NCBI RefSeq assembly: GCF_017051705.1
Contig: NZ_JAFIDJ010000001.1
Span: forward strand, 1,579,786 to 1,643,785
Length of the DNA: 64,000 nt
Reading direction: 5' to 3'
DNA from: Algoriphagus lutimaris
GTDB taxonomy: Bacteria > Bacteroidota > Bacteroidia > Cytophagales > Cyclobacteriaceae
Part shown: positions 1 to 64,000 of the stretch, piece after piece
Layout of the letters: each line of letters begins with the position of its first letter
How positions within the stretch are numbered: the stretch's first letter is position 1
Program-made: the position numbers and the translations under genes
Notes under the pieces: generated by a model
What the model was told of the DNA's origin: nothing
Databases searched by the model: none
Seen by the model: the letters and a program-made list of their open reading frames with translations, nothing else

Positions 1-1778
1 TGGAAAGGCAAAGCTTTCAAAAGTGCCACTGGATCCTGACCTATTCCTTGGTATTTATTGGTAAAGACTACAGCCGGATATTCTAACAAAGGTCGCTGAA
101 TCGAAAAACTTGGATTCGGGTCAAATTGCGTTTCATCATCATCCAAAGCATTGAAATAAGTCCTTAGATTACTTCTGATCTCTACCGGCTTCTCAATCCT
201 CAACATTGCCGGATTTACAAACCTCTTGAAAGAGACGCTGGTTTCAGGACTCGGTGCGGCATTTAAAGGTTCATCTTCCAAATTTGGTCCTCCACCTGAA
301 ATATCAGTCATTCTAATCCTGAATTCGTAGGTATTACCATATCGAAGCTGAGTTGTCAATGGAGTAGGAATCAAGGTCTTATTCTGAACTACTTTTTTAT
401 CTTGCACCACATCCTGAATGCCTCCATTGTCTTCATGGTTTCTATAGATTTCCAAAGCATCCTGATCCTCGGTTACAAGATTTTTTCCAATCCATTGGGC
501 ATAATACATGGGCAACCAATAATGGTCGCTGTTTGGGCCACTGATTTTATTCGGGTAAACTTGGTAAGGAAGCTCCGTTGAACTTGAGTCAAGTTGACCT
601 GAAAACATATTTTCAGATTCATTGATTTCAATGCTATTCAAACTTTCCCAATCATTACCGGGGCTTGCATGCCTCACATCTATATGGTATCCCATGACTC
701 CTAAAGGAGCATCAATCCGCTCATTAGAACCCGGATCTGAAGGATTTTCTATCATTTGACGCAGGTACCAAACAAGAATCTGTTCATCATCCCACCCTAA
801 GCGAATACCAGAATCGGATTGAGGAGGTAATTCGTCTTGTGTTTCCTCTAATAAATTACCACTGACCGGTTGGTTGGCATGTACGATTTTGGCAAACCCA
901 TCATTATAAGTTTGAGCCTCCATGAACAACTCATCCCAAGGACCTAATGGCACAGGTTCACTTGCGTCAGATACCTTTTTATATAAAACAGGAAACAAAA
1001 CTGGGGCAAATACAGGGCGGCTTTCTCCCATCATTAATGTTGGGATTTTTGCAGCATATCGCTTGATCAAAGGTCCATCAGCATGTTCAAGCAATCCGGC
1101 CTGGGCCACTGCATAAGGGTCATTTATTATATCCGCATAGATATATCCCCCATCTTCAAACCAATCTGCCTGGACTTGAAGCTGTACTTCATAAATCATC
1201 CCGCAGGCTTTCGCTAATAAAGGTTGTCTCAAAATGTTGGCAAATACTTTACCCCAACTCAACTCCGTCCTGGGTTGGTAATTGATAGTTGGAATTTTAT
1301 CCCGAACGGCGCAATGGTATCCATCATCCGTCACGGCATTGGGGTGTCTAGGCTGGGTGAAATTGAAACGATCTCGATAGGAAAACGGCAAGTATTTTTT
1401 AATACTGTTTTCGACTGGTACTGGGGCAGGTAATTTATCCGTGTTATCTGTGATAGGCAAAGGCATTGCATCAGCCACTTTCTGTATTATATCGGCTTTA
1501 TTTGTTGCCGGTATCACATTCACAGCTTGTACAATTGGAATTCTACTAGGAGCTGTAGCATTGCTCAAAGGGAAATCTTCTGATCCTCTGACAATAGACA
1601 AACTAAACTCAGGTTGAAAGTTTGCAAACCCTGGCACATTGGCTGGATTGGGTAAGCCGGTAGACCAAGTTGAAAACGGATTTGTATTCCTTGGCACTAC
1701 GACAATATTTAAAGTCAGCGTATTCCCATCAAATCGCTGAGGAAAAGTCATTAAGGATATCAATCTTTTAGGTTCCAT
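1..1778 (-). CDS. Uncharacterised large protein, C-terminal end beyond window
   Basis: I do not recognise this protein. An ATG at 1776-1778 on the minus strand opens about 592 codons without a stop up to the window edge, so the C-terminal part is missing. The visible part starts MEPKRLISLMTF, shows no signal peptide and no membrane segment, and reads as a soluble protein rich in Pro, Asn and Asp. Near residue 480 the stretch RYGNTYEFRIRMTDISGG looks like the last strands of a fibronectin-III-type domain (inference). The start lies 22 bp after the stop of the 1767-residue gene on the same strand, so the two are very likely one transcription unit and probably act together. Codon use and base composition match the neighbours. 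No function is offered. Confidence 0.8.
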   Translation of the reverse strand, partial: MEPKRLISLMTFPQRFDGNTLTLNIVVVPRNTNPFSTWSTGLPNPANVPGFANFQPEFSLSIVRGSEDFPLSNATAPSRIPIVQAVNVIPATNKADIIQKVADAMPLPITDNTDKLPAPVPVENSIKKYLPFSYRDRFNFTQPRHPNAVTDDGYHCAVRDKIPTINYQPRTELSWGKVFANILRQPLLAKACGMIYEVQLQVQADWFEDGGYIYADIINDPYAVAQAGLLEHADGPLIKRYAAKIPTLMMGESRPVFAPVLFPVLYKKVSDASEPVPLGPWDELFMEAQTYNDGFAKIVHANQPVSGNLLEETQDELPPQSDSGIRLGWDDEQILVWYLRQMIENPSDPGSNERIDAPLGVMGYHIDVRHASPGNDWESLNSIEINESENMFSGQLDSSSTELPYQVYPNKISGPNSDHYWLPMYYAQWIGKNLVTEDQDALEIYRNHEDNGGIQDVVQDKKVVQNKTLIPTPLTTQLRYGNTYEFRIRMTDISGGGPNLEDEPLNAAPSPETSVSFKRFVNPAMLRIEKPVEIRSNLRTYFNALDDDETQFDPNPSFSIQRPLLEYPAVVFTNKYQGIGQDPVALLKALPF

Positions 1779-1800
1779 AATTCAAGTTTTTAATAAAAAA

Positions 1801-4800
1801 TTAGGCTATCTGTCGACTTTCTTGCCAAGTCTCTTCAAAGCTGATATTGATGATGAAGCAAATACTTATGTCCAAACCAAAAGTCACCGAAGCAGTACAA
1901 TCCGTTCTTTCAGGACTGGAAATTCTTTTGACGGTTCCACTTGCTTCTATATAAATAGTTACACTTACCACTCCGCCCAACAGATTCGCATGCCCTTTGA
2001 AAAGCATGAAGGCAGTAACTTCAATGACATTGGCATCTGCATACATTTCGCAACCTACCATATAGGTGACGCTTACATTCCCCACAACTGGAAGTCCTAC
2101 AGAAATATTGGCTCCAAAACCAAATTTCATCATGAGACTTGGGCCTATTTTGGTATCACAAGCGATTTTGACCTCAACAGAACCAACAGCATAAATCGTA
2201 GCGGCTCCGACAGTTACACACATCACTTCCAATCCACCATTGAACTGGATAAATCCACCTGCTGTAGGAAGTAGTTGCTTTGGATCTGTGGTTACTTTTA
2301 AGGCCGCATTGAAATAAACTCCAAGCGCCAAACCTGCCTCCAACCTCAATGGACATTGAGGTGAGTTATAAACGGAATCCTCTGGAGGGAAGCGTATCAA
2401 AGGGATTTCTTTGGAAGCCTCAAACTTATATTCCCAGATTTCACCAGCATTACTCATGGCTATTTGCAGTCCTTTGCGCATCACTGCTCCATAGTCACCC
2501 GTACTCAAGGCTGCCAACATCTGTAACAATTCAATTACAGGCTCTAAAGCTGGGCTAAATTCCACTTCAGGTAATGGGATCCCATCCAAAGGACCAGGAT
2601 TATCCTTGTCTCCAGCATACCCTGTCTCTTTTCCTTTGCCAGCATCAAAATTCCCTTTGATGGTAATTAATCGTTCAAATGAGCCCAAGTCAACCACCAT
2701 TCCCACGTTATTTACCTTACTCTTCCAGGTATCGGCTAAGTCATTTGCAAAAGAATCTACATCGAAATTCAACTTGGAATCCACATACTGCTTATTTCCT
2801 GGAGCTCCCTGTGTCGCTTTGTATTCAATATAGATTTTCAAAGAATCCATATTCACCAAATACAGTGGGTCAAAATTAGGGACATCAAATGCCAAAGCTT
2901 TATTCAGTGCCTGATTCGCTTCTCCTGATAAGAGTTTAAATCCTTTATCAACAATTTTTCCTGCTTCCTCTTTAGCCGTAATCTCCATCAACTCCAGCAC
3001 TTTCCTCCCTCCATCAGTGGCCGCATTTTCAATAAATGCCTTGACTTTATTACCCTGGTCATCTACCCCTTCCAATAAAGCCATGGCCTTGCCATAATTA
3101 GAATAGGCATCTCCCACATTTGGGAAAATACTGCTTCCATTCATCAATTTGTAAGCATCTGAAAAGATGGGAGGGGTTTTACTCAACAACTTGGAAACCC
3201 CTTTCTTATAACTAGGGGTCAGAAAGAGCGCTTTTTGTGTGGAAGTACTTTGTAAAAATCCATAATTGAACGTGGCTTCAACCGGATCTCTTAAAATCTC
3301 CATAGGATGCGCCAATCGAACCAGATTATTATTGACATCCGAATTGCTCACGACTTTTTCTGCTACCCATTTTCCTATTCTAATCAAAGGAATAGGAACA
3401 TGAGGAGGTAAAGGAGTCACTTCTCCGGTACCTGTCTCATGCTGCACCATACTCCAACTACCGTCTTTGGGAAGAATGACTGAACCTCTCGTAGAGGCGA
3501 CAAAAATTGGATTTCCAAACTCATTGCCCGGTTTTTCCGAAGGGGAAATATCAAATCGGTTGATTTGCATTAACTGACCTGTGCCCCCCACATCCATCAC
3601 ACAATCCACATCCCCTCCAATCAATCCTCCTTGTAATCCCAACAAGGTATTAAGTTGTTTTGGAGTCAATGGAATACCTGGAGGTGACAATTGAACATAT
3701 CCTAAAATCTTTTTGGCGGGAGTTCTTCCATTTTTATGCCCTTGAACTAAATTCTCAATCTCCACATCTGCATCGAAATAAACTGCAACGCATTTGACTT
3801 GTTGATCCAGGTAGCTTAAGCCATCTGAAGTTTCACTATTGACAATGACATCTCCACTTTCATTGATGTATTTTTTCCCGATTTGGATTTGATTAGAAGT
3901 CACAAAATCGGCTACCGACCCATCTTCTTGAATATTGGAAATGTTAAAAAGCCCCCTAAGTGTACCGGGGTGCAATTCATATCGCTCTTTTTCCTCCAAT
4001 TTTCCGGGGAATGATTCGTCAATGTATTTCGCTCTAAAATCAAAAATCCCATCTGATTCTGGTTGCCAACCGCTATCAGTTCTAAATACAAAGCCAGAAC
4101 TTGTCCGGAAAATAGTGATCGTTCTTACCACACGAATCCCCCAAGGGTACACGATACTTTTAACTTGAATTACTTCGTGCCCTGTCCTCCCAAGCATCAC
4201 ATCAAATCTTGCTTGGCTTGTTTGAGCAATGGCAGCGGAGGGGCTCAGCCAATTACTGAACATACTGGCTCCGTATCCTGAAAAATCAATTTTGCTTACC
4301 GGAACACCTCTGGAAAGTAATTGAGTGGGATTACCTTGGTTGACAAAAAATTCACCATTAAAAATTTCTGTAACACTTTGACCTAAGGTAGAAGCCCCAC
4401 TAGCCACACCATTCATTCCCAAGACATTATTTAACTGAACAGTAAATCCTGCAAACATGGGGGAGTCATTCATTTTAGGTTCAGCAGGATCCTTTTTACC
4501 ATAATTTCCAGCTGTCGCTCGGATTTGAATCCCTCCTTCCATTTGATTAGGGAAATTCGGCCGAACATTATCCAATTCGGGCTTGATGGTCTCTTTGGCA
4601 TTGGTGTGACTTAATTCTGCCAAAGCTTTCATTCCGAATGAAAGTGTAAACTGCGCATTCACCGAAGCTTCCTTTTTCTGGTATTTATCCAAGATAAATT
4701 CAACCAAAGGTTTTGGTGAGATGGCAATCCTTTCCGAATGATTATTTAAAATTCTGGTGGGACCACCATCGTTGGGATAGTAGTTAAATAAAACCGGAGG

Positions 4801-7104
4801 ATCTCCCGGCTTGGATTTGCCAGGAGGAGTTAAATTGAAAATTGGTTCCCATGCCACCTGAGGCATCATGAATAAGCGAGTCATTGCTCCAGGAGCAATC
4901 ACTTCCATTCCCTCCACAGAAATCAATTGACCCGATTGGGAAATCGTTGCTTCAGATTCAGAAACTAAATGTGCTATACCTGTGGTTATTCGATCTCTTC
5001 TAGGCAGTCCCATACTTACCCCCAACTGGTTGGCATTTGAACTCACATCCAGTAAGGCAAAATACTCCGTTTCATAAGGCCTCATGAAGGGATCCAATTG
5101 ATCTTCATAGGGAGGCAATCCATTATCACTTGCAGCAGTATTCACGGCTTTTAAAGTACCTACTACAGTCTCTGATTTCACGTGATTCATGGAGACCGAG
5201 CTTGCAGCCATGGCAATATCTCCTTGACCGGAAGTAGAGGTATTGGCAGGACCAAAATGAAACTTGACTTCTACAGAATCTGATTTTTCATCTAGAGGTT
5301 CTTGACTGATTTGGCAAACCAGCCAACTCTTAATCCCATCAATTCCCTTCCTTTTATCACCGAATTGTCTTGCAAATAATCCCAGGTTGGCAACATAAGG
5401 ATCAGGTAAAGTAGGCATGTAACTCAACATACCAAACACTAAGAATGTCTGGCTCTTAAGAATTTTTTTCCAGTCCTCGGAACACTCTCCGAATACCAAT
5501 GCACCATTTACAGGAGATATCGTGAAAAGTGCATTTTCTAATGCAATAGCTATACTTTTAAAATCAGGAACTTTACTAAAGGGCAACTTATTGTCCCAAA
5601 GTATATTGTCATCAAATAGGTATATCAATTTCTTTGCATCGCTTCCCGCCAATATCAAAGCTGAATTTTTTGTCTTAACAGAAACTGGTAAACCATTCAC
5701 TTGTAATGGTCTATCCACTTTAATTTCAGAATTGACCAAGCCTGCAATCATTTCAGTTCCTTCGGCCAGGGAATTATATAAAAACAGGGCTCCCTTCTTT
5801 AAGCTCAAAGAGACTGATGTTCCATGTTCATTCAAATCATCTTTCCAATGATTGATTTCCTGAAAAGCTCCTTCCCCATTGGAAAACTTATCCGTGATCC
5901 CGATTCTTCCAACATCAACTAATAGAAACGGATTCTCTAAAAAGAGCTTCCTAGCCTGTAGCCCTTGCCATTTTAATTTTATACCTGACTTCAGAAGTTG
6001 AAGAATCCCTCCTGAACCTGCTACTTCTAAAGGTGCTGAGATATCTAACTCAGGTGCTGGAATAGCCCACCAAGATTCCTCAATACTTGCACTTCCTGAG
6101 AATTCTGCCATGGGGCTCTTTTGCTTTTTAGGAGCAAATTCTGACTCAGAACAATCAAAGGGGATGAGTAATCTTGAAAGTTGAGAATTGTACTTAGGTA
6201 CTTTCTTTGACCTTCTAAAGGAAGCCTTCTCTCCATATACTATGCATTGAGCATCACTTATTTCTTTTAATTGAATTTTGGAAGCTCCTGAAAATGAAAA
6301 ATTAAGTTTATTAGGGGTATTGATCTTCGCTTCAAATGCATCTCTTCCATGTTTGTTTTTTGAATTGGTAGCATTCGGAGCCTGATCTAAATCCAGACTT
6401 ACCTGAACCGAGGTTGTGGCGGCCAAAATAAGTTTCTCTCCTTGTAAAACTGGATCTGCACTTAATTGAATCCTCCCGTCTTTCACCAAAAAACCTACAT
6501 AGCGTGAATTTGGCGCATTGCTAGCAAGCATATCCGCTCGGACATAAAAACTACCAGCTGCGACATCGTAAGTTTTTGTTACTTCAATGGGTGCAGCATT
6601 GATCTTTTTAACTTTTGATTCTTTAAAAGTTGCTTTAAATAGAAGTACGGGAAGATTACTGTTTTGCTGGTAAATCCCCACCAACTTGGTTACCCTAAAA
6701 AAATCAATTATTACTACCCTTCCATCTACCCTTTTCAAGGGTCCAATCGATTTGACCACCTTTGCACCCGCTGCCCATTTGGGTGTACTCGCCCTAATCT
6801 GAGTGCTTTTGACAGGAACCTCCCTTACAAATGCTTTCAACCTCGGCTCACTTTCTTTCATGGTAGCCTTATCAGCCACCTTCTTTATGAGCTCGATCTT
6901 TTTCTTGGGAATTCTTTCTTGAAAAAAAAGTTCAGAATTCTCAAAACTGAATGGCTCTTCTTGAATTTCTTGGCTATCCTGAATCAGTAAGGATTTTGCC
7001 AAAAGTGGGATTCCTTCATCCCATTGTTTTTTCTCTGAAGATTTTCCTGCATTCAAATGACCAAAAACATTGGACAATAGTGATTCCAGCTGGTCTTTTT
7101 CCAT
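1801..7104 (-). CDS. Giant uncharacterised protein (1767 aa)
   Basis: I do not recognise a named family. The product starts MEKDQLESLLSNVFGHLN and has no signal peptide, so it is probably made as a cytoplasmic protein or exported by an unusual route. The first 150 residues are charged and helical. The middle (about 250-1250) is a long mixed beta-rich region, including a Gly-Arg-Thr motif region (MLGRTGHEVIQVKS, about residue 970). The last 180 residues are alternating hydrophobic and polar beta-strands rich in Gly and Val (for example GFGANISVGLPVVGNVSVTY), as in a beta-solenoid or barrel-like fold. There are no cysteine clusters or obvious catalytic motifs. It is followed after 22 bp by another large unknown gene. 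A TAnnTTTG box lies about 125 bp upstream. The open frame over 5.3 kb makes the coding call certain; the function is unknown. Confidence 0.9.
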   Translation of the reverse strand: MEKDQLESLLSNVFGHLNAGKSSEKKQWDEGIPLLAKSLLIQDSQEIQEEPFSFENSELFFQERIPKKKIELIKKVADKATMKESEPRLKAFVREVPVKSTQIRASTPKWAAGAKVVKSIGPLKRVDGRVVIIDFFRVTKLVGIYQQNSNLPVLLFKATFKESKVKKINAAPIEVTKTYDVAAGSFYVRADMLASNAPNSRYVGFLVKDGRIQLSADPVLQGEKLILAATTSVQVSLDLDQAPNATNSKNKHGRDAFEAKINTPNKLNFSFSGASKIQLKEISDAQCIVYGEKASFRRSKKVPKYNSQLSRLLIPFDCSESEFAPKKQKSPMAEFSGSASIEESWWAIPAPELDISAPLEVAGSGGILQLLKSGIKLKWQGLQARKLFLENPFLLVDVGRIGITDKFSNGEGAFQEINHWKDDLNEHGTSVSLSLKKGALFLYNSLAEGTEMIAGLVNSEIKVDRPLQVNGLPVSVKTKNSALILAGSDAKKLIYLFDDNILWDNKLPFSKVPDFKSIAIALENALFTISPVNGALVFGECSEDWKKILKSQTFLVFGMLSYMPTLPDPYVANLGLFARQFGDKRKGIDGIKSWLVCQISQEPLDEKSDSVEVKFHFGPANTSTSGQGDIAMAASSVSMNHVKSETVVGTLKAVNTAASDNGLPPYEDQLDPFMRPYETEYFALLDVSSNANQLGVSMGLPRRDRITTGIAHLVSESEATISQSGQLISVEGMEVIAPGAMTRLFMMPQVAWEPIFNLTPPGKSKPGDPPVLFNYYPNDGGPTRILNNHSERIAISPKPLVEFILDKYQKKEASVNAQFTLSFGMKALAELSHTNAKETIKPELDNVRPNFPNQMEGGIQIRATAGNYGKKDPAEPKMNDSPMFAGFTVQLNNVLGMNGVASGASTLGQSVTEIFNGEFFVNQGNPTQLLSRGVPVSKIDFSGYGASMFSNWLSPSAAIAQTSQARFDVMLGRTGHEVIQVKSIVYPWGIRVVRTITIFRTSSGFVFRTDSGWQPESDGIFDFRAKYIDESFPGKLEEKERYELHPGTLRGLFNISNIQEDGSVADFVTSNQIQIGKKYINESGDVIVNSETSDGLSYLDQQVKCVAVYFDADVEIENLVQGHKNGRTPAKKILGYVQLSPPGIPLTPKQLNTLLGLQGGLIGGDVDCVMDVGGTGQLMQINRFDISPSEKPGNEFGNPIFVASTRGSVILPKDGSWSMVQHETGTGEVTPLPPHVPIPLIRIGKWVAEKVVSNSDVNNNLVRLAHPMEILRDPVEATFNYGFLQSTSTQKALFLTPSYKKGVSKLLSKTPPIFSDAYKLMNGSSIFPNVGDAYSNYGKAMALLEGVDDQGNKVKAFIENAATDGGRKVLELMEITAKEEAGKIVDKGFKLLSGEANQALNKALAFDVPNFDPLYLVNMDSLKIYIEYKATQGAPGNKQYVDSKLNFDVDSFANDLADTWKSKVNNVGMVVDLGSFERLITIKGNFDAGKGKETGYAGDKDNPGPLDGIPLPEVEFSPALEPVIELLQMLAALSTGDYGAVMRKGLQIAMSNAGEIWEYKFEASKEIPLIRFPPEDSVYNSPQCPLRLEAGLALGVYFNAALKVTTDPKQLLPTAGGFIQFNGGLEVMCVTVGAATIYAVGSVEVKIACDTKIGPSLMMKFGFGANISVGLPVVGNVSVTYMVGCEMYADANVIEVTAFMLFKGHANLLGGVVSVTIYIEASGTVKRISSPERTDCTASVTFGLDISICFIINISFEETWQESRQIA

Positions 7105-7227
7105 GATAAAAAGGATTAAAAGTAAGACTTAATGCATTTTTCAAGGGATAAAAAGAAAGGCTTAAAAAAATAAACACTCAGGAGTTAACCTCTTGAAAAA
7201 CAGATGTTTAATTTAAAAATTATATCA

Positions 7228-7235
7228 CAAAAATA
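7228..7235 (-). promoter_or_regulatory. Possible -7 promoter box for the giant-gene operon
   Basis: On the minus strand this reads TATTTTTG, matching the Bacteroidota -7 consensus TAnnTTTG. It would start a transcript near 7222, giving a leader of about 118 nt before the 1767-residue gene. I see no convincing TTTG -33 box at the usual spacing, so the call is tentative. Confidence 0.35.
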
Positions 7236-7299
7236 CTAGTTAAAACTCTTGAATCTCTACCTAAGTTTTAAGGTTTGTGATAGAAAACAATTTTTGAAA

Positions 7300-7344
7300 T
7301 GTGATAAAAATCACCTTTTACTTAGTTTGTCTCAGTTAAATTTA
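7300..7344 (+). promoter_or_regulatory. CRP/FNR-like operator and promoter of the sulfide:quinone reductase gene
   Basis: TGTGATAAAAATCACC at 7300-7315 fits the CRP/FNR-family pattern TGTGA-N6-TCACA with one mismatch. Its core GTGAT-AAAA-ATCAC is a perfect inverted repeat. A -7-like box TAAATTTA lies at 7337-7344 (consensus TAnnTTTG). If transcription starts about 5 nt later, the operator centre (7307.5) sits near -42, which is the classical class II activator position. The downstream gene oxidises sulfide, so control by a redox- or signal-responsive Crp/Fnr protein is plausible but unproven. Confidence 0.5.
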
Positions 7345-7365
7345 TAATTATCAATTCGCTAACAC

Positions 7366-8628
7366 ATGAACCATTACCAGATTTTAATTATAGGAGGTGG
7401 AACTGCAGGTATCACCGTGGCTGCACAACTTAAAATAAAGGATAAATCCTTATCGATGGCTATCATCGAGCCCTCTGAAAAACACTACTATCAGCCCGCT
7501 TGGACTTTGGTAGGAGCAGGAACTTATAATTTCAAAGATACCGAGAGAAGCGAAGCTGATTATATTCCTAAAGGAGTTGATTGGATTAAAGATTATGCTA
7601 CTGGAATAGACCCCGATAGCAATTCTGTCACCACTAAAGACTCAGGAAAGATCACCTATGAATATTTAGTGGTTGCCCCAGGTTTAGTAATGATGCCTGA
7701 GTTGCTTCCCGGACTTCCTGAAGCTATGGAAAAGGGAATTGTTTGTAGTAATTATACCGACCCTGAGTACACCTGGGAAGAGTTACAAAAATTTAAAGGA
7801 GGAAATGCTGTATTTACTCAACCCACCACACCTATCAAATGCGGTGGAGCTCCTCAAAAGATTATGTATTTAGCTGAGGAATATTTCCGTCGTTCTGGAG
7901 TAAGGGACAAAACCAATGTCATATTTGCGACTCCGGGAACAGTCATTTTTGGAGTTCCTGATTTTGCCAATACACTTAATCAAATAATTCATGACCGGAA
8001 CATCATTTTCAAACCGTTTTATGCGCCTGTAAGGATTGATCCAGACAAAAAAGAAATCACTTTTAAGTATATCAAACCCAAAGGAGATGCTTCCAAAGAA
8101 GTGGAAGGTAATACTATACGAGGGGAATTGGTAGGAGAAGATGAAATCAAAATACCATTTGATTTTCTTCATTTGGCACCACCTCAAGGGGCACCAAAAT
8201 TTATCAGAGAATCTATTGTATCTATACAAGAAGGTCCAAATAAAGGTTGGGTAGATGTGGATAAGAACACCCTGCAACATCTTAGGTTTCCGAATATCTT
8301 CTCACTTGGCGATGTAGCAGCATTACCAACCGCCAAAACAGGTGCTGCTATTCGAAAACAAGCTCCTGTCTTAGTTGAAAATTTGATAAAATTGATCCAT
8401 ACCAATCATGTGGGATCAGCTGCCTACAATGGCTATTCATCCTGCCCTTTAGTAACTGGATATTCCAAAATGGTACTTGCAGAATTTAAATATGACAATG
8501 TTCGGGACAGTGACCCTTTAATTTCAAAATTTGTTGACACCACCAAAGAGCAGTATTCGATGTGGCTCTTGAAGAAATACGGCCTGCCTTTTATGTATTG
8601 GAATCTGATGCTTAAAGGAAAAGCTTAG
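7366..8628 (+). CDS. sqr: Sulfide:quinone oxidoreductase, mitochondrial SQOR-like type
   Basis: FAD-dependent membrane-associated enzyme that oxidises sulfide and passes electrons to the quinone pool; it serves sulfide detoxification or energy gain. The N-terminus carries the dinucleotide-binding motif IIGGGTAG (residues 8-15). Two cysteines sit where the redox pair of the animal SQOR type is expected: Cys159 in IKCGGAPQK and Cys360 in SSCPLVTGYSKMVLAEF. The second block and the C-terminal YWNLMLKG stretch are strikingly like human SQOR. At 420 residues the length is normal. The gene is monocistronic, with a strong terminator straight after the stop and a CRP/FNR-like site upstream. Another flavoprotein of the NDH-2/SQR superfamily is less likely given the two conserved Cys blocks. 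Confidence 0.9.
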   Translation: MNHYQILIIGGGTAGITVAAQLKIKDKSLSMAIIEPSEKHYYQPAWTLVGAGTYNFKDTERSEADYIPKGVDWIKDYATGIDPDSNSVTTKDSGKITYEYLVVAPGLVMMPELLPGLPEAMEKGIVCSNYTDPEYTWEELQKFKGGNAVFTQPTTPIKCGGAPQKIMYLAEEYFRRSGVRDKTNVIFATPGTVIFGVPDFANTLNQIIHDRNIIFKPFYAPVRIDPDKKEITFKYIKPKGDASKEVEGNTIRGELVGEDEIKIPFDFLHLAPPQGAPKFIRESIVSIQEGPNKGWVDVDKNTLQHLRFPNIFSLGDVAALPTAKTGAAIRKQAPVLVENLIKLIHTNHVGSAAYNGYSSCPLVTGYSKMVLAEFKYDNVRDSDPLISKFVDTTKEQYSMWLLKKYGLPFMYWNLMLKGKA

Positions 8629-8631
8629 GTT

Positions 8632-8660
8632 AAACCGGTCTTTAAAAGACCGGTTTTTTT
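8632..8660 (+). terminator. Intrinsic terminator after sqr
   Basis: The inverted repeat AAACCGGTCTTT / AAAGACCGGTTT is followed by a run of T, immediately after the stop codon. Confidence 0.9.
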
Positions 8661-8762
8661 ACTTTGATACCTTCCAAAACAACTTATTGCCATTTTACCT
8701 AAAGCAATATTTAATCTAAATCCTATCTTTTACTTTCATCTTCCGGGACCTATTCACAATTT

Positions 8763-11177
8763 ATGAGGAAGATCTACTTACTTTTATTTTCATTCACCCT
8801 TCTTTCTTTTACTCATTCATTTGGGCAAGTGGTTACTGTTTACGAAAAAAGCACCAAACAAGTCATTCCAGGAGTTTTGGTGTTTGGAAATGAACCTTAT
8901 TTAAGTGCCATCACCAATTCAAAAGGACAGATTGAGCTCTCTACTTTTTCTGAACAAGCAGAAATACATTTTCAGCTTTTGGGATTTGAATCTGTATCCT
9001 ATTCAGTTGAAGAATTAAAAGACTCGGACTACAAGGTCTTTTTAAGTCCTGGATTGATACAGATGGAACAAGCGATTGTGACAAGTAGCCGATGGCGTCA
9101 AAGTAACCAAGATATTCCAGGCAAAATCACAGTCCTTAATAAGGATAACTTCCAATTACGTTCCCCTTCCAATACCGCAGACTGGTTAGGCAGCAATGGC
9201 GACGTTTTCATCCAAAAAAGCCAACAAGGGGGAGGTAGTCCCATGATCAGAGGTTTTTCTGCCAATCGTCTTCTTTATGCTGTGGATGGAGTCAGGGTAA
9301 ATACAGCCATTTTTCGTGGTGGAAATCTCCACAATGTTATTTCCATGGACCCCTTGGCTATACAAAATACCGAAGTTCTATTTGGACCTGGCTCAGTCAT
9401 GTTTGGAAGTGATGCTCTAGGTGGTGTCATGGCATTTGAAACATTGAAACCTAGCTTTTCTGATTCTGGTCTCGCTGTCAATGGCAATCTTTATGGACGT
9501 TTTGCCTCCTCAAATAAAGAAAAGACGTTTCATGGGGACATTTCTTTTGCGACAGAGAAATGGGCATTTCTAACCAGTATATCCCATTTTGATTATGGGG
9601 ATTTAAAAATGGGTAAAAATGGTCCGGATGAATATTTAAGATCATGGTATGTAATTCCTTCAGCCGATGGGGATATTGCTATAGTAAATCCTGATCCACA
9701 AATCCAGGAAACCAGCGGGTATACCCAGCTTAACTTAATGCAAAAAATCAGCTTTAAACCCTCCAATAAAACGGATTGGGAATATGGCTTTCATTATTCC
9801 CGTTCTTCAAATATTCCTAGGCATGACCGATTAATCCAAGGCTCATTGGAAAAACCCAGGCATGCAATATGGAAGTATGGACCTCAAGTTTGGATGATGA
9901 ATCAATTGACTTTGAACCAAATTGGTAATGGGAAGCTATATGATCAAATGAGCGTAAAAATAGCCCAGCAATACTTCGAGGAAAGTCGCATCAACAGAAG
10001 GTTTAATAACTTCAGTTTATTTGATCGGATTGAAAAAGTAAACGCATGGTCTCTGAATGCCGACTGGGTGAAAAACATCAACCAAGAAAGCTTTTTAAGC
10101 TATGGAATAGAGACGGTTTATAATGGTGTAGCATCCACAGGAGTTGAAACAAACATTCAATCTGGAGAAACTGTGCCTGCCTCTGCTAGGTACCCTAAAT
10201 CAGAATGGACATCTTTGGCAGCATATGGAACCTACCATGCACACCTTTCGGAAAAACTAAAACTGCAAACAGGACTTCGCTACAATCAGGTTTTTCTTTC
10301 TGCAGACTTTACATCAAATACAGCCTTCTTTCCTCTCCCTTATCAAAAAACCACCAATAACAATGGTGCTTTAACCGGTTCTTTGGGTTTAATCTTAACC
10401 CCTTCTTCTACTTGGACTATTTCTCCTCAAGTTTCCACCGGATTCAGAGCACCCAATGTAGATGATTTGGGTAAATTTTTTGATTCAGAGCCAGGCACAA
10501 TCATAGTTCCAAACCCAAACTTAAAACCAGAGTACGTTTATAATGCCGAAATCAACATCAATAAACATTGGGGAAATTTCCTGAAAATTGATGCCTCTGC
10601 CTTTTATACTTACTTAGATCGTGCAATGGTAAGAAGACCCTTTCTATTAAATGGTCAAGATAGTATACCATATGAAGGAGTTCAAAGTAAGGTTTTAGCA
10701 ATCCAAAACGCCGCATCAGCTACAATCTATGGTATTCAAGCAGGTGTAGAATGGTCTCCTTCTCAAAACTGGCTTATTTATTCAAAAATCAATTGGCAAA
10801 AAGGTGAAGAGGAATTGGATGATGAAAGTACAAGTCCCTCAAGACACGCTGCTCCATTATTTGGCTTAACAAGATTGACCTATTCAAAAAACAAATTGAA
10901 AATTGAGTTAAGTACGGTGTACAGTGGAGAAGTAGCATATGAAGATATGCCAATGGATGAAATAGGGAAACCACATTTATATGCATCAGATGAAAATGGC
11001 AACCCCTACTCACCTTCCTGGACTACCTTCAATATTCATAGCACTTATACGCTCATGAAATACTTAGACCTAATGGCAGGAATAGAAAATATCGGAGATA
11101 AAAGATATAGGCCTTATAGTTCAGGTTTAGCTGCATCTGGAAGGAATTTTACCTTTTCTTTAAAAGCTTCGTTTTAA
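8763..11177 (+). CDS. TonB-dependent outer membrane receptor, heme/siderophore-like
   Basis: Outer membrane active transporter of 804 residues. A signal peptide (1-21, ending HSFGQ) is followed by a carboxypeptidase-regulatory-like domain (about 22-97), a plug domain (about 110-225) and a 22-strand type beta-barrel ending in the typical terminal Phe (SLKASF). The plug block IRGFSANRLLYAVDGVRVN and the following GPGSVMFGSDALGGV are typical of heme/hemoglobin or catecholate siderophore receptors. Its neighbourhood, a lipoprotein and then feoA-feoB downstream, supports an iron role, but the ligand cannot be read from sequence. No TonB box is clear. Start chosen at the ATG giving a clean signal peptide. 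Confidence 0.88.
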   Translation: MRKIYLLLFSFTLLSFTHSFGQVVTVYEKSTKQVIPGVLVFGNEPYLSAITNSKGQIELSTFSEQAEIHFQLLGFESVSYSVEELKDSDYKVFLSPGLIQMEQAIVTSSRWRQSNQDIPGKITVLNKDNFQLRSPSNTADWLGSNGDVFIQKSQQGGGSPMIRGFSANRLLYAVDGVRVNTAIFRGGNLHNVISMDPLAIQNTEVLFGPGSVMFGSDALGGVMAFETLKPSFSDSGLAVNGNLYGRFASSNKEKTFHGDISFATEKWAFLTSISHFDYGDLKMGKNGPDEYLRSWYVIPSADGDIAIVNPDPQIQETSGYTQLNLMQKISFKPSNKTDWEYGFHYSRSSNIPRHDRLIQGSLEKPRHAIWKYGPQVWMMNQLTLNQIGNGKLYDQMSVKIAQQYFEESRINRRFNNFSLFDRIEKVNAWSLNADWVKNINQESFLSYGIETVYNGVASTGVETNIQSGETVPASARYPKSEWTSLAAYGTYHAHLSEKLKLQTGLRYNQVFLSADFTSNTAFFPLPYQKTTNNNGALTGSLGLILTPSSTWTISPQVSTGFRAPNVDDLGKFFDSEPGTIIVPNPNLKPEYVYNAEININKHWGNFLKIDASAFYTYLDRAMVRRPFLLNGQDSIPYEGVQSKVLAIQNAASATIYGIQAGVEWSPSQNWLIYSKINWQKGEEELDDESTSPSRHAAPLFGLTRLTYSKNKLKIELSTVYSGEVAYEDMPMDEIGKPHLYASDENGNPYSPSWTTFNIHSTYTLMKYLDLMAGIENIGDKRYRPYSSGLAASGRNFTFSLKASF

Positions 11178-11241
11178 AACTTATCCCTTTGAATATTTCC
11201 ATTGAATTAAAGATCTTTGAGTATTATTCAACAAAAAGGAA

Positions 11242-11871
11242 ATGGGAGCCTCTTTTAAAAATTCCATCACCACCCTACTTATATTTTTGGTCTTGGCTCT
11301 TTTGCCAATTTCCTGTGATGTGGTTTGTAATAATCCCTGTGGCTGTGGCCCCGCACCTCAAGTCAGGAATTTTAACATAATTTCTTTTTCATCCGCTAGC
11401 TACAATTTAAATGGAATTAAAGTATCTAATGAGCTTTTTCTTCCTTACAATGAAGTTTATAAATCAATAAAAGTCGAAGATTTTGAATTTGTTTCCCAGG
11501 CCGAACCAGACTCCAAAGGGAATTTTCCGGGCTTGGCATTTGCCTGTTCTCCCGTACCTCCTAAATCAACTAATTCATTGCTGTATTTAGAAATTTACAA
11601 TTCCAATGAGGTGACTCTTGGAGATGGAACAGTCCTCAAGGTAGGCGAAGTCCTCAATGATTATTTTGAAATCAGTTCTGATTTCACCACTAGTCCAAAA
11701 AGCATAGCAGACTTTTTCACAGAAAAACAAGAAATATACAGTTTTGAACCTTTCAAACTTTACTTTATTAAAAATCCTGAAAAAGAGATAGTTATCACTT
11801 TTAGTGTTCGGTTTTTTTTAGAAAACCAAGTAGAAAAAGTGTTAAATGAAGTTATTTTGAGTATTAAGTAG
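11242..11871 (+). CDS. Hypothetical lipoprotein
   Basis: I do not recognise this 209-residue protein. It starts with a short charged N-terminus, a hydrophobic segment and a lipobox-like LLPISC (Cys about residue 25; Pro at -3 is unusual). This is followed by a Cys-rich CDVVCNNPCGCGP stretch and then a soluble domain with beta-type pattern. It is probably anchored in the outer or inner membrane and faces the periplasm or surface. It lies 64 bp after the TonB receptor and before feoA on the same strand, so it may be a co-expressed partner of the receptor (inference). An alternative upstream start at 11189 is in another frame and unconnected. Confidence 0.7.
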   Translation: MGASFKNSITTLLIFLVLALLPISCDVVCNNPCGCGPAPQVRNFNIISFSSASYNLNGIKVSNELFLPYNEVYKSIKVEDFEFVSQAEPDSKGNFPGLAFACSPVPPKSTNSLLYLEIYNSNEVTLGDGTVLKVGEVLNDYFEISSDFTTSPKSIADFFTEKQEIYSFEPFKLYFIKNPEKEIVITFSVRFFLENQVEKVLNEVILSIK

Positions 11872-11912
11872 CCTACCCTTTGAAAAACTGACAAAAATCT
11901 TATTTATTTTTC

Positions 11913-11943
11913 TTTAGATTCATTCCAAATAATTCTATTTTTG
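11913..11943 (+). promoter_or_regulatory. Promoter of the feoA-feoB operon
   Basis: TTTA at 11913-11916, a 19 nt spacer, and TATTTTTG at 11936-11943 match the Bacteroidota promoter TTTG-N19-21-TAnnTTTG with one mismatch. The predicted start of transcription falls at about 11948-11950, on or next to the first ATG of feoA. Confidence 0.65.
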
Positions 11944-11947
11944 CGAC

Positions 11948-12199
11948 ATGGGTTATCACCCACCAAAACCTATGCATATTACCGCTGATACCATGACCGC
12001 ATCTAGATCTGCCATCATCAGACAGATCACCGCATCCCCGCTCAAAATTAATTTGATGGAACTTGGCTTCCTGCCCGGTAAAACCATAACCTTAAATCAC
12101 GCTGCCCCAATGGGAGGACCAATGGCTTTCCAAATGGACGAAACCCTTTTGGCGCTCAGAAAATCTGAAGCGGCCTTGATTGAGGTTCAACTGCTATAA
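11948..12199 (+). CDS. feoA: FeoA-domain protein, ferrous iron transport
   Basis: Small cytoplasmic SH3-like protein that supports FeoB in ferrous iron uptake. The 83-residue product has the FeoA fold pattern, with ELGFLPGKTITLNHAAPMGGP followed by the C-terminal LRKSEAALIEV strand. It is separated from feoB by 5 bp, so the two are co-translated. The annotated start ATG at 11948 coincides with the predicted transcription start; ATG codons at 11972 (MHITADT) or 11993 may be the real start unless the mRNA is leaderless. The N-terminal GYHPPKP is not part of the FeoA domain, which fits a later start. Assignment of the family is firm. Confidence 0.9.
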   Translation: MGYHPPKPMHITADTMTASRSAIIRQITASPLKINLMELGFLPGKTITLNHAAPMGGPMAFQMDETLLALRKSEAALIEVQLL

Positions 12200-12204
12200 A
12201 ATTC

Positions 12205-14331
12205 ATGTCTGAGTCAACTATTCGATCTACCACTCGAACTCCAAAAATAGCCTTGATAGGCAATCCTAATGTTGGAAAATCTACGATTTTCAATCAATTA
12301 ACTGGTTTAAACCAAAAAATAGGCAACTACCCTGGAGTTACAGTTGACAAGAAAACCGGATGGATGAACTATGAAGGTGCTACTTATGAGATTTTAGATC
12401 TTCCAGGTACCTACAGCCTTTATCCTAATTCGGAAGACGAAATTATTGCTCATAGAGTATTAAACCATATTGACAAAGAAAAAAGGCCAGACTATGTATT
12501 GATGGTCATAGACTCTTGTCAACTTTCAAGAGGGCTTTTTTTAGCTACTCAACTCATTGATTTAGGAGTTCAACTCGCGATCATTTTGAACATGGCTGAT
12601 TTAGCAGCCAAAAAAAACCTGGAAATCCGTAGTTATGAGATTTACAAATCTCTGGGAGTTCCAATTCTTAGCACCGATGCGAGGGCAATTAAAGGCCTTG
12701 AACAAATCAAGACTTTAATTCATGAGAAGAATTTCAGTGTTGACTCATCTTACCTAGATATTTCAGAAATAATCCCTCAGTCTTTAATTCAGCCAATTAA
12801 AGAGAAGTTTGATCTTAAAAATGACTATCGAGCCTATCAAATGCTTCGATTTGGTCCAAAAGATCGTTCGATCAATCCAGAAGATCGACTTTGGATTCAA
12901 TCATTGATCGCAGATCAAAAATTTGATCTAGAGACTGCGCAACTAGAAGAGACCACCTTACGATATAGAAAAATCACCAGTCTTGTAGAATCCTGCGTAG
13001 TTAAAAAAGAAGCAAAAAAACCTGCTTCCAAGCTGGATAAAATTTTTCTACATCCTGTATTTGGGTACGCCATCTTTATTGGTATTCTACTTCTGATTTT
13101 TCAAACCATTTTCACTTGGGCCTCTGTGCCTATGGACTTGATCGATGGTTTATTTGCTGAAATTAGTGGATGGGTAAACAGTATCCTACCTCCTGGTCCA
13201 TTGACCAGTTTAATCTCGGAGGGGATTGTGCCAGGGATTGGAGGAGTAGTCATCTTTATCCCTCAGATTGCCCTATTATTTGGCTTCCTTGCGATTCTTG
13301 AAGATACAGGATATATGTCCCGAGTGGTGTTCTTGATGGACAGATGGATGCGTCCCTTTGGCCTACATGGTAAAAGTATTGTTCCACTAGTATCAGGGGT
13401 TGCATGCGCCATTCCAGGAGTAATGGCGGCTAGAAACATTGGAAATTGGAAAGAGAAAATCATCACCATTTTGGTAACTCCACTTATGAGTTGCTCTGCC
13501 CGATTGCCAGTATACATTATCCTAATCGGATTAGTAGTACCTAATGAAAATTTTGGTTTCATAAATCTTCAAGCGCTTACCCTTTTGGGACTTTATCTTT
13601 TGGGAATTTTGGGTGTTTTGGTTACTGCATTTTCTCTGAAATTGATTCTTAAATCCGAAGAGAAAAGCTTTTTGATGGTGGAATTACCAACGTATAGAAC
13701 CCCTCGATGGAAAGATGTACTACTTACCATGTACAACAAATCCAGAACATTTGTCACAGAAGCTGGTAAAGTAATCTTGGCAATTTCTGTGGTATTATGG
13801 GTATTGGCAACCTATGGTCCACCATCCAAAATGGAAGAAATAAGGAAAGCAGGGGAAGAACGATTAGCCCAAGCTCCAGAGGATCAACATGAGCTGATTG
13901 AATCAGAAGTTTCTTCTCAACTTCTAGAAAGCTCATTCATTGGAATCATGGGAAGAGGAATTGAGCCAGTTATCAAACCTTTGGGCTATGACTGGAAAAT
14001 TGGGATTGCCTTAATCACTTCTTTTGCCGCAAGAGAAGTCTTCGTATCCACGATTGCCACCATTTATAGTATTGGAGCGGATGTGGAAGATGAATTAACC
14101 ATCCGGCAAAAGTTAAACCAGCAAATTAACCCTGTCACTGGAGACAAAGTCTTTAACAAGGCAACTGCTTTTTCTTTAATGGTATTCTACGTATTTGCAA
14201 TGCAATGTATGAGTACTGTTGCCGTGGTATATAGAGAAACCAAAGGATGGAAATGGCCGTTAATTCAAACAGTGTATATGACTGTTTTGGCTTACGTAGC
14301 CGCATTGGTCACATTTAATATCTTTTCTTAA
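12205..14331 (+). CDS. feoB: Ferrous iron transport protein B
   Basis: Inner membrane Fe2+ transporter with an N-terminal GTPase. The G1 loop GNPNVGKST (about residues 19-27), the G3 DLPGTYSLYP and a G4-type NMAD are visible. A helical spacer domain follows, then the membrane part from about residue 285 with two Gate-like regions (the SGVACAIPGVMAAR and CSARLPVYIILIG segments, and the AAREVFVSTIATIY segment). At 708 residues it has normal length. It is in an operon with feoA and with a 38-residue Cys-rich membrane protein that starts 2 bp after its stop. Together with the TonB receptor upstream this is an iron-acquisition region. Confidence 0.97.
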   Translation: MSESTIRSTTRTPKIALIGNPNVGKSTIFNQLTGLNQKIGNYPGVTVDKKTGWMNYEGATYEILDLPGTYSLYPNSEDEIIAHRVLNHIDKEKRPDYVLMVIDSCQLSRGLFLATQLIDLGVQLAIILNMADLAAKKNLEIRSYEIYKSLGVPILSTDARAIKGLEQIKTLIHEKNFSVDSSYLDISEIIPQSLIQPIKEKFDLKNDYRAYQMLRFGPKDRSINPEDRLWIQSLIADQKFDLETAQLEETTLRYRKITSLVESCVVKKEAKKPASKLDKIFLHPVFGYAIFIGILLLIFQTIFTWASVPMDLIDGLFAEISGWVNSILPPGPLTSLISEGIVPGIGGVVIFIPQIALLFGFLAILEDTGYMSRVVFLMDRWMRPFGLHGKSIVPLVSGVACAIPGVMAARNIGNWKEKIITILVTPLMSCSARLPVYIILIGLVVPNENFGFINLQALTLLGLYLLGILGVLVTAFSLKLILKSEEKSFLMVELPTYRTPRWKDVLLTMYNKSRTFVTEAGKVILAISVVLWVLATYGPPSKMEEIRKAGEERLAQAPEDQHELIESEVSSQLLESSFIGIMGRGIEPVIKPLGYDWKIGIALITSFAAREVFVSTIATIYSIGADVEDELTIRQKLNQQINPVTGDKVFNKATAFSLMVFYVFAMQCMSTVAVVYRETKGWKWPLIQTVYMTVLAYVAALVTFNIFS

Positions 14332-14332
14332 T

Positions 14333-14449
14333 ATGGTACAGGAACTATTGGTTGGATTATTAGTGGTAGGAGCCCTATTCTTTTTGGGAAGAAAGTTCTT
14401 TGGAAAAACCAAAAAAGAGCCGGGTTGTGAAAAGTGCGCCAAAAACTAA
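14333..14449 (+). CDS. FeoB-associated Cys-rich membrane protein (38 aa)
   Basis: Very small protein starting 1 nt after the feoB stop codon. It reads MVQELLVGLLVVGALFFLGR..., one membrane helix (about 4-19), then a basic stretch and a C-terminal GCEKC motif (CxxC) before the stop. This architecture (single helix, Lys-rich linker, terminal CxxC) is that of the FeoB-associated Cys-rich membrane protein family, found directly after feoB in many anaerobes and Bacteroidota. It may help FeoB with metal handling or stability, in place of FeoC (inference). It is too short for usual ORF calls, but position and motif support it. Confidence 0.82.
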   Translation: MVQELLVGLLVVGALFFLGRKFFGKTKKEPGCEKCAKN

Positions 14450-14500
14450 ACCCCAACTTTCTTCGCCCAATTTTTAAGTTTTTTTGATACTTTTAAGCTC

Positions 14501-15982
14501 ATGGGCAAAATAGCCAAGCAGAGTCTTCAAACAGCACTTTTCTCATACATTGGAGTAGTCATTGGCTATTTCAACGTGCTATGGTTATTTCCGTATGCAC
14601 TGGAAGCATCCCAATTAGGAACATTCCGAACCATTCAGGATTTAGGCTTATTGTTTGTTCCTTTTGCTCAGTTGGGTTTAGGACATGGAATTACCCGGTA
14701 TTTCCCAAAACTCAAATCAAATCATTCCGCTTTTCTAAGCTTTAGTATTTTACTTGCCTTAGGTGGCTTCTTTTTAGTTTGTTCCCTATTCTTACTTTTC
14801 AAAACTCAACTCATTGCTTTATTTGCAACCAATTCACCGCAGGTAATCGACTTTCTGCAAGTAGTTTTATTGATCACACTTTTCTCCCTTTTGAGCAGCA
14901 TATTTGACTCCTATGCCAGATCCTATTTAAAAGTTGCAGTACCCACATTTTTTAGGGAAGTGTTTTTAAGATTACTAACCGGAATTTTGGTAGGAACCTA
15001 TTTTTTAGGTTGGATAGGGTTTGACTTTGTGATGTATGGACTGGTCGTGGTGTATGGAATTTCCACCTCAGGAGTATTGATTTATTTGCTCTGGCTAGGT
15101 GTATTGAAATTTGATTTCCGTTGGAGCAATTTTCCAAAAGGGTTTAGAAGTTCATTTCTAAGATTTAGTCTAATCACTTTTTTGGCTACCGCAGCATCCA
15201 CTCTCATTATGAAAATTGATAGCATCATGGTAAGCTCCATGGTGAGTTTGGAAGCAAATGCTATTTACACCATTGCATTTAGTATGGCTTTGGTGATAGA
15301 ACTACCTAGAAGGGCCATTTCACAAGTCGTAATGCCCGTTATAGCAGCCCATTTTACCAAAGGCAATTTTCAAGAGATTAATCTTCTGTACAAGCAAGTT
15401 TCCAATCGGCAATTATACATCTGTCTCCTATTGTTTATTGGGATCTGGGCCAACATTGACAGTTTATATTATTTGATCCCAAATAGGGAAATTTATGAGA
15501 CTGGAAAATATGTAGTGTTCCTTATTGGCCTAGGAAAACTATTTGATGTAGTATTTTCAGTCAATAGTGAAGTGTTGGTTTTTTCAAAATATTACAGATT
15601 CAATTTAGTGGCCACCATCCTCATGAGTTTGACTATTATTGGACTTAATTATTGGTTGATACCCATATATGGCATTGAGGGAGCTGCAATTGCCTCCGCC
15701 TTGGTCATGCTCCTGTTTAATCTGGTGAAATATATCTTTTTGAAAATCAAACTTCAATTTGATCCTTTCTCTCTGCAAACACTTAAAATATTGGCGGTAG
15801 GAATAGCGGCATATCTTCCGATGTATTTTCTGAAATTTGGACAAGGTCCGATTTTAGAGATGATCTTCACTTCAGTTTGTGTATTGATGGGGTATGTGAT
15901 TTTTTCCTACATATTTGGAGCAGGAAAAGAAGAATGGAGATGGATCCTGGATAAATTAAAAAATAAAAAGTCCGGATCTTAG
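14501..15982 (+). CDS. Oligosaccharide flippase family (Wzx/MVF-like) membrane protein
   Basis: Polytopic inner membrane protein of 493 residues with 12-14 hydrophobic segments throughout and no soluble domain. It starts MGKIAKQSLQTALFSYIGVVIG, with the typical N-terminal helix of polysaccharide-exporter (PST/MATE-like) flippases, and includes the motif LGTFRTIQDLGLLF that resembles the first repeat of Wzx proteins. It likely flips a lipid-linked glycan across the inner membrane. There are no glycosyltransferases next to it, so its substrate is unknown. Its last four codons overlap, in antisense, the terminal stem of the structured RNA on the minus strand. Confidence 0.85.
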   Translation: MGKIAKQSLQTALFSYIGVVIGYFNVLWLFPYALEASQLGTFRTIQDLGLLFVPFAQLGLGHGITRYFPKLKSNHSAFLSFSILLALGGFFLVCSLFLLFKTQLIALFATNSPQVIDFLQVVLLITLFSLLSSIFDSYARSYLKVAVPTFFREVFLRLLTGILVGTYFLGWIGFDFVMYGLVVVYGISTSGVLIYLLWLGVLKFDFRWSNFPKGFRSSFLRFSLITFLATAASTLIMKIDSIMVSSMVSLEANAIYTIAFSMALVIELPRRAISQVVMPVIAAHFTKGNFQEINLLYKQVSNRQLYICLLLFIGIWANIDSLYYLIPNREIYETGKYVVFLIGLGKLFDVVFSVNSEVLVFSKYYRFNLVATILMSLTIIGLNYWLIPIYGIEGAAIASALVMLLFNLVKYIFLKIKLQFDPFSLQTLKILAVGIAAYLPMYFLKFGQGPILEMIFTSVCVLMGYVIFSYIFGAGKEEWRWILDKLKNKKSGS

Positions 15983-16170
15983 AGTGTTACAAACCTCCTA
16001 GTAGACAAGATTTGAGCTGCCTTGAAACCGCAAACTTCCACTGTTATCCTGACTCCGAAGAGACGAGGCCCCGTCCTGAGATTCAGAACAGAGGTGAGGC
16101 CTGTTTTTGGAAAGGGCTTCACTCGGTGATTTTGTTAATTGTGAAGTTTGAACATGTCGACGACCCGGAC
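15961..16170 (-). ncRNA. Candidate structured non-coding RNA (about 210 nt, unknown family)
   Basis: No open frame lies here, but the minus strand folds well. GTCCGGGTC (16170-16162) pairs with GATCCGGAC (15978-15970), followed by a T-rich run, so the ends close and terminate. CAAACTTCAC (16150-16141) pairs with GTGGAAGTTTG (16041-16031). GTGAAGCC (16122-16115) pairs with GGCCTCAC (16101-16094). CCTCTGTTCTGA (16094-16083) pairs with TCAGGATAACAG (16052-16041), enclosing CTC-TTCG-GAG, a UUCG tetraloop. A near-consensus promoter ends 5 nt before the first paired base. It is richer in G+C than its flanks. Length and closed-rod shape would suit a 6S-like RNA, but I cannot assign a family. Confidence 0.68.
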
Positions 16171-16175
16171 CGGTA

Positions 16176-16208
16176 CAAATATACGGGATAAAAATGGGGA
16201 GGTTTAAA
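16176..16208 (-). promoter_or_regulatory. Promoter of the structured RNA
   Basis: On the minus strand TATATTTG (16183-16176) is a perfect TAnnTTTG box. TTTA (16208-16205) lies 21 nt upstream as a one-mismatch -33 box. The predicted start, about 5 nt downstream, coincides with the first base of the closing stem at 16170. Confidence 0.65.
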
Positions 16209-16397
16209 TGAATCAGCTTTTATTCGAGAAACAAATGACAAGCGGTAGTTTAAATTTTCTTTATTTTTTCAAAATTAGTTTTGTTCATACCTAACAATCA
16301 TATACTTGTATAAGCCCTCAAGCATTTTTAAAATTGAAAAAATGAAAATTTCAAAATTTTATTCTATAATTTCAGTACACATTCTTTCGAAACCAAC

Positions 16398-16405
16398 TAA
16401 ATTTG
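16398..16405 (+). promoter_or_regulatory. -7 promoter box of the universal stress protein gene
   Basis: TAAATTTG is a perfect match to TAnnTTTG, 25 bp before the start codon. A GGAGA ribosome binding site lies at 16422-16426. The rest of 16209-16397 holds nothing I can name. Confidence 0.5.
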
Positions 16406-16430
16406 TACTCTCAAAACCTTTTGGAGAATT

Positions 16431-17357
16431 ATGTATCTGATAAAAAAGCTAATCGTATGCCTAGACCAAAGTCCAATGGATCAAACTTTGGTTCAATACG
16501 CAGAATTTATCTCGAAAGTCAATCAGACCAAAAAAATTTATTTTGTAAATGTCATAAAGAACCTTACTATCCCAAAAGAAGTCCTTGAAGAGTTCCCAAA
16601 TCTTGTTGAAAACATGATCAATGAGAGAAAAGAAGCAATGGAAGCAGTCGTCAAAGAGAATTACAAGGACACCAAGGGGGTATCATTTAGTTATGTAGTA
16701 AAAGAAGGTTCTCTCTCCAAAAAAATCCTAAAACTAGCAGAAGAAAAATCTGCTGACATGATTATTATTGGTAGAAAAATTAATCTACCAGGTACGGGGG
16801 TTGCGTCACTTAGATTAGCAAGAAGGGCAAGTTGCTCTCTTCTTATTATTCCTGAAGGATCTCTCCCCAAATTAACCAAGCTATTGGTTCCTAGTGATTT
16901 CTCGGAATATTCAAAAGATGCACTAGAAGAAGCCATTATGGTTGCGGATAAATACGGAAAAGATAATCTGGAAATCATTTGCCAAAACGTTTATTCGGTC
17001 CCCTCAGGCTATCATTATACTGGAAAAACGTATGAAGAATTCTCTCAAATCATGCAGTTGCATGCTGAAATAAACTACAAGAAATTTGTCAGAAAAATAG
17101 ATACTAAAGGAATAAAGATCACCCCAATTTATACAAAGGATGACAATGATGATCCTGTAGAAAAGATTGTATCCAAGGCCTTGGAGATCAAAGCTGATGG
17201 TATCATCATCGGAGCGAAAGGAAGAACAGCAGCCACTGCTCTTTTCATTGGAAGTATGGCGGAAAGATTAATCCAGTATAATGATAGTATGCCTCTTTTG
17301 GTGACAAGACCAAAAGGGAAAAATGCTGGAATTCTTGACTACATATTAGAAATCTGA
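16431..17357 (+). CDS. Tandem universal stress protein
   Basis: Cytoplasmic protein of 308 residues with two UspA domains in tandem (about 1-140 and 145-297). The first begins YLIKKLIVCLDQSPMD and the second KLTKLLVPSDFSEYS, both the typical first strand. The second carries an ATP-loop-like pattern IIIGAKGRTAATALFIGS; the first has a weaker version (IIIGRKINLPGTGVASLRL), so nucleotide binding may be confined to the C-terminal half. Such proteins act in general stress and growth-arrest responses; the partner is not known here. It has its own promoter and terminator, so it is probably monocistronic. Confidence 0.88.
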   Translation: MYLIKKLIVCLDQSPMDQTLVQYAEFISKVNQTKKIYFVNVIKNLTIPKEVLEEFPNLVENMINERKEAMEAVVKENYKDTKGVSFSYVVKEGSLSKKILKLAEEKSADMIIIGRKINLPGTGVASLRLARRASCSLLIIPEGSLPKLTKLLVPSDFSEYSKDALEEAIMVADKYGKDNLEIICQNVYSVPSGYHYTGKTYEEFSQIMQLHAEINYKKFVRKIDTKGIKITPIYTKDDNDDPVEKIVSKALEIKADGIIIGAKGRTAATALFIGSMAERLIQYNDSMPLLVTRPKGKNAGILDYILEI

Positions 17358-17380
17358 TATTCAAACCAACTTCTTTTTTA

Positions 17381-17428
17381 AACCTTCAGTAAGAAAAACA
17401 AACATAGATCTTGCTGAAGGTTTTTTTG
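17381..17428 (+). terminator. Intrinsic terminator after the universal stress gene
   Basis: AACCTTCAGTAAG and CTTGCTGAAGGTT form a stem with a long A-rich loop, followed by seven T. Confidence 0.75.
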
Positions 17429-17499
17429 TGAAAAACAGTAAAAAAACTAATTTTTAATATTGTATTAAACCTCGCTGGGCTTTTAGGGTCAAAGTCTTA

Positions 17500-18048
17500 A
17501 TGATGAATACTAAAGATCAGGAAATCCTACAATTGATTCAAAGCCCAGTAAGCAGGGATATGGGTTTCCGGCAATTGATCCAGACGTATCAGAAAAAGGT
17601 ATATCATGTCATCCGAAGAATGGTTTTGATTCATGAAGATGCAGATGATTTAACCCAAAACACCTTTATCAAGGCCTTTCATCATATTGATAAATTTCAA
17701 GGACAATCGAGCCTATTCACCTGGCTATATAGAATTGCAACCAATGAAACCCTCACATTTTTAGAGAAGAAAAAAAAGCGTTTTTTCTTCTCTATGGATG
17801 ATTATCAGGAAAAAATAGAATCCTTTTTGAGCCACCCGGATCATTTTGATGGGGATCAAATACAGATGAAATTACAACGGGCAATGCAATCCCTCCCTGA
17901 AAAGCAACGACTAGTCTTCCAACTAAAAAATCAGGAAGATTTGACCTATGATCAAATCGCTGAAATAACCGGGACCAGCATAGGAGCTTTAAAAGCAAGC
18001 TACCACCATGCGGTAAAAAAAATTGAACAAAGCGTATTAGAAGAATAA
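17500..18048 (+). CDS. ECF-type RNA polymerase sigma factor
   Basis: Sigma-70 family factor of 182 residues. Region 2 is visible around HEDADDLTQNTFIKAFHHIDKFQG and LFTWLYRIATNETLTFLEKKKKR, and region 4 around LPEKQRLVFQLKNQEDLTYDQIAEITGTS (a helix-turn-helix). No extra domains are present. It directs transcription of a small regulon in response to an envelope signal. The next gene (33 bp downstream) encodes a one-helix membrane protein in the usual anti-sigma position, and the third encodes a periplasmic Spy-like protein, so the trio likely forms one signalling unit. The start could also be Met2. Confidence 0.93.
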   Translation: MMNTKDQEILQLIQSPVSRDMGFRQLIQTYQKKVYHVIRRMVLIHEDADDLTQNTFIKAFHHIDKFQGQSSLFTWLYRIATNETLTFLEKKKKRFFFSMDDYQEKIESFLSHPDHFDGDQIQMKLQRAMQSLPEKQRLVFQLKNQEDLTYDQIAEITGTSIGALKASYHHAVKKIEQSVLEE

Positions 18049-18081
18049 ACCATTGACTCAATTTTAAGTCTAATAATTAGT

Positions 18082-18438
18082 ATGCAAACACTGCCAAAAA
18101 TAAAAGATTTAAAGTCACCTGATGGATACTTTGAAAAGCTTCCAGATCAGATCTTATTGAAAGCCAACAAAAAGGAAAGCTATCCTTGGATGAAATGGGC
18201 TGCTTCAGTGATCTTGATCGCAGGGTTAGGAGTCTGGCAATACTCTAAAATGGATACTACTTCTGAACAATTGATCATGGAGCAGGAAATCGATCTTTAT
18301 ATCGATAGTCAGTATTGGTCGGCAGAAGATATACTTAGTATGTCAGACAACCCAGAGGAGATATTAAATGAAATAATTCAAGATGAAAATCCATTCATAG
18401 AGGATGCTTCATCCGAGCAGGAAGAAATCTGGTATTGA
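18082..18438 (+). CDS. Small single-helix membrane protein, candidate anti-sigma factor
   Basis: 118 residues. A basic, soluble N-terminus of about 37 residues (PKIKDLKSPDGYFEKLPDQI) is followed by one membrane helix (about 38-54) and an acidic C-terminal tail rich in Asp and Glu that would face the periplasm. The N-terminal SPDGYFEKLPD motif occurs in many small proteins encoded next to ECF sigma genes in Bacteroidota. It lacks a recognisable zinc anti-sigma motif, so the anti-sigma role rests on gene order and topology only. The stop lies 2 bp before the ATG of the next gene. Confidence 0.75.
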   Translation: MQTLPKIKDLKSPDGYFEKLPDQILLKANKKESYPWMKWAASVILIAGLGVWQYSKMDTTSEQLIMEQEIDLYIDSQYWSAEDILSMSDNPEEILNEIIQDENPFIEDASSEQEEIWY

Positions 18439-18440
18439 AC

Positions 18441-18875
18441 ATGAAAAAATATACACTCGTCCTATTATTCACCTTATTTATTGGAGCTGTTTATGCCCAG
18501 AGAGGTGGAGAAAGATATGATCCCGAAAAATTAAAAGCTGCCAAGGTGGCCTTTATTACTACGCGCTTGGATTTAAATTCAGATCAAGCTGAAAAGTTTT
18601 GGCCCATCTACAATGAATTCAGCGATAAAAGAGAAAGCATGATTCGTCAAATGGCTGAACTTAATGATCGGAGAGACCAGCCGATCTCAGAAGAGGAGGC
18701 AAAAAACAGAGTAGAGAAACGATTTGAGCTACAACAACAATTACTCAACGAAGAGAAAAAATTCGTGAGTAAGGCTTCCTCGGTCATCAGTTACAATCAA
18801 CTATTTCTATTGAATGGTCTTTCAAGGGATTTTGCCCGGCATATATACCAAAGACAAAGACGGGAAGACCGATAA
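18441..18875 (+). CDS. Periplasmic Spy/CpxP-like protein of the ECF operon
   Basis: 144 residues from the ATG at 18441, chosen over an in-frame TTG at 18435 because it gives a clean signal peptide (MKKYTLVLLFTLFIGAVYAQ). The mature protein is highly charged and helical, with LDLNSDQAEKFWPIYNEFSDKRE resembling the LTxxQ-type repeats of Spy, CpxP and zinc-resistance proteins. Related proteins in Bacteroidota are often labelled sensors of ECF sigma factors. It probably sits in the periplasm and senses or binds misfolded protein or metal, feeding into the ECF sigma encoded upstream (inference). Confidence 0.78.
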   Translation: MKKYTLVLLFTLFIGAVYAQRGGERYDPEKLKAAKVAFITTRLDLNSDQAEKFWPIYNEFSDKRESMIRQMAELNDRRDQPISEEEAKNRVEKRFELQQQLLNEEKKFVSKASSVISYNQLFLLNGLSRDFARHIYQRQRREDR

Positions 18876-18883
18876 ATAAAATT

Positions 18884-18922
18884 GCCCCAAACTAGCGAGA
18901 TGCAAATTTGGGGCTATTTTTT
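18884..18922. terminator. Convergent intrinsic terminator
   Basis: GCCCCAAA and TTTGGGGC flank a loop and are followed by nine T on the plus strand. It lies between the ECF operon and the oppositely oriented mscL and could serve both. Confidence 0.8.
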
Positions 18923-18932
18923 TTTGGAAGGA

Positions 18933-19361
18933 TTACTTTTCCTTATTTTTCAAAAGGTCTCTAATTTCCTCTAGCAATACTTCAGATTTTGGAGGTGCTG
19001 GTGGCGGAGGTGGCGGTGCAGCAGCTTCTTTCTTTTTCATGTTGGTTATGGCTTTCACTGCCAGAAAAATCACAAAAGCAATGATGGTGAAATCCACTAC
19101 ATTTTGAATAAAAGCACCGTAATTTAAAGTGACAGCTGCGGTAACTACTTCCCCTGCATCATCTATGACCGCTTCTTTCAAAACAACAGCCAAATTCTTA
19201 AAATTGACCCCTCCTATCATCAAGCCTATCGGAGGCATGACAATATCATTTACAAAAGAGGTAACGATCTTTCCAAAGGCACCACCTATGATGACTGCAA
19301 CGGCCAGATCGACCACATTGCCTTTGACGGCAAAGTCTTTGAATTCTTTAAGCATTCCCAT
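18933..19361 (-). CDS. mscL: Large-conductance mechanosensitive channel
   Basis: Inner membrane channel that opens under membrane tension to release solutes during hypo-osmotic shock. The 142-residue product has the MscL signature: [31 protein letters not shown] for the N-terminal helix and pore helix, [11 protein letters not shown], then a periplasmic loop and the second membrane helix ([21 protein letters not shown]). A Pro-rich linker ([10 protein letters not shown]) leads to the C-terminal amphipathic helix [12 protein letters not shown]. Length is normal. It stands alone, convergent to the ECF operon. Confidence 0.97.
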
Positions 19362-19545
19362 ATATAAAAGGTTAATGGTTGATAATTAGACTGAATATTT
19401 TAATTATTCTCTTTGTAAACAAGTACTTGAATAAAATACTAACCACTTTTTTTGTTAGGCGATCTTCTTTTACATGCCATACTTATTCAAAATGGAACCT
19501 CCTACCCCATTTTTTCATTAACATTGCAGCTTAGTAAATCAAGAT

Positions 19546-21591
19546 ATGAAGTCACCCATTGCCGCTAAAAAGCCAGAGATTTTAGAAACTCACGGTCATC
19601 AACGAATAGACAATTACTTTTGGATGAGAGACCGAGAAAATCCATCAGTAATCGAATACCTGAATGAAGAAAATGCCTTTCTAAAAGAAAACCTAAAGCA
19701 TACAGAAGAATTTCAAAAAGCGCTTTTTGAAGAAATCAAAGGCAGGATCAAGGAGGATGATCAAAGTGTACCCTATTTTAAATCCGGATATTATTGGTAT
19801 GCCCGATATGAAAAAGGGGCCGAATATCCAATTTATTGCAGAAAGGCCAGCTCTTTAGAACATCCTGAAGAAATTCTATTGAATGTGAATCAACTTGCCG
19901 AAGGTAAAAGTTATTACCAAGTGGGAGGCACATCGAGTTCTCCAAACCAAAACCTGTTGGCATTTGCTGCGGATGAGGTGGGAAGAAGAATTTATACCAT
20001 ATATTTTAAGGACTTAACTACCGGTGAACTCCTAGAAGATAGTATTCCCAATGTGACAGGAAACTTAACTTGGGCTGCAGATAATCAAACCATCTTCTAC
20101 TCCAAACAAGATCCAGAAACCTTACGGGCTCATAGAATTTACCAACATGTTCTTGGTACTTCTCTAGAACAGGATCGACTTGTATTTGAAGAAACAGATG
20201 AAGAGTTTTCTTGCCATGTAGTCAGCACCAAATCCGAAGAATATATATTTATTCATTCAGAAAGTACTATTTCCTCTGAAATTCGATTTATCAAATCAGA
20301 TCAACCCAATAAGGAATTCCAATTACTCCAAAAAAGGATCCCTCATCTGGAATATGCTGCAGATCATTATGATGATTATTTTTGGATAAGAACCAATAAT
20401 CACGCACAAAACTTCAAAGTAGTAAAAGCACCGATCTCCTCTCCTTCCATAGAACATTGGGAAGATGTAATCCCCCACCGCGAAAATGTCCTATTGGAGG
20501 ATTTTGAATTGTTTTCTCATTATCTGGTCACCCAAGAAAGAAGCAATGGCCTGGTACAAGTATTGGTAAAACCATGGGATGGAAGTCCTGGGCACCAGCT
20601 TGAATTTGATGACGAAACCTATACTGCCTGGATCAGTACCAACCCCGAATTCAACACGGAAACGCTCAGATTCGGATATAACTCCTTGGTATCACCGTCC
20701 AGTATTTATGATTATCACATGGCCTTGCAGACCAAAACGCTTTTGAAACAACAAGAAGTAGTCGGAGGCTATGATCAAAGTCAATATCATTCCGCCAGAA
20801 TCTGGGCCAAAGCTCCTGATGGTGTAATGGTCCCTATTTCTCTTGTTTACAAAAAAGAGCTTTTTCAACCTGACGGATCAAGTCCACTCTTATTGTATGC
20901 TTATGGCTCGTATGGCTTTAGTACGGAAGCCTATTTTTCATCTAGCAGATTAAGTCTATTGGACAGAGGGTTTGTTTTCGCCATAGCTCACATTAGAGGC
21001 GGAGAAGATATGGGAAGGCATTGGTACGAGGATGGCAAGATGCTAAAAAAGAAAAATACATTTACTGATTTCATAGCCTGTGCGGAACACCTGATTGAAG
21101 AAAAGTATACTTCTACTCCACATTTATATGCCATGGGAGGAAGTGCTGGAGGTTTATTGATGGGAGCAGTAATGAACATGAGACCAGATCTTTTCCATGG
21201 ACTCATAGCAAGCGTACCATTTGTGGATGTGGTTTCTACCATGTTAGATGAAAGTATCCCATTAACTACTGGAGAGTTTCAGGAATGGGGTAATCCGAAA
21301 GAAAAGGAATATTACGATTATATGCTGTCCTATTCTCCTTATGACAATGTCACCGCAAAAGATTATCCCAATTTATTGGTCACATCAGGACTTCATGATA
21401 GCCAAGTACAATATTGGGAACCTACCAAATGGGTGGCAAAACTTCGTGAATTAAAGACCGATAATAACCTGTTGTTATTGCATACCAATATGGATGCTGG
21501 ACATGGAGGAGCTTCAGGAAGATTTAATTCTCTCAAAGAATTGGCAATGGAATATACGTTCCTGTTTCACTTGGAGAAAATTGTGCCTTAA
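19546..21591 (+). CDS. ptrB: Oligopeptidase B, S9 family serine peptidase
   Basis: Cytoplasmic peptidase of 681 residues that cuts short peptides after basic residues. The N-terminal part begins HGHQRIDNYFWMRDRENPSVIEYL, typical of protease II, followed by a seven-bladed propeller region (about 75-400). The alpha/beta-hydrolase domain carries the triad: Ser533 in MGGSAGG, Asp618 in LHDSQVQYWEP and His653 in DAGHGGASGR. No signal peptide is present. Length fits oligopeptidase B rather than dipeptidyl-peptidase IV. It is monocistronic by spacing (126 bp to the next gene). Confidence 0.93.
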   Translation: MKSPIAAKKPEILETHGHQRIDNYFWMRDRENPSVIEYLNEENAFLKENLKHTEEFQKALFEEIKGRIKEDDQSVPYFKSGYYWYARYEKGAEYPIYCRKASSLEHPEEILLNVNQLAEGKSYYQVGGTSSSPNQNLLAFAADEVGRRIYTIYFKDLTTGELLEDSIPNVTGNLTWAADNQTIFYSKQDPETLRAHRIYQHVLGTSLEQDRLVFEETDEEFSCHVVSTKSEEYIFIHSESTISSEIRFIKSDQPNKEFQLLQKRIPHLEYAADHYDDYFWIRTNNHAQNFKVVKAPISSPSIEHWEDVIPHRENVLLEDFELFSHYLVTQERSNGLVQVLVKPWDGSPGHQLEFDDETYTAWISTNPEFNTETLRFGYNSLVSPSSIYDYHMALQTKTLLKQQEVVGGYDQSQYHSARIWAKAPDGVMVPISLVYKKELFQPDGSSPLLLYAYGSYGFSTEAYFSSSRLSLLDRGFVFAIAHIRGGEDMGRHWYEDGKMLKKKNTFTDFIACAEHLIEEKYTSTPHLYAMGGSAGGLLMGAVMNMRPDLFHGLIASVPFVDVVSTMLDESIPLTTGEFQEWGNPKEKEYYDYMLSYSPYDNVTAKDYPNLLVTSGLHDSQVQYWEPTKWVAKLRELKTDNNLLLLHTNMDAGHGGASGRFNSLKELAMEYTFLFHLEKIVP

Positions 21592-21655
21592 CCCTAGGAT
21601 ACAGAATTTCAAAAGAAGAAGCTAAAAGTTTAATATTTCACGTTTATTTAATTTC

Positions 21656-21693
21656 GCCAAAGTTGGAAAAAAAGATTTTTTTCTAACTTTGGC
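21656..21693. promoter_or_regulatory. 38-bp near-perfect palindrome over the mgsA promoter
   Basis: GCCAAAGTT at 21656-21664 and AACTTTGGC at 21685-21693 are perfect inverted repeats. Inside them GAAAAAAA and TTTTTTTC also pair, leaving one mismatch on each side and a 2-nt centre. The right arm overlaps TAACTTTG (21684-21691), a perfect TAnnTTTG -7 box, 25 bp before the mgsA start. It could be a repressor operator or a leader hairpin. Confidence 0.6.
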
Positions 21694-21716
21694 TTCAAAC
21701 CTGTTAATACCTGTTC

Positions 21717-22079
21717 ATGAAAATTGCCCTAATCGCCCATGACGGAAAGAAAGCCGACATGGTACATTTTTTAAGTAGGTTTCGAGAAAAACTCGAAATG
21801 GTTGACGTACAACTTGTTGCTACGGGCACAACAGGATCCCATATCGAAAAATCAGGCTTTAAAGTAGAGAAATTGTTATCTGGTCCAATTGGAGGTGATG
21901 CTCAAATAGCAGCTATGGCCGCCCAAAAGGAGTTAGATATGGTTATCTTTTTTAGAGACCCATTGGATAAGCATCCTCATGAACCTGACGTACAAATGCT
22001 GATGAGAATATGTGATGTGCACAATATTCCCTTGGCTACCAATCCTGCATCTGCAGAATTAATGTTTAAAAGCCTTTAA
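21717..22079 (+). CDS. mgsA: Methylglyoxal synthase
   Basis: Converts dihydroxyacetone phosphate to methylglyoxal and phosphate, a bypass of lower glycolysis when phosphate is scarce or sugar phosphates build up. The 120-residue product is of normal length and holds the family blocks [23 protein letters not shown] (phosphate loop), [12 protein letters not shown] and [16 protein letters not shown], including the catalytic Asp-containing regions. It is 12 bp upstream of pfkA, so entry to and bypass of glycolysis are co-transcribed. Confidence 0.96.
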
Positions 22080-22091
22080 CCCAAACCTTTA

Positions 22092-23078
22092 ATGGAACCT
22101 AAGACTATAAAAAAAATAGGAGTATTGACCTCCGGGGGCGACTCACCTGGAATGAACGCTGCAATCAGAGCTGCTGTAAGGGCAGGTTTTTATTATAACT
22201 TGGAGATGTATGGAATCTATCGTGGCTACGAAGGTCTCATTCAAAATGACATAAAAAAACTTGATTCCAAATACATCACCCACGTTTTGGAAAGAGGAGG
22301 CACTTTCTTGAAATCTGCCCGAAGTGCAGAATTCAGAACTCCAGAAGGACGAAAAAAAGCCTATGAGAACATCAAGTCTCATGGTATAGATGCTTTAGTA
22401 GTGATTGGTGGAGATGGATCTCTAACTGGTGCACATTTATTTTTCCAAGAATATGGTATCCCTTCTATTGGATTACCGGGAACTATTGATAATGACCTTT
22501 CAGGAACAGACTCTACGATAGGTTTCGATACTGCCTGCAATACAGCTATTGAAGCTATTGACAAGATCAGAGACACTGCCACCTCACACGACCGATTATT
22601 CTTTGTAGAGGTAATGGGGCGCGATGCTGGATTTATAGCCATTAATGCGGGTATTGGTAGTGCAGCTGCTGCCATTTTGATCCCGGAAAAGAAAATGCCA
22701 ATTGATCATTTGGTAGATAAATTAAAGATTAGATCCAAAGCCAAAAAATCCTCTAACATCGTGATTGTAGCAGAAGGTGGTAAAAGTGGTGGAGCAGGTG
22801 AAATCGCCGAAAAAGTAAAGAAATTCCTTCCATACTACGATATCAAAGTGACCATCCTAGGTCACCTACAAAGAGGAGGAGCACCTTCTTCCTTTGACCG
22901 TTTGCTTGCATCCAAATTAGGAGTAGCAGCTGTAGAAGGTCTATTGCAAGGCAAATACGATGTGATGGCTGGCTTGATCAATAACAAGGTGGTTTACACG
23001 CCAATTAAAAAAGCAATTGTAGACGATAAATCGGTGGATGAGGAAGATTTTAGAATCGCAAAAATTCTTTCTACTTAA
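22092..23078 (+). CDS. pfkA: ATP-dependent 6-phosphofructokinase
   Basis: Phosphorylates fructose 6-phosphate in the committed step of glycolysis. The 328-residue product has the bacterial PfkA motifs: GVLTSGGDSPGMNAAIRA (ATP site), VVIGGDGSLTGAHL, LPGTIDNDLSGTDSTIGF (catalytic Asp region) and EVMGRDAGFIA. The Gly after GGDG-S (ATP-type rather than PPi-type) supports ATP use. It follows mgsA by 12 bp and ends in a terminator shared with the convergent amylase gene. Confidence 0.96.
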   Translation: MEPKTIKKIGVLTSGGDSPGMNAAIRAAVRAGFYYNLEMYGIYRGYEGLIQNDIKKLDSKYITHVLERGGTFLKSARSAEFRTPEGRKKAYENIKSHGIDALVVIGGDGSLTGAHLFFQEYGIPSIGLPGTIDNDLSGTDSTIGFDTACNTAIEAIDKIRDTATSHDRLFFVEVMGRDAGFIAINAGIGSAAAAILIPEKKMPIDHLVDKLKIRSKAKKSSNIVIVAEGGKSGGAGEIAEKVKKFLPYYDIKVTILGHLQRGGAPSSFDRLLASKLGVAAVEGLLQGKYDVMAGLINNKVVYTPIKKAIVDDKSVDEEDFRIAKILST

Positions 23079-23086
23079 ATATGATA

Positions 23087-23110
23087 GGGACTCCAAAAGA
23101 GTCCCTTTTA
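23087..23110. terminator. Intrinsic terminator after pfkA
   Basis: GGGACTC, a five-base loop and GAGTCCC, then TTTTATTTT. It abuts the stop codon of the convergent GH13 gene. Confidence 0.85.
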
Positions 23111-24658
23111 TTTTGATAGTACCACTGAGGCGTTTTTGCCAAGGCTAAGTTCCTTCCCGTTCCACTTTACGCTTCCCAATTCATAAATAGGAGTTTGAAA
23201 ATCCTTTGGAATAGGCAATTGAACAGGCTTATTCCCCACATTGTGAATCACCATTAAATTTTGGTCTCCCAACACCCTATTGAATGCCATGATTGATTTA
23301 GGGTAATTTTCAGTGGACTTTTCTAAACTTCCAATAGCTAAAGCTGGAGTGGAATTCCTTAAATGGATAAGTTTCTTATAGTGATGGAAATAACTGGATT
23401 CATCTTTTATTTGAATGGCAAGAGGAGTAACTGTTGAATCTGTAGAATAGATGGGTTTGATCCATGTAGTTCTCCCAGTATCGTTTTCAATCCTATCCCA
23501 AATAAACGGCTCTCGTATGTGTTCGTCAGGCTTCAAACCCAACATTCCTATTTCCTCTCCATAATACAAGTAAGGAGCTCCTGGCATGCTCATTAGAATA
23601 GCGATTGCTTGTTTGTACTTTGCCTGATCGGATTTCAGCTCATTTAGAAGTCTGGGCTGATCATGATTAGAGGATATGGTTGCATCAATGAAATCTGAAG
23701 TAATACTTTCATAGTAATCCAACACACTCTTTTCTTTATCTACCAATAATTTCCCATCTTCTTTATTCAGGGATTCAATTAAGGTATAATGAAAGTCAAA
23801 ATTAAATAGTGCCGGTAATCCAAGAAGAAAAGGAGCAACCACCTCTTTTTGATCATACACCTCTCCTACCAAGTACAAGTCCGGATTGATTTTGACCATT
23901 TCGGACCTAAATTCTTTCCAAAACTCATGATTGTCTTTTGCTCGCTCATCCGGGTAAATGTGTTTAGCAGCATCTAAGCGAAAACCATCAACCCCTATTT
24001 CTTCCAACCAAAACTTCCCTATTTCAAAAATCTCTTTCCTTACTTGTTCATTGTCGAAATTCAAATCCGGCATTCCTCCATAAAAAAAACCATAATAAAA
24101 ATCCTCCCCATCTCCTGGATCATGCCATTGCCTGATATTGTCCGAATCCAACGTGACCTTTTTCTTTTCAATAAAGTCAGCGATCGTATCTTTTTGAGCC
24201 CAAACATAATAATCCCGATACGGGTTATCCCTGCCTTTTTTTGACTCCAAAAACCAAGGATGCTCGCTACTGGTATGGTTGATAATTAAATCAATCACCA
24301 CCTTCAAATCCCTTTTATGGGCTTCCTCTAATAGGTTCTTAAAATCCTCTAAAGTCCCGTAATCGGGATGAATTGCCTTATAATCTGTTACATCATACTT
24401 ATGGTAACTGGGAGAGGGCATGATTGGCATCAGCCAAATCGCATTGGCTCCCAAATCTGAAACATAGTCCAATTTTTGAGTGACCCCATTTAAGTCACCT
24501 ATCCCATCCCCATTGGTATCATAAAATGACTGGACAAAGATTTCATAAGTAATCCCTGCTTTTGGCCAATAGTTCTCAACCTTTGGAGGAATTGGGGTTT
24601 CACAAGATGTAAGTAGGATTACTCCCATCAAGACTAAGATTATGTTGAATATTTTCAT
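23108..24658 (-). CDS. GH13 alpha-amylase family lipoprotein
   Basis: Glycoside hydrolase acting on alpha-1,4 glucans at the cell surface or in the periplasm. The 516-residue product has a lipoprotein signal with lipobox LLTSC (Cys19). The catalytic TIM barrel carries Asp229 (GFRLDAAKH, nucleophile), Glu266 (YLVGEVYD, acid/base) and Asp333 (SSNHDQPRL), plus DLIINHTSSEHPWF and a small C-terminal beta domain. It resembles SusG-like and oligo-glucosidase-like Bacteroidota enzymes; exact cleavage preference cannot be read. It lies downstream of fbaA with a terminator between, and near a GH31/LacI/MFS group on the other strand, suggesting maltodextrin use. Confidence 0.92.
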   Translation of the reverse strand: MKIFNIILVLMGVILLTSCETPIPPKVENYWPKAGITYEIFVQSFYDTNGDGIGDLNGVTQKLDYVSDLGANAIWLMPIMPSPSYHKYDVTDYKAIHPDYGTLEDFKNLLEEAHKRDLKVVIDLIINHTSSEHPWFLESKKGRDNPYRDYYVWAQKDTIADFIEKKKVTLDSDNIRQWHDPGDGEDFYYGFFYGGMPDLNFDNEQVRKEIFEIGKFWLEEIGVDGFRLDAAKHIYPDERAKDNHEFWKEFRSEMVKINPDLYLVGEVYDQKEVVAPFLLGLPALFNFDFHYTLIESLNKEDGKLLVDKEKSVLDYYESITSDFIDATISSNHDQPRLLNELKSDQAKYKQAIAILMSMPGAPYLYYGEEIGMLGLKPDEHIREPFIWDRIENDTGRTTWIKPIYSTDSTVTPLAIQIKDESSYFHHYKKLIHLRNSTPALAIGSLEKSTENYPKSIMAFNRVLGDQNLMVIHNVGNKPVQLPIPKDFQTPIYELGSVKWNGKELSLGKNASVVLSK

Positions 24659-24674
24659 TGGAATAAGACATAAA

Positions 24675-24705
24675 AAAAAGTCACTTGAATTGAAGTGACT
24701 TTTTT
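24675..24705. terminator. Bidirectional terminator between fbaA and the amylase gene
   Basis: AAAAAAGTCACTT, a short loop and AAGTGACTTTTTT form a stem with T-runs on both strands. It ends fbaA transcription on the minus strand. Confidence 0.85.
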
Positions 24706-24716
24706 GATGAATTTGA

Positions 24717-25778
24717 TTAATTTCTTCCTACTGCATTCAGCATATCGAAAGCTAACTCTAATCTTTTCACGAAGTTCTCTTCGCCTTTACGCAACCAATT
24801 TCTTGGATCATAATATTTTTTATTTGGGCTATCAGGACCTTCTGGGTTACCTAATTGAGTCTGAAGATACCCTTCATTCTTTTTGTAATAAGCAAGGATA
24901 CCTTCCCAGAATGCCCATTGCATATCAGTATCGATATTCATTTTGATAGAACCATAAGAGTTTGCTTCTCTGATTTCTTCGACTGAAGATCCAGAACCAC
25001 CATGGAATACAAAATTCAATGGCTTACCAGTAGTTCCATATTTTTCATTGATGAAATCCTGAGAATTCTTCAAGATAATTGGCTTTAAGCTCACATTACC
25101 TGGCTTATAGACACCGTGAACATTCCCAAATGCAGCAGCAATGGTAAATAAATCACCGATTTTCTTCAGGTTTTCGTAGGCATAAGCCACTTCTTCTGGT
25201 TGAGTATATAGCTTTGAAGAATCAATATCGGTATTATCAACACCGTCCTCTTCACCACCGGTTACACCCAATTCAATTTCAATAGCCATATCCAGCTTGG
25301 CAAACTCTTTAAAGTACTTGCAAGAAATCTCAACATTCTCTTCCAATGGCTCCTCAGAAAGGTCAAGCATATGTGAACTAAAAAGTGGTCTTTTATGAGT
25401 AGCATAGTAAGCTTTACCAGCCTCTAACATCCCGTCGATCCAAGGCAATAATTTTTTAGCAGCATGATCTGTATGCAAAATTACTGGTACCCCATACGCC
25501 TCAGCCATTTGGTGCACGTGATGAGCCCCGGATACTCCACCGGCAATACTAGCTTTCTGACCATCGTTGCTTAATCCTTTACCCGCAAAAAACTGAGCTC
25601 CTCCATTCGAAAATTGAATAATCACAGGTGAGTTCACCTTTTTTGCTGTTTCCATCACAGCATTTACTGAATTGGTGTTAATTACGTTGACAGCAGGCAT
25701 TGCAAATTCATTCTCCTTTGCATATGCATAAAGATCTTTCAGTTCTTCACCGTATTTTACTCCAGGTTTAAATTTCAT
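24717..25778 (-). CDS. fbaA: Class II fructose-bisphosphate aldolase
   Basis: Zinc-dependent aldolase that splits fructose 1,6-bisphosphate in glycolysis and makes it in gluconeogenesis. The 353-residue product is of the E. coli FbaA (class IIA) type. It shows FSNGGAQFFAGKG, the catalytic and zinc-binding HTDHAAKKLLPWIDGML, EIELGVTGGEEDGVDNT, AFGNVHGVYKPGNV, FHGGSGSS and MNIDTDMQWAFW. Normal length. It lies between the amylase and LacI genes within a carbohydrate region that also includes pfkA and mgsA. Confidence 0.97.
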   Translation of the reverse strand: MKFKPGVKYGEELKDLYAYAKENEFAMPAVNVINTNSVNAVMETAKKVNSPVIIQFSNGGAQFFAGKGLSNDGQKASIAGGVSGAHHVHQMAEAYGVPVILHTDHAAKKLLPWIDGMLEAGKAYYATHKRPLFSSHMLDLSEEPLEENVEISCKYFKEFAKLDMAIEIELGVTGGEEDGVDNTDIDSSKLYTQPEEVAYAYENLKKIGDLFTIAAAFGNVHGVYKPGNVSLKPIILKNSQDFINEKYGTTGKPLNFVFHGGSGSSVEEIREANSYGSIKMNIDTDMQWAFWEGILAYYKKNEGYLQTQLGNPEGPDSPNKKYYDPRNWLRKGEENFVKRLELAFDMLNAVGRN

Positions 25779-25826
25779 ATCTGAATTAGGTTTGTTTATA
25801 TCTTAAAAAAAGTGTGTTTCCAGCAC

Positions 25827-25961
25827 TTATTTATATTCAATCGGCTCAAAGATATAAATACCATCAATAATATCCCTTACATCTAAATCTAAATTGTCAA
25901 CTCTATCGAATATTCCAGCGTTTTCTATCTCTAAATATTCCTTCAAAACTGCAGAACTCAA
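25827..25961 (-). CDS. Possible small protein with non-ATG start upstream of fbaA
   Basis: The 346-bp gap between fbaA and the LacI gene contains on the minus strand an open frame without ATG. From TTG at 25961 it encodes 44 residues (starting SSAVLKEYLEIENAG, ending GIYIFEPIEYK), and the frame is open further up to a stop near 25985. Composition is protein-like (Glu, Asp, Ile rich) and the stop is 48 bp before the fbaA start. It may be a real small protein using TTG, a leader peptide, or a 5'-truncated remnant. I do not recognise it. The rest of the gap shows no other feature. Confidence 0.3.
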   Translation of the reverse strand: MSSAVLKEYLEIENAGIFDRVDNLDLDVRDIIDGIYIFEPIEYK

Positions 25962-26124
25962 GATTTCGAAATGATCAAGGTTCAGAATACAATCCTATTT
26001 TTGAGTATTCAAAAATTGTAAACTTCAATCGTTTATTTTAGTTAATTTAAAATTCAAAGGAATAAAACTCCTTCATTCAAAAAGATCATCACCAAGCAAG
26101 CCCAAAAAGGGAATTTAAATCTAT

Positions 26125-27159
26125 ATGAGGATTGAACAAGCAACTATAAAAGACATTGCCCAAGAATTAAACATTTCTATTTCCACTGTATCCAGAGCTT
26201 TAAAAGACTACCCCAGAATCAGTTCAAATACCAAAAAGAAAGTCAAAGAGGTTGCTGAAAGATTAAACTATCGCCCTAATGCAGTTGCCCTATCTCTTAG
26301 AAAGAGCAGGTCATTTACGATTGGGGTCATCATACCAGATGTGGTTCACTTCTTTTTCTCTACGGTGATCAGCGGAATTGAAGAAGTTGCATCATCTAGA
26401 GGATATAATGTGATTTTAACCCAAACCAATGAAAGGTTTGAGCGGGAAAAATCTAACATCAACACCATGCTTGGTAATCAGATTGATGGATTTATGATCA
26501 GCTTCTCGAAAGAAACGAAAGACTTCGAGCATTTCACCAAGTTGTTAGATCGAAATTATCCCATCGTATTCTTTGACCGGGTCCCTGATATTGAAAATGC
26601 AGTCAATGTGGTAGTAGATGATTACCAAGGTGCTTACGACGCAACAACCCACCTGATCTCTCAGGGTTATAAAAAGATAATCCATCTCGCAGGCCCAAAA
26701 AACTTGAAGATTTGTTTTGAAAGAGAAAGAGGGTATAGAGATGCTTTATCTGCCCATGGAATCACAATAGACGAAAGTCTAATTCTTGAATGTCCATTAG
26801 GCGTTCCAGAAGAAAGCAAGAAAATTGTTTACGACCTATTTCAGGAACTTGAGATAAAGCCTGATGCAGTTTTTGCAAATAATGACATGGTGGCTGTGGG
26901 TGCAATGATGGCCTGTCGGGAACTTGGCTTTCAAATCCCCAAGGACATTGGGATCGTTGGTTTCAGCAACTGGCAAATTTGCTCCATATTGGAACCTAGT
27001 TTAACCTCAGTCTATCAACCTGGTTTTGATATAGGAGTCAAAGCAACTGAAATCCTTTTGGATCTGATTGAAAACAAAACCTCCATAGATCAAATCGCTT
27101 CACCTATTGTCCTTAAAACTGAGTTGATGATTAGAAACTCCTCTAAAAGGCTTTTTTAA
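26125..27159 (+). CDS. LacI/GalR-family transcriptional regulator
   Basis: DNA-binding regulator of 344 residues. The N-terminal helix-turn-helix and hinge (TIKDIAQELNISISTVSRA, then RLNYRPNAVALSLRKS) are followed by a periplasmic-binding-protein-like sugar domain (about 60-335). Its gene lies directly upstream of a GH31 glucosidase and an MFS transporter, with a CAAACGTTTG palindrome in the gap after its stop. That is the type of site LacI proteins bind. It probably represses or activates the downstream glucan genes in response to a sugar. Confidence 0.95.
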   Translation: MRIEQATIKDIAQELNISISTVSRALKDYPRISSNTKKKVKEVAERLNYRPNAVALSLRKSRSFTIGVIIPDVVHFFFSTVISGIEEVASSRGYNVILTQTNERFEREKSNINTMLGNQIDGFMISFSKETKDFEHFTKLLDRNYPIVFFDRVPDIENAVNVVVDDYQGAYDATTHLISQGYKKIIHLAGPKNLKICFERERGYRDALSAHGITIDESLILECPLGVPEESKKIVYDLFQELEIKPDAVFANNDMVAVGAMMACRELGFQIPKDIGIVGFSNWQICSILEPSLTSVYQPGFDIGVKATEILLDLIENKTSIDQIASPIVLKTELMIRNSSKRLF

Positions 27160-27193
27160 TCAAAAAAAAATTATTTTTTTTCATCAAAATAAT

Positions 27194-27205
27194 GCAAACG
27201 TTTGA
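27194..27205. promoter_or_regulatory. LacI-type operator before the GH31 gene
   Basis: CAAACGTTTG (27195-27204) is a perfect palindrome with the central CG typical of LacI/GalR operators. It lies about 145 bp before the start of the GH31 gene and just after the LacI gene. I found no second copy elsewhere in this region. Confidence 0.55.
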
Positions 27206-27347
27206 ATAGCCCTAAATTTTTATTAGAAGGCTTTATTTGATTCTTTTTTCTCAAAAAACTGGTATTCTGTTGATCCTGAAGGGTTTTTAAGTATTCATTT
27301 TCGTAGCTACTTTAGCATTGCTCCAACTAGTTAATGGAGGTGAATAC

Positions 27348-29774
27348 ATGAAGAAAGCCCAATTTAACGCAACTAACTCTGCCCGATATCAATCTATGGG
27401 GCCAGTAAAAACCTGGAATAAGACTTCCCAAGGAATTTCTGGAATGACTGAAAATGGAACTTTCCAGATTACAGTTTACCAATCTGGGGTAATTCGTATT
27501 CAAGCTAGTAGGTCAGATCAATTCGACACGAATCTCTATTCTGTAGTTGCAAGTCCTGAAGAAGTAAGCTTCTCCATTAATGAGTTTTCTGATTCCATCC
27601 TCTTGGAAACAAACAAACTCAAAACCCAGCTCCAACTTGATGATTTTACTTTTTCATTTTTAGACTTGGATGGCCATGTTCTCAATGAGGATGATACCCT
27701 TGGAACTGCCTGGATAGGAACCGAGATCACCTGTTATAAGAAAATCCAACCCGAAGAAAAATTCATAGGACTGGGAGAAAAAACCGGGAATTTAAATCGC
27801 TTTGGACAAGCCTATGTGAATTGGAATACGGACTATTTTGCTTATGGAATAGGCGACGATCCACTCTATATGAGTATTCCCTTTTATCTAGGTGTTCATA
27901 CCCATGGAGCTTACGGAATATACTTTGACAACACTCATAAATCAGTTTTCAATTTTGGAGCTTCCAATAATCGCTTTGCCTATTTCAATGCAGAAGACGG
28001 TGACTTGGACTATTATTTTATCTATGAACCTTCGGTTTCGGAAATTATCTCTACTTATACTTCCCTAACGGGAAAAATGAAATTACCTCCTAAATGGGCT
28101 TTAGGATACCAACAATGTAGGTATTCCTATTATCCTTCCGAAGAAGTGGAGACGCTTGCCAAAACTTTTAGGGATAAAAAAATACCTGCTGATATCATCT
28201 ATTTAGATATTCATCACATGGAAAAATACAAGGTTTTCACCTTTGATGGGGTTCATTTTCCAGACCCTAAATCCATGATTTATGAACTTAAGAAAAGAGG
28301 ATTTAAAGTAGTCGTGATTTTAGATCCCGGTATCAAAAAAGAAGAAGGATATCTTCCCTATGAAGAAGGAAAAAGTCAAGGATTATTCGTGAAATATCCT
28401 GATGGAGAGGATTATATCGCTCAGGTATGGCCAGGCTGGTGTGGTTTCCCTGATTTCACCAAGGAAGAAACGAGATCCTGGTGGGCAGAAAAAATGGCCT
28501 TCTACACAGAAGCAGGGGTAGATGGATTTTGGACAGACATGAATGAACCAGCCTCTTGGGGGCAATTCACCCCAAATCTGATAGAGTTTGATATGGATGG
28601 AAACCCTGCTTCTCACAGAAAATCCAGAAATGTCTACGGAATGGAGATGGCTAGGGCTACTCAGGAGGGATCAACACTTCAAAACCCGACAAAAAGACCC
28701 TTTGTCTTAACTAGGTCAGGATTTGCGGGAGTGCAACGATTCGCTGCTGCCTGGACTGGAGATAATCAAGCTACTGAAGAGCATATGCTGGCAGGGATTC
28801 GATTGGTAAACAGCCTCGGATTAAGCGGTGTTCCTTTTGCTGGATATGATGTAGGAGGATTTGCAGGGGAAGCAAGTAGTAGTCTTTTTGCTCGTTGGAT
28901 GAGTATTGGAGCCTTTGCCCCATTGTATAGAGCTCATTCTATGATCAATAGCAGAGATGCAGAACCTTGGGCATTTGGAGAGGAAGTAGAGGAAATTTCA
29001 AGAAATTATATTCAATTACGGTATCAATTGCTGCCTACACTGTATAGTAAATTTTACAAGTCCAGTTTGGATGGATTGCCAATAGCCTCAAGCCTTGCTG
29101 TCACCTACCCTCATGAACCTAAAGTTTACCTTCAGGATTTTCAAAATGAATACCTCTTTTGCGATTTCTTACTCGTAGCTCCTGTAGAAAGCACGAAGGA
29201 AATCACCAAAGTCTTTTTACCCAAGGGAAAATGGTATTATCTCTATACCGATCTCCAACATTCAGGTAATCAAGTTGTTTATCAAGATTGCCCAATCAAC
29301 TATCTACCTGTTTATGCCAAAGCAGGGAGTATTATTTTCATGCAATCAAGGGTAGCACATACCGCTGAACCACATGATGGAATTTTGAACATTCATTTAT
29401 ATCAAGGGGATGATGGAAGTGCAGTCTTATATGAGGATGAAGGAGATGGTTTCGAATACCAATCTGGAAAATTCTATCAGAGAAAAATGGAATACGATTT
29501 CCATAAAGGTGAATTTAAACTAGAGCAAGTTTTGGGATCTTATCCTAGTTCCTATACAAAAATCAAAGTCTACTTCCACGGATTCAAATCCAAAGAGATT
29601 TTAATAAACGGCAAGCAAGAGCATTTAAAATCAGAAAACTACTCATTTTTGGATAAGATTACTGCCTTTGACCCACTACCAGACAATGAACTTCCATTCT
29701 TCCAAATCGAGGAGTTATTCTATGTAGAAATTGAACATACCAATGATCAAATAATTCTTACAGAATTGAATTAA
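27348..29774 (+). CDS. GH31 alpha-glucosidase
   Basis: Releases glucose from the non-reducing ends of alpha-glucosides. The ATG at 27348 is preferred over a TTG 30 bp upstream because it has a strong GGAGG ribosome binding site at 27336-27340; this gives 808 residues. No signal peptide, so probably cytoplasmic. The N-terminal beta domain is followed by the catalytic barrel with nucleophile Asp397 in FWTDMNEPASWG. It then has AAWTGDNQATEEHM, which holds the acid/base region, and two C-terminal beta domains. Placed between the LacI regulator and the MFS transporter, it would digest imported maltose or related oligosaccharides. Confidence 0.94.
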   Translation: MKKAQFNATNSARYQSMGPVKTWNKTSQGISGMTENGTFQITVYQSGVIRIQASRSDQFDTNLYSVVASPEEVSFSINEFSDSILLETNKLKTQLQLDDFTFSFLDLDGHVLNEDDTLGTAWIGTEITCYKKIQPEEKFIGLGEKTGNLNRFGQAYVNWNTDYFAYGIGDDPLYMSIPFYLGVHTHGAYGIYFDNTHKSVFNFGASNNRFAYFNAEDGDLDYYFIYEPSVSEIISTYTSLTGKMKLPPKWALGYQQCRYSYYPSEEVETLAKTFRDKKIPADIIYLDIHHMEKYKVFTFDGVHFPDPKSMIYELKKRGFKVVVILDPGIKKEEGYLPYEEGKSQGLFVKYPDGEDYIAQVWPGWCGFPDFTKEETRSWWAEKMAFYTEAGVDGFWTDMNEPASWGQFTPNLIEFDMDGNPASHRKSRNVYGMEMARATQEGSTLQNPTKRPFVLTRSGFAGVQRFAAAWTGDNQATEEHMLAGIRLVNSLGLSGVPFAGYDVGGFAGEASSSLFARWMSIGAFAPLYRAHSMINSRDAEPWAFGEEVEEISRNYIQLRYQLLPTLYSKFYKSSLDGLPIASSLAVTYPHEPKVYLQDFQNEYLFCDFLLVAPVESTKEITKVFLPKGKWYYLYTDLQHSGNQVVYQDCPINYLPVYAKAGSIIFMQSRVAHTAEPHDGILNIHLYQGDDGSAVLYEDEGDGFEYQSGKFYQRKMEYDFHKGEFKLEQVLGSYPSSYTKIKVYFHGFKSKEILINGKQEHLKSENYSFLDKITAFDPLPDNELPFFQIEELFYVEIEHTNDQIILTELN

Positions 29775-29806
29775 AAACCTAATAATTTTCTCCTAAAGAC
29801 CCCACA

Positions 29807-31126
29807 ATGAGCCCAATTAAAAAGGAATTAAATTTTTGGCAAATCTGGAATATGAGTTTTGGATTCCTTGGTATTCAATTTGGATTTGCATTACAGGGAG
29901 GTTTTATGTCGAGAATTTTTCAAACCCTAGGTGCGGATAAAGATGCCATCCCTTTTCTATGGATTGCAGCACCTTTGACAGGTCTTTTGGTTCAGCCAAT
30001 TGTCGGCTATTTGAGTGATCATACTTGGAGTCCAAAATTTGGACGGAGAAAACCCTATTTCTTTATTGGGGCAGTTTTTAGTACCTGTGCCCTATTCTTG
30101 GCTCCCTATTCCTCCACCTTATGGATGGCAGCAGGAGCTCTTTGGATATTGGACGCCTCTATCAATATTAGCATGGAACCTTTTAGGGCTTTGGTTGCGG
30201 ATAAACTTCCGCACTCTCAACGTTCCTATGGTTTTGTAGTACAAACATTAATCATTGGGATAGGCACCTGGATCGCCTCCAACCTGCCTTGGCTGATGAC
30301 CCAAATAGGAGTACCAAATACTGCACCTTCTGGGGTTGTCCCGGATTCTGTAAAATATGCTTTCGCCATCGGTGCTTTCGTTCTATTTTCTAGCATCTTG
30401 GTAACCATTTTAACTACAGATGAACTTCCTCCCGAAGATGAAGAGGAATTTAATTCAAACAAAAACAGGGGACTTATACAGGGATTCAAGGATATTTTTC
30501 AAAACATATCTTCCATGCCCCCTGTCATGAAGAAGTTAGGACTCGTTCAATTTTTCTCTTGGTTTGCTTTCTTTACCATGTGGAGTTTTGCAACTCCTGC
30601 CATAACAGAACATGTCTTTGGAGTTACAGACACCAGCAGTGCAGCTTATAATGATGCAGCGGATAGCGTGGGGAATTATTTAGGAACATATGGTTTGGTT
30701 TCCATGATCTATGCCTTAATCCTTTCCTTTTTTACCAGTAAATACAAGATCAATCGAAAAATTCTTCACCTGCTCAGTCTAATTTCGGGAGGCTTAGGTT
30801 TTATTTCCATTTACTTTATCCAGGCGCCTTGGATGCTTCACCTAAGTTTCATGCTCGTTGGGATTGCTTGGGCGAGTATTCTTTCCATGCCCTATGCGAT
30901 GCTTTCGAGCTCTGTAGACCCTAAAAAGATGGGCGTATTCATGGGAATCTTTAATATGTTTATTGTGATTCCACAAATAGTGGCCGCTTTGGGAGGAGTC
31001 AACTTCCTCTACAAACTGATTTTTGGTGAAGCCGTTATCAACACCATGCTGTTAGCTGGATTATTATTAATCCTAGCTGGACTTAGTAACCTTCTTATCC
31101 AAGACCGACAAGCCACCCATGATTAA
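29807..31126 (+). CDS. MFS transporter, SLC45-like maltose/sucrose permease
   Basis: Inner membrane carrier of 439 residues with 12 predicted helices. It begins NFWQIWNMSFGFLGIQFGFALQ and has GYLSDHTWSPKFGRRKPYFFIG between helices 2 and 3. Both blocks are characteristic of the glycoside-pentoside-hexuronide/SLC45-like sugar permeases found in Bacteroidota maltose loci. It follows the GH31 gene by 32 bp, so the two are one operon: uptake of a disaccharide and its hydrolysis. The substrate (maltose, maltodextrin or sucrose) is inferred from context. Confidence 0.88.
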   Translation: MSPIKKELNFWQIWNMSFGFLGIQFGFALQGGFMSRIFQTLGADKDAIPFLWIAAPLTGLLVQPIVGYLSDHTWSPKFGRRKPYFFIGAVFSTCALFLAPYSSTLWMAAGALWILDASINISMEPFRALVADKLPHSQRSYGFVVQTLIIGIGTWIASNLPWLMTQIGVPNTAPSGVVPDSVKYAFAIGAFVLFSSILVTILTTDELPPEDEEEFNSNKNRGLIQGFKDIFQNISSMPPVMKKLGLVQFFSWFAFFTMWSFATPAITEHVFGVTDTSSAAYNDAADSVGNYLGTYGLVSMIYALILSFFTSKYKINRKILHLLSLISGGLGFISIYFIQAPWMLHLSFMLVGIAWASILSMPYAMLSSSVDPKKMGVFMGIFNMFIVIPQIVAALGGVNFLYKLIFGEAVINTMLLAGLLLILAGLSNLLIQDRQATHD

Positions 31127-31202
31127 ATTCTCCATTTTTTGATGAGTCGAATCAAATTTATGGTTGGCTTTTATACTTTTACCGGATCAAATTCTGATCC
31201 CC

Positions 31203-32075
31203 ATGAAAACCTTAAGAATCACAGGAGTCCCTGAACACTTCAATTTACCTTGGAAAAATGTAATCGCCAGACAACCTTTTGCATCAAAAGGAATTGAAGT
31301 AACATGGACGGATGAATCCAGGGGATCTGGTCAGATGAACAAAGCCATTCGAAATGACGAAACTGAAATCGCTTTGATTCTGACAGAAAGCTTTTTTCAA
31401 GATTTTGAAAATGGAAGCCCCGCAAAAATGATCGGATTCCATGTGAAGTCTCCTTTGATTTGGGGTGTCCACATTCATGGTAAATGTCCAATCAATCATT
31501 TATCTGAAATCCAGGATCCTTCTTTTTTAATTAGTAGAATGGGCTCTGGCTCCCAATTAATGTCCTATGTCTTGGCAAAAAGAGAAAATTGGAAGAAGGA
31601 AAGCCTATCCTTTTCCATCATTGGAAATTTACCTGGAGCTCTTGAAGCTATGGTGCCCGAGAAGCCTGAAATGTTTTTATGGGAAAAATATACGACCAAG
31701 CCTTGGGTAGACTCTCATGAATTAAAAAGAATTGGAGAAATTTCAAGTCCTTGGCCATGTTTTGTCATGGTCGCATCCAACAAAGCTTTAAAAGCATTTG
31801 GAGATGTTATTCTACAACTCAGAGATATGGTATACGAAGAATCTGCTCATCTTCAACAATCGAAGTCTACGGTTTCAGAAATAGCAGATAAATATAAATT
31901 GCATCCCGAGGATGTGGTACAATGGTTAACCCAAACAGAATGGGCCACCAAAGCTGAAGTTTCTCAGGTGGAACTTCAGAAGGCCATCCAAAACATGGTA
32001 GATTTAGGAATTTTGAAAAAGGAATTAAGCTTGGGAGATTTCCTTTTTAATAGTAGTATTCGAATCTTGGATTAA
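31203..32075 (+). CDS. Substrate-binding-like protein (NMT1/periplasmic-binding fold), cytoplasmic
   Basis: The ATG at 31203 (MKTLRITGVPEHFNLPWKN) is preferred to an in-frame TTG at 31164, giving 290 residues. The opening RITGVPEHFNLPW and the later ILTESFFQDF, FLISRMGSGSQLM and PGALEAMVPEKPEMFLWEKY blocks resemble solute-binding proteins of the NMT1/aliphatic sulfonate type. There is no signal peptide or lipobox, so it may act inside the cell as a small-molecule sensor or enzyme. Function unknown. Its 3' end overlaps the convergent histidine kinase gene by 51 bp, which makes antisense interference between the two possible. Confidence 0.72.
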   Translation: MKTLRITGVPEHFNLPWKNVIARQPFASKGIEVTWTDESRGSGQMNKAIRNDETEIALILTESFFQDFENGSPAKMIGFHVKSPLIWGVHIHGKCPINHLSEIQDPSFLISRMGSGSQLMSYVLAKRENWKKESLSFSIIGNLPGALEAMVPEKPEMFLWEKYTTKPWVDSHELKRIGEISSPWPCFVMVASNKALKAFGDVILQLRDMVYEESAHLQQSKSTVSEIADKYKLHPEDVVQWLTQTEWATKAEVSQVELQKAIQNMVDLGILKKELSLGDFLFNSSIRILD

Positions 32076-34013
32076 GTCTACCCTAGGAATGTCTAAGCAA
32101 ATTTTTGTTCCTTCCCCCTCTTGGCTATAAATGTAAATTTCACCCCCATTCATGCGGATAAATTCCTTGCAAAGTTGAAGTCCTAGTCCGGAACCCTTTT
32201 CCTGTTCGGTTCCCTTTTGAGAATCGGTAATTGTGTATTCTTTGCCTAAAATTTCTTTGATTTGGGATGCTTTAATACCAATCCCATGGTCTTGAACACA
32301 CCATTTTACAAACTGACCATTGGATGAAGTAGTAATCTCTACAGTCCCATTCCTTTTTGAAAATTTCACCGCATTGTTTAAAATATTCCTCACCACGACT
32401 TCCATCAAATCCTGATCTGCATGTACAAGCTGGTCCTTATTCATCAAATTAGAAACTACTATATTCTTTTCTTTGAGTTGAGGTTCGATCAAAGTTAAGT
32501 TAGAGGCTACTAAGTCATGAAAATTGAAAGACATTTTTTTGAGCTTAAAACCCTCCATTTGCGCCATGGACCATTTTAAAGTGTTGTTCAAGGTGAAATG
32601 AACTGAGTTAATATCTTTATTGAGCACCTTCAGTAACTCCTCAAATTCCTCCTTAGTAAGCATTCCTTGAATCAATAAATCAACCACCGACTTTACCTGT
32701 CCTATAGGAGCCTTTAAATCATGGCCCAAAATAGAAAACAGTTTATTCTTAGTTTCATTGATTTTTCCGAGCTGCAATGATTTAGCTTCTAGATCTATAT
32801 TTTGATCCTTAATCTTTCTTTTCTGCTCTAAAAGGAAATCATTGTATTTCTTAATGTTCCTATTCAATAGGAAGAGCCATATTAAAAGACCCAATATCAA
32901 AACTGCTGCAATAGCAATGATGTAATAATTCCTTCTGATTAATTTTAATCTTTGCGCCTGGTTTTCATTTTGCTCCTTGAGTAAGTTCAATTCTGATTTA
33001 TCCAAATCCTCTTGAAACATCCCTTGAAGGAGGGCAATTCTATCCCTATTGCCTTTATCCACCAAAGAGTCATTTAATACCACATAGGTACTTTGGTGTC
33101 GATAGGCATTCCTTATATCTCCCTTTTGCTCATAAACCTGGGTCAAGTATTTATGGTTTTTAGCCAACTCATCCAAGAACTTATTTTCTTCTGAAACTTT
33201 GACACCCTCGAGCAATACTTCTTCCGCATCTTTTAATTTACCGAGTTTCAAGTAAGTTGCACCCAATCTATGAGTTACACTGGCTTCCGTAGTTTTTACA
33301 TTTTGGAGTCTTGCTTCCTTGAGTGAATTTTCAAAAATGGAAGCAGCACTATCGTAATTTCCTGAAGAATAATAAATATCGCCGATTACACGATTGGCGA
33401 ATGCAGTCAAGTAAGGCGAGCCTGCCTTTTTATTAACTTCGATAGCATATTTGGCATAATATAACGCTGAATCCAGTTCATTTTTCTGGCTAAAATTATA
33501 GGCCATATTGTTCAAACTTCGGATCTGAGTATACAGGTCACCCTCCTTTTTACTTAGGATGTATGCTTTTTTAAACTGTTCAATTGCCAGGTCAAAATTC
33601 TGCTGTTCATAATACAATGCCCCCATTGAATTAAGAAGTCTTGCAGCCACTTTCATATTGTCAACCTGAAGGGCTAATTCATATGCATCCTTTGAGAAAT
33701 CAAAGGACTTTTGGTATTGACCTCTTCTGTAATAAATCCATCCTATATTCTCCTTAGCTAAACTTTCACCCGAGATATCTCCTAAAGAGTGTGCTAATCC
33801 TTCTGCTTCTAAGGCATAATTAAAGGCGGACTCTTGGTCAGATTCTCTAAGATTGGTTGCAAGCAAGTTTAATGTTTGGACACGGGCTTTACCCTCCGTA
33901 CTTTTTAATTCCGATTTTAAGCTATCAATATTTACTAATGATTGCGCTTTCCCCTCAAAAGATAGTATGAGGACTATTACAAAAAACAAAAAAATGCCTA
34001 GATTCCTTTTCAC
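32025..34013 (-). CDS. Orphan TPR-containing sensor histidine kinase
   Basis: 662 residues: signal peptide (1-23), six or more tetratricopeptide repeats in the periplasm (about 45-310), one membrane helix (about 357-377), a coiled coil and the kinase core. The phospho-acceptor His lies in FSILGHDLKAPIGQV. The ATPase part has NILNNAVKFS (N box), VQDHGIGI (G1) and GSGLGLQLCKEF (G2). No response regulator gene is next to it, so it is an orphan and its output partner is unknown. TPR sensors of this kind are common in Bacteroidota. Its 3' end overlaps the opposite gene. Confidence 0.92.
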   Translation of the reverse strand: MKRNLGIFLFFVIVLILSFEGKAQSLVNIDSLKSELKSTEGKARVQTLNLLATNLRESDQESAFNYALEAEGLAHSLGDISGESLAKENIGWIYYRRGQYQKSFDFSKDAYELALQVDNMKVAARLLNSMGALYYEQQNFDLAIEQFKKAYILSKKEGDLYTQIRSLNNMAYNFSQKNELDSALYYAKYAIEVNKKAGSPYLTAFANRVIGDIYYSSGNYDSAASIFENSLKEARLQNVKTTEASVTHRLGATYLKLGKLKDAEEVLLEGVKVSEENKFLDELAKNHKYLTQVYEQKGDIRNAYRHQSTYVVLNDSLVDKGNRDRIALLQGMFQEDLDKSELNLLKEQNENQAQRLKLIRRNYYIIAIAAVLILGLLIWLFLLNRNIKKYNDFLLEQKRKIKDQNIDLEAKSLQLGKINETKNKLFSILGHDLKAPIGQVKSVVDLLIQGMLTKEEFEELLKVLNKDINSVHFTLNNTLKWSMAQMEGFKLKKMSFNFHDLVASNLTLIEPQLKEKNIVVSNLMNKDQLVHADQDLMEVVVRNILNNAVKFSKRNGTVEITTSSNGQFVKWCVQDHGIGIKASQIKEILGKEYTITDSQKGTEQEKGSGLGLQLCKEFIRMNGGEIYIYSQEGEGTKICLDIPRVDLIQDSNTTIKKEISQA

Positions 34014-34195
34014 GCCCGAAATTATAAATGACGACTCACTGAAATTAACTAAATTAAGTGATAGTCAATTTTACCCAATTTTTTAATTTTTAAATTTCTT
34101 TGAAGCATCAAAAATAAAAGAACTCAGAACTTTACCATCAGAATTCTGTAAAATCACTTAAACAAAATCTTCAAACACTTTGATTTTCAAACAAA

Positions 34196-34975
34196 TCAAA
34201 GCTTGTTCCAATCCCATTCCTTGTTGATCTGGCTGATCGAATGATGCGCTGTTAAATCATATTGGCAGGGTACAATGGAAACATAATTATTTGCAATAGC
34301 CCATTCGTCATTATCCTCCCCCTTATCAAAATTCACGAAATTACCCGCCAACCAAAAGTACTTTCTACCATTGGGATCATATCGCTCGTCAAATTCCTCT
34401 TGCCACTTCGCATCCGCTTGCCTACATACTTTTATCCCTTTGATATCTTCATTCCTTTTTGGAGGAAAATTTACATTTAATGCCACCCCTTTAGAAATTC
34501 CATTTTCCAATACCTGTATGGCTATTTTCTCCACCCATTCTTCGACATGAGAAAAATCGGCATTGGAAGAGTAATCGCACAATGAAAAGCCGATCGAAGG
34601 GAGCCCCTCTAAGGCGCCCTCAATAGCTGCTGACATGGTACCAGAATATAAGACAGAAATAGAGGTATTTGAACCATGGTTGATCCCACTCACCACTAAA
34701 TCGGGAGTTCTATCTTTTAAAACATAATGCTTTGCAAGCTTCACACAGTCAGCAGGAGTGCCACTGGATTTGTAGGCTTTCACATCCTCAAATATCTCTT
34801 CTTCGGTAAGTCTCAGTGTCTCTCCTATGGTAATGGCATGGCCCATACCAGATTGGGGACTGTCTGGCGCTACCACCACGACTTCACCCAACCTTTTCAT
34901 AACAGATACTAAAACTCTTATTCCCTTGGAAGTGATCCCGTCATCATTTGAGACAAGAATTAGTGGCTTAGGCAT
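34196..34975 (-). CDS. surE: 5'/3'-nucleotidase SurE
   Basis: Metal-dependent nucleoside monophosphate phosphatase involved in stationary-phase survival. 259 residues starting MPKPLILVSNDDGITSKGIRVL, with the catalytic Asp-Asp pair and the SGTPADCVKLAKHYVL, SGINHGSNTSISVLYSGTMSAA and NVNFP blocks of the family. Its ATG overlaps the stop codon of the upstream 216-residue gene (TAATG), so they are translationally coupled. Normal length. Confidence 0.96.
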   Translation of the reverse strand: MPKPLILVSNDDGITSKGIRVLVSVMKRLGEVVVVAPDSPQSGMGHAITIGETLRLTEEEIFEDVKAYKSSGTPADCVKLAKHYVLKDRTPDLVVSGINHGSNTSISVLYSGTMSAAIEGALEGLPSIGFSLCDYSSNADFSHVEEWVEKIAIQVLENGISKGVALNVNFPPKRNEDIKGIKVCRQADAKWQEEFDERYDPNGRKYFWLAGNFVNFDKGEDNDEWAIANNYVSIVPCQYDLTAHHSISQINKEWDWNKL

Positions 34976-35625
34976 TAGTTTTTATTCAATTCGTTGTAAT
35001 AAGCAGTAATCCTTAATAAATCCCCTCTTTTGTCATGCTCCAACCTGTTTTTTCTCATAAACAAATCAATTTCTTCATCATAACCTGTGAGGTAATTATA
35101 CAACTCTTTTTTCTTCAAGTTATATTTTTGGATTTTTCCATTTTTAAAAAAATAATAATTAAACGCTAATCGATATCCAGTCATGGTTTGAGGACCCCAA
35201 AATGGGTTCATCCCCATAGCACCATAAGCTCCCATGCTTCTGGAATCTGTTGCGATGTACTCTCTACATAATAATGCAATGTCATCACCCTGTGTCAGGA
35301 CCTCAAAGAAAATAGGGGTTTCATAATCTCCATTTACACTAAATGGTAGGCTATAAAAGGTTCTCACGCCTCCAAAAATTTCATCATATATCTCAAAATT
35401 TGAAACATTGGATGCTGTCAGCGTTATGATACTTTCGCTTTTTAGTTGAACGAGGTTATTATCCAAATCATATTTGATAAGTCCTGAAAAGGTCTGCCCG
35501 TCAGCCCCATAAATATTCCCTTTATGCCAGACTTGGGAGGGAAATTGATTTTGAGCCATGACAGTCACAAGGCCAAAGAAAACTAAGCTTAGGGTGAATA
35601 TTGCTTTTTTCATGGTTTTAGTCAT
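34975..35625 (-). CDS. Hypothetical secreted protein coupled to surE
   Basis: I do not recognise a family. The frame opens at 35625 (MTKTMKKAIFTL); the internal ATG at 35613 gives the better signal peptide, MKKAIFTLSLVFFGLVTVMAQ, and about 212 residues. The mature part starts QNQFPSQVWHKGNIYGADG and carries beta-type segments (LIKYDLDNNLVQLKSE). It is probably periplasmic or surface-exposed. It is joined to surE by a 1-bp overlap, an odd pairing for a cytoplasmic nucleotidase. Confidence 0.78.
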   Translation of the reverse strand: MTKTMKKAIFTLSLVFFGLVTVMAQNQFPSQVWHKGNIYGADGQTFSGLIKYDLDNNLVQLKSESIITLTASNVSNFEIYDEIFGGVRTFYSLPFSVNGDYETPIFFEVLTQGDDIALLCREYIATDSRSMGAYGAMGMNPFWGPQTMTGYRLAFNYYFFKNGKIQKYNLKKKELYNYLTGYDEEIDLFMRKNRLEHDKRGDLLRITAYYNELNKN

Positions 35626-35696
35626 GCCTTATTTTACGTAAATCTAATATTTGGGTTAGAATTACTTTCTTTTAGATATTTAATTTAACAACATTT

Positions 35697-36929
35697 TTAC
35701 TTTAAAATGTTGTGACCCATTTTATCTCTCTTGGTTTGTAGATAACGCTCATTGTGAGGGTTAGGTGATATTTCTATGGGAACTTGCTCTACAATTTCTA
35801 AACCATAGCCTATCAAGCCCACTCGTTTTTGAGGATTATTAGATATCAATCGGATTTTACTAACATTTAAATCTCTCAATATCTGTGCTCCAACTCCGTA
35901 ATCTCTGCTGTCCATAGGAAGTCCCAATGCCAAATTAGCTTGCACTGTATCCATTCCTTGTTCTTGGAGTTTGTACGCTTTCAATTTATTAATCAATCCG
36001 ATACCTCTACCCTCTTGATTCATATATAATACCACTCCTTTTCCTTCCTTTTCTACCATATCCATGGCAGCATGCAATTGAGGTCCACAATCACATCTAC
36101 AAGATCCGAAAATATCACCAGTTACACAGGAGGAGTGCACCCTTACCAATACTGGTTCATCTGGTCCCCAAGATCCTTTAATCAAAGCCATGTGGATTTC
36201 TTCCGTATTGGTTTGTTTGAATGCGATTAAATCAAAGTTCCCGAACTCAGTAGGCATTTCCACACCGATTTCCCTCTTGATTAAGGATTCTTTCTTCAAT
36301 CTGTACGCAATCAAATCTTTAATTGAAACAAGCTTGAGATTAAATTTTTTGGCTACAGTCACCAAATCATTCAATCTAGCCATGGTCCCATCTTCATTCA
36401 TGATTTCCACCAATACACCAGCAGGTGAAAAACCAGCCAACCTTGCAAAATCAATAGCTGCCTCGGTGTGCCCTGCTCTTCTTAAGACTCCGCCTCGTTT
36501 GGCCTTCAAAGGAAAAATATGGCCTGGCTTACCTAATTCATTTGGATCAATGCTATCATCTACTAATGCTTTGATGGTTTTTGCTCGGTCTGAGGCTGAA
36601 ATACCTGTGGTACATCCATGTCCAATTAAGTCTACCGAAACAGTGAAAGGTGTTTCAAATGCAGCCGTGTTTTGGCCCACCATCATATCCAAGCCTAATT
36701 TTTCACATCTATCTTCAATTAGAGGTGCACAAATAAGTCCACGTCCATGTGTCGCCATAAAATTGACGATCTCAGGAGTAATCTTTTCTGCAGCACAAAC
36801 AAAGTCTCCTTCATTCTCTCTGTCCTCATCATCAACGACAATGATTACTTCACCATTTTTGATTGCTTCGATCGCATCTTCAATGGGATCTAATTGATAA
36901 TTTTCCACAAGATTTGGGTTTGAATTCAT
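35697..36929 (-). CDS. ribBA: Bifunctional RibBA, riboflavin biosynthesis
   Basis: 410 residues joining 3,4-dihydroxy-2-butanone 4-phosphate synthase (about 1-205) and GTP cyclohydrolase II (about 210-405), the two entry enzymes of riboflavin synthesis. The first domain shows the [14 protein letters not shown] acid cluster and [12 protein letters not shown]. The second shows the zinc cysteines in [17 protein letters not shown] and the [10 protein letters not shown] loop. Both active sites look complete. No FMN riboswitch is apparent in the short 63-bp gap before it; a TAnnTTTG box lies 11 bp upstream of the start codon. Confidence 0.97.
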
Positions 36930-36939
36930 ATCGGAACTG

Positions 36940-36947
36940 CAAATTTA
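36940..36947 (-). promoter_or_regulatory. -7 promoter box of ribBA
   Basis: TAAATTTG on the minus strand, a perfect TAnnTTTG, 11 bp before the ATG, implying a very short leader. No clear -33 box. Confidence 0.5.
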
Positions 36948-36992
36948 CACGCTTTCCTTACAAAACAGGTTGTGACCAAAGAAAGTTTGGTT

Positions 36993-38930
36993 CTACCCAA
37001 TGACAATTCCGAGTTCTTTATCTATTTCTAATTGAACCTTCTTTAACTCAAAATAGATTTTTTGCAATTCATCTATTTTCACATCAGCTTCTTGGTCTGA
37101 TTCTGCTGATTTTATCTTTTGCTTGGCTTCTTCCATCATTTTTTGAACCACTCTCCGCTTCAACCTTAAGATGGATTTAAAACCGGTCAAAGACAGATTA
37201 TCTGATTCAGTATTTATAAAAATTTGATGTCGTTCATGCCAGTGGTTGGAAATCTCATGCCTCGGAGTAATCAGATCAATGATCTCCTGACGCATTTCCT
37301 CATCCTTTTGCCTGATAAAAAGGTCTACAGAAGGCACTTCTCCCCTTCTTAAAATTTGCCGATAGGTCAATAGTATCTTTTCATAAACAGGCGTTTCAAA
37401 TTCCAGATCCTGCGTTTCGGCCAGTAAATAATCGCACAAATGAAGTTCTTCCTGATCTAGAGTTTCCCAGCCATAATTAATGAGTAGCCGAACCATTTCT
37501 CGTTCCTGGACTTTTAAAATATCAGAAAATTGAGTTTTCTCTTCTGTAGGAAGAAATTCTTCAAATCCAGTTTCAGGCACCTGCGGTTCCTGCTGCTGAT
37601 TGTAATGATCCTTTTGTGTTTTTAGTAAGGACTTATTTAACTCTGTATGGATTACATCTTCTTCAACTTCCAATAAAGTTGCTGCCTCTTTGGCATAAAC
37701 GGACCGAATTATCGGGTCAGGTATTTTGCCGATACTTTGGATCACTTCACGTATTACCTCTGCTTTCCGAATTGGATTTTTTACAAACTCATCTTTATAC
37801 AAGCCTATTTTAAATCCGATAAAGTCCCGTGAATTTTGCTCCAAATAGTCTTGGAATGCTTGGCTTCCCACCTTTCTTGAATAGCTATCCGGATCTTCCC
37901 CATCTGGGAATACCACCGCTTTCACATTTAAGCCCCCTTCCAAAAGCAGATCTATTCCACGGAGAGAAGCTTTAATTCCAGCAGAGTCTCCATCATAGAG
38001 GACCGTCACTTGATCTGTAAAACGCTTGATGAGTTTTATTTGCCCCTCTGTTAATGAAGTACCAGAAGATGCCACTACATTCTCAATACCTGAAAGATGT
38101 AAAGAAACCACATCCGTATAGCCTTCTACCAAATAGCAGTTATCCTTTTCCCGAATGGCTTTCTTTGCCTGAAACATGCCATATAGCACATCACTCTTAT
38201 GGTAGACTGCGGTCTCAGGTGAATTAATGTATTTGGGTTGGCTTTTATCCTTAGTTAGAATCCTAGCTCCAAAACCAATGGGTTTACCTCCGATATTGTG
38301 AATGGTAAATGTTACCCTTCCCCTAAATCGGTCATATACTCTACTGGCATCTCCCTCTTTTTGAAGGATCAGCCCGGCTTTCAATAATATCTCTTCTTGG
38401 AAGCCAGCAGATTTGGCAGCCTTCAACAGGTGATCCCACCCATCCAGTGCATAGCCTAAATCAAACTTCTCTATGATCACGGGGCTGAAGCCTCTTTCTT
38501 TGAAATAGCTTAGACCTATGGATTTACCCTCTGGGGTTTGGAGATTTTTTACAAAAAAATCTCTCGCAAACCCCAAAGCTATATACAGACTTTCGCGTTC
38601 GCTTTGAGCTTGATCTTGTTCAGGGGTTCGCTCCTTATCCTCCTCCACTTCAATGCCGTATTTACCTGCCAGGTGACGGATCGCCTCTGTAAACCCAACT
38701 CCTTCTATGTCCATCACAAACTGAATAGGATCTCCTGCTTTTCCGCAACCAAAGCATTTATAAATCTGCTTAGCGGGCGAAATAGAGAAAGAGGGACTCT
38801 TTTCATTGTGAAAAGGACAACAAGCCCACATATTCTGGCCTTTCTTTTTCAAAGGCACATAATCCCCTACCACCTCAACGATGTCTACTCTTTCTTTTAC
38901 TTTTTCTGTGGTGAGTTTACTGATTCCCAT
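36993..38930 (-). CDS. dnaG: DNA primase
   Basis: Makes RNA primers for replication. 645 residues: the CHC2 zinc finger (Cys38, His41, Cys59, Cys62 in CPFHNEK and YKCFGCGKAGD), the catalytic core with the Toprim motifs YLVEGYTDVVSLH and VLYDGDSAGIKASLRGIDLL, and a C-terminal helicase-binding helical domain (about 450-645). Length and order are normal. It is divergent from mrp, with ribBA downstream on the same strand after 63 bp. Confidence 0.97.
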   Translation of the reverse strand: MGISKLTTEKVKERVDIVEVVGDYVPLKKKGQNMWACCPFHNEKSPSFSISPAKQIYKCFGCGKAGDPIQFVMDIEGVGFTEAIRHLAGKYGIEVEEDKERTPEQDQAQSERESLYIALGFARDFFVKNLQTPEGKSIGLSYFKERGFSPVIIEKFDLGYALDGWDHLLKAAKSAGFQEEILLKAGLILQKEGDASRVYDRFRGRVTFTIHNIGGKPIGFGARILTKDKSQPKYINSPETAVYHKSDVLYGMFQAKKAIREKDNCYLVEGYTDVVSLHLSGIENVVASSGTSLTEGQIKLIKRFTDQVTVLYDGDSAGIKASLRGIDLLLEGGLNVKAVVFPDGEDPDSYSRKVGSQAFQDYLEQNSRDFIGFKIGLYKDEFVKNPIRKAEVIREVIQSIGKIPDPIIRSVYAKEAATLLEVEEDVIHTELNKSLLKTQKDHYNQQQEPQVPETGFEEFLPTEEKTQFSDILKVQEREMVRLLINYGWETLDQEELHLCDYLLAETQDLEFETPVYEKILLTYRQILRRGEVPSVDLFIRQKDEEMRQEIIDLITPRHEISNHWHERHQIFINTESDNLSLTGFKSILRLKRRVVQKMMEEAKQKIKSAESDQEADVKIDELQKIYFELKKVQLEIDKELGIVIG

Positions 38931-38946
38931 GGGTACATTTATACGG

Positions 38947-38954
38947 CAAAGGTA
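38947..38954 (-). promoter_or_regulatory. -7 promoter box of dnaG
   Basis: TACCTTTG on the minus strand, a perfect TAnnTTTG, 16 bp upstream of the dnaG start. No clear -33 box. Confidence 0.45.
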
Positions 38955-39092
38955 TCTTTCAATTTATTAAAAGGTGCGATAATGTCCGAACTATTTACCA
39001 AATACCTAAGTTAATCGAGCATGAAGTAACTCTTTTGACTTTTCTAAGCCAGAGAGAGTCCCTAAATTGCAAAAAAATTCAACAATCATCCG

Positions 39093-40187
39093 ATGCATTT
39101 ATCTGCGGAAGCGATCCGAAAAACACTTTCCAGAGTACAAGACCCTGATTTAAAAAAGGATCTAGTCACTTTGGGAATGATTCAAAAAATAAATATTGAA
39201 GGCAATAAAGTCAGTTTTAACGTGGTTTTGACCACGCCGGCTTGTCCTTTAAAAGAAGTAATCAAAAATAATTGTCTCGAGGAGTTAGAGGCAGACTTTG
39301 GGAAGGATATTGAGTGGGATATTTTCATGACCTCTCAGGTTACCACTGTGAGAGATGCGGCACCAGTCCTTCCGAAGGTTAAAAATATCATTGCCATTGC
39401 CTCGGGTAAAGGAGGTGTAGGAAAATCAACTACTTCTGTCAACCTCGCCGTAGCCTTGGCGGAGTCAGGTGCAAAGGTGGGACTTATTGATGCGGATATT
39501 TCTGGACCTTCTATTCCTACCATGTTCAATGTGGAGGGAGAGCAGCCATCAGTCAAAAAAGTAGGTGAGAAAAACATCATCATTCCTATTACACAATACG
39601 GAGTAAAGCTGATGTCCATTGGATTTTTGACTCCTTTGGAAAGTGCAGTTGTGTGGAGAGGCCCTATGGCAAGTTCCGCATTACGACAATTTATTTCAGA
39701 TGTTGATTGGGGCGAATTGGACTATTTATTGATTGATTTACCTCCTGGCACTTCAGATATTCATTTGACAATGGTGCAAACAGTTCCTGTCACAGGGGCA
39801 GTTATTGTTACCACTCCACAAAAAGTTGCGCTAGCAGATGCAAGCAAAGGCTTATCCATGTTTAGACAGGCGCAAATTAATGTTCCCGTTTTAGGTGTTG
39901 TTGAAAATATGGCTTATTTTACGCCAGAAGAATTGCCCGATAATAAGTATTATTTGTTTGGTAAAGAAGGTGGCAAGAGATTAGCTGCTAAGTACGAAGT
40001 ACCACTTCTTGGTCAAATCCCAATAGTACAGAGCATTAGAGAAAGCGGGGATACAGGATACCCAGCTGTGATGAAAGACGGATTGACAAAAGAAGCCTAT
40101 ATGGATCTTGCTGAAGAAGTAGCTCGACAAGTTGCCATTAGAAATGCCTCAAATGCTAAAACTGAGGTAGTAGAAATTAAAGGTTAA
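39093..40187 (+). CDS. mrp: Mrp/NBP35 family Fe-S cluster carrier ATPase
   Basis: P-loop ATPase that binds and delivers iron-sulfur clusters. 364 residues: an N-terminal MIP18/DUF59 domain (about 1-85, VSFNVVLTTPACPLKEV) and the ATPase domain with the deviant Walker A GKGGVGKSTTSVNLA (about 104-118), DADISGPSIPTMF and DLPPGTSDIHLTM. Odd point: after VVENMAYF the protein continues TPEELPDNKYYLFG, without the CxxC pair that holds the cluster in E. coli ApbC. So cluster binding must differ or be lost here. It is followed after 4 bp by a NifU-domain gene, which supports an Fe-S role. Confidence 0.95.
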   Translation: MHLSAEAIRKTLSRVQDPDLKKDLVTLGMIQKINIEGNKVSFNVVLTTPACPLKEVIKNNCLEELEADFGKDIEWDIFMTSQVTTVRDAAPVLPKVKNIIAIASGKGGVGKSTTSVNLAVALAESGAKVGLIDADISGPSIPTMFNVEGEQPSVKKVGEKNIIIPITQYGVKLMSIGFLTPLESAVVWRGPMASSALRQFISDVDWGELDYLLIDLPPGTSDIHLTMVQTVPVTGAVIVTTPQKVALADASKGLSMFRQAQINVPVLGVVENMAYFTPEELPDNKYYLFGKEGGKRLAAKYEVPLLGQIPIVQSIRESGDTGYPAVMKDGLTKEAYMDLAEEVARQVAIRNASNAKTEVVEIKG

Positions 40188-40191
40188 AAAA

Positions 40192-40440
40192 ATGGAAGCA
40201 GAATTAAAAAATAAAATAGAGTTTGCCTTGGACACCATTCGACCCTATTTGGAGGCCGATGGCGGGAATGTGAGGATTGTAGAAGTAACAGATGACATGG
40301 TACTGAGAATTGAAATGATGGGATCTTGTGGTTCCTGTCCTATGTCCTCTATGACCTTGAAAGCTGGTGTTGAAGACGCAATCAAAAGAGCGATCCCTGA
40401 AATCACCAAGGTGGAAGCCATTAATCTGACTATCGCCTAA
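40192..40440 (+). CDS. NifU-domain (Nfu-type) iron-sulfur scaffold protein
   Basis: 82-residue free-standing C-terminal NifU domain. It shows IRPYLEADGGNVRIV and the cluster-binding CGSCPMSS (CxxC), followed by MTLKAGVEDAIKRAIPEI. It carries [4Fe-4S] clusters to target proteins. It is 4 bp after mrp and 13 bp before the metalloprotease gene; the mrp-nfu pair is a functional Fe-S unit, and the following secreted protease is probably only a neighbour. Confidence 0.94.
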   Translation: MEAELKNKIEFALDTIRPYLEADGGNVRIVEVTDDMVLRIEMMGSCGSCPMSSMTLKAGVEDAIKRAIPEITKVEAINLTIA

Positions 40441-40453
40441 TATTTTAATCTGG

Positions 40454-43400
40454 ATGAAAAAAGGTTTTCGCTTTTATTCAAAAGCCACTTTGCTTCTTTT
40501 TGGAGCCATTTTTACGTTTTCAATTTCATTCGCCCAGCAATTCAACATAGTTGATGTAACGGGTCAGACAAGTAACAATACTAATCATGCGCATACTGGA
40601 AAGTGTGCGCATACTTTTTTAGAAGCCAAACAGGAAAAAGAACTTGGTTTTTTTGGAACCAAGCAATATTTTGAAAGTTGGGTCGATCAAAAAATTGAGG
40701 CAAGAAAAGCCAATCCTCAGATTTCTTCCAGAGCTAATTCAGAACTTCGATTGATTCCTGTGGTGGTTCATATAGTTCATAATGGACAAGCAGAAGGCGT
40801 AGGATCCAATGTACCTACCAGCCAGATTTTGGAGCAGATACGAATTTTAAATGAAGATTTCCGTCGGTTAAACGCAGATGCGGTCAATACTCCGGGTGAA
40901 TTCTTACCTGTAGCAGCAGATGCTAACATTGAATTTGTGTTAGCAAAACAAGACCCCAATGGTTTACCCACTGATGGAATAATAAGAATTCAAGGTCCCA
41001 AAACAAATTATAATCCAGAGACTGACGCCACAATTATTGGACAATTGTCCCAATGGAATCCAGAAGAATATTTAAACCTTTGGGTAGTCCCCTTGATCAA
41101 CCCCTATATTGGATACGCTTCCTTCCCTATTTCCGATTTACCAGGACTAAATTCACCTCCTAACTCTGCTTTAACTGATGGGGTGACTATTGATTATCGT
41201 TTTTTTGGAGTCGGCGGAAGTGCCATATCAGCTTCATTGGGCAGGACAGCTACCCATGAAGTGGGCCATTATTTGGGATTGAGACATATTTGGGGTGATG
41301 GCGGATGTGGAGTGGACGATTTCGTTGCAGACACCCCTGAGCAAGATTCTTCTAACAATAGCTGTAGTCCCAACTTCACTCGCACCAGCTGTGGATCTAC
41401 AGATATGATTCAAAATTACATGGATTATACCCCTGATGCATGTATGAATTTATTTACACAAGGGCAAGTGGAGCGATTTAATGTGGTCTTGGAAAACAGT
41501 CCCAGAAGAGTGACCCTTGTCAACAATAGAGCAACCCAAGAGCCTGAATTACTCGATGTGGATCTTGCTATTTCAAAAATAATTTCCCCATCAGAATATA
41601 TCTGTTCCACCACTGTCAGCCCTGCCATTGAAGTTTTAAATGCAGGAAACAACAGGCTTACCTCTGGTAGAATCGAGTTGAGAAGAAATGGAACGCTCCT
41701 AGAGAGCAAAAGAGTGACATTCGATTTAGAAACTGGAGAGTCTACTACCGTCAGCTTCAATGATTTCAATTTACAAACTTCTGGAACTACTGTTGAATTC
41801 AAAATCACAGAGGCAAATGATCAGCCTGACATGAATGAATCCAATAACATTAGAAGTTCAACGCCTTTAATCCAAGAGGAAATCACTTTGCCATATACGC
41901 TTGATCTAAACAATTTCCCTGGACAATTTACAGTAGAAAACCCTGATGAAAGCTTTACTTGGGAAAAAACGACGCGTTCGATTTCAGGTGTAAGTCAACC
42001 TCTAGTTACTATTTCTAATTACAATTATGAAGCGCCAGGAGAATTAGACTATTTCATTTCTCCATTGATTAATTTGGAAGAATATCCAAATGCCCAAATT
42101 GTATTTGAACTCGCATATGCAAATTATGATCAAGCTGGTTTCGAGGATCAATTGATTGTGGCGGTTTCCCAAGATTGTGGAAATAATTTTGATTTGGCTA
42201 ACGCAACCTATCAGAAATTTGGTCAAAGTCTGGAAACTGTAGAGGCTACCTTAGATGAATTCTTTGTTTCAACCTCCTCCCAATTCAGAACTGAGATCGT
42301 CAATCTAAGTGAATATCGCGACCTGGGCACGATACGTTTCGCATTTATCAATCAAAATTCATACGGTAATAATCTATTCATCAGAAACATCCGTATTCTA
42401 CCGACAGAGCAATTCAAGTATGAATTGTCCGTCAATGAAATGCTTACCCCATCTCCGATCGCAGACGGAGAACAGGATAATGAAATATATCTCCTACAAA
42501 ACACTGGAAACCTACCTGTCTCCAAGTTTATATTTTCGAAGAGTACAAATGATGGAGTAACACAAACTTTCTTGGCAAGTGGTTCCACAGTTGAACCGGG
42601 CGAGAACTTTACTTTATCTTCTCCCAAATCTACGATTTCAGGCAAAAACAAAATTGAGATAGAAGTTAGGCAACCAAATTTTGATCAAAACGGAGACAAT
42701 TCAGATGACTTAACCCGTTATATCATTGAAGATGATAATACCATTCTAACCCCTTGGAGACAAAATTTCAATAACTCATCCAGTATTACCCCGATTAATC
42801 AAACCATCAATCCTGAATCAGATCAGACTGCTTGGGAGATTATCCCTATCAATTCAGGAGAAGGGCCAAATAATGTCGCAAGGCTTCAAAATCAAGAAGA
42901 TGGAAATACCTATTGGTTGGGAACCTCTATATTTGATTTAAGTAGTAGAAAACAAGCCAGTGTGTTCTTTGACTTAGCGGCAGGGGAAGTGAGTAATAAT
43001 ACCACCTTCAATGTATTGGTAAGTACAAACGGAGGCCAAGACTTTTCCATCGCCTACCAAATTTCCGGATCAGAAATTTCTACGGTATCTTCTGGAGAAG
43101 CAAATCCAAACTCCGTGAACGACTTTGCCAGAAAATATGTAAACCTGACCGAATATGCCGGACTGGCAGAGGGTAAAATAAGACTTGCCTTTGTGGTAGC
43201 AGGTGGATCTAGCGAAGACAGTCCTATTTACCTAGACAATATTGAATTATTCCAAAGTGCCAATCCAGACCCTGTCATTCCAGGGGAAGGAATGAGTATT
43301 CTTTACCCTAACCCTGCTCGAGATATTTTCAATATTGCGTTTAATTTAGCCCAGTTTGAAGATGTAAATATTCAAGTGATTTCTACCTCGGGTATGGTTG

Positions 43401-43534
43401 TTCAGGATTTAGATTATCCAGGCACCCTAAACCAAACGTATTCTTTTAGTACAGAATTATTTTCCAAGGGTGTATTCATAATCAAAATTACCAGCCCTAC
43501 CATACAGGAAACCAGGCGTTTAATAATAAATTAA
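40454..43534 (+). CDS. Secreted M43 zinc metalloprotease with T9SS sorting domain
   Basis: 1026 residues. A signal peptide (to about residue 28, SFAQQ) and a His-rich propeptide are followed by a pappalysin-type catalytic domain with HEVGHYLGLRH (His268, Glu269, His272, His278) and the downstream met-turn region NYMDYTPDACM. Long beta domains (about 360-930, CARDB- and MAM-like stretches) come next. The last 75 residues are a type A Por/T9SS sorting domain (ILYPNPARDIFNI ... KGVFIIKI). It is exported by Sec, then through the type IX system to the surface or medium, and probably digests external protein. Its own terminator follows. Confidence 0.92.
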   Translation: MKKGFRFYSKATLLLFGAIFTFSISFAQQFNIVDVTGQTSNNTNHAHTGKCAHTFLEAKQEKELGFFGTKQYFESWVDQKIEARKANPQISSRANSELRLIPVVVHIVHNGQAEGVGSNVPTSQILEQIRILNEDFRRLNADAVNTPGEFLPVAADANIEFVLAKQDPNGLPTDGIIRIQGPKTNYNPETDATIIGQLSQWNPEEYLNLWVVPLINPYIGYASFPISDLPGLNSPPNSALTDGVTIDYRFFGVGGSAISASLGRTATHEVGHYLGLRHIWGDGGCGVDDFVADTPEQDSSNNSCSPNFTRTSCGSTDMIQNYMDYTPDACMNLFTQGQVERFNVVLENSPRRVTLVNNRATQEPELLDVDLAISKIISPSEYICSTTVSPAIEVLNAGNNRLTSGRIELRRNGTLLESKRVTFDLETGESTTVSFNDFNLQTSGTTVEFKITEANDQPDMNESNNIRSSTPLIQEEITLPYTLDLNNFPGQFTVENPDESFTWEKTTRSISGVSQPLVTISNYNYEAPGELDYFISPLINLEEYPNAQIVFELAYANYDQAGFEDQLIVAVSQDCGNNFDLANATYQKFGQSLETVEATLDEFFVSTSSQFRTEIVNLSEYRDLGTIRFAFINQNSYGNNLFIRNIRILPTEQFKYELSVNEMLTPSPIADGEQDNEIYLLQNTGNLPVSKFIFSKSTNDGVTQTFLASGSTVEPGENFTLSSPKSTISGKNKIEIEVRQPNFDQNGDNSDDLTRYIIEDDNTILTPWRQNFNNSSSITPINQTINPESDQTAWEIIPINSGEGPNNVARLQNQEDGNTYWLGTSIFDLSSRKQASVFFDLAAGEVSNNTTFNVLVSTNGGQDFSIAYQISGSEISTVSSGEANPNSVNDFARKYVNLTEYAGLAEGKIRLAFVVAGGSSEDSPIYLDNIELFQSANPDPVIPGEGMSILYPNPARDIFNIAFNLAQFEDVNIQVISTSGMVVQDLDYPGTLNQTYSFSTELFSKGVFIIKITSPTIQETRRLIIN

Positions 43535-43545
43535 CTTGTTTTCAG

Positions 43546-43575
43546 GCCGAAGTTCATTCTTCGGCTTATTTTTTG
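43546..43575 (+). terminator. Intrinsic terminator after the M43 protease gene
   Basis: GCCGAAG, a six-base loop and CTTCGGC, followed by TTATTTTTTG. Confidence 0.85.
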
Positions 43576-43659
43576 TCTGTGGTAAAGCTGGTTTTTGGGA
43601 ATCCCTTCGTTGTAGGGTTTCAATTTCCCATGTATCTTTAGCTATCGTAAATTTCCAAA

Positions 43660-44421
43660 ATGAGTTCATTTAACTATTCCATAAAGAAAGTGTTGATCAA
43701 TCTATTTATTGTGATTGGGCTTTCTATATTACTAGGTTACTTATTCTTGAAGCTTTACCTCCCTATGTACACCAATCATGGAGAAACCGTTTCTGTTCCT
43801 GACTTGAGCGGATACACCTTTGAGGAAGGCAAAAGTATTTTAGAAGATGCAAGTTTAGAATATGAGGTATCTGTAGACTCTGCTTTTAGTACAGACGAAA
43901 AGCCTTTGGCGGTACTCAAGCAATTTCCAGAGGCAAATTCACAGGTTAAAACCGGTAGAAAAATCTATTTAACCCTGAACGCCAGAAATGCACCGATGCT
44001 TAAGATGCCTAACCTAGTCAATACTCCCCTAAAAAATGTTCAGGAAATATTAGCAAATATGGGGCTAAAAAGAGGTGACATAGTGTATGTACCAGATATT
44101 GGCATCAATGTGGTATTGGAGCAAAAATATAGAGGCGTGGATGTGCCTGAAGGATTCGAAATTCCAAAAGGAGCCAGAATTGATTTAGTTGTTGGTGACG
44201 GATTGGGAAATCAGATCTTAGAAGTTCCAAGTTTGACAGGAATGGATGAAATTGACGCAGAGTTTTTAATCTTAGGTTCCGGGTTGAGAGTGGGAAATAA
44301 AAATTTCGCCGCAAATGACACCGTACCTCCAGGAAAAATATTTATGCAAACCCCTCCTGCTGGTACTCAAGTAAAAACCGGAGAATTGATTGAGCTTTGG
44401 ATCTCTAAAGAAAATTTTTAA
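43660..44421 (+). CDS. Free-standing PASTA-domain membrane protein
   Basis: 253 residues with an N-terminal membrane helix (about 13-35) and three PASTA domains facing the periplasm (about 40-110, 111-186, 187-253), each starting with a VPDLSG-, MPNLVN- or VPSLTG-like motif. PASTA domains bind peptidoglycan fragments and are usually joined to Ser/Thr kinases or penicillin-binding proteins. Here there is no kinase or transpeptidase part. It may sense cell-wall material or position division proteins (inference). It lies 4 bp before a T9SS cargo gene. Confidence 0.88.
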   Translation: MSSFNYSIKKVLINLFIVIGLSILLGYLFLKLYLPMYTNHGETVSVPDLSGYTFEEGKSILEDASLEYEVSVDSAFSTDEKPLAVLKQFPEANSQVKTGRKIYLTLNARNAPMLKMPNLVNTPLKNVQEILANMGLKRGDIVYVPDIGINVVLEQKYRGVDVPEGFEIPKGARIDLVVGDGLGNQILEVPSLTGMDEIDAEFLILGSGLRVGNKNFAANDTVPPGKIFMQTPPAGTQVKTGELIELWISKENF

Positions 44422-44425
44422 ATCA

Positions 44426-46255
44426 ATGGGCAAAAGCCTATCCCTTATTTGTACATGTACCTTCCTCCTTTTTCTAGGCTTGGAATCAGAGTCTCATGCT
44501 CAAATAGTAGAGTTTGCCCCTATCCATCAAATTAAAATCCCTAAAAATACTGCTGAACGCGAACAGTTAAGAATACAAGACACACATACTATTCCTTTTT
44601 GGGATGACTTCTCTCAAGGTCTAGACACGTTGGTATGGAAGGTAAATGGAGCCTCATATACGGAAACCATTGGGATTGATGCGCCTTCTTTTGGACAAGT
44701 ATTGTTTAATGGTGTGGACGCTAATGGTAAACCCTACTCCCTCTCCCAAAGAGATATTGGCATTACTGATATGTTGACCTCCAAGGTATTTAATTTATCT
44801 GCCCAAAATTCCAACTCTTTGTACTTGAGTTACTTTTGGCAAGCAGGGGGAAAAGCCGAATTTCCAGACGGCAATGATCAATTCTATTTACAGTTTCTGA
44901 ATGCATCTGGAAATTGGGTCACTGTATGGAATCAATTTGGAGGAATAGAAGAAAATCAAACCAAATTCTCCCAAGAAATCATTCAGGTTGGACCTGACTA
45001 TCAACATGAAGCATTCCAATTCCGATTTGTTGCAGATGGAAGACAAGTAGGCCCTTTTGATAGCTGGATTTTGGATTATGTGTATTTGAATGACGGCAGG
45101 TCAGCCACTGATTTGAATTACAAAGACAGAAGTCTAACACAAGTAAATCAGGTCCTAATAGGAGATTATGCTGCCTATCCCTTAGCATTAATTGAAGGTA
45201 ATCAGGACGGGTTTTGGAGTAGAATTCAAAATCAGTTTTATAATTTAGAGAATAGGTTTAGGGCGATGGAATATACCATTCAGGTAAAGGATACTTTAAC
45301 GAATAGCTTCTTGGCTATCAATCAAAATACCCCATTTGACCCAGTTCCTAATTCTAAAGAAAGAAGAAATTTTACAAGCAATGAGTTTGATGAAGTTCCT
45401 ATCCCGATAGGTGAATCTGCCTTAGAATTTACAACTTCACTTACCACAGGAGATGATTTGTATTTTGAGGTGGACGGAAATGACACTACATTTTTTCAGA
45501 CCATAGACTATCGGATAAATGACACGGTAAAGAGTTATCTCCCTATTCAAGACTATTTTTCTTATGATAGAGGTACCGCAGATTATGCTGCAGGCATCAA
45601 TCAGAAGTCGGGCATGCTGGCGGTGAAATATGATACTCCGGAGGAGGCCTTTTTGAAAGGAATTTCCATCAATTTCACCAATCCCAATCAAGCAAACCAA
45701 GCCATTGATATTATTGTTTGGAAAGACTTAGATCAAGGCCCTATCTTCCGAAGAGAGGACTTGATATCTGTGAAAGAAGCCGAAGAGGAATTCTTATATT
45801 ATTCTTTGGATACGAATATTCAAGTATCCGGAGAATTCTACATTGGATACGCGCAGTTTACCAACGATTTCATTCATGTAGGACTTGACAAATCCAATGA
45901 CCAAGGTGACAAATTATATTATAACGTCTTAGGGGCTTGGGAAGAAAATACGGAAGTTCAAGGCGCCATGATGATTCGTCCACATATCAGTATAGATGCC
46001 CCATTTGAAGAAAGCTCTATTCCAGAAGCTAGATTGATAAAAGTCTTCCCAAATCCAGTGGAAACTATTCTGAATTTGGAGGGTAGTTATAGTGATTTAA
46101 GGATTTTTGATTCCTTTGGAAGGGAGATTTTTCTTCAAAGAGAACGTAGTCTAGAAGGGGAAATTATTAATTTTACAGGACAACATCCCGGAATCTATCT
46201 GGTCAATGTGGTTTCGGAAGATGGATATCAGTCAATAAGAATATTAGTTAAATAG
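44426..46255 (+). CDS. Secreted protein with T9SS sorting domain, function unknown
   Basis: The ATG at 44426 (MGKSLSLICTCTFLLFLG) gives a clean signal peptide and is preferred over a TTG 36 bp upstream inside the PASTA gene; this gives 609 residues. The N-terminal half (DTHTIPFWDDFSQGLDTLVWK...) resembles a jelly-roll-like domain. The C-terminus is a T9SS type A sorting domain (KVFPNPVETILNLEG ... GIYLVNVV). It is probably a surface or extracellular protein; the catalytic or binding role is unknown. It sits between the PASTA gene and a rhodanese gene, 4 bp from each. Confidence 0.85.
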   Translation: MGKSLSLICTCTFLLFLGLESESHAQIVEFAPIHQIKIPKNTAEREQLRIQDTHTIPFWDDFSQGLDTLVWKVNGASYTETIGIDAPSFGQVLFNGVDANGKPYSLSQRDIGITDMLTSKVFNLSAQNSNSLYLSYFWQAGGKAEFPDGNDQFYLQFLNASGNWVTVWNQFGGIEENQTKFSQEIIQVGPDYQHEAFQFRFVADGRQVGPFDSWILDYVYLNDGRSATDLNYKDRSLTQVNQVLIGDYAAYPLALIEGNQDGFWSRIQNQFYNLENRFRAMEYTIQVKDTLTNSFLAINQNTPFDPVPNSKERRNFTSNEFDEVPIPIGESALEFTTSLTTGDDLYFEVDGNDTTFFQTIDYRINDTVKSYLPIQDYFSYDRGTADYAAGINQKSGMLAVKYDTPEEAFLKGISINFTNPNQANQAIDIIVWKDLDQGPIFRREDLISVKEAEEEFLYYSLDTNIQVSGEFYIGYAQFTNDFIHVGLDKSNDQGDKLYYNVLGAWEENTEVQGAMMIRPHISIDAPFEESSIPEARLIKVFPNPVETILNLEGSYSDLRIFDSFGREIFLQRERSLEGEIINFTGQHPGIYLVNVVSEDGYQSIRILVK

Positions 46256-46259
46256 AAAT

Positions 46260-46556
46260 ATGGAAGATATTACTGTAGAAGACCTTAAAGCTAGGTTAGA
46301 CAAAAACGAAAAATTTGTATTCATAGACGTTCGCGAAGAGTGGGAATATGATGATGACAACCTCGGAGCCATGAATATTCCACTAGGAGACTTACCTCAT
46401 AGATTGGATGAAATCGATCAGTACAAAGATCAAGAGATTGTGGTGCATTGCAGATCTGGCGCCAGAAGTGGCAATGCCAAAAAGTTTTTGGAATCCAAAG
46501 GTTTCACAAAGGTTCGAAACGTACTTGGTGGAATAATGGCCTACAACAACTTATAA
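46260..46556 (+). CDS. Single-domain rhodanese-like protein
   Basis: 98 residues, one rhodanese domain with active-site Cys64 in VVHCRSGARSGNA and the substrate-recognition FIDVREEWEYDDDNLGAMNIP start. It likely transfers sulfane sulfur or handles persulfide in the cytoplasm. It starts 4 bp after the T9SS cargo gene and ends in a bidirectional terminator. Confidence 0.92.
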   Translation: MEDITVEDLKARLDKNEKFVFIDVREEWEYDDDNLGAMNIPLGDLPHRLDEIDQYKDQEIVVHCRSGARSGNAKKFLESKGFTKVRNVLGGIMAYNNL

Positions 46557-46584
46557 AAAAAGCTCCCTTGGTGGAGCTTTTTTT
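46555..46584. terminator. Bidirectional terminator
   Basis: AAAAAAGCTCC, a loop of six and GGAGCTTTTTTT. It serves the rhodanese operon and the convergent M50 gene; its right arm reaches the M50 stop codon. Confidence 0.85.
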
Positions 46585-47692
46585 ATGAAAATATAAATGG
46601 TTTTGGAGAGAAACTGATGAGGAAAATAAGGATTGCAATCCAACCAATAATTTTTCTCGAGGTACTTATTTCTCTCAATCCAGAGACTTCTGGATGCTTT
46701 AGCCCCATAATTCGTCCCAGCAGGAATCCAAAAAACAACCAGCCTTGATATCCCTCCCATTCAGGTTTTACAAAAGCAATGGTATATTGAACAGCTGCTA
46801 AGCTTAACACAATCGTCAACTTATTTTGGACAGTTAGCCCTGACTTACTATAACAGATGTACAAGAATGCCAGGTATAGAGGAATTCGGAGCAACAAATC
46901 ATTTCCAGGTAAATAAGGAGAAATAAATCCCAAACCGGCATATCCAATAAATCCCGTAAAGGCAATCAAAGAGACATATTGATGGTACTTTGGAAAAAGC
47001 CCAAAAATCACATGTCCACCATCTAACTGGCCTATTGGTAATAAGTTAAGCGAAGTAAAAAACAAGGCTAAATATCCTGCAAACAGAAAAGGATAATGAA
47101 TTACTTCTGCCATCTCAGGGAGTCTTTCCGGATCTGCAAAAACTTTCCCCAGACCAGAAAAAAGCAGATTATTACCCAATTCAAAATCGATGGCATCTTC
47201 TCCATATCCCTGAAAGCTTTCATCAGCATACTCAGGATGAATTTCATAGATATAGTCTGCAGGAGGCAACGTAGAAAAGCCATAGATTAATACTCCCAAA
47301 GCCACTACAAATCCAGCCAGAGGTCCTGCTACACCAATATCAAAGAATTTTTTCCGACTGTTTACAAAGCCTTTCATCTTTATCACCGCCCCAAACGTCC
47401 CGATGGAGGGGATACCTATAAATCCAAGCCACACTGGAATAAAGAAAGGTAAACTGCACTTCACTTTGTGGTATAAGGAGGTAAAGAAGTGCCCTAACTC
47501 ATGAATCAATAAAATTCCAATAAAAGGGATAGAAAATGCGGTAGCTTTCCAAAAATCTTCTAAGGAAAGGAAATGTTCTCCGGTCGCCAACACTGACTTA
47601 CTCATCACCCATTCTCCCCCTGCGAGGGTAGTAGTAATTAAAGTGAGAATAAATAAAAGACTGTGAACTAGTAGTTCCTTTTTGCTATACAT
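46583..47692 (-). CDS. M50 site-2 protease family integral membrane protein
   Basis: 369 residues with 7-8 membrane helices. The zinc-binding HELGHFF (His64, Glu65, His68) lies in the first helices, and LLPIGQLDGGHV in a later one supplies the third ligand, so the active site looks complete. Such proteases cut transmembrane regulators such as anti-sigma factors, but no such substrate is adjacent. Its start overlaps the end of the HAD phosphatase gene by 8 bp, so the two are co-translated on the minus strand. Confidence 0.9.
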   Translation of the reverse strand: MYSKKELLVHSLLFILTLITTTLAGGEWVMSKSVLATGEHFLSLEDFWKATAFSIPFIGILLIHELGHFFTSLYHKVKCSLPFFIPVWLGFIGIPSIGTFGAVIKMKGFVNSRKKFFDIGVAGPLAGFVVALGVLIYGFSTLPPADYIYEIHPEYADESFQGYGEDAIDFELGNNLLFSGLGKVFADPERLPEMAEVIHYPFLFAGYLALFFTSLNLLPIGQLDGGHVIFGLFPKYHQYVSLIAFTGFIGYAGLGFISPYLPGNDLLLRIPLYLAFLYICYSKSGLTVQNKLTIVLSLAAVQYTIAFVKPEWEGYQGWLFFGFLLGRIMGLKHPEVSGLREISTSRKIIGWIAILIFLISFSPKPFIFS

Positions 47693-48314
47693 GCTTTAAG
47701 TATTCAAATATGATTTGAGGTCCAGTCACATGGACCGCTTGGATACCAATGGAGTTTGCACCTTTGACATTTGCTTCCAAATCATCAAAGAAAACCACTC
47801 GTTCAGGTTTGGTTCCTAATTGTTCCACCATGCTAAGATAAATTTCGGGAGAAGGTTTTGACATTCCCATTTCATGGCTATAGAACACATGCTGAAATAG
47901 CGGATCAAAATTATCCAACTGAAAATCTTTTTTCAGCATTTTGTAGACTGCTTCTATATGGATTTCATTGGTATTGCTTAAAATCCCTAATCTGTATTTG
48001 TCTTGTAAATTGGAGATCAAATCAATTCGTTCGGCAGGGATATTTTTGAGAAGAGAGTTCCAGATATCATCAACCTTTTCATCATTCCAGTCTTTTTCGA
48101 AGTAATCTCTCACCTCTTCTCTAAACTTTTCAGAATTTATTTCACCCTTTTCATATTTTTCATGAAACTCTGTCAAATAAAATTGATCTACCTTATCATG
48201 ATGATAATCAGGCAATTCCTTTTTGATTAAATCCAAAGATTTTTGGTAGTCAATATCTACGATCACATTACCGAGATCAAAAATCAAAAAATCCGCATCA
48301 GGAACGTTTTTCAT
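47685..48314 (-). CDS. HAD family phosphatase, YihX-like
   Basis: 209-residue cytoplasmic phosphatase. Motif I, FDLGNVIVDIDYQ (Asp13, with Gly at the +2 position), is like that of E. coli YihX, an alpha-glucose-1-phosphate phosphatase. Motif II is GILSNTNE, motif III lies in GMSKPSPEIYL, and motif IV is VVFFDDLEANVKGA. The substrate cannot be fixed from sequence. It is the upstream gene of the pair with the M50 protease. Confidence 0.88.
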   Translation of the reverse strand: MKNVPDADFLIFDLGNVIVDIDYQKSLDLIKKELPDYHHDKVDQFYLTEFHEKYEKGEINSEKFREEVRDYFEKDWNDEKVDDIWNSLLKNIPAERIDLISNLQDKYRLGILSNTNEIHIEAVYKMLKKDFQLDNFDPLFQHVFYSHEMGMSKPSPEIYLSMVEQLGTKPERVVFFDDLEANVKGANSIGIQAVHVTGPQIIFEYLKHV

Positions 48315-48417
48315 GCACTAATTAGGTTGTGAATTTGATTTCAAATATGTAACATTGCACTCCCAAAACCAAGGTTTAGGACAAATAGAACAAGCTATTG
48401 CCTACTTTGATTTTAAA

Positions 48418-48459
48418 GGGCCTATAGCTCATCCCGATAGCTATCGTGGAGGTTAGAGC
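48418..48459 (+). pseudogene. Broken 5' half-copy of the CAU tRNA with a palindrome in the D-loop
   Basis: GGGCCTATAGCTC at 48418-48430 equals the first 13 bases of the tRNA at 48488, and GGTTAGAGC at 48451-48459 equals its D-loop end and D-stem. In between, the loop is replaced by ATCCCGATAGCTATCGTGGA. No anticodon arm follows. The inserted core is the reverse complement of the one in the downstream array units (17 matching bases). Upstream (48315-48417) I see only a possible weak promoter near 48400 (TACTTTG). Confidence 0.75.
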
Positions 48460-48487
48460 TTTAGGTTAGTTAAAGTAATAATATTTT

Positions 48488-48561
48488 GGGCCTATAGCTC
48501 AGTTGGTTAGAGCACCTGACTCATAATCAGGTGGTCCCTGGTTCGAGCCCAGGTGGGCCCA
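48488..48561 (+). tRNA. tRNA with CAU anticodon (Ile2 or elongator Met)
   Basis: 74 nt cloverleaf with all arms intact: acceptor GGGCCTA/TGGGCCC, D-arm GCTC/GAGC, anticodon stem CCTGA/TCAGG with loop CTCATAA (anticodon CAT at 48522-48524), T-arm CCTGG/CCAGG with loop TTCGAGC, discriminator A. No CCA is encoded. The C4-G69 and C5-G68 pairs match features of E. coli tRNA-Ile2, whose CAU is modified by TilS, but an elongator Met cannot be excluded. It is the single complete copy in a zone of broken copies. Confidence 0.95.
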
Positions 48562-49605
48562 CTAAAACCCCGTTTACTGAAAGTATTCGGGGTTTTGTTT
48601 TTTTAAATTATTAAACTTCGAATAAAAACATTAATCCTTATCCCAACCCCATCTTGATTAATTAATAGGATTTATAACTGGCGGTCCCTGCCCACGATAG
48701 CTATCGGGGTGAGCCCAGGTGGGCCCACTGAAACCCCGTTTACTGAAAGTATTCGGGGTTTTGTTTTTTTTAAATTATTAAACTTCGAATAAAAACATTA
48801 ATCCTTATCCCAACCCCATCTTGATTAATTAATGGGATTTATAACTGGCGGTCCCTGCCCACGATAGCTATCGGGGCGAGCCCAGGTGGGCCCACCGAAA
48901 CCCCGTTTACTGAAAGTATTCGGGGTTTTGTTTTTTTAAATTATTAAACTTCGAATAAAAACATTAATCTTTATCCCAACCCCATATTGATTAATTAATA
49001 GGATTTATAACTGGCGGTCCCTGCCCACGATAGCTATCGGGGCGAGCCCAGGTGGGCCCACTAAAACCCCGTTTACTGAAAGTATTCGGGGTTTTGTTTT
49101 TTTAAATTATTAAACTTCGAATAAAAACATTAATCCTTACCCCAACCCCATCTTGATTAATTAATAGGATTTATAACTGGCGATCCCTGCCCACGATAGC
49201 TATCGGGGCGAGCCCAGGTGGGCCCACTGAAACCCCGTTTACTGAAAGTATTCGGGGTTTTGTTTTTTTTAAATTATTAAACTCCGAATAAAAACATTAA
49301 TCCTTATCCCAACCCCATCTTGATTAATTAATAGGATTTATAACTGGCGGTCCCTGCCCACGATAGCTATCGGGGCGAGCCCAGGTGGGCCCACTGAAAC
49401 CCCGTTTACTGAAAGTGTTCGGGGTTTTGTTTTTTTAAATTATTAAACTTCGAATAAAAACATTAATCTTTATCCCAACCCCATCTTGATTAATTAATAG
49501 GATTTATAACTGGCTGTCCCTGCCCACGATAGCTATCGGGGCGAGCCCAGGTGGGCCCACTAAAACCCCGTTTACTGAAAGTATTCGGGTTTTTTTTTTT
49601 AATTG
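48545..49605 (+). repeat. tRNA-derived tandem repeat array, 166-167 bp period, about 6.4 copies
   Basis: The anchor GAGCCCAGGTGGGCCCAC occurs at 48545 (inside the tRNA), 48711, 48878, 49044, 49210, 49377 and 49543, so spacing is 166 or 167 bp; the 1-bp change comes from a 7- or 8-T run. Each unit holds the terminator hairpin ACCCCG...CGGGGT plus T-run, an A+T-rich spacer, and a tRNA 3' half. In that half the T-loop bases GTT are replaced by CCCACGATAGCTATCGGGG. Units differ at only a few bases. The seventh copy decays after the hairpin near 49590. There is no conserved ORF in the units. Confidence 0.95.
48565..48604 (+). terminator. Intrinsic terminator of the CAU tRNA gene
   Basis: ACCCCG and CGGGGT, with an inner ACT/AGT pairing, then TTTGTTTTTTT. 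The same hairpin recurs once per array unit. Confidence 0.88.
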
Positions 49606-50163
49606 TTTTAATAATTAAAGATTCGTTTCTCAAAATCAGGTTCCATTGAGATATACCTTCAGCAAGTTAGAAAGCCATTTGCGGAATGATAATCCAACTA
49701 CCAACTTAAAAGATAATTTAATAAAAGTGATACTCTATTTTTGAGAAAATAACCTCACTGGGGTCAATTGATATTAGCCAAGTATTGAACCCTGAGAGAC
49801 GAATGGAGAACATTTTGATCATCGACAAATGCTGAAATCAGAATTATTTGGGAGAATAAAACTAAGATTTTACAAGGATGTGAATGTTCGTCTGATGAAT
49901 ACGCATCAGTCCCTTGATTCCAAACTTTCAATAAAAGACAATCCAAAGTTCAACAAAGGAATGGTAGTCGTTTTCTTTTTTTTCTCAATACTTTCCAAAG
50001 AGTGTCATCCTTGAATAACTTCTTGAACTACTCGAAGCCTGGCTTCAAAATTTTATTTTCAGTTTTTTTCGCATAAAAGTTCCCCCAATAAGTATCTACC
50101 TTTTGGGGGCTAGTTCAATTCTCTGCCTTTTTCTTTCCTTCATAAAACCCAACAGTGTTACTT
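49606..50163. other. Gene-free stretch between repeat array and TonB-type receptor gene
   Basis: No convincing intact gene. Two short opposite open frames near 49.8-50.0 kb lack starts with ribosome binding context. The only structure I can propose is the decayed regulator-like fragment listed separately. Confidence 0.5.
49803..49940 (+). pseudogene. Possible decayed NtrC-type regulator fragment
   Basis: ATG at 49803 reads MENILIIDK, like the first strand of a receiver domain, then stops. Shifting frame at 49829 reads KSELFGRIK, like the ESELFGH block of sigma-54 activators. It continues LRFYKDVNVRLMNTHQSLDSK, like the later VDVRxIAATNxxL block. If real, it is a regulator gene with two or more large deletions and a frameshift. 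The match is by eye and short, so this is tentative. Confidence 0.28.
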
Positions 50164-52497
50164 CTAAAAATTAAATCTTGCGGATAGTAAATAGATCTGC
50201 GTTTCCCTTTTGGAATAAAACTCCTGTGAAAAAGCATTCGTAAGTGTATTCCCAGCAAATCTTCTCGTATCAAATATATCACGCGCACTAAACGTCAAGC
50301 TTCCCTTTCCATCAAAAAATGATTTTTGTAAACTTCCATCGAAGTAGTATTGTGCCAAATCTCTTCCTTGTGCTTCAATTTCCGGAGATTCATAATTACC
50401 GACCAACTGAAAGTTAATTCCTAAAGGAAGTTTAAAGTCTTGAGTTAATTTAACATTCCATGAAAATCCTGAATTTGTAAATTCCTCTCCGATATTGGAT
50501 CCGTCTACAGCAATTTGAAAAAGTGTCAAGCCTCCATTAATAGAATACCAATCAGTAATCTCATTAGTGGTAATCAACTCTACACCATAAGATTGGGAGG
50601 AAAGTAAATTGTCAGGCTGGGAGTAAGATATTCCATCTTCAATGATGGTGATGAAATCTATTTGGCCATTTACCTTACGATAAAACAGGTTTGTTGTAAA
50701 GCTAGATTTATCAAAATTAGCCAGATGCCCTAACTCGAAGGAATTAATCATTTCAGGATCCAATTCAGGATTACCCCTTCTTACATTCAAACTATCCGTG
50801 ATATCTGGAAAAGGGTTCAATCTCCAAGCTCTTGGCCTATCAATTCTTCTACTATAGGTAATTTTCAAGGCATGTTGATCATTCAAGTTATAAAGCGCCT
50901 GCACACTTGGAAAAAGGTTGAAATAAGACTGCTTATTGGTCTCGTTTGTATTCTCAAGATAAGTATCCACTTGGGTATATTCTCCTCTTAAACCTACTGC
51001 ATATTCAAACTTCGGTTTGGTTCTGGAATAGACCATATAACCCGCATGAATTTGATCTTTGTAAACAAAGCGGTTACTAATAGCAGGGTCTAAAACAAAA
51101 TCTTGGCTTGCCTCTTGGAATCTCAGGTATTGATAATCATTATCAAATTTACGTAGGGTGGATTTCAAACCAGTTTCAAATTTCCCGGTTTCAAATGGCC
51201 TGATATAATCTGCTTGAAATACTGATATGTTTCTAACCTCATCAGTAAATGCACGTTCCTGCCCAGTTAAATTCCCAGGATCAGGATTCAAACTATTATT
51301 AAAGATCTCAATGTTTTGTGTTTTGTACTGATTTCGATACGAATGACTAGCAGATGCACGCAGCAAATGTCCTTTTTCTTTAAATGAGTGTTCAAAAATC
51401 AAGGCATTATCCAAACCGTCATCCGTTTCATTTTCTGAGTTTCGTCTGACATAATTGAACTCCTTACCTCCCCTCACTTGCTCTGCAAACAAGGTGTTTG
51501 TTTGCCAATTTTCACTGGACTGATAAACTCCTTCGTAACTCAAAACATTGTTACCAAAGTAGTAATCAGCTCCATAGTTCAAATTATGCCCGATATCCTG
51601 TTCTGAATTATCTGTATTCTGAACAAGGGATTCATCATCTTCAAAAAGAAAGCGAGTGGATTCACGCGTCCCTATACTTTTCCAATTCCGGTAATTATAA
51701 CCGGCGTAAGTATTCAACCTAAGGCTCCTGTGGCTAATTCTAGCTCCTAGGTTTGTCCTATTTCTAGTTCCGTACGTAGCTTCTACACCTCCATGAGTTC
51801 CCAACTCAATTCCTTTTTTCAAAACAATATCAATTACCCCTGCTTCTGCTTCCGCATCATATCGAGCGTTCGGGTTATTGATTATTTTGATTTCCTCTAC
51901 CGCACTTGCAGGTAATTGATCTAAATTTTGGGTAAGAGAAGAGTTTCTTCCATTGATCAGGATATTGGTCCCTGAACTTCCACGTAAGGAAATAGCCCCA
52001 TCTTCACTTACAGAAATAGAAGGAGTATTTCTTAGCACATCCAATAAAGTACCTCCAGTATTAGCCAGGTTGTTATCAGGAGTGATTGTCAACCCTTCCA
52101 TGGTGGTCCGAACAGGCATTTTTGACGTTTCTACTACTACTTCCTCCAAATTTTGGTTTTCACTTTTCAGCTCAAGAATTCCTAAATCTTCAGCTCCAGA
52201 GACTTTCACATTTGGGATATTCAAATCTGAATAACCTAAAAAGAATGCCTTTAAAGCATATTCGCCAGGATCTACTTGAAGTGAAAACCTTCCACTATCG
52301 TCAGTATCTCCAAAGGATTCGGGAGACGTAGAATCTTGAGAACCAAAAAGAGCTACCTGAACAAAAGGCAAAGGCTTTTTGGATTCAGAATCTACCAATA
52401 CCCCTGTTACCCTTGAATCTTGTCCAAAGGAACCATGTACTATAAATGCAAAGCACAGGATAAAAAACAGGAAAAAATAGGAATTTACTCTCATCAT
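50164..52497 (-). CDS. TonB-dependent receptor-like outer membrane protein
   Basis: 777 residues: signal peptide (to about residue 25, GSFGQ), a carboxypeptidase-regulatory-like domain (about 28-115, VTGVLVDSESKKPLPFVQVALFG), a plug (about 117-235, LLDVLRNTPSISVSEDGAISLRG is the core) and an outer-membrane beta-barrel of the OMP_b-brl_3 type ending LLSARFNF. The ligand is unknown. It lies directly downstream of an OmpR-type two-component system on the same strand, so those proteins probably control its expression. The 66-bp gap before it holds an 11-bp inverted repeat. Confidence 0.88.
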   Translation of the reverse strand: MMRVNSYFFLFFILCFAFIVHGSFGQDSRVTGVLVDSESKKPLPFVQVALFGSQDSTSPESFGDTDDSGRFSLQVDPGEYALKAFFLGYSDLNIPNVKVSGAEDLGILELKSENQNLEEVVVETSKMPVRTTMEGLTITPDNNLANTGGTLLDVLRNTPSISVSEDGAISLRGSSGTNILINGRNSSLTQNLDQLPASAVEEIKIINNPNARYDAEAEAGVIDIVLKKGIELGTHGGVEATYGTRNRTNLGARISHRSLRLNTYAGYNYRNWKSIGTRESTRFLFEDDESLVQNTDNSEQDIGHNLNYGADYYFGNNVLSYEGVYQSSENWQTNTLFAEQVRGGKEFNYVRRNSENETDDGLDNALIFEHSFKEKGHLLRASASHSYRNQYKTQNIEIFNNSLNPDPGNLTGQERAFTDEVRNISVFQADYIRPFETGKFETGLKSTLRKFDNDYQYLRFQEASQDFVLDPAISNRFVYKDQIHAGYMVYSRTKPKFEYAVGLRGEYTQVDTYLENTNETNKQSYFNLFPSVQALYNLNDQHALKITYSRRIDRPRAWRLNPFPDITDSLNVRRGNPELDPEMINSFELGHLANFDKSSFTTNLFYRKVNGQIDFITIIEDGISYSQPDNLLSSQSYGVELITTNEITDWYSINGGLTLFQIAVDGSNIGEEFTNSGFSWNVKLTQDFKLPLGINFQLVGNYESPEIEAQGRDLAQYYFDGSLQKSFFDGKGSLTFSARDIFDTRRFAGNTLTNAFSQEFYSKRETQIYLLSARFNF

Positions 52498-52499
52498 TA

Positions 52500-52542
52500 A
52501 ATCAGTTGGTTTTTAAGTTTGATAGAAATTTACCAACTGATT
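52500..52542. promoter_or_regulatory. 11-bp inverted repeat before the TonB-type receptor
   Basis: AATCAGTTGGT (52500-52510) and ACCAACTGATT (52532-52542) are perfect inverted repeats separated by 21 bp. The near arm touches the start codon region of the receptor gene (start 52497), so it could be a regulator site or an mRNA hairpin that hides the translation start. Confidence 0.5.
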
Positions 52543-52563
52543 CTGAATCAAATTTGAAGTTGA

Positions 52564-53823
52564 TTAGCGAAAGCTGATTTTTGTACTGTGCACATTCCCT
52601 TCAGATGAATATTGAAAATTCAAGCCATAAGACTTACAAATTTGAGAGACTATTGCCAACCCCAAACCAATAGAATCCGACTTGTCACTCTCCTTTTCAA
52701 ACCGTTTCAAAAGAACTTCAGGGGCTTTCTTCAAAGGAGAACCAGAATTTTCAACCCATAAATAATCTGAATTGAGTTGAATTTTAATCCAGCCTTTTGC
52801 TTGATTGTGCTTTACAGCATTGCTAATCAGGTTTTGAATCATTACATCAGCGGTAAATGGATGTATCACTACAGTAACATCAGGATCAATTGATTGTTCG
52901 AGTTGCAATCCATTTCCTTCAATCAGCTCTTCAGTTAGTTCTATATTTTTTAGCAGTACCTCTGAAAAATTGATTGCTTGGGGAGACTCAAATTCATTGT
53001 TTTCCAGTTTTGCCAACAGGCTCAAAGATTTGACAATCCGCTGAATTCGCTCATTGTTCTGGTAGGCGGAATGAATCAATTCCGACTGTTTTTCGGTAAT
53101 TCCCTCATTCATTAAATGTTCGAGCTTTCCTCGGATTATAGTGGTAGGGGTTTGTATTTCATGGGAAATATTTTCTGAGTATTCCTTAATTTGTCTATAG
53201 TCCTTCAACAACTTATTGGACATGCGCATCAAAAATTCATTAAGCTGATCAAATTCCTTAATGTTACTTTTCTCAAATACAAAGGGCTCGTTCGTTGCAA
53301 AATTGAAGTTTTGGATTTTCTTCAAGGACTTTTGAAACGGGAGTAAAATCCGGTTGGAAATCCCCCTTAAAAAGAATACAATGAATGCTAGCTGCAATAG
53401 AAACACTACTCCCATAGTAAATACCACGGTTTCAGTAATATCATCTGTTTCTACTACAATGTTGAAATAGGAAATCCTGTAATGCTCTCCTCCGATTTTA
53501 TAGGATTTACTGGCCTTCAGCTGCTTTACTTTTCTATCACTGGATTCGTGATAGGCAAGTGTATCCCTCAAATACAGTTCTTCAACAGTTCTCTCAAATG
53601 GGATCATTTCAATCTCTAGTTGGTCCGTGATCAGACTTTTATAAGGGTTCCCTCTTCTAATCTGATCCGCTACTGAATCTACCTGTCGGTCTAATTCTCT
53701 CCCTGTTTCAAAATCAATCTCTGACTCGATTTTGAGGTAAATGAATAATCCACTGATTAGCAACCCTGCTAAGGTTAAGATCAGGTATAAAAAAGTAATA
53801 ATGTTAATGAGCCTATATTGCAT
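52564..53823 (-). CDS. Sensor histidine kinase of the receptor-linked two-component system
   Basis: The ATG at 53823 (MQYRLINIITFLYLILTLAG) is chosen because it overlaps the regulator stop by 11 bp and starts at the first membrane helix; this gives 419 residues. There are two membrane helices (about 8-28 and 130-150) around a 100-residue periplasmic sensor domain. The phospho-acceptor His lies in YSENISHEIQTPTTIIRG. The ATPase domain has MIQNLISNAVKHNQ, WVENSGSPL and SIGLGLAIVSQICKSYG. It should respond to an envelope or nutrient signal and phosphorylate the OmpR-type regulator encoded just upstream. Confidence 0.92.
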   Translation of the reverse strand: MQYRLINIITFLYLILTLAGLLISGLFIYLKIESEIDFETGRELDRQVDSVADQIRRGNPYKSLITDQLEIEMIPFERTVEELYLRDTLAYHESSDRKVKQLKASKSYKIGGEHYRISYFNIVVETDDITETVVFTMGVVFLLQLAFIVFFLRGISNRILLPFQKSLKKIQNFNFATNEPFVFEKSNIKEFDQLNEFLMRMSNKLLKDYRQIKEYSENISHEIQTPTTIIRGKLEHLMNEGITEKQSELIHSAYQNNERIQRIVKSLSLLAKLENNEFESPQAINFSEVLLKNIELTEELIEGNGLQLEQSIDPDVTVVIHPFTADVMIQNLISNAVKHNQAKGWIKIQLNSDYLWVENSGSPLKKAPEVLLKRFEKESDKSDSIGLGLAIVSQICKSYGLNFQYSSEGNVHSTKISFR

Positions 53824-54496
53824 TTTCGTCAAATTTATACCCAATACCATAGACGGTTTTGAGGTAATCCTTCCCCCCTGCTTCTGTGAGTTTTTTCCTT
53901 ATGTTTTTGATGTGTTGGTAAACAAAATCGAAGTTTGCCAAATTATCCGTGTAGTCTCCCCATAAATGTTGGGCGATGGCTTGTTTTCCTAGAACTCGAT
54001 TTTTGTTGGTGATCAAGAAGATCAACAGATCAAATTCCTTCCTGGTCAAATCAAGTAATTTCTTGTTAACGTAGGCTTCCGATGTGCCATGATGGATTGA
54101 AATTTCATTAATTTCCAAAACATCGATCCCGTCCAGTTTTGCCCTTCTATAAATGGCCTTCAGGCGAGCTAATAATTCAGACAAGTGAAAAGGCTTCGCC
54201 AAATAGTCGTCTGCCCCTAGATCCAACCCAGTGATTTTGTCATCTAAAGAACCTTTCGCGGAAATGATCAAAACATTGGGAGCTTGCTTCGTTGATTTGA
54301 TCAGTTTGAGTAATTGGAGTCCATCTCCATCGGGAAGCATGAGGTCCAGAAGAACACAATCATAACTGTAAGAAAGCAGTTTATCTTCTGCATCAAATAA
54401 GGTACTTGCGGTTTCACATAGAATTCCTTCGTGCTCTAAATACCTCACCACATTTTCGGCAAGTTCTGCATTGTCCTCCACCAATAAAATTTTCAT
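53813..54496 (-). CDS. OmpR-family response regulator
   Basis: The ATG at 54496 (MKILLVEDNAELAENVVRYL) begins exactly at the receiver domain; an in-frame start 105 bp upstream adds 35 residues with no domain and is rejected. The 227-residue product has the acidic pair Glu-Asp, phospho-acceptor Asp in YDCVLLDLMLPDGDGL, Lys in DYLAKPFHLSELLARL, and a winged-helix DNA-binding domain (LDLTRKEFDLLIFLITN ... YLKTVYGIGYKF). Forms a cognate pair with the kinase that follows, and probably regulates the receptor gene downstream. Confidence 0.95.
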   Translation of the reverse strand: MKILLVEDNAELAENVVRYLEHEGILCETASTLFDAEDKLLSYSYDCVLLDLMLPDGDGLQLLKLIKSTKQAPNVLIISAKGSLDDKITGLDLGADDYLAKPFHLSELLARLKAIYRRAKLDGIDVLEINEISIHHGTSEAYVNKKLLDLTRKEFDLLIFLITNKNRVLGKQAIAQHLWGDYTDNLANFDFVYQHIKNIRKKLTEAGGKDYLKTVYGIGYKFDENAI

Positions 54497-54507
54497 AGTT
54501 AGAAAAT

Positions 54508-54527
54508 TAATGAATTTGAATTCATTA
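54508..54527. promoter_or_regulatory. Perfect palindrome before the response regulator gene
   Basis: TAATGAATT-TG-AATTCATTA, two 9-bp arms with a 2-bp centre, 12 bp upstream of the regulator start. It may be an autoregulatory operator. Confidence 0.5.
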
Positions 54528-54714
54528 GAATAAATCAAATTCTTGAAACACTCTGAAGCAATTCTGAAGTTACACTTTAAATAAATGAAATACGGACCCA
54601 CCCAAACTATTCATATCCAACCACTTACTCTAAATTCACTTTTTTAAGCTAAAATTATCCTCCATTTTTTTTCGATTTATTTGTTCTAGAAAATTGAAAA
54701 AAGGAATAATTCAC

Positions 54715-54722
54715 TACATTTG
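54715..54722 (+). promoter_or_regulatory. -7 promoter box of tRNA-Pro
   Basis: TACATTTG, a perfect TAnnTTTG, about 48 bp before the tRNA, with TTGA about 18-19 bp upstream as a weak -33 element. Confidence 0.55.
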
Positions 54723-54770
54723 CATCCGGTTCTGGGGAAAGAGTTTCAAAATTCTTTTTCCGAATGGAAT

Positions 54771-54844
54771 CGGGGTGTAGCGTAGCCCGGTATCGCGCCT
54801 CGTTTGGGACGAGGAGGTCGTAGGTTCGAATCCTGCCACCCCGA
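54771..54844 (+). tRNA. tRNA-Pro (anticodon UGG)
   Basis: 74-nt cloverleaf: acceptor CGGGGTG/CACCCCG, anticodon stem CCTCG/CGAGG with loop TTTGGGA (anticodon TGG at 54805-54807), T-loop TTCGAAT, discriminator A. No CCA is encoded. It is followed at once by a terminator and stands alone. Confidence 0.96.
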
Positions 54845-54850
54845 CTTAAG

Positions 54851-54882
54851 AAGCCAACATAGAAATGTGTTGGCTTTTTTTG
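54851..54882 (+). terminator. Intrinsic terminator of tRNA-Pro
   Basis: AAGCCAACA and TGTTGGCTT arms followed by a T-run. Confidence 0.88.
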
Positions 54883-54985
54883 TGCCTTATACTGAACCGT
54901 TCATTTTTTTAAAATTTGGTCGCTTAACCTATTTCATCTAACTTAAAAAGAGAAACTTAACAGTATCCTTTAGTCTATTTTCCTC

Positions 54986-56158
54986 ATGAAAAAATTTATC
55001 CAAACTTTTCTCCTATTGACCTTATTTTTCCATGAGGCTTGTTCGCAAAGCACCTCCTCCAATCCCTCTACTCCAACTGGGAGTTTGGCAGTAGTAGAGG
55101 CTTTTCCGGGTCTTTCTTTCACTAGACCAGTGGATTTTCAAAATGCAGGAGACAATACCAATCGTGTTTTCGTAGTAGAGCAACGAGGAGTGATTTCTGT
55201 CTTCCAAAATGAATCAAATGCCACGTCCAAATCAACCTTTCTCGACATTGAAGCTCAGGTGGATGATTCTGGAAACGAGGAAGGCCTATTGGGCTTGACA
55301 TTCCACCCCAATTATTCCAGTAATGGCTACTTTTATGTGAATTATACTGCATCCAACCCTAATAGAACAGTAATTTCCCGATTCTCTGTTTCAGCAGCAA
55401 GCCCAAATCAGGCAGACCCAAGTAGCGAATTGGTGCTTTTGGAATTTGGACAACCCTATTCCAATCACAATGGAGGTCAAATCTCTTTTGGCCCTGATGG
55501 CTTTTTGTATATAGCTGTAGGCGATGGAGGAAGTGGTGGTGATCCAAAAGGAAACGGACAAAATCGAAACACTTTACTTGGGACTATTTTAAGGATCGAT
55601 GTAGATCAAACGAATGGAGCTAACAACTATGCTATTCCTGCTGACAACCCTTTTATCAATAACAACCAGGGATTCAGAGAAGAAATCTATGCCTATGGTC
55701 TACGTAACCCCTGGCGATTTAGCTTTGATTCAGAAAATGGTGACCTATGGGTAGGAGATGTTGGACAAAATAGGTACGAAGAAATTGACCTCATCAAAAA
55801 AGGAGGAAATTATGGATGGAATACCATGGAAGGGTTTCATTGCTTTAACTCCTCTAATTGCAATCAAGCAGGCTTGGAATTACCTGTTTGGGAATATGAC
55901 CGTTCCAAAGGTGACATTTCAGTAACGGGTGGCTATGTTTATAGAGGCCCAAGCATCCAAGAATTACAGGGTTTATATATCTATGCGGATTATGTCTCAG
56001 GTAGAATCTGGAGTTTGGATATCAGCAATCCATCGAGCCCCGTCAATACAGAACTTTTTGATACGGATTTTGCTATTTCATCTTTTGGAGTGGACCAAAA
56101 CCAAGAATTGTATATCTGTGGATTTGATGATAAGATCTACAAATTCAGCATAGAGTAA
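54986..56158 (+). CDS. PQQ-dependent sugar dehydrogenase family lipoprotein
   Basis: 390 residues of the soluble glucose/sorbosone dehydrogenase (GSDH/HIPL) six-bladed propeller type. A lipoprotein-like signal (to FFHEACS, Cys about residue 19) is followed by family blocks GLLGLTFHPNYSSNGYFYVNYT, HNGGQISFGPDGFLYIAVGDGG, YGLRNPWRFSFD and VGDVGQNRYEEIDLIKKGGNYGWN. It would oxidise aldoses in the periplasm or at the surface using PQQ if the cofactor is available. No PQQ synthesis genes are in the window. It appears to be a single-gene unit. Confidence 0.9.
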   Translation: MKKFIQTFLLLTLFFHEACSQSTSSNPSTPTGSLAVVEAFPGLSFTRPVDFQNAGDNTNRVFVVEQRGVISVFQNESNATSKSTFLDIEAQVDDSGNEEGLLGLTFHPNYSSNGYFYVNYTASNPNRTVISRFSVSAASPNQADPSSELVLLEFGQPYSNHNGGQISFGPDGFLYIAVGDGGSGGDPKGNGQNRNTLLGTILRIDVDQTNGANNYAIPADNPFINNNQGFREEIYAYGLRNPWRFSFDSENGDLWVGDVGQNRYEEIDLIKKGGNYGWNTMEGFHCFNSSNCNQAGLELPVWEYDRSKGDISVTGGYVYRGPSIQELQGLYIYADYVSGRIWSLDISNPSSPVNTELFDTDFAISSFGVDQNQELYICGFDDKIYKFSIE

Positions 56159-56427
56159 GAGGGCTTTTAGCTTCTAAAACCAATCAACGAAGCAATAGAT
56201 TAACCCAAGATATTTTTCCCTATAGGGAGGAATGACTGATCTATTTTTGAGGGGGCAAGGGGCTACCAATCTATATTGCCTGAATTTTCAATTTCAGAGA
56301 CTTAAATAATTTTAAGCCCTTTTAAAACGATTCTTCTCAATTAATAAGGTATTTTTTGCTTTCTTCGGGTTTAAAATAAACCCAAGCAATCGAGAACTTT
56401 ATAGATTTAGAAGTATACAAATAAAAA

Positions 56428-57849
56428 ATGAAAGAAATTGTAGAAGCAATTAATGCTGTAGTATGGAGTGATGCCTTAATTTTATTATGCCTTGGGGCAG
56501 GGATCTATTTTTCATTTGTGACCAAATTCCTTCAAGTCACTTATTTCAAGGAGATGATACAACTCCTTTTCAAAGGTGAATCCTCTGAAAAAGGAGTTTC
56601 TTCTTTTCAGGCATTTGCTATCGCGATATCAGGAAGAGTGGGAACTGGAAATATTGCTGGTGTAGCGACCGCCATCGCCATGGGTGGGCCTGGAGCAATT
56701 TTCTGGATGTGGGTTATTGCTTTTCTTGGAGCCGCTTCCGCATTTGTGGAATCCACTCTTGGACAGATTTATAAGGAAGTTGATAAAGGAGAATATAGAG
56801 GTGGCCCTGCTTATTATATTGAAAAGGGATTAGGGTTAAAGTGGTACGCTATGGTATTTGCATTTGCAACCATCCTTGCTACTGCCCTATTTATGCCTGG
56901 AGTACAAAGTAATAGCATTGCCTTAAGTGTAGAAAATGCATTTGACATTCCTGTTCTATATACTGGTATCATCATCACTGCTTTCTTGGCCTTAATTATC
57001 CTAGGAGGAGTCAAAAGAATTAGTAAAGTAGCAGAAGTGGTTATTCCATTTATGGCCGCAGCCTATATCCTGATGGCTATAGTAATCATCTTGATGAATA
57101 TCACTGAAGTACCTTCCATTTTTGCCTTGATCATTAAATCCGCTTTGAACTTGGAAGCTGCCTTTTCTGGAGTTTTCGGAATGGCCATTGCCTGGGGAGT
57201 GAAAAGAGGAATTTATTCCAATGAAGCTGGCCAAGGTACTGCACCGCATGCTGCCGCAGCTGCAGAAGTTTCACATCCGGTAAAGCAAGGTTTGGTTCAA
57301 TCTTTTTCAGTTTATGTAGACACCATCTTCGTTTGTACTGCTACTGCATTGATGATTCTATTTACAGGCCAATACAATGTATTGAATCCTGAAGGAGGTT
57401 TCATTGTAGAAAATCTTCCTGGGGTTTCCTTTGGACCTGAATACACTCAGTTTGCGGTGGGAACTCACTTCCCTGCTTTAGGTAAAGGTTTCGTGGCTGT
57501 TTCCCTACTGTTCTTTGCCTTTACTACCATTATGGCTTATTACTACATCGCAGAAACCAACCTAAGCTATTTGATCAGAAAGTCTAATAACAAGTGGGCA
57601 ATCTGGGTACTTCGAGTAGCAATTTTAGTGGCCACTTTCTATGGCTCTATCAAAACTGCTGCTTTGGCTTGGACCATGGGTGACATTGGTGTTGGCATGA
57701 TGGCTTGGCTCAATGTGATTGCCATTCTATTACTTAGAAAACCTGCTATGAAAGCATTTAAAGACTACAAAAAGCAGAAAAAAGAAGGGAAAGATCCAGT
57801 CTTTATTGCCAAGGACGCAGGTATTGATAATGCTGATTTCTGGAAATAG
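56428..57849 (+). CDS. Sodium:alanine symporter family (AGCS) amino-acid carrier
   Basis: 473-residue inner membrane carrier with about 10-11 helices. Family signature blocks are AISGRVGTGNIAGVATAIAMGGPGAIFWMW and GVKRGIYSNEAGQGTAPHAAAAAE. It takes up alanine or glycine with Na+. The 269-bp gap before it holds nothing recognisable; a strong terminator follows after 76 bp. Confidence 0.95.
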   Translation: MKEIVEAINAVVWSDALILLCLGAGIYFSFVTKFLQVTYFKEMIQLLFKGESSEKGVSSFQAFAIAISGRVGTGNIAGVATAIAMGGPGAIFWMWVIAFLGAASAFVESTLGQIYKEVDKGEYRGGPAYYIEKGLGLKWYAMVFAFATILATALFMPGVQSNSIALSVENAFDIPVLYTGIIITAFLALIILGGVKRISKVAEVVIPFMAAAYILMAIVIILMNITEVPSIFALIIKSALNLEAAFSGVFGMAIAWGVKRGIYSNEAGQGTAPHAAAAAEVSHPVKQGLVQSFSVYVDTIFVCTATALMILFTGQYNVLNPEGGFIVENLPGVSFGPEYTQFAVGTHFPALGKGFVAVSLLFFAFTTIMAYYYIAETNLSYLIRKSNNKWAIWVLRVAILVATFYGSIKTAALAWTMGDIGVGMMAWLNVIAILLLRKPAMKAFKDYKKQKKEGKDPVFIAKDAGIDNADFWK

Positions 57850-57925
57850 GATTTGTTGAATAAATAAGAATTCAAAGAAAACAAAGATCAAAAAATAGTC
57901 CTTCATGAGAATGGGCTATTCAAGG

Positions 57926-57955
57926 GCCGACAAGTTTATTGTCGGTCTTTTTTTG
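57926..57955 (+). terminator. Intrinsic terminator after the AGCS gene
   Basis: CCGACAA, loop GTTTA and TTGTCGG, followed by a T-run. Confidence 0.85.
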
Positions 57956-58233
57956 TTTGATTTAGGAAACAAAAAATTTCAAAAAAAATCCGACCTGTTT
58001 TTAGAAAATGATCCAAAAAAAGGACTTAACTTAAATAATAAAAAGCTGAAAAGTCGGAGATGAAATGGAAGTAAATTATTAGAAAACCATAAACTTAGCT
58101 TCCAGTAAAAAATGGCAATTGGAACAAAGGAAAGTGATTTAGAAAATCAAGTGATATTGAAAATATAGCTGTCTTTTAAGATCTAAAAAAAATAGTTTAA
58201 AAGTCATTTACAGAATTTTCCAAGCAAGAAGTC
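57956..58233. other. Gene-free, A+T-rich stretch
   Basis: Together with 57850-57925 this is a gap of about 384 bp. Apart from the terminator I see no ORF, hairpin or promoter I can support. Confidence 0.5.
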
Positions 58234-58728
58234 ATGAAGTTACTCATTATTTTAATACTGATTTGTTGTTCAATTCATATGACTCATGCTCAGAATAATG
58301 TCTACTTGAAAAACAATGTCAATGGGCACCAAAAAAAACTAAAGCCTAGGACCATATTAACTTTTAAAACTTCAGACTCCACCTCATTCACAGGAAGAAT
58401 CCTTTCTGCATCCGACAGTTCATTTGAACTATTAACTTTAAAAGAGAGAAAAAATTCAGACACAGTCCAAATCCAAATTAAATCAGTAAAAGAAGTGACA
58501 AATAAATTTATGAATAAACCTGCAACTGGAGCAGGGATAATTGGTTTCATTGGTTTCATTGGATTAATAACTTCTCCACTGCTTTTGATTACAGATACAA
58601 AAGAAGATGCTCAAGGATTACTTGAAGTCAGTGGGGTATTTCTCGGAATAAGTGGGGTTCTATATAGTCCTCATTTAATTAAAAGAAAATATGATACTTC
58701 AAATAAATGGTCTATTGTCACTAAATAG
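58234..58728 (+). CDS. Hypothetical membrane-associated protein (164 aa)
   Basis: I do not recognise it. It starts with a signal peptide (MKLLIILILICCSIHMTHAQ). A periplasmic beta-type stretch follows (KLKPRTILTFKTSDSTSFTGRILSAS, SM-like fold pattern), then two hydrophobic segments near residues 100-120 and 130-145 and a basic C-terminus. It may be a small inner-membrane or periplasmic protein. It is followed by a frameshifted small membrane-protein locus, so this area seems to collect minor accessory genes. The AUG is preceded by AAGAAG as a weak ribosome site. Confidence 0.7.
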   Translation: MKLLIILILICCSIHMTHAQNNVYLKNNVNGHQKKLKPRTILTFKTSDSTSFTGRILSASDSSFELLTLKERKNSDTVQIQIKSVKEVTNKFMNKPATGAGIIGFIGFIGLITSPLLLITDTKEDAQGLLEVSGVFLGISGVLYSPHLIKRKYDTSNKWSIVTK

Positions 58729-58857
58729 ATAATTGTAAAGAAAGAGAAATTCGAATCAAGGTCATCACCCACTGCATTAATGTAAATCTTTCCCCTATTT
58801 TAAAATGTAATTCGGTGTCACCAATAAATCACACTATTCCTTACATTAAGAACAACC

Positions 58858-59041
58858 ATGAAAAAAGGCGGCGCTAATCTCTGGAGTTTCAGTTTTCATA
58901 GGTCAACATTTTACCCGACGATCAAAAGCATTTTCTTTCATTATCTTGAGTACAGTAAACTTTACAACCTCTTTTGAGGCCTATGAAACCATAAGTGATC
59001 AAGAAAAAGCTTTAAAAAACTATAAAAACCTCTTATGCTAA
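58858..59041 (+). pseudogene. Possible frameshifted small membrane protein
   Basis: ATG at 58858 is followed by a run of six A. In the frame one base off, an uninterrupted reading AALISGVSVFIGQHFTRRSK then AFSFIILSTVNFTTSFEAYE and a Lys/Glu-rich end runs to TAA at 59039-59041. The straight frame stops after about 39 unlike residues. So this is either a gene inactivated or slipping at the A-run, or chance. The rest of 58729-59192 holds nothing else I can name. Confidence 0.32.
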
Positions 59042-59192
59042 ATCTAAGAAATGAGCACCCAAAAATGAAAATTAAAAGCGTTAGCCAAGGCAAATAATTA
59101 ATAAGGAATGATCATACTTGATCCTTTATTTTGGCTTCCTTTATCAACTTCAGTTTTCTACTCTTGATGAGACAAAAAAAGAACAAAAGAAG

Positions 59193-60296
59193 ATGAAGCA
59201 GTATTATTTTATTATTACTCTCATTCTAGTCAGTTTCAACTTGTCCGCGCAAGTTGATAGTTCTTGGAATCAAAAACCTCAGATCAACATTTTGGGCTTT
59301 GCTGATGTATTTTATGTATACGACTTTAATCGACCATCCAGCACCGAAAGACAGCCTTTTTTGTTCAATCACAATCGACACAACGAGTTTAACTTGAATT
59401 TAGGATTGGTAAAATTTAGCGTAGAGCACATGAAGTATCGTGCTAATTTCGCATTGCAAAGTGGAACCTATGCCAATGATAATTATGCGGCAGAACCAGG
59501 GGTTCTAAAGAATATTTTTGAAGCCAATATTGGCATTTCCCTTAACAAGGAAAATAATTTATGGTTGGATGTAGGTGTGCTACCTTCTCATATTGGATTT
59601 GAGAGCGCAATTTCAATGGATAACTTGACTTTAACTCGTTCCCTTTTGGCTGAAAATTCGCCCTATTTTTTAACTGGGGCGAAACTAACTTTCAACCCCA
59701 ACAATAAATGGGAAATAGCAGGTTTAGTTGTAAACGGTTGGCAGCGAATTCAGCGGTTGGAAGGAAATTCATTACCAAGTTTTGGGTCCCAGGTTACATA
59801 TAGCCCATCAGAAAAGATATCCTTAAACTGGAGTACTTTTTTAGGAACAGATGATTCGGATAGTACAAGGAGAATGCGGTACTTTAATGACTTTTATGGG
59901 CTTTTCCAATTGACAGAAAAGATTAACCTGATTACAGCTTTTGATTTAGGTTTCCAGCAAAACGAAAAAGAAAGTTCAGATTATAATCTCTGGTTTAGTC
60001 CAATCATCATCGGTCAGTATGTAATCAACAAAACCTGGAGAGCGGCCATACGAGCAGAATACTACCAAGACAAATCAGGAGTCATCATTCCAACCAATAC
60101 GATCAATGGTTTTCTAACCAAAGGAATTTCATTAAACTTAGACTACTCCCCTGTTCAAAATATTACATGCAGATTAGAAGGTCGTATGTTGCGAAGTAAA
60201 GACAAGATATTTGAAACTAATACTGCTTTTTCTGATACGAACTTTTTTGTCGCGACCTCAATAGCATTTAGATTATCCGATACATTTTATAAATAA
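59193..60296 (+). CDS. Outer membrane porin-like beta-barrel protein
   Basis: The ATG at 59193 (MKQYYFIITLILVSFNLSAQ) gives a clean signal peptide and is chosen over an in-frame ATG 75 bp upstream that adds an untypical leader; this gives 367 residues. The mature part is a series of amphipathic beta strands (INILGFADVFYVYDF, FNLNLGLVKFSVEH, TSIAFRLSDTFYK at the end), as in the BBP2/porin family of Bacteroidota. It probably forms a diffusion pore or a channel for a small solute. The convergent DUF5916 gene lies 33 bp downstream. Confidence 0.85.
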   Translation: MKQYYFIITLILVSFNLSAQVDSSWNQKPQINILGFADVFYVYDFNRPSSTERQPFLFNHNRHNEFNLNLGLVKFSVEHMKYRANFALQSGTYANDNYAAEPGVLKNIFEANIGISLNKENNLWLDVGVLPSHIGFESAISMDNLTLTRSLLAENSPYFLTGAKLTFNPNNKWEIAGLVVNGWQRIQRLEGNSLPSFGSQVTYSPSEKISLNWSTFLGTDDSDSTRRMRYFNDFYGLFQLTEKINLITAFDLGFQQNEKESSDYNLWFSPIIIGQYVINKTWRAAIRAEYYQDKSGVIIPTNTINGFLTKGISLNLDYSPVQNITCRLEGRMLRSKDKIFETNTAFSDTNFFVATSIAFRLSDTFYK

Positions 60297-60328
60297 CATT
60301 GGCTGGAATCATATGATTCTTGAGCTAT

Positions 60329-62542
60329 CTACAGATTCAACCAATAAGTCATTTTGAAAACCAGTGCGCGAGATTTTGAGCCACCAAATTGGATAAAACC
60401 TTCTTGGTTTTCTGCGAGGTAATTATCTGTATAAACCAAGAAAATATCCGAAACGGGAGCAAATCTCCACTGCAGTCGCGAATTGATATTCACATTGTCA
60501 ATTTGACTATTGTATTGTACAAAAGTAGTCCAAAACAGTTTTTTGCTGAATGTGAAGTCAAATCTCGGCCCAATTAAGAAGAGGTTTGCATCATTGTAAG
60601 GATCTGGCAACCTGATGCCATTGTATGCAAAATCGATGCTTGTAAAACCTAATGGTTGATACCGCCATTGAATACTTCCTTCCAAATTCCAACGCATCCC
60701 ATTAAAATATTGTCCAGACCGCGTACTTAATTCATAGGACAATTTCTTTCTTTCATCGGACCTGTATCGAGCAATGATCAGATTTGTGGTGTATTCAGTA
60801 TTTGCTGGAAGAGCAAGACCGTCGGTTCCACTTGGGTCGAAACCATTGAACAAGTAAGTGTATTGCCTACGCAAACGCATGGAGAATTCAGCAGAAGATC
60901 GCCAGGTAATATCATATAGGATGTTCATATCCCAATCAAGCAAGCCATAAGTTCCATTACCCAATACATCGAAGTCCAGCCCAGGGCCATGCCTTTGTAC
61001 CCCTCCACTTGATGGAAAAAACCTTCTTCTGTAGGTCATCGCAAGCTGCTGAATATCTGTTCTTCGGACAAAACCTACTTCAGGAGCATAATTTGCACCT
61101 ACCATTTGAGATCGCATATTCAGGGACCATTTCGGAACGCTGTATTCAAGTTCCATCCCCGCTGCAAAAGTGCTATCGATATTGGTCTCCCTAATATTAT
61201 AATGATAGAAGATTTTACCGTTGATTTTATTGTCTGCAGAAGCGAGGTTATAATCCACTCCTACCGTTCTATCCCACTGATTGTATAAGCTATCACTATA
61301 CTCCTTAGGACTTTCAAAAGTCTGCTTATTTACCAGAAAAGCTGAAATATTGGATCTGGAAAAGACTTTTTGCTGTATGGAAACCATGGAATAATTATAC
61401 GAAGGCAAACTTGCCGCTTCGTTATCTGAGACTTGCATACTTAAAACCCCCAAGCGCAAATTATCATTTACTTTTCCACTGAGTCGCATTCCTAATGGAA
61501 TTGCAGATTCAATATTCTGTCCTATACTTTCATCTCTGGAAACACCTATCCTCCTACTGAAAAATGGTCTGGTACCTCTCTGACCATAATCGGCAAATAG
61601 ATCTGCATTTTCTAAAAAGAACTGTCTTCGCTCGGGAAAGAAAATCTCAAATCGGTCCAGGTTTGTTACCTGCTGATCAACTTCCACTTGTGAAAAGTCA
61701 GGATTTACAGTTAAGTCAAGATTTAAACCTGGAGTTAATCCATATTTCAGATCAAAGCCTGCATTGAAACCAGTCTGGGCATCTTTTCCTTCTTCCAAAT
61801 TTTGATTATAGTTACCAGACACATAGGGGATAACAGAAAGGTTTTTCCCACTTCTTTTGGTGGGCTCCTCCCACTTGGCAACATTTAGCGATGCTAAATT
61901 AAAAAGTGTGAAATTTCTCTGGATAGGCGCCCAAGTTGATCTTTCTGCACTCTCGCTATCAATTCGATAAAAATTCACATTCCAATTACTTTGCCCCTCA
62001 TTAAATCTGAGGGAGTTTAAAGGAATGGCGATTTCTGCCACCCAATACCCCATATACATTTTAGCTTCCCCTCTCCAGACGTTATCCCAGTCAAGACTAA
62101 ATGACCTTTCTCCACTTCCTCCATTTGTAACTAACCCTTCTCTTCGAACTCCAAAAGGATTAATACCGAAAGTAAATGCGTTTGTTCTATCCTGAAAAGT
62201 GTCAAAGATGACAGTAAAGTTGTCATTTGCGGCACCTCTAAAATCTCTTCTGAGAGAAGGGGTTACATAGATTCTATCATCAGTAGCATTGTACATGATT
62301 CCCAACACATAGATGTTTTTGTCATCGTAAAGCACTTTAGCCACCGACTGGTTTACCGCCAAAGAGGAATCATAGGGGAAATATTGCATCCAATTATAGG
62401 CAGAATCAGCTGTGGCCCAAATTTCGTCAATCTCCCCATCGATAATAACCGGCACATCGATTTTCTTAAATTCTATGTCTTGGGCATACGTGCTAATGGA
62501 ACATAGAACAAGTCCCAAAAAGTAGATTACTTTTTTAAACAT
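60329..62542 (-). CDS. DUF5916 protein with CBM9-like N-terminal domain
   Basis: 737 residues: signal peptide (to about residue 20, STYAQ), a carbohydrate-binding family 9-like domain (about 24-200, PVIIDGEIDEIWATAD ... IPLNSLRF) and a DUF5916 region that reads as an outer membrane beta-barrel (about 210-737) ending MTYWLNL. Proteins of this shape are common in Bacteroidota; their role, perhaps surface binding or transport of a glycan or other ligand, is not known. No operon partners are visible. Confidence 0.85.
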   Translation of the reverse strand: MFKKVIYFLGLVLCSISTYAQDIEFKKIDVPVIIDGEIDEIWATADSAYNWMQYFPYDSSLAVNQSVAKVLYDDKNIYVLGIMYNATDDRIYVTPSLRRDFRGAANDNFTVIFDTFQDRTNAFTFGINPFGVRREGLVTNGGSGERSFSLDWDNVWRGEAKMYMGYWVAEIAIPLNSLRFNEGQSNWNVNFYRIDSESAERSTWAPIQRNFTLFNLASLNVAKWEEPTKRSGKNLSVIPYVSGNYNQNLEEGKDAQTGFNAGFDLKYGLTPGLNLDLTVNPDFSQVEVDQQVTNLDRFEIFFPERRQFFLENADLFADYGQRGTRPFFSRRIGVSRDESIGQNIESAIPLGMRLSGKVNDNLRLGVLSMQVSDNEAASLPSYNYSMVSIQQKVFSRSNISAFLVNKQTFESPKEYSDSLYNQWDRTVGVDYNLASADNKINGKIFYHYNIRETNIDSTFAAGMELEYSVPKWSLNMRSQMVGANYAPEVGFVRRTDIQQLAMTYRRRFFPSSGGVQRHGPGLDFDVLGNGTYGLLDWDMNILYDITWRSSAEFSMRLRRQYTYLFNGFDPSGTDGLALPANTEYTTNLIIARYRSDERKKLSYELSTRSGQYFNGMRWNLEGSIQWRYQPLGFTSIDFAYNGIRLPDPYNDANLFLIGPRFDFTFSKKLFWTTFVQYNSQIDNVNINSRLQWRFAPVSDIFLVYTDNYLAENQEGFIQFGGSKSRALVFKMTYWLNL

Positions 62543-62885
62543 GACACTAAACTAGTCTAATTGGAAAGCCGCTTACCTTAATTTTTTATCAGCGGTTCTC
62601 AGGTGTTTGGTATTGGGGTTAAACTTGATCTCCTAAAACAAGTTTAAATACCTCCAATATTTTATGTAAACGGTTGAGCGGTGACAATTAAATTAGCTTT
62701 TTGTTCTAGGTATGCTCGATGTTCAACCTTTCCATTTTCAATTAACAAAAATTACTTTTTTAGATTTTTGACAATAAAACCGTTTTTAATTGGGCACCTA
62801 GAAAACAATTAATAGTTGATTTTTACTAGAACAGAATAACGCAAAATCCATAGTAATGAATACACCTTTCCCTTCCTCTCAGACA
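62543..62885. other. Gene-free stretch with a 9-bp inverted repeat
   Basis: No ORF is supported in this gap. TTAAACTTG (62619-62627) and CAAGTTTAA (62639-62647) form a perfect inverted repeat with an 11-nt loop. It could be a regulator site for the DUF5916 gene, about 80-100 bp upstream of its start. Confidence 0.45.
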
Positions 62886-62925
62886 CAAAAAAACCTCCCG
62901 ATAAGCTGCTTCTTACCGAGAGGTT
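62886..62925 (-). terminator. Intrinsic terminator of the RND transporter gene
   Basis: On the minus strand AACCTC, then CGGTAAG pairing with CTTATCG, and GAGGTT, followed by a T-run. It lies 26 bp after the RND stop codon. Confidence 0.85.
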
Positions 62926-62950
62926 ACATTCATTTTAAGCCTCTTTCTAA

Positions 62951-64000
62951 TTAATGATGCAAATGGGCGTTTGGATCATAATTGGCTTCTAATTCGGCCA
63001 AAGTTTTCTTACCATAGGCGATTTTTGTAATCACCACATACAATACTGGTACAAAGAAAATAGCGAGGAAGGTTGCCGCCATCATTCCTCCAATTACCGT
63101 CCAGCCAATGGTCTGTCTAGCCACAGCCCCTGCTCCATTTGAAATTGCCAAAGGAACTACCCCAAGGATAAATGCCAAGGAGGTCATAATGATCGGACGC
63201 AATCTCAATCTAACAGCATCTAGGGTAGCCTTGATCAGTGGCATGCCAACATCTACCCGTTCTTTTGCAAATTCCACGATCAAGATGGCGTTTTTTGCTG
63301 CCAGACCTATCAATGTAATCAGACCAATTTGGGCATACACATTATTGTCAAGTTTAGGTAGGAAGTGCAAAGCAATGATGGCTCCAAATGCTCCCAATGG
63401 CAACGCCAATAGTACTGAAAATGGTACAGACCAGCTTTCATATAAGGCAGCCAACAAAAGCGAAACCAATACAATCGCCAAGGCGAAAATTAGGATCGTC
63501 CTATTTCCTGAAGAAAGTTCCTCCCTGCTCAACCCAGAAAAATCATAGCCATAACCAGCAGGAAGTACTTCTGCGGCCACTTCCTCTAAAGCTGATAAAG
63601 CTTGACCACTACTATATCCTGGTGCAGCATTCCCATTGACTTCTGCGGAGCGGAACAAGTTGTAATGAGAAATCACGGGCGCATTTTCTACTACCTCATA
63701 ATTGATCAATGCACTCAATGGAACGGATTCGCCTCCTGTGCTTCTTACATAATATTGCTCTAGGTTATTGATCCCAGCTCGGTAAGCAGTATCGGCCTGT
63801 GCAATAACCCGGAAATTTCTTCCATATCTGGTGAAATCGTTCACATAGGAACTCCCCATGAAATTAGACATGGTAATGAATATTTCAGTTAATGGAACTC
63901 CAAGCTTTTTGGCTTTCTCACGATCCACAGTAACATGATAACCAGGCGTTTTGGCGGTAAAGAAGCTATAAGCCATCGCAATTTCAGGCCGTTGATTGGC
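62951..64000 (-). CDS. RND efflux transporter, C-terminal part (5' end beyond window)
   Basis: The frame is open to the window edge: residues ANQRPEIA precede the internal Met at 63974-63976, so the true start lies outside. About 349 residues of an HAE1-type inner membrane pump (AcrB-like) are visible: the second periplasmic porter region (TPGYHVTVDREKAKKLGVPL, YVNDFTRYGRNFRV) and the C-terminal membrane half. The latter includes SLLLAALYESWSVP, LIGLAAKNAILIVEFA and MTSLAFILGVVPLAISNGAGA. The pump exports drugs or other hydrophobic compounds with a fusion protein and an outer membrane channel. It is the last gene of its unit, with a terminator behind it. Confidence 0.95.
   Translation of the reverse strand, partial: ANQRPEIAMAYSFFTAKTPGYHVTVDREKAKKLGVPLTEIFITMSNFMGSSYVNDFTRYGRNFRVIAQADTAYRAGINNLEQYYVRSTGGESVPLSALINYEVVENAPVISHYNLFRSAEVNGNAAPGYSSGQALSALEEVAAEVLPAGYGYDFSGLSREELSSGNRTILIFALAIVLVSLLLAALYESWSVPFSVLLALPLGAFGAIIALHFLPKLDNNVYAQIGLITLIGLAAKNAILIVEFAKERVDVGMPLIKATLDAVRLRLRPIIMTSLAFILGVVPLAISNGAGAVARQTIGWTVIGGMMAATFLAIFFVPVLYVVITKIAYGKKTLAELEANYDPNAHLHH

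Follow-up and report, generated by a model that had tools for sequence, protein, structure and literature searches.

The window, a stretch of 64,000 nucleotides from Algoriphagus lutimaris, contains an intact tRNA gene with anticodon CAU that is accompanied by partial copies of itself, in which a 19-bp palindrome from a dispersed, REP-like family stands in for three bases of the loop. One 5'-half copy lies upstream of the gene, and six 3'-half copies, each with a terminator-like hairpin, lie downstream. We lean towards reading the locus as an array of the tRNA-linked repeat (TLR) type, which would have been founded by insertion of the palindrome into a stable-RNA loop together with local duplication, and would then have grown. 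The genus holds many variable copies, mirror-image 5' ones among them, for which the palindrome serves as a tag. Comparison of close relatives could thus trace how a TLR is born, and strains would allow a test; the genus examples also link TLRs to REP-like palindromes.

Partial tRNA copies surround an intact tRNA(CAU) gene

The features of the locus, numbered from the first letter of the window, are as follows.

48403..48409, + strand: TACTTTG, with a weak resemblance to the Bacteroidetes -7 box TAnnTTTG but one T short
48418..48431, + strand: 5'-half copy, first segment, equal to tRNA positions 1-14 (GGGCCTATAGCTCA) (sequence)
48432..48450, + strand: palindrome TCCCGATAGCTATCGTGGA replacing the D-loop GTT (tRNA positions 15-17) (sequence)
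48451..48459, + strand: 5'-half copy, second segment, equal to tRNA positions 18-26 (GGTTAGAGC) (sequence)
48488..48562, + strand: intact tRNA gene, anticodon CAU (tRNA-Met according to ARAGORN)
48567..48604, + strand: terminator-like hairpin belonging to the intact tRNA(CAU) (fold and sequence)
48680..48728, + strand: 3'-half copy 1, with T-loop palindrome at 48691-48709 and terminator-like hairpin at 48733-48771 (alignment, fold)
48847..48895, + strand: 3'-half copy 2, terminator-like hairpin at 48900-48937 (alignment)
49013..49061, + strand: 3'-half copy 3, terminator-like hairpin at 49066-49103 (alignment)
49179..49227, + strand: 3'-half copy 4, terminator-like hairpin at 49232-49270 (alignment)
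49346..49394, + strand: 3'-half copy 5, terminator-like hairpin at 49399-49436 (alignment)
49512..49560, + strand: 3'-half copy 6, terminator-like hairpin at 49565-49600 (alignment)

The upstream copy (48418-48459), which is absent from the preliminary description of this DNA, is separated from the intact gene by a 28-bp spacer and mirrors the downstream copies, with which it shares the palindrome core. The -7 promoter box of Bacteroidetes has the consensus TAnnTTTG; no exact match to it was found upstream of the window's 5'-half copy, where the TACTTTG listed above is located. On the downstream side, the tandem tRNA 3' halves claimed in the preliminary description are borne out: the gene at 48488-48562 is followed by six near-identical units of 166 or 167 bp, and the tRNA 3' end GAGCCCAGGTGGGCCCAC occurs at 7 places (the tRNA and six copies) with spacings of 166, 167, 166, 166, 167 and 166. 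The last 18 nt of the tRNA are identical in all 7 places. As that description had also stated, the T-loop GTT (tRNA positions 53-55) is replaced in all six later units by the 19-nt CCCACGATAGCTATCGGGG, with single-letter variants; each later copy reads GGCGGTCCCTG, then the palindrome, then CGAGCCCAGG, and the 5' T-arm strand precedes the palindrome. The further claim that every unit has its own terminator also held, as the same hairpin and T run, terminator-like in appearance, follow each of the seven 3' ends, and in the fold of unit 1 the hairpin forms the terminator-like stem. A simple terminator scan of the array reported none, probably because its loop limit of 8 leaves out the nested hairpin. 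The palindrome core CGATAGCTATCG, allowing up to 2 mismatches, was found 10 times in the window as compared to 0.65 expected, and shuffled sequences never reached 10.

When the units were aligned from one tRNA 3' end to the next, the six differed pairwise at 2-6 of 167 letters and each contained at least one private difference, which argues against the array being an assembly artefact and leads us to rule that explanation out. Units u1/u4, u2/u5 and u3/u6 differ by 3, 2 and 4 letters, respectively, and the remaining 12 pairs by 4-6. Because corresponding units are closer to one another, the unit lengths repeat as 166, 167, 166, and Tandem Repeats Finder scores a 499-bp period best (2041, as compared to 1988 for the 166-bp period), the array probably grew from three to six units through duplication of a 3-unit block.

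Similar copies flank other tRNA genes of the genome

The window belongs to a genome of 4.7 Mb in 61 contigs, referred to as G000. Searching it with the array unit returned 7 matches, all within the window array, and the exact core CGATAGCTATCG is present 11 times, in every case in a tRNA-flanking copy: seven at the window locus, two at Thr, one at Ser(UGA) and one at the second CAU gene, which we take to be of the initiator type. A strict detector found flanking copies at 14 of the 39 tRNA genes of G000 and at 3 of the 38 of its close relative G018, with reverse-strand controls of 0 in both. Two tandem pairs, Val and Asp, each enter the count twice, so that the 14 genes correspond to 12 loci, and the window array is one among these. 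Arg(ACG) has a copy that the strict detector missed, and tRNA-Ala is accompanied by a second array of five full units and one truncated unit. At the locus of G018 equivalent to that in the window, neither the upstream copy nor the array is present, and its Ala and Arg(ACG) genes have what look by eye like decayed remnants. At tRNA-Ser(GGA) of both genomes (L287 in G000, L283 in G018), the 3'-half copies have the T-arm in inverted plus direct form together with a long insert, a layout very close to that of E. coli rtT.

The copy at Lys is common to G000 and two other genomes (G716 and G025) and is absent from G018, where the junction is clean. A 17-bp direct repeat of the tRNA end flanks the Lys insert; since such repeats permit clean deletion, single events such as the one behind the empty site in G018 are not polarised. 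The same tRNA-end repeats would fit scars of integrative elements, i.e. attL/attR remnants at tRNA genes, an explanation that we consider very improbable, as the units are small and regular, a 5'-half side exists upstream, and there are versions at 5S genes and with anticodon arms. In a search of phage and plasmid sequences (2580 and 1193 records), moreover, the 40 matches listed all overlap the tRNA itself with a query coverage of 34% or less, and none of the records reaches 80%; on these grounds we rejected an origin in a mobile element of this kind. Five viral contigs contain a loose palindrome pattern, and inspection by eye of a short sequence around it revealed no tRNA half.

D-loop and T-loop copies favour opposite sides of the tRNA

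Split copies were mapped in 230 distinct tRNA contexts, a non-random set that includes loci fetched because of a match, and 130 distinct ones were found. The raw count was 170, as compared to 19 on the reverse strand, and some of the 170 are thus noise. Copies of the D-loop type are located mostly upstream of the tRNA (39, with 7 downstream, some of which are scored so through tandem duplication of the tRNA), those of the T-loop type mostly downstream (37, with 2 upstream), and those of the anticodon-arm type are split 30 downstream and 11 upstream, with 4 copies of other types. The commonest gap is exactly three replaced bases (40/130). A control in which tRNAs were swapped gave a mean of 33.7, which is inflated because tRNAs have arm sequences in common, and the reverse strand was therefore used as the control. 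A separate count of 12-nt matches in 217 contexts yielded 43 upstream and 53 downstream; the reverse strand gave 0 and 4, and swapped anticodons gave 2.6 and 0.6. Of the 93 copy segments with a length of at least 14 nt, 79 have a GC hairpin within 45 nt, as compared to 157 of 1962 random positions; by eye, several of the 14 segments without one have a decayed or longer hairpin.

Among 55 upstream palindrome sites, with tandem copies counted, 41 have two or fewer mismatches to positions 1-14 of their own tRNA (none in 34, one in 6, two in 1), although many D-loop copies entered the set via a search pattern that fixes TAGCTCA, which for those copies leaves only positions 1-7 free in these counts. 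The other 14 sites have 5-11 mismatches and correspond to other arms or to a neighbouring tRNA. Species-specific changes in Asn and Val are common to the 5'-half copy and its tRNA. Judged from these sequences, the 5'-half copies are closer to their own tRNA than simple decay would leave them, so that gene conversion, recent origin or selection is needed.

The D-loop pattern matched 21 of 73 genomes of the genus (1 genome in the reversed control) and 2 of 392 genomes of a phylum sample, both belonging to this genus (again 1 genome in the reversed control). A stricter version, which requires ATCGNGGAGG, matched 1/295; in another search it matched A. zhangzhouensis and four further records, from isolate UBA11400 (1), bin_228 (2) and Bacteroidales bacterium 6E (1). 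At L072 and L073 the copy adjoins a tRNA, and L070 and L071 are pattern matches alone. The architecture extends to 5S rRNA: among 27 5S places, several of them cut by contig ends, the gene is followed by copies of the 5S 3' end that contain a palindrome of the same family (CCCGCGATAATTATCGGGG or relatives) at 2/2 places in G716 (L387, L395) and 3/3 in G712 (L379, L391, L399), each with a terminator-like sequence by eye, and a degenerate 5S-linked copy is visible in a third genome (G028).

A dispersed palindrome and the search for its mover

The palindrome had been suspected of being a small REP-like element, and its distribution agrees with this. The pattern GATAGCTATCGGGA is present in 58 of 73 genus genomes at 0 to 29 per strand, and the reversed pattern is found in none. 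Of 67 distinct sites in a partly hand-picked sample (L295-L364; many from two copy-rich species, with known tRNA sites left out), 61 are not within 450 nt of a tRNA. At these 61 sites no preference for hairpin loops was detected (stem score 2.51 vs 2.48, p=0.49), and a test of fold energy gave p=0.013; the idea that the palindrome always targets hairpin loops is therefore not supported in general. Single clear cases of loop insertion do occur (L310, L328 and L336, in the last of which the palindrome is nested in itself), and in a cobalamin riboswitch (L297, 1470-1704) the palindrome occupies a terminal loop, with a second, related one in a different stem. The sequence around the palindrome also recurs in several genomes as GAGATTCC, palindrome, TGACC/TGGCC or the reverse complement thereof, with small variations (L330, L331, L334, L343, L344, L353, L354, L359, L360), and Rfam gave no match at E<=0.1 for this set. 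At one site (L333, about 606), the palindrome appears by eye to be in frame (IPIAIG) within an apparent signal peptide.

A palindrome of this kind could be mobilized as in RAYT/TnpA-REP systems, in which case the bulged 19-mer TCCNCGATAGCTATCGGGA would be a REP hairpin, and a Y1 transposase would carry it into single-stranded tRNA loops. The 19-mer does occur in both orientations, and the self-nested case at L336 recalls the REPs that have been described within other palindromes (PMC3733652, excerpts). Y1 transposase genes are present in 12 of 12 genomes tested, with 56 matches. We nevertheless regard this mechanism as quite unlikely and, on the loci read, set RAYT aside as the mover, as the palindrome adjoins none of the 30 Y1_Tnp loci read (of the 56 matches; in G000, 2/3), several of these loci carry different hairpins of their own, and away from tRNAs there is no general loop preference. 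The regularly repeated hairpins that flank the Y1 genes in L249, L238 and L228 are unrelated to the palindrome, and a single match to GATAGCTATC in L223 lies inside the transposase match and is without palindrome arms. Like the GTAG and CGTC families of REP/RAYT elements (PMC3733652, excerpts), the present element is a short dispersed palindrome that is sometimes found inside other palindromes; it differs in that no GTAG/CGTC foot tag was seen by eye at the listed tRNA-flanking copies, no cognate Y1 gene lies beside it in the loci read, and it occupies fixed positions in stable-RNA copies. Copies are numerous across the genus, yet the only exact CGATAGCTATCG cores in G000 are the 11 at tRNAs. 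Palindromic or hairpin elements in organelles of Volvox (PMC2670323) and sponges (PMC2800124) are likewise short palindromes that spread, and those of Volvox nest in each other, one block interrupting an rRNA module; the elements differ in being organellar, and the excerpts of both papers do not describe tandem partial tRNA duplications.

Relation to the TLRs of E. coli

The preliminary description compared the array with the rtT repeats of E. coli. These belong to the TLRs, which have been known since 1978 (Egan and Landy 1978; Rudd 1999; both through PMC8144298). Ten loci together hold 22 of them, each locus having one to five copies, and rtT/RttR at tyrTV and rrA/rrB/rrF at 5S belong to the class; in the excerpts of PMC8144298 the class has no known function, and no account of its origin is given there. 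The comparison proves apt, as E. coli repeats at Tyr, Lys and Arg also have a T-loop replaced by hairpins, a statement that rests on sequence for all three and on folding for Tyr and Lys. The tyrTV locus has four repeats, all recognized by the Rfam RtT model; in these, a hairpin cluster lies between the two tRNA T-arm strands where the T-loop would be. At the lysT operon, lysV and argVYZQ, the copies have the same 3' end and most of one cassette in common; the left part and the fold differ in the last Lys copy and the lysV copy. In E. coli K-12, the Lys, Arg and Tyr TLRs (L367, L369, L365) share much of one hairpin cassette in the position of the T-loop, and a 59-bp piece containing the cassette has a median of 7 places per genome in the 5264 of 5426 E. 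coli genomes having any.

In both systems the repeats adjoin a stable-RNA gene, exist in tRNA and 5S versions and form tandem copies, and hairpins replace the T-loop; the stretch identical to the 3' end of the gene is 18-19 bp in E. coli and 18 nt here. There are six copies in the window array, as compared to one to five per locus in E. coli (PMC8144298, excerpts). TLRs lie immediately downstream of their tRNA or rRNA gene, which the upstream 5'-half copy here does not fit. Algoriphagus belongs to another phylum, its palindrome of 18/19 bp contrasts with the longer E. coli cassette AACGTTGC..GCAACGGCCCGAAGGGCGAGCGAAGCGAGTC, and upstream 5'-half and anticodon-arm copies are present as well. In 11 E. 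coli K-12 regions with 50 ARAGORN tRNA predictions (49 annotated genes, one prediction being a spurious extra), a 12-nt search, which gave 3 reverse-strand rows, revealed no 5'-half or anticodon-arm copies. The preliminary description had further taken the array to be independent of rtT, and in keeping with this the Rfam RtT model (RF00391) has no match at E<=1 in positions 46000-52000 of the window, nor any in ten loci (nine of G000, one of G018), while it recovered the 4 repeats of tyrTV as a positive control. Our searches of the open-access literature yielded no description of loop replacement, 5'-half copies or TLRs in Bacteroidota.

How the copies may have arisen

Under the TLR-type origin that we favour, the palindrome would land in the loop of a tRNA gene, or of a fresh partial copy, and the survivors would be only those cells in which unequal exchange or a template switch leaves one intact tRNA. 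The interrupted half would remain outside the intact gene, on the 5' side for D-loop hits and on the 3' side for T-loop hits, and copies would subsequently be born, multiply, decay and be deleted. This origin is suggested by the position rules, with D-type copies mostly upstream, T-type copies mostly downstream and a three-base gap commonest; by the GC hairpin beside most copy segments; by the same architecture at 5S rRNA (G716, G712) and in the E. coli TLRs; by the dispersal of the palindrome, mostly far from tRNAs in the sites sampled; and by the unit pattern of the window array, which fits duplication of a 3-unit block. Turnover is indicated by the dissimilar sets in close relatives (14/39 vs 3/38) and by decayed-looking remnants. 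Against a TLR-type origin, no mover was found among the 30 of 56 Y1_Tnp matches read, hairpin loops away from tRNAs are not generally preferred, the 5'-half copies resemble their own tRNA more closely than simple decay predicts, and empty sites such as that at Lys in G018 give no polarity.

As a wider and more tentative proposal, which we rate as possible but doubtful, one process common to distant phyla would make TLRs: hairpins would be exchanged into stable-RNA loops, in the D, anticodon and T arms and in 5S rRNA, leaving an intact gene and an outer half copy, with a lineage-specific hairpin (TCCNCGATAGCTATCGGGA of the Algoriphagus type, and for E. coli the GGCCCGAAGGGC cassette). Gene conversion, or an action of the half copies on precursor folding, would keep these in register with their tRNA.

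Do the copies have a function?

The copies are probably for the most part non-functional, and those beyond the first terminator would contribute at most low-level read-through RNA and extra termination. A stronger role, in which the 3'-half units would yield small RNAs by read-through or serve as back-up modules for processing/termination between terminators 1 and 2, appears unlikely. It would accord with the order gene-terminator-copy-terminator, which is also that of rrA/rrB/rrF in E. coli, where RrA/B/F after the 5S genes have been proposed as back-up processing/termination modules (PMC8144298, excerpts), and with the presence of the same class at 5S in G716 and G712. Stem pairs of the D-loop palindromes are intact in 234 of 238 cases while the loops vary, although this count covers 34 rows, 2 of them repeats, and the outer TCC..GG letters were already set by the pattern used in the search. 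The very different sets in close relatives speak against such a role, as do the decayed appearance of some copies, a Lys copy that by eye is without an obvious terminator, and the absence of the unit's T-arm from its predicted fold.

The upstream 5'-half copy could instead regulate tRNA maturation: within the transcribed leader, it would compete against the native 5' half for pairing to the 3' acceptor strand. The predicted fold of leader and tRNA at the window uses the acceptor and D arm of the copy (-76.4 kcal/mol, z -5.87), in 32 of 35 usable loci (38 loci, three with values of 0.0/0.0 being left out) the acceptor strand of the copy is predicted to pair in preference to the native strand, and copies track the acceptor sequence of their tRNA. 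When the palindrome was replaced in silico by the native GTT, however, the copy won more (mean 0.94 vs 0.78, n=26 once loci where neither strand paired much had been removed). The palindrome therefore does not serve decoy competition, and its role as a decoy strengthener is refuted. As equilibrium folding also ignores co-transcriptional folding and RNase P, we judge such regulation improbable. A position of the upstream copy within the transcribed leader is probable: in 15 of 38 loci the motif TAnnTTTG occurs no more than 70 nt upstream of the copy, and in none of the 38 is it present in the spacer. The motif was found at 76 of 189 tRNAs without a copy and in 55 of 2148 random stretches.
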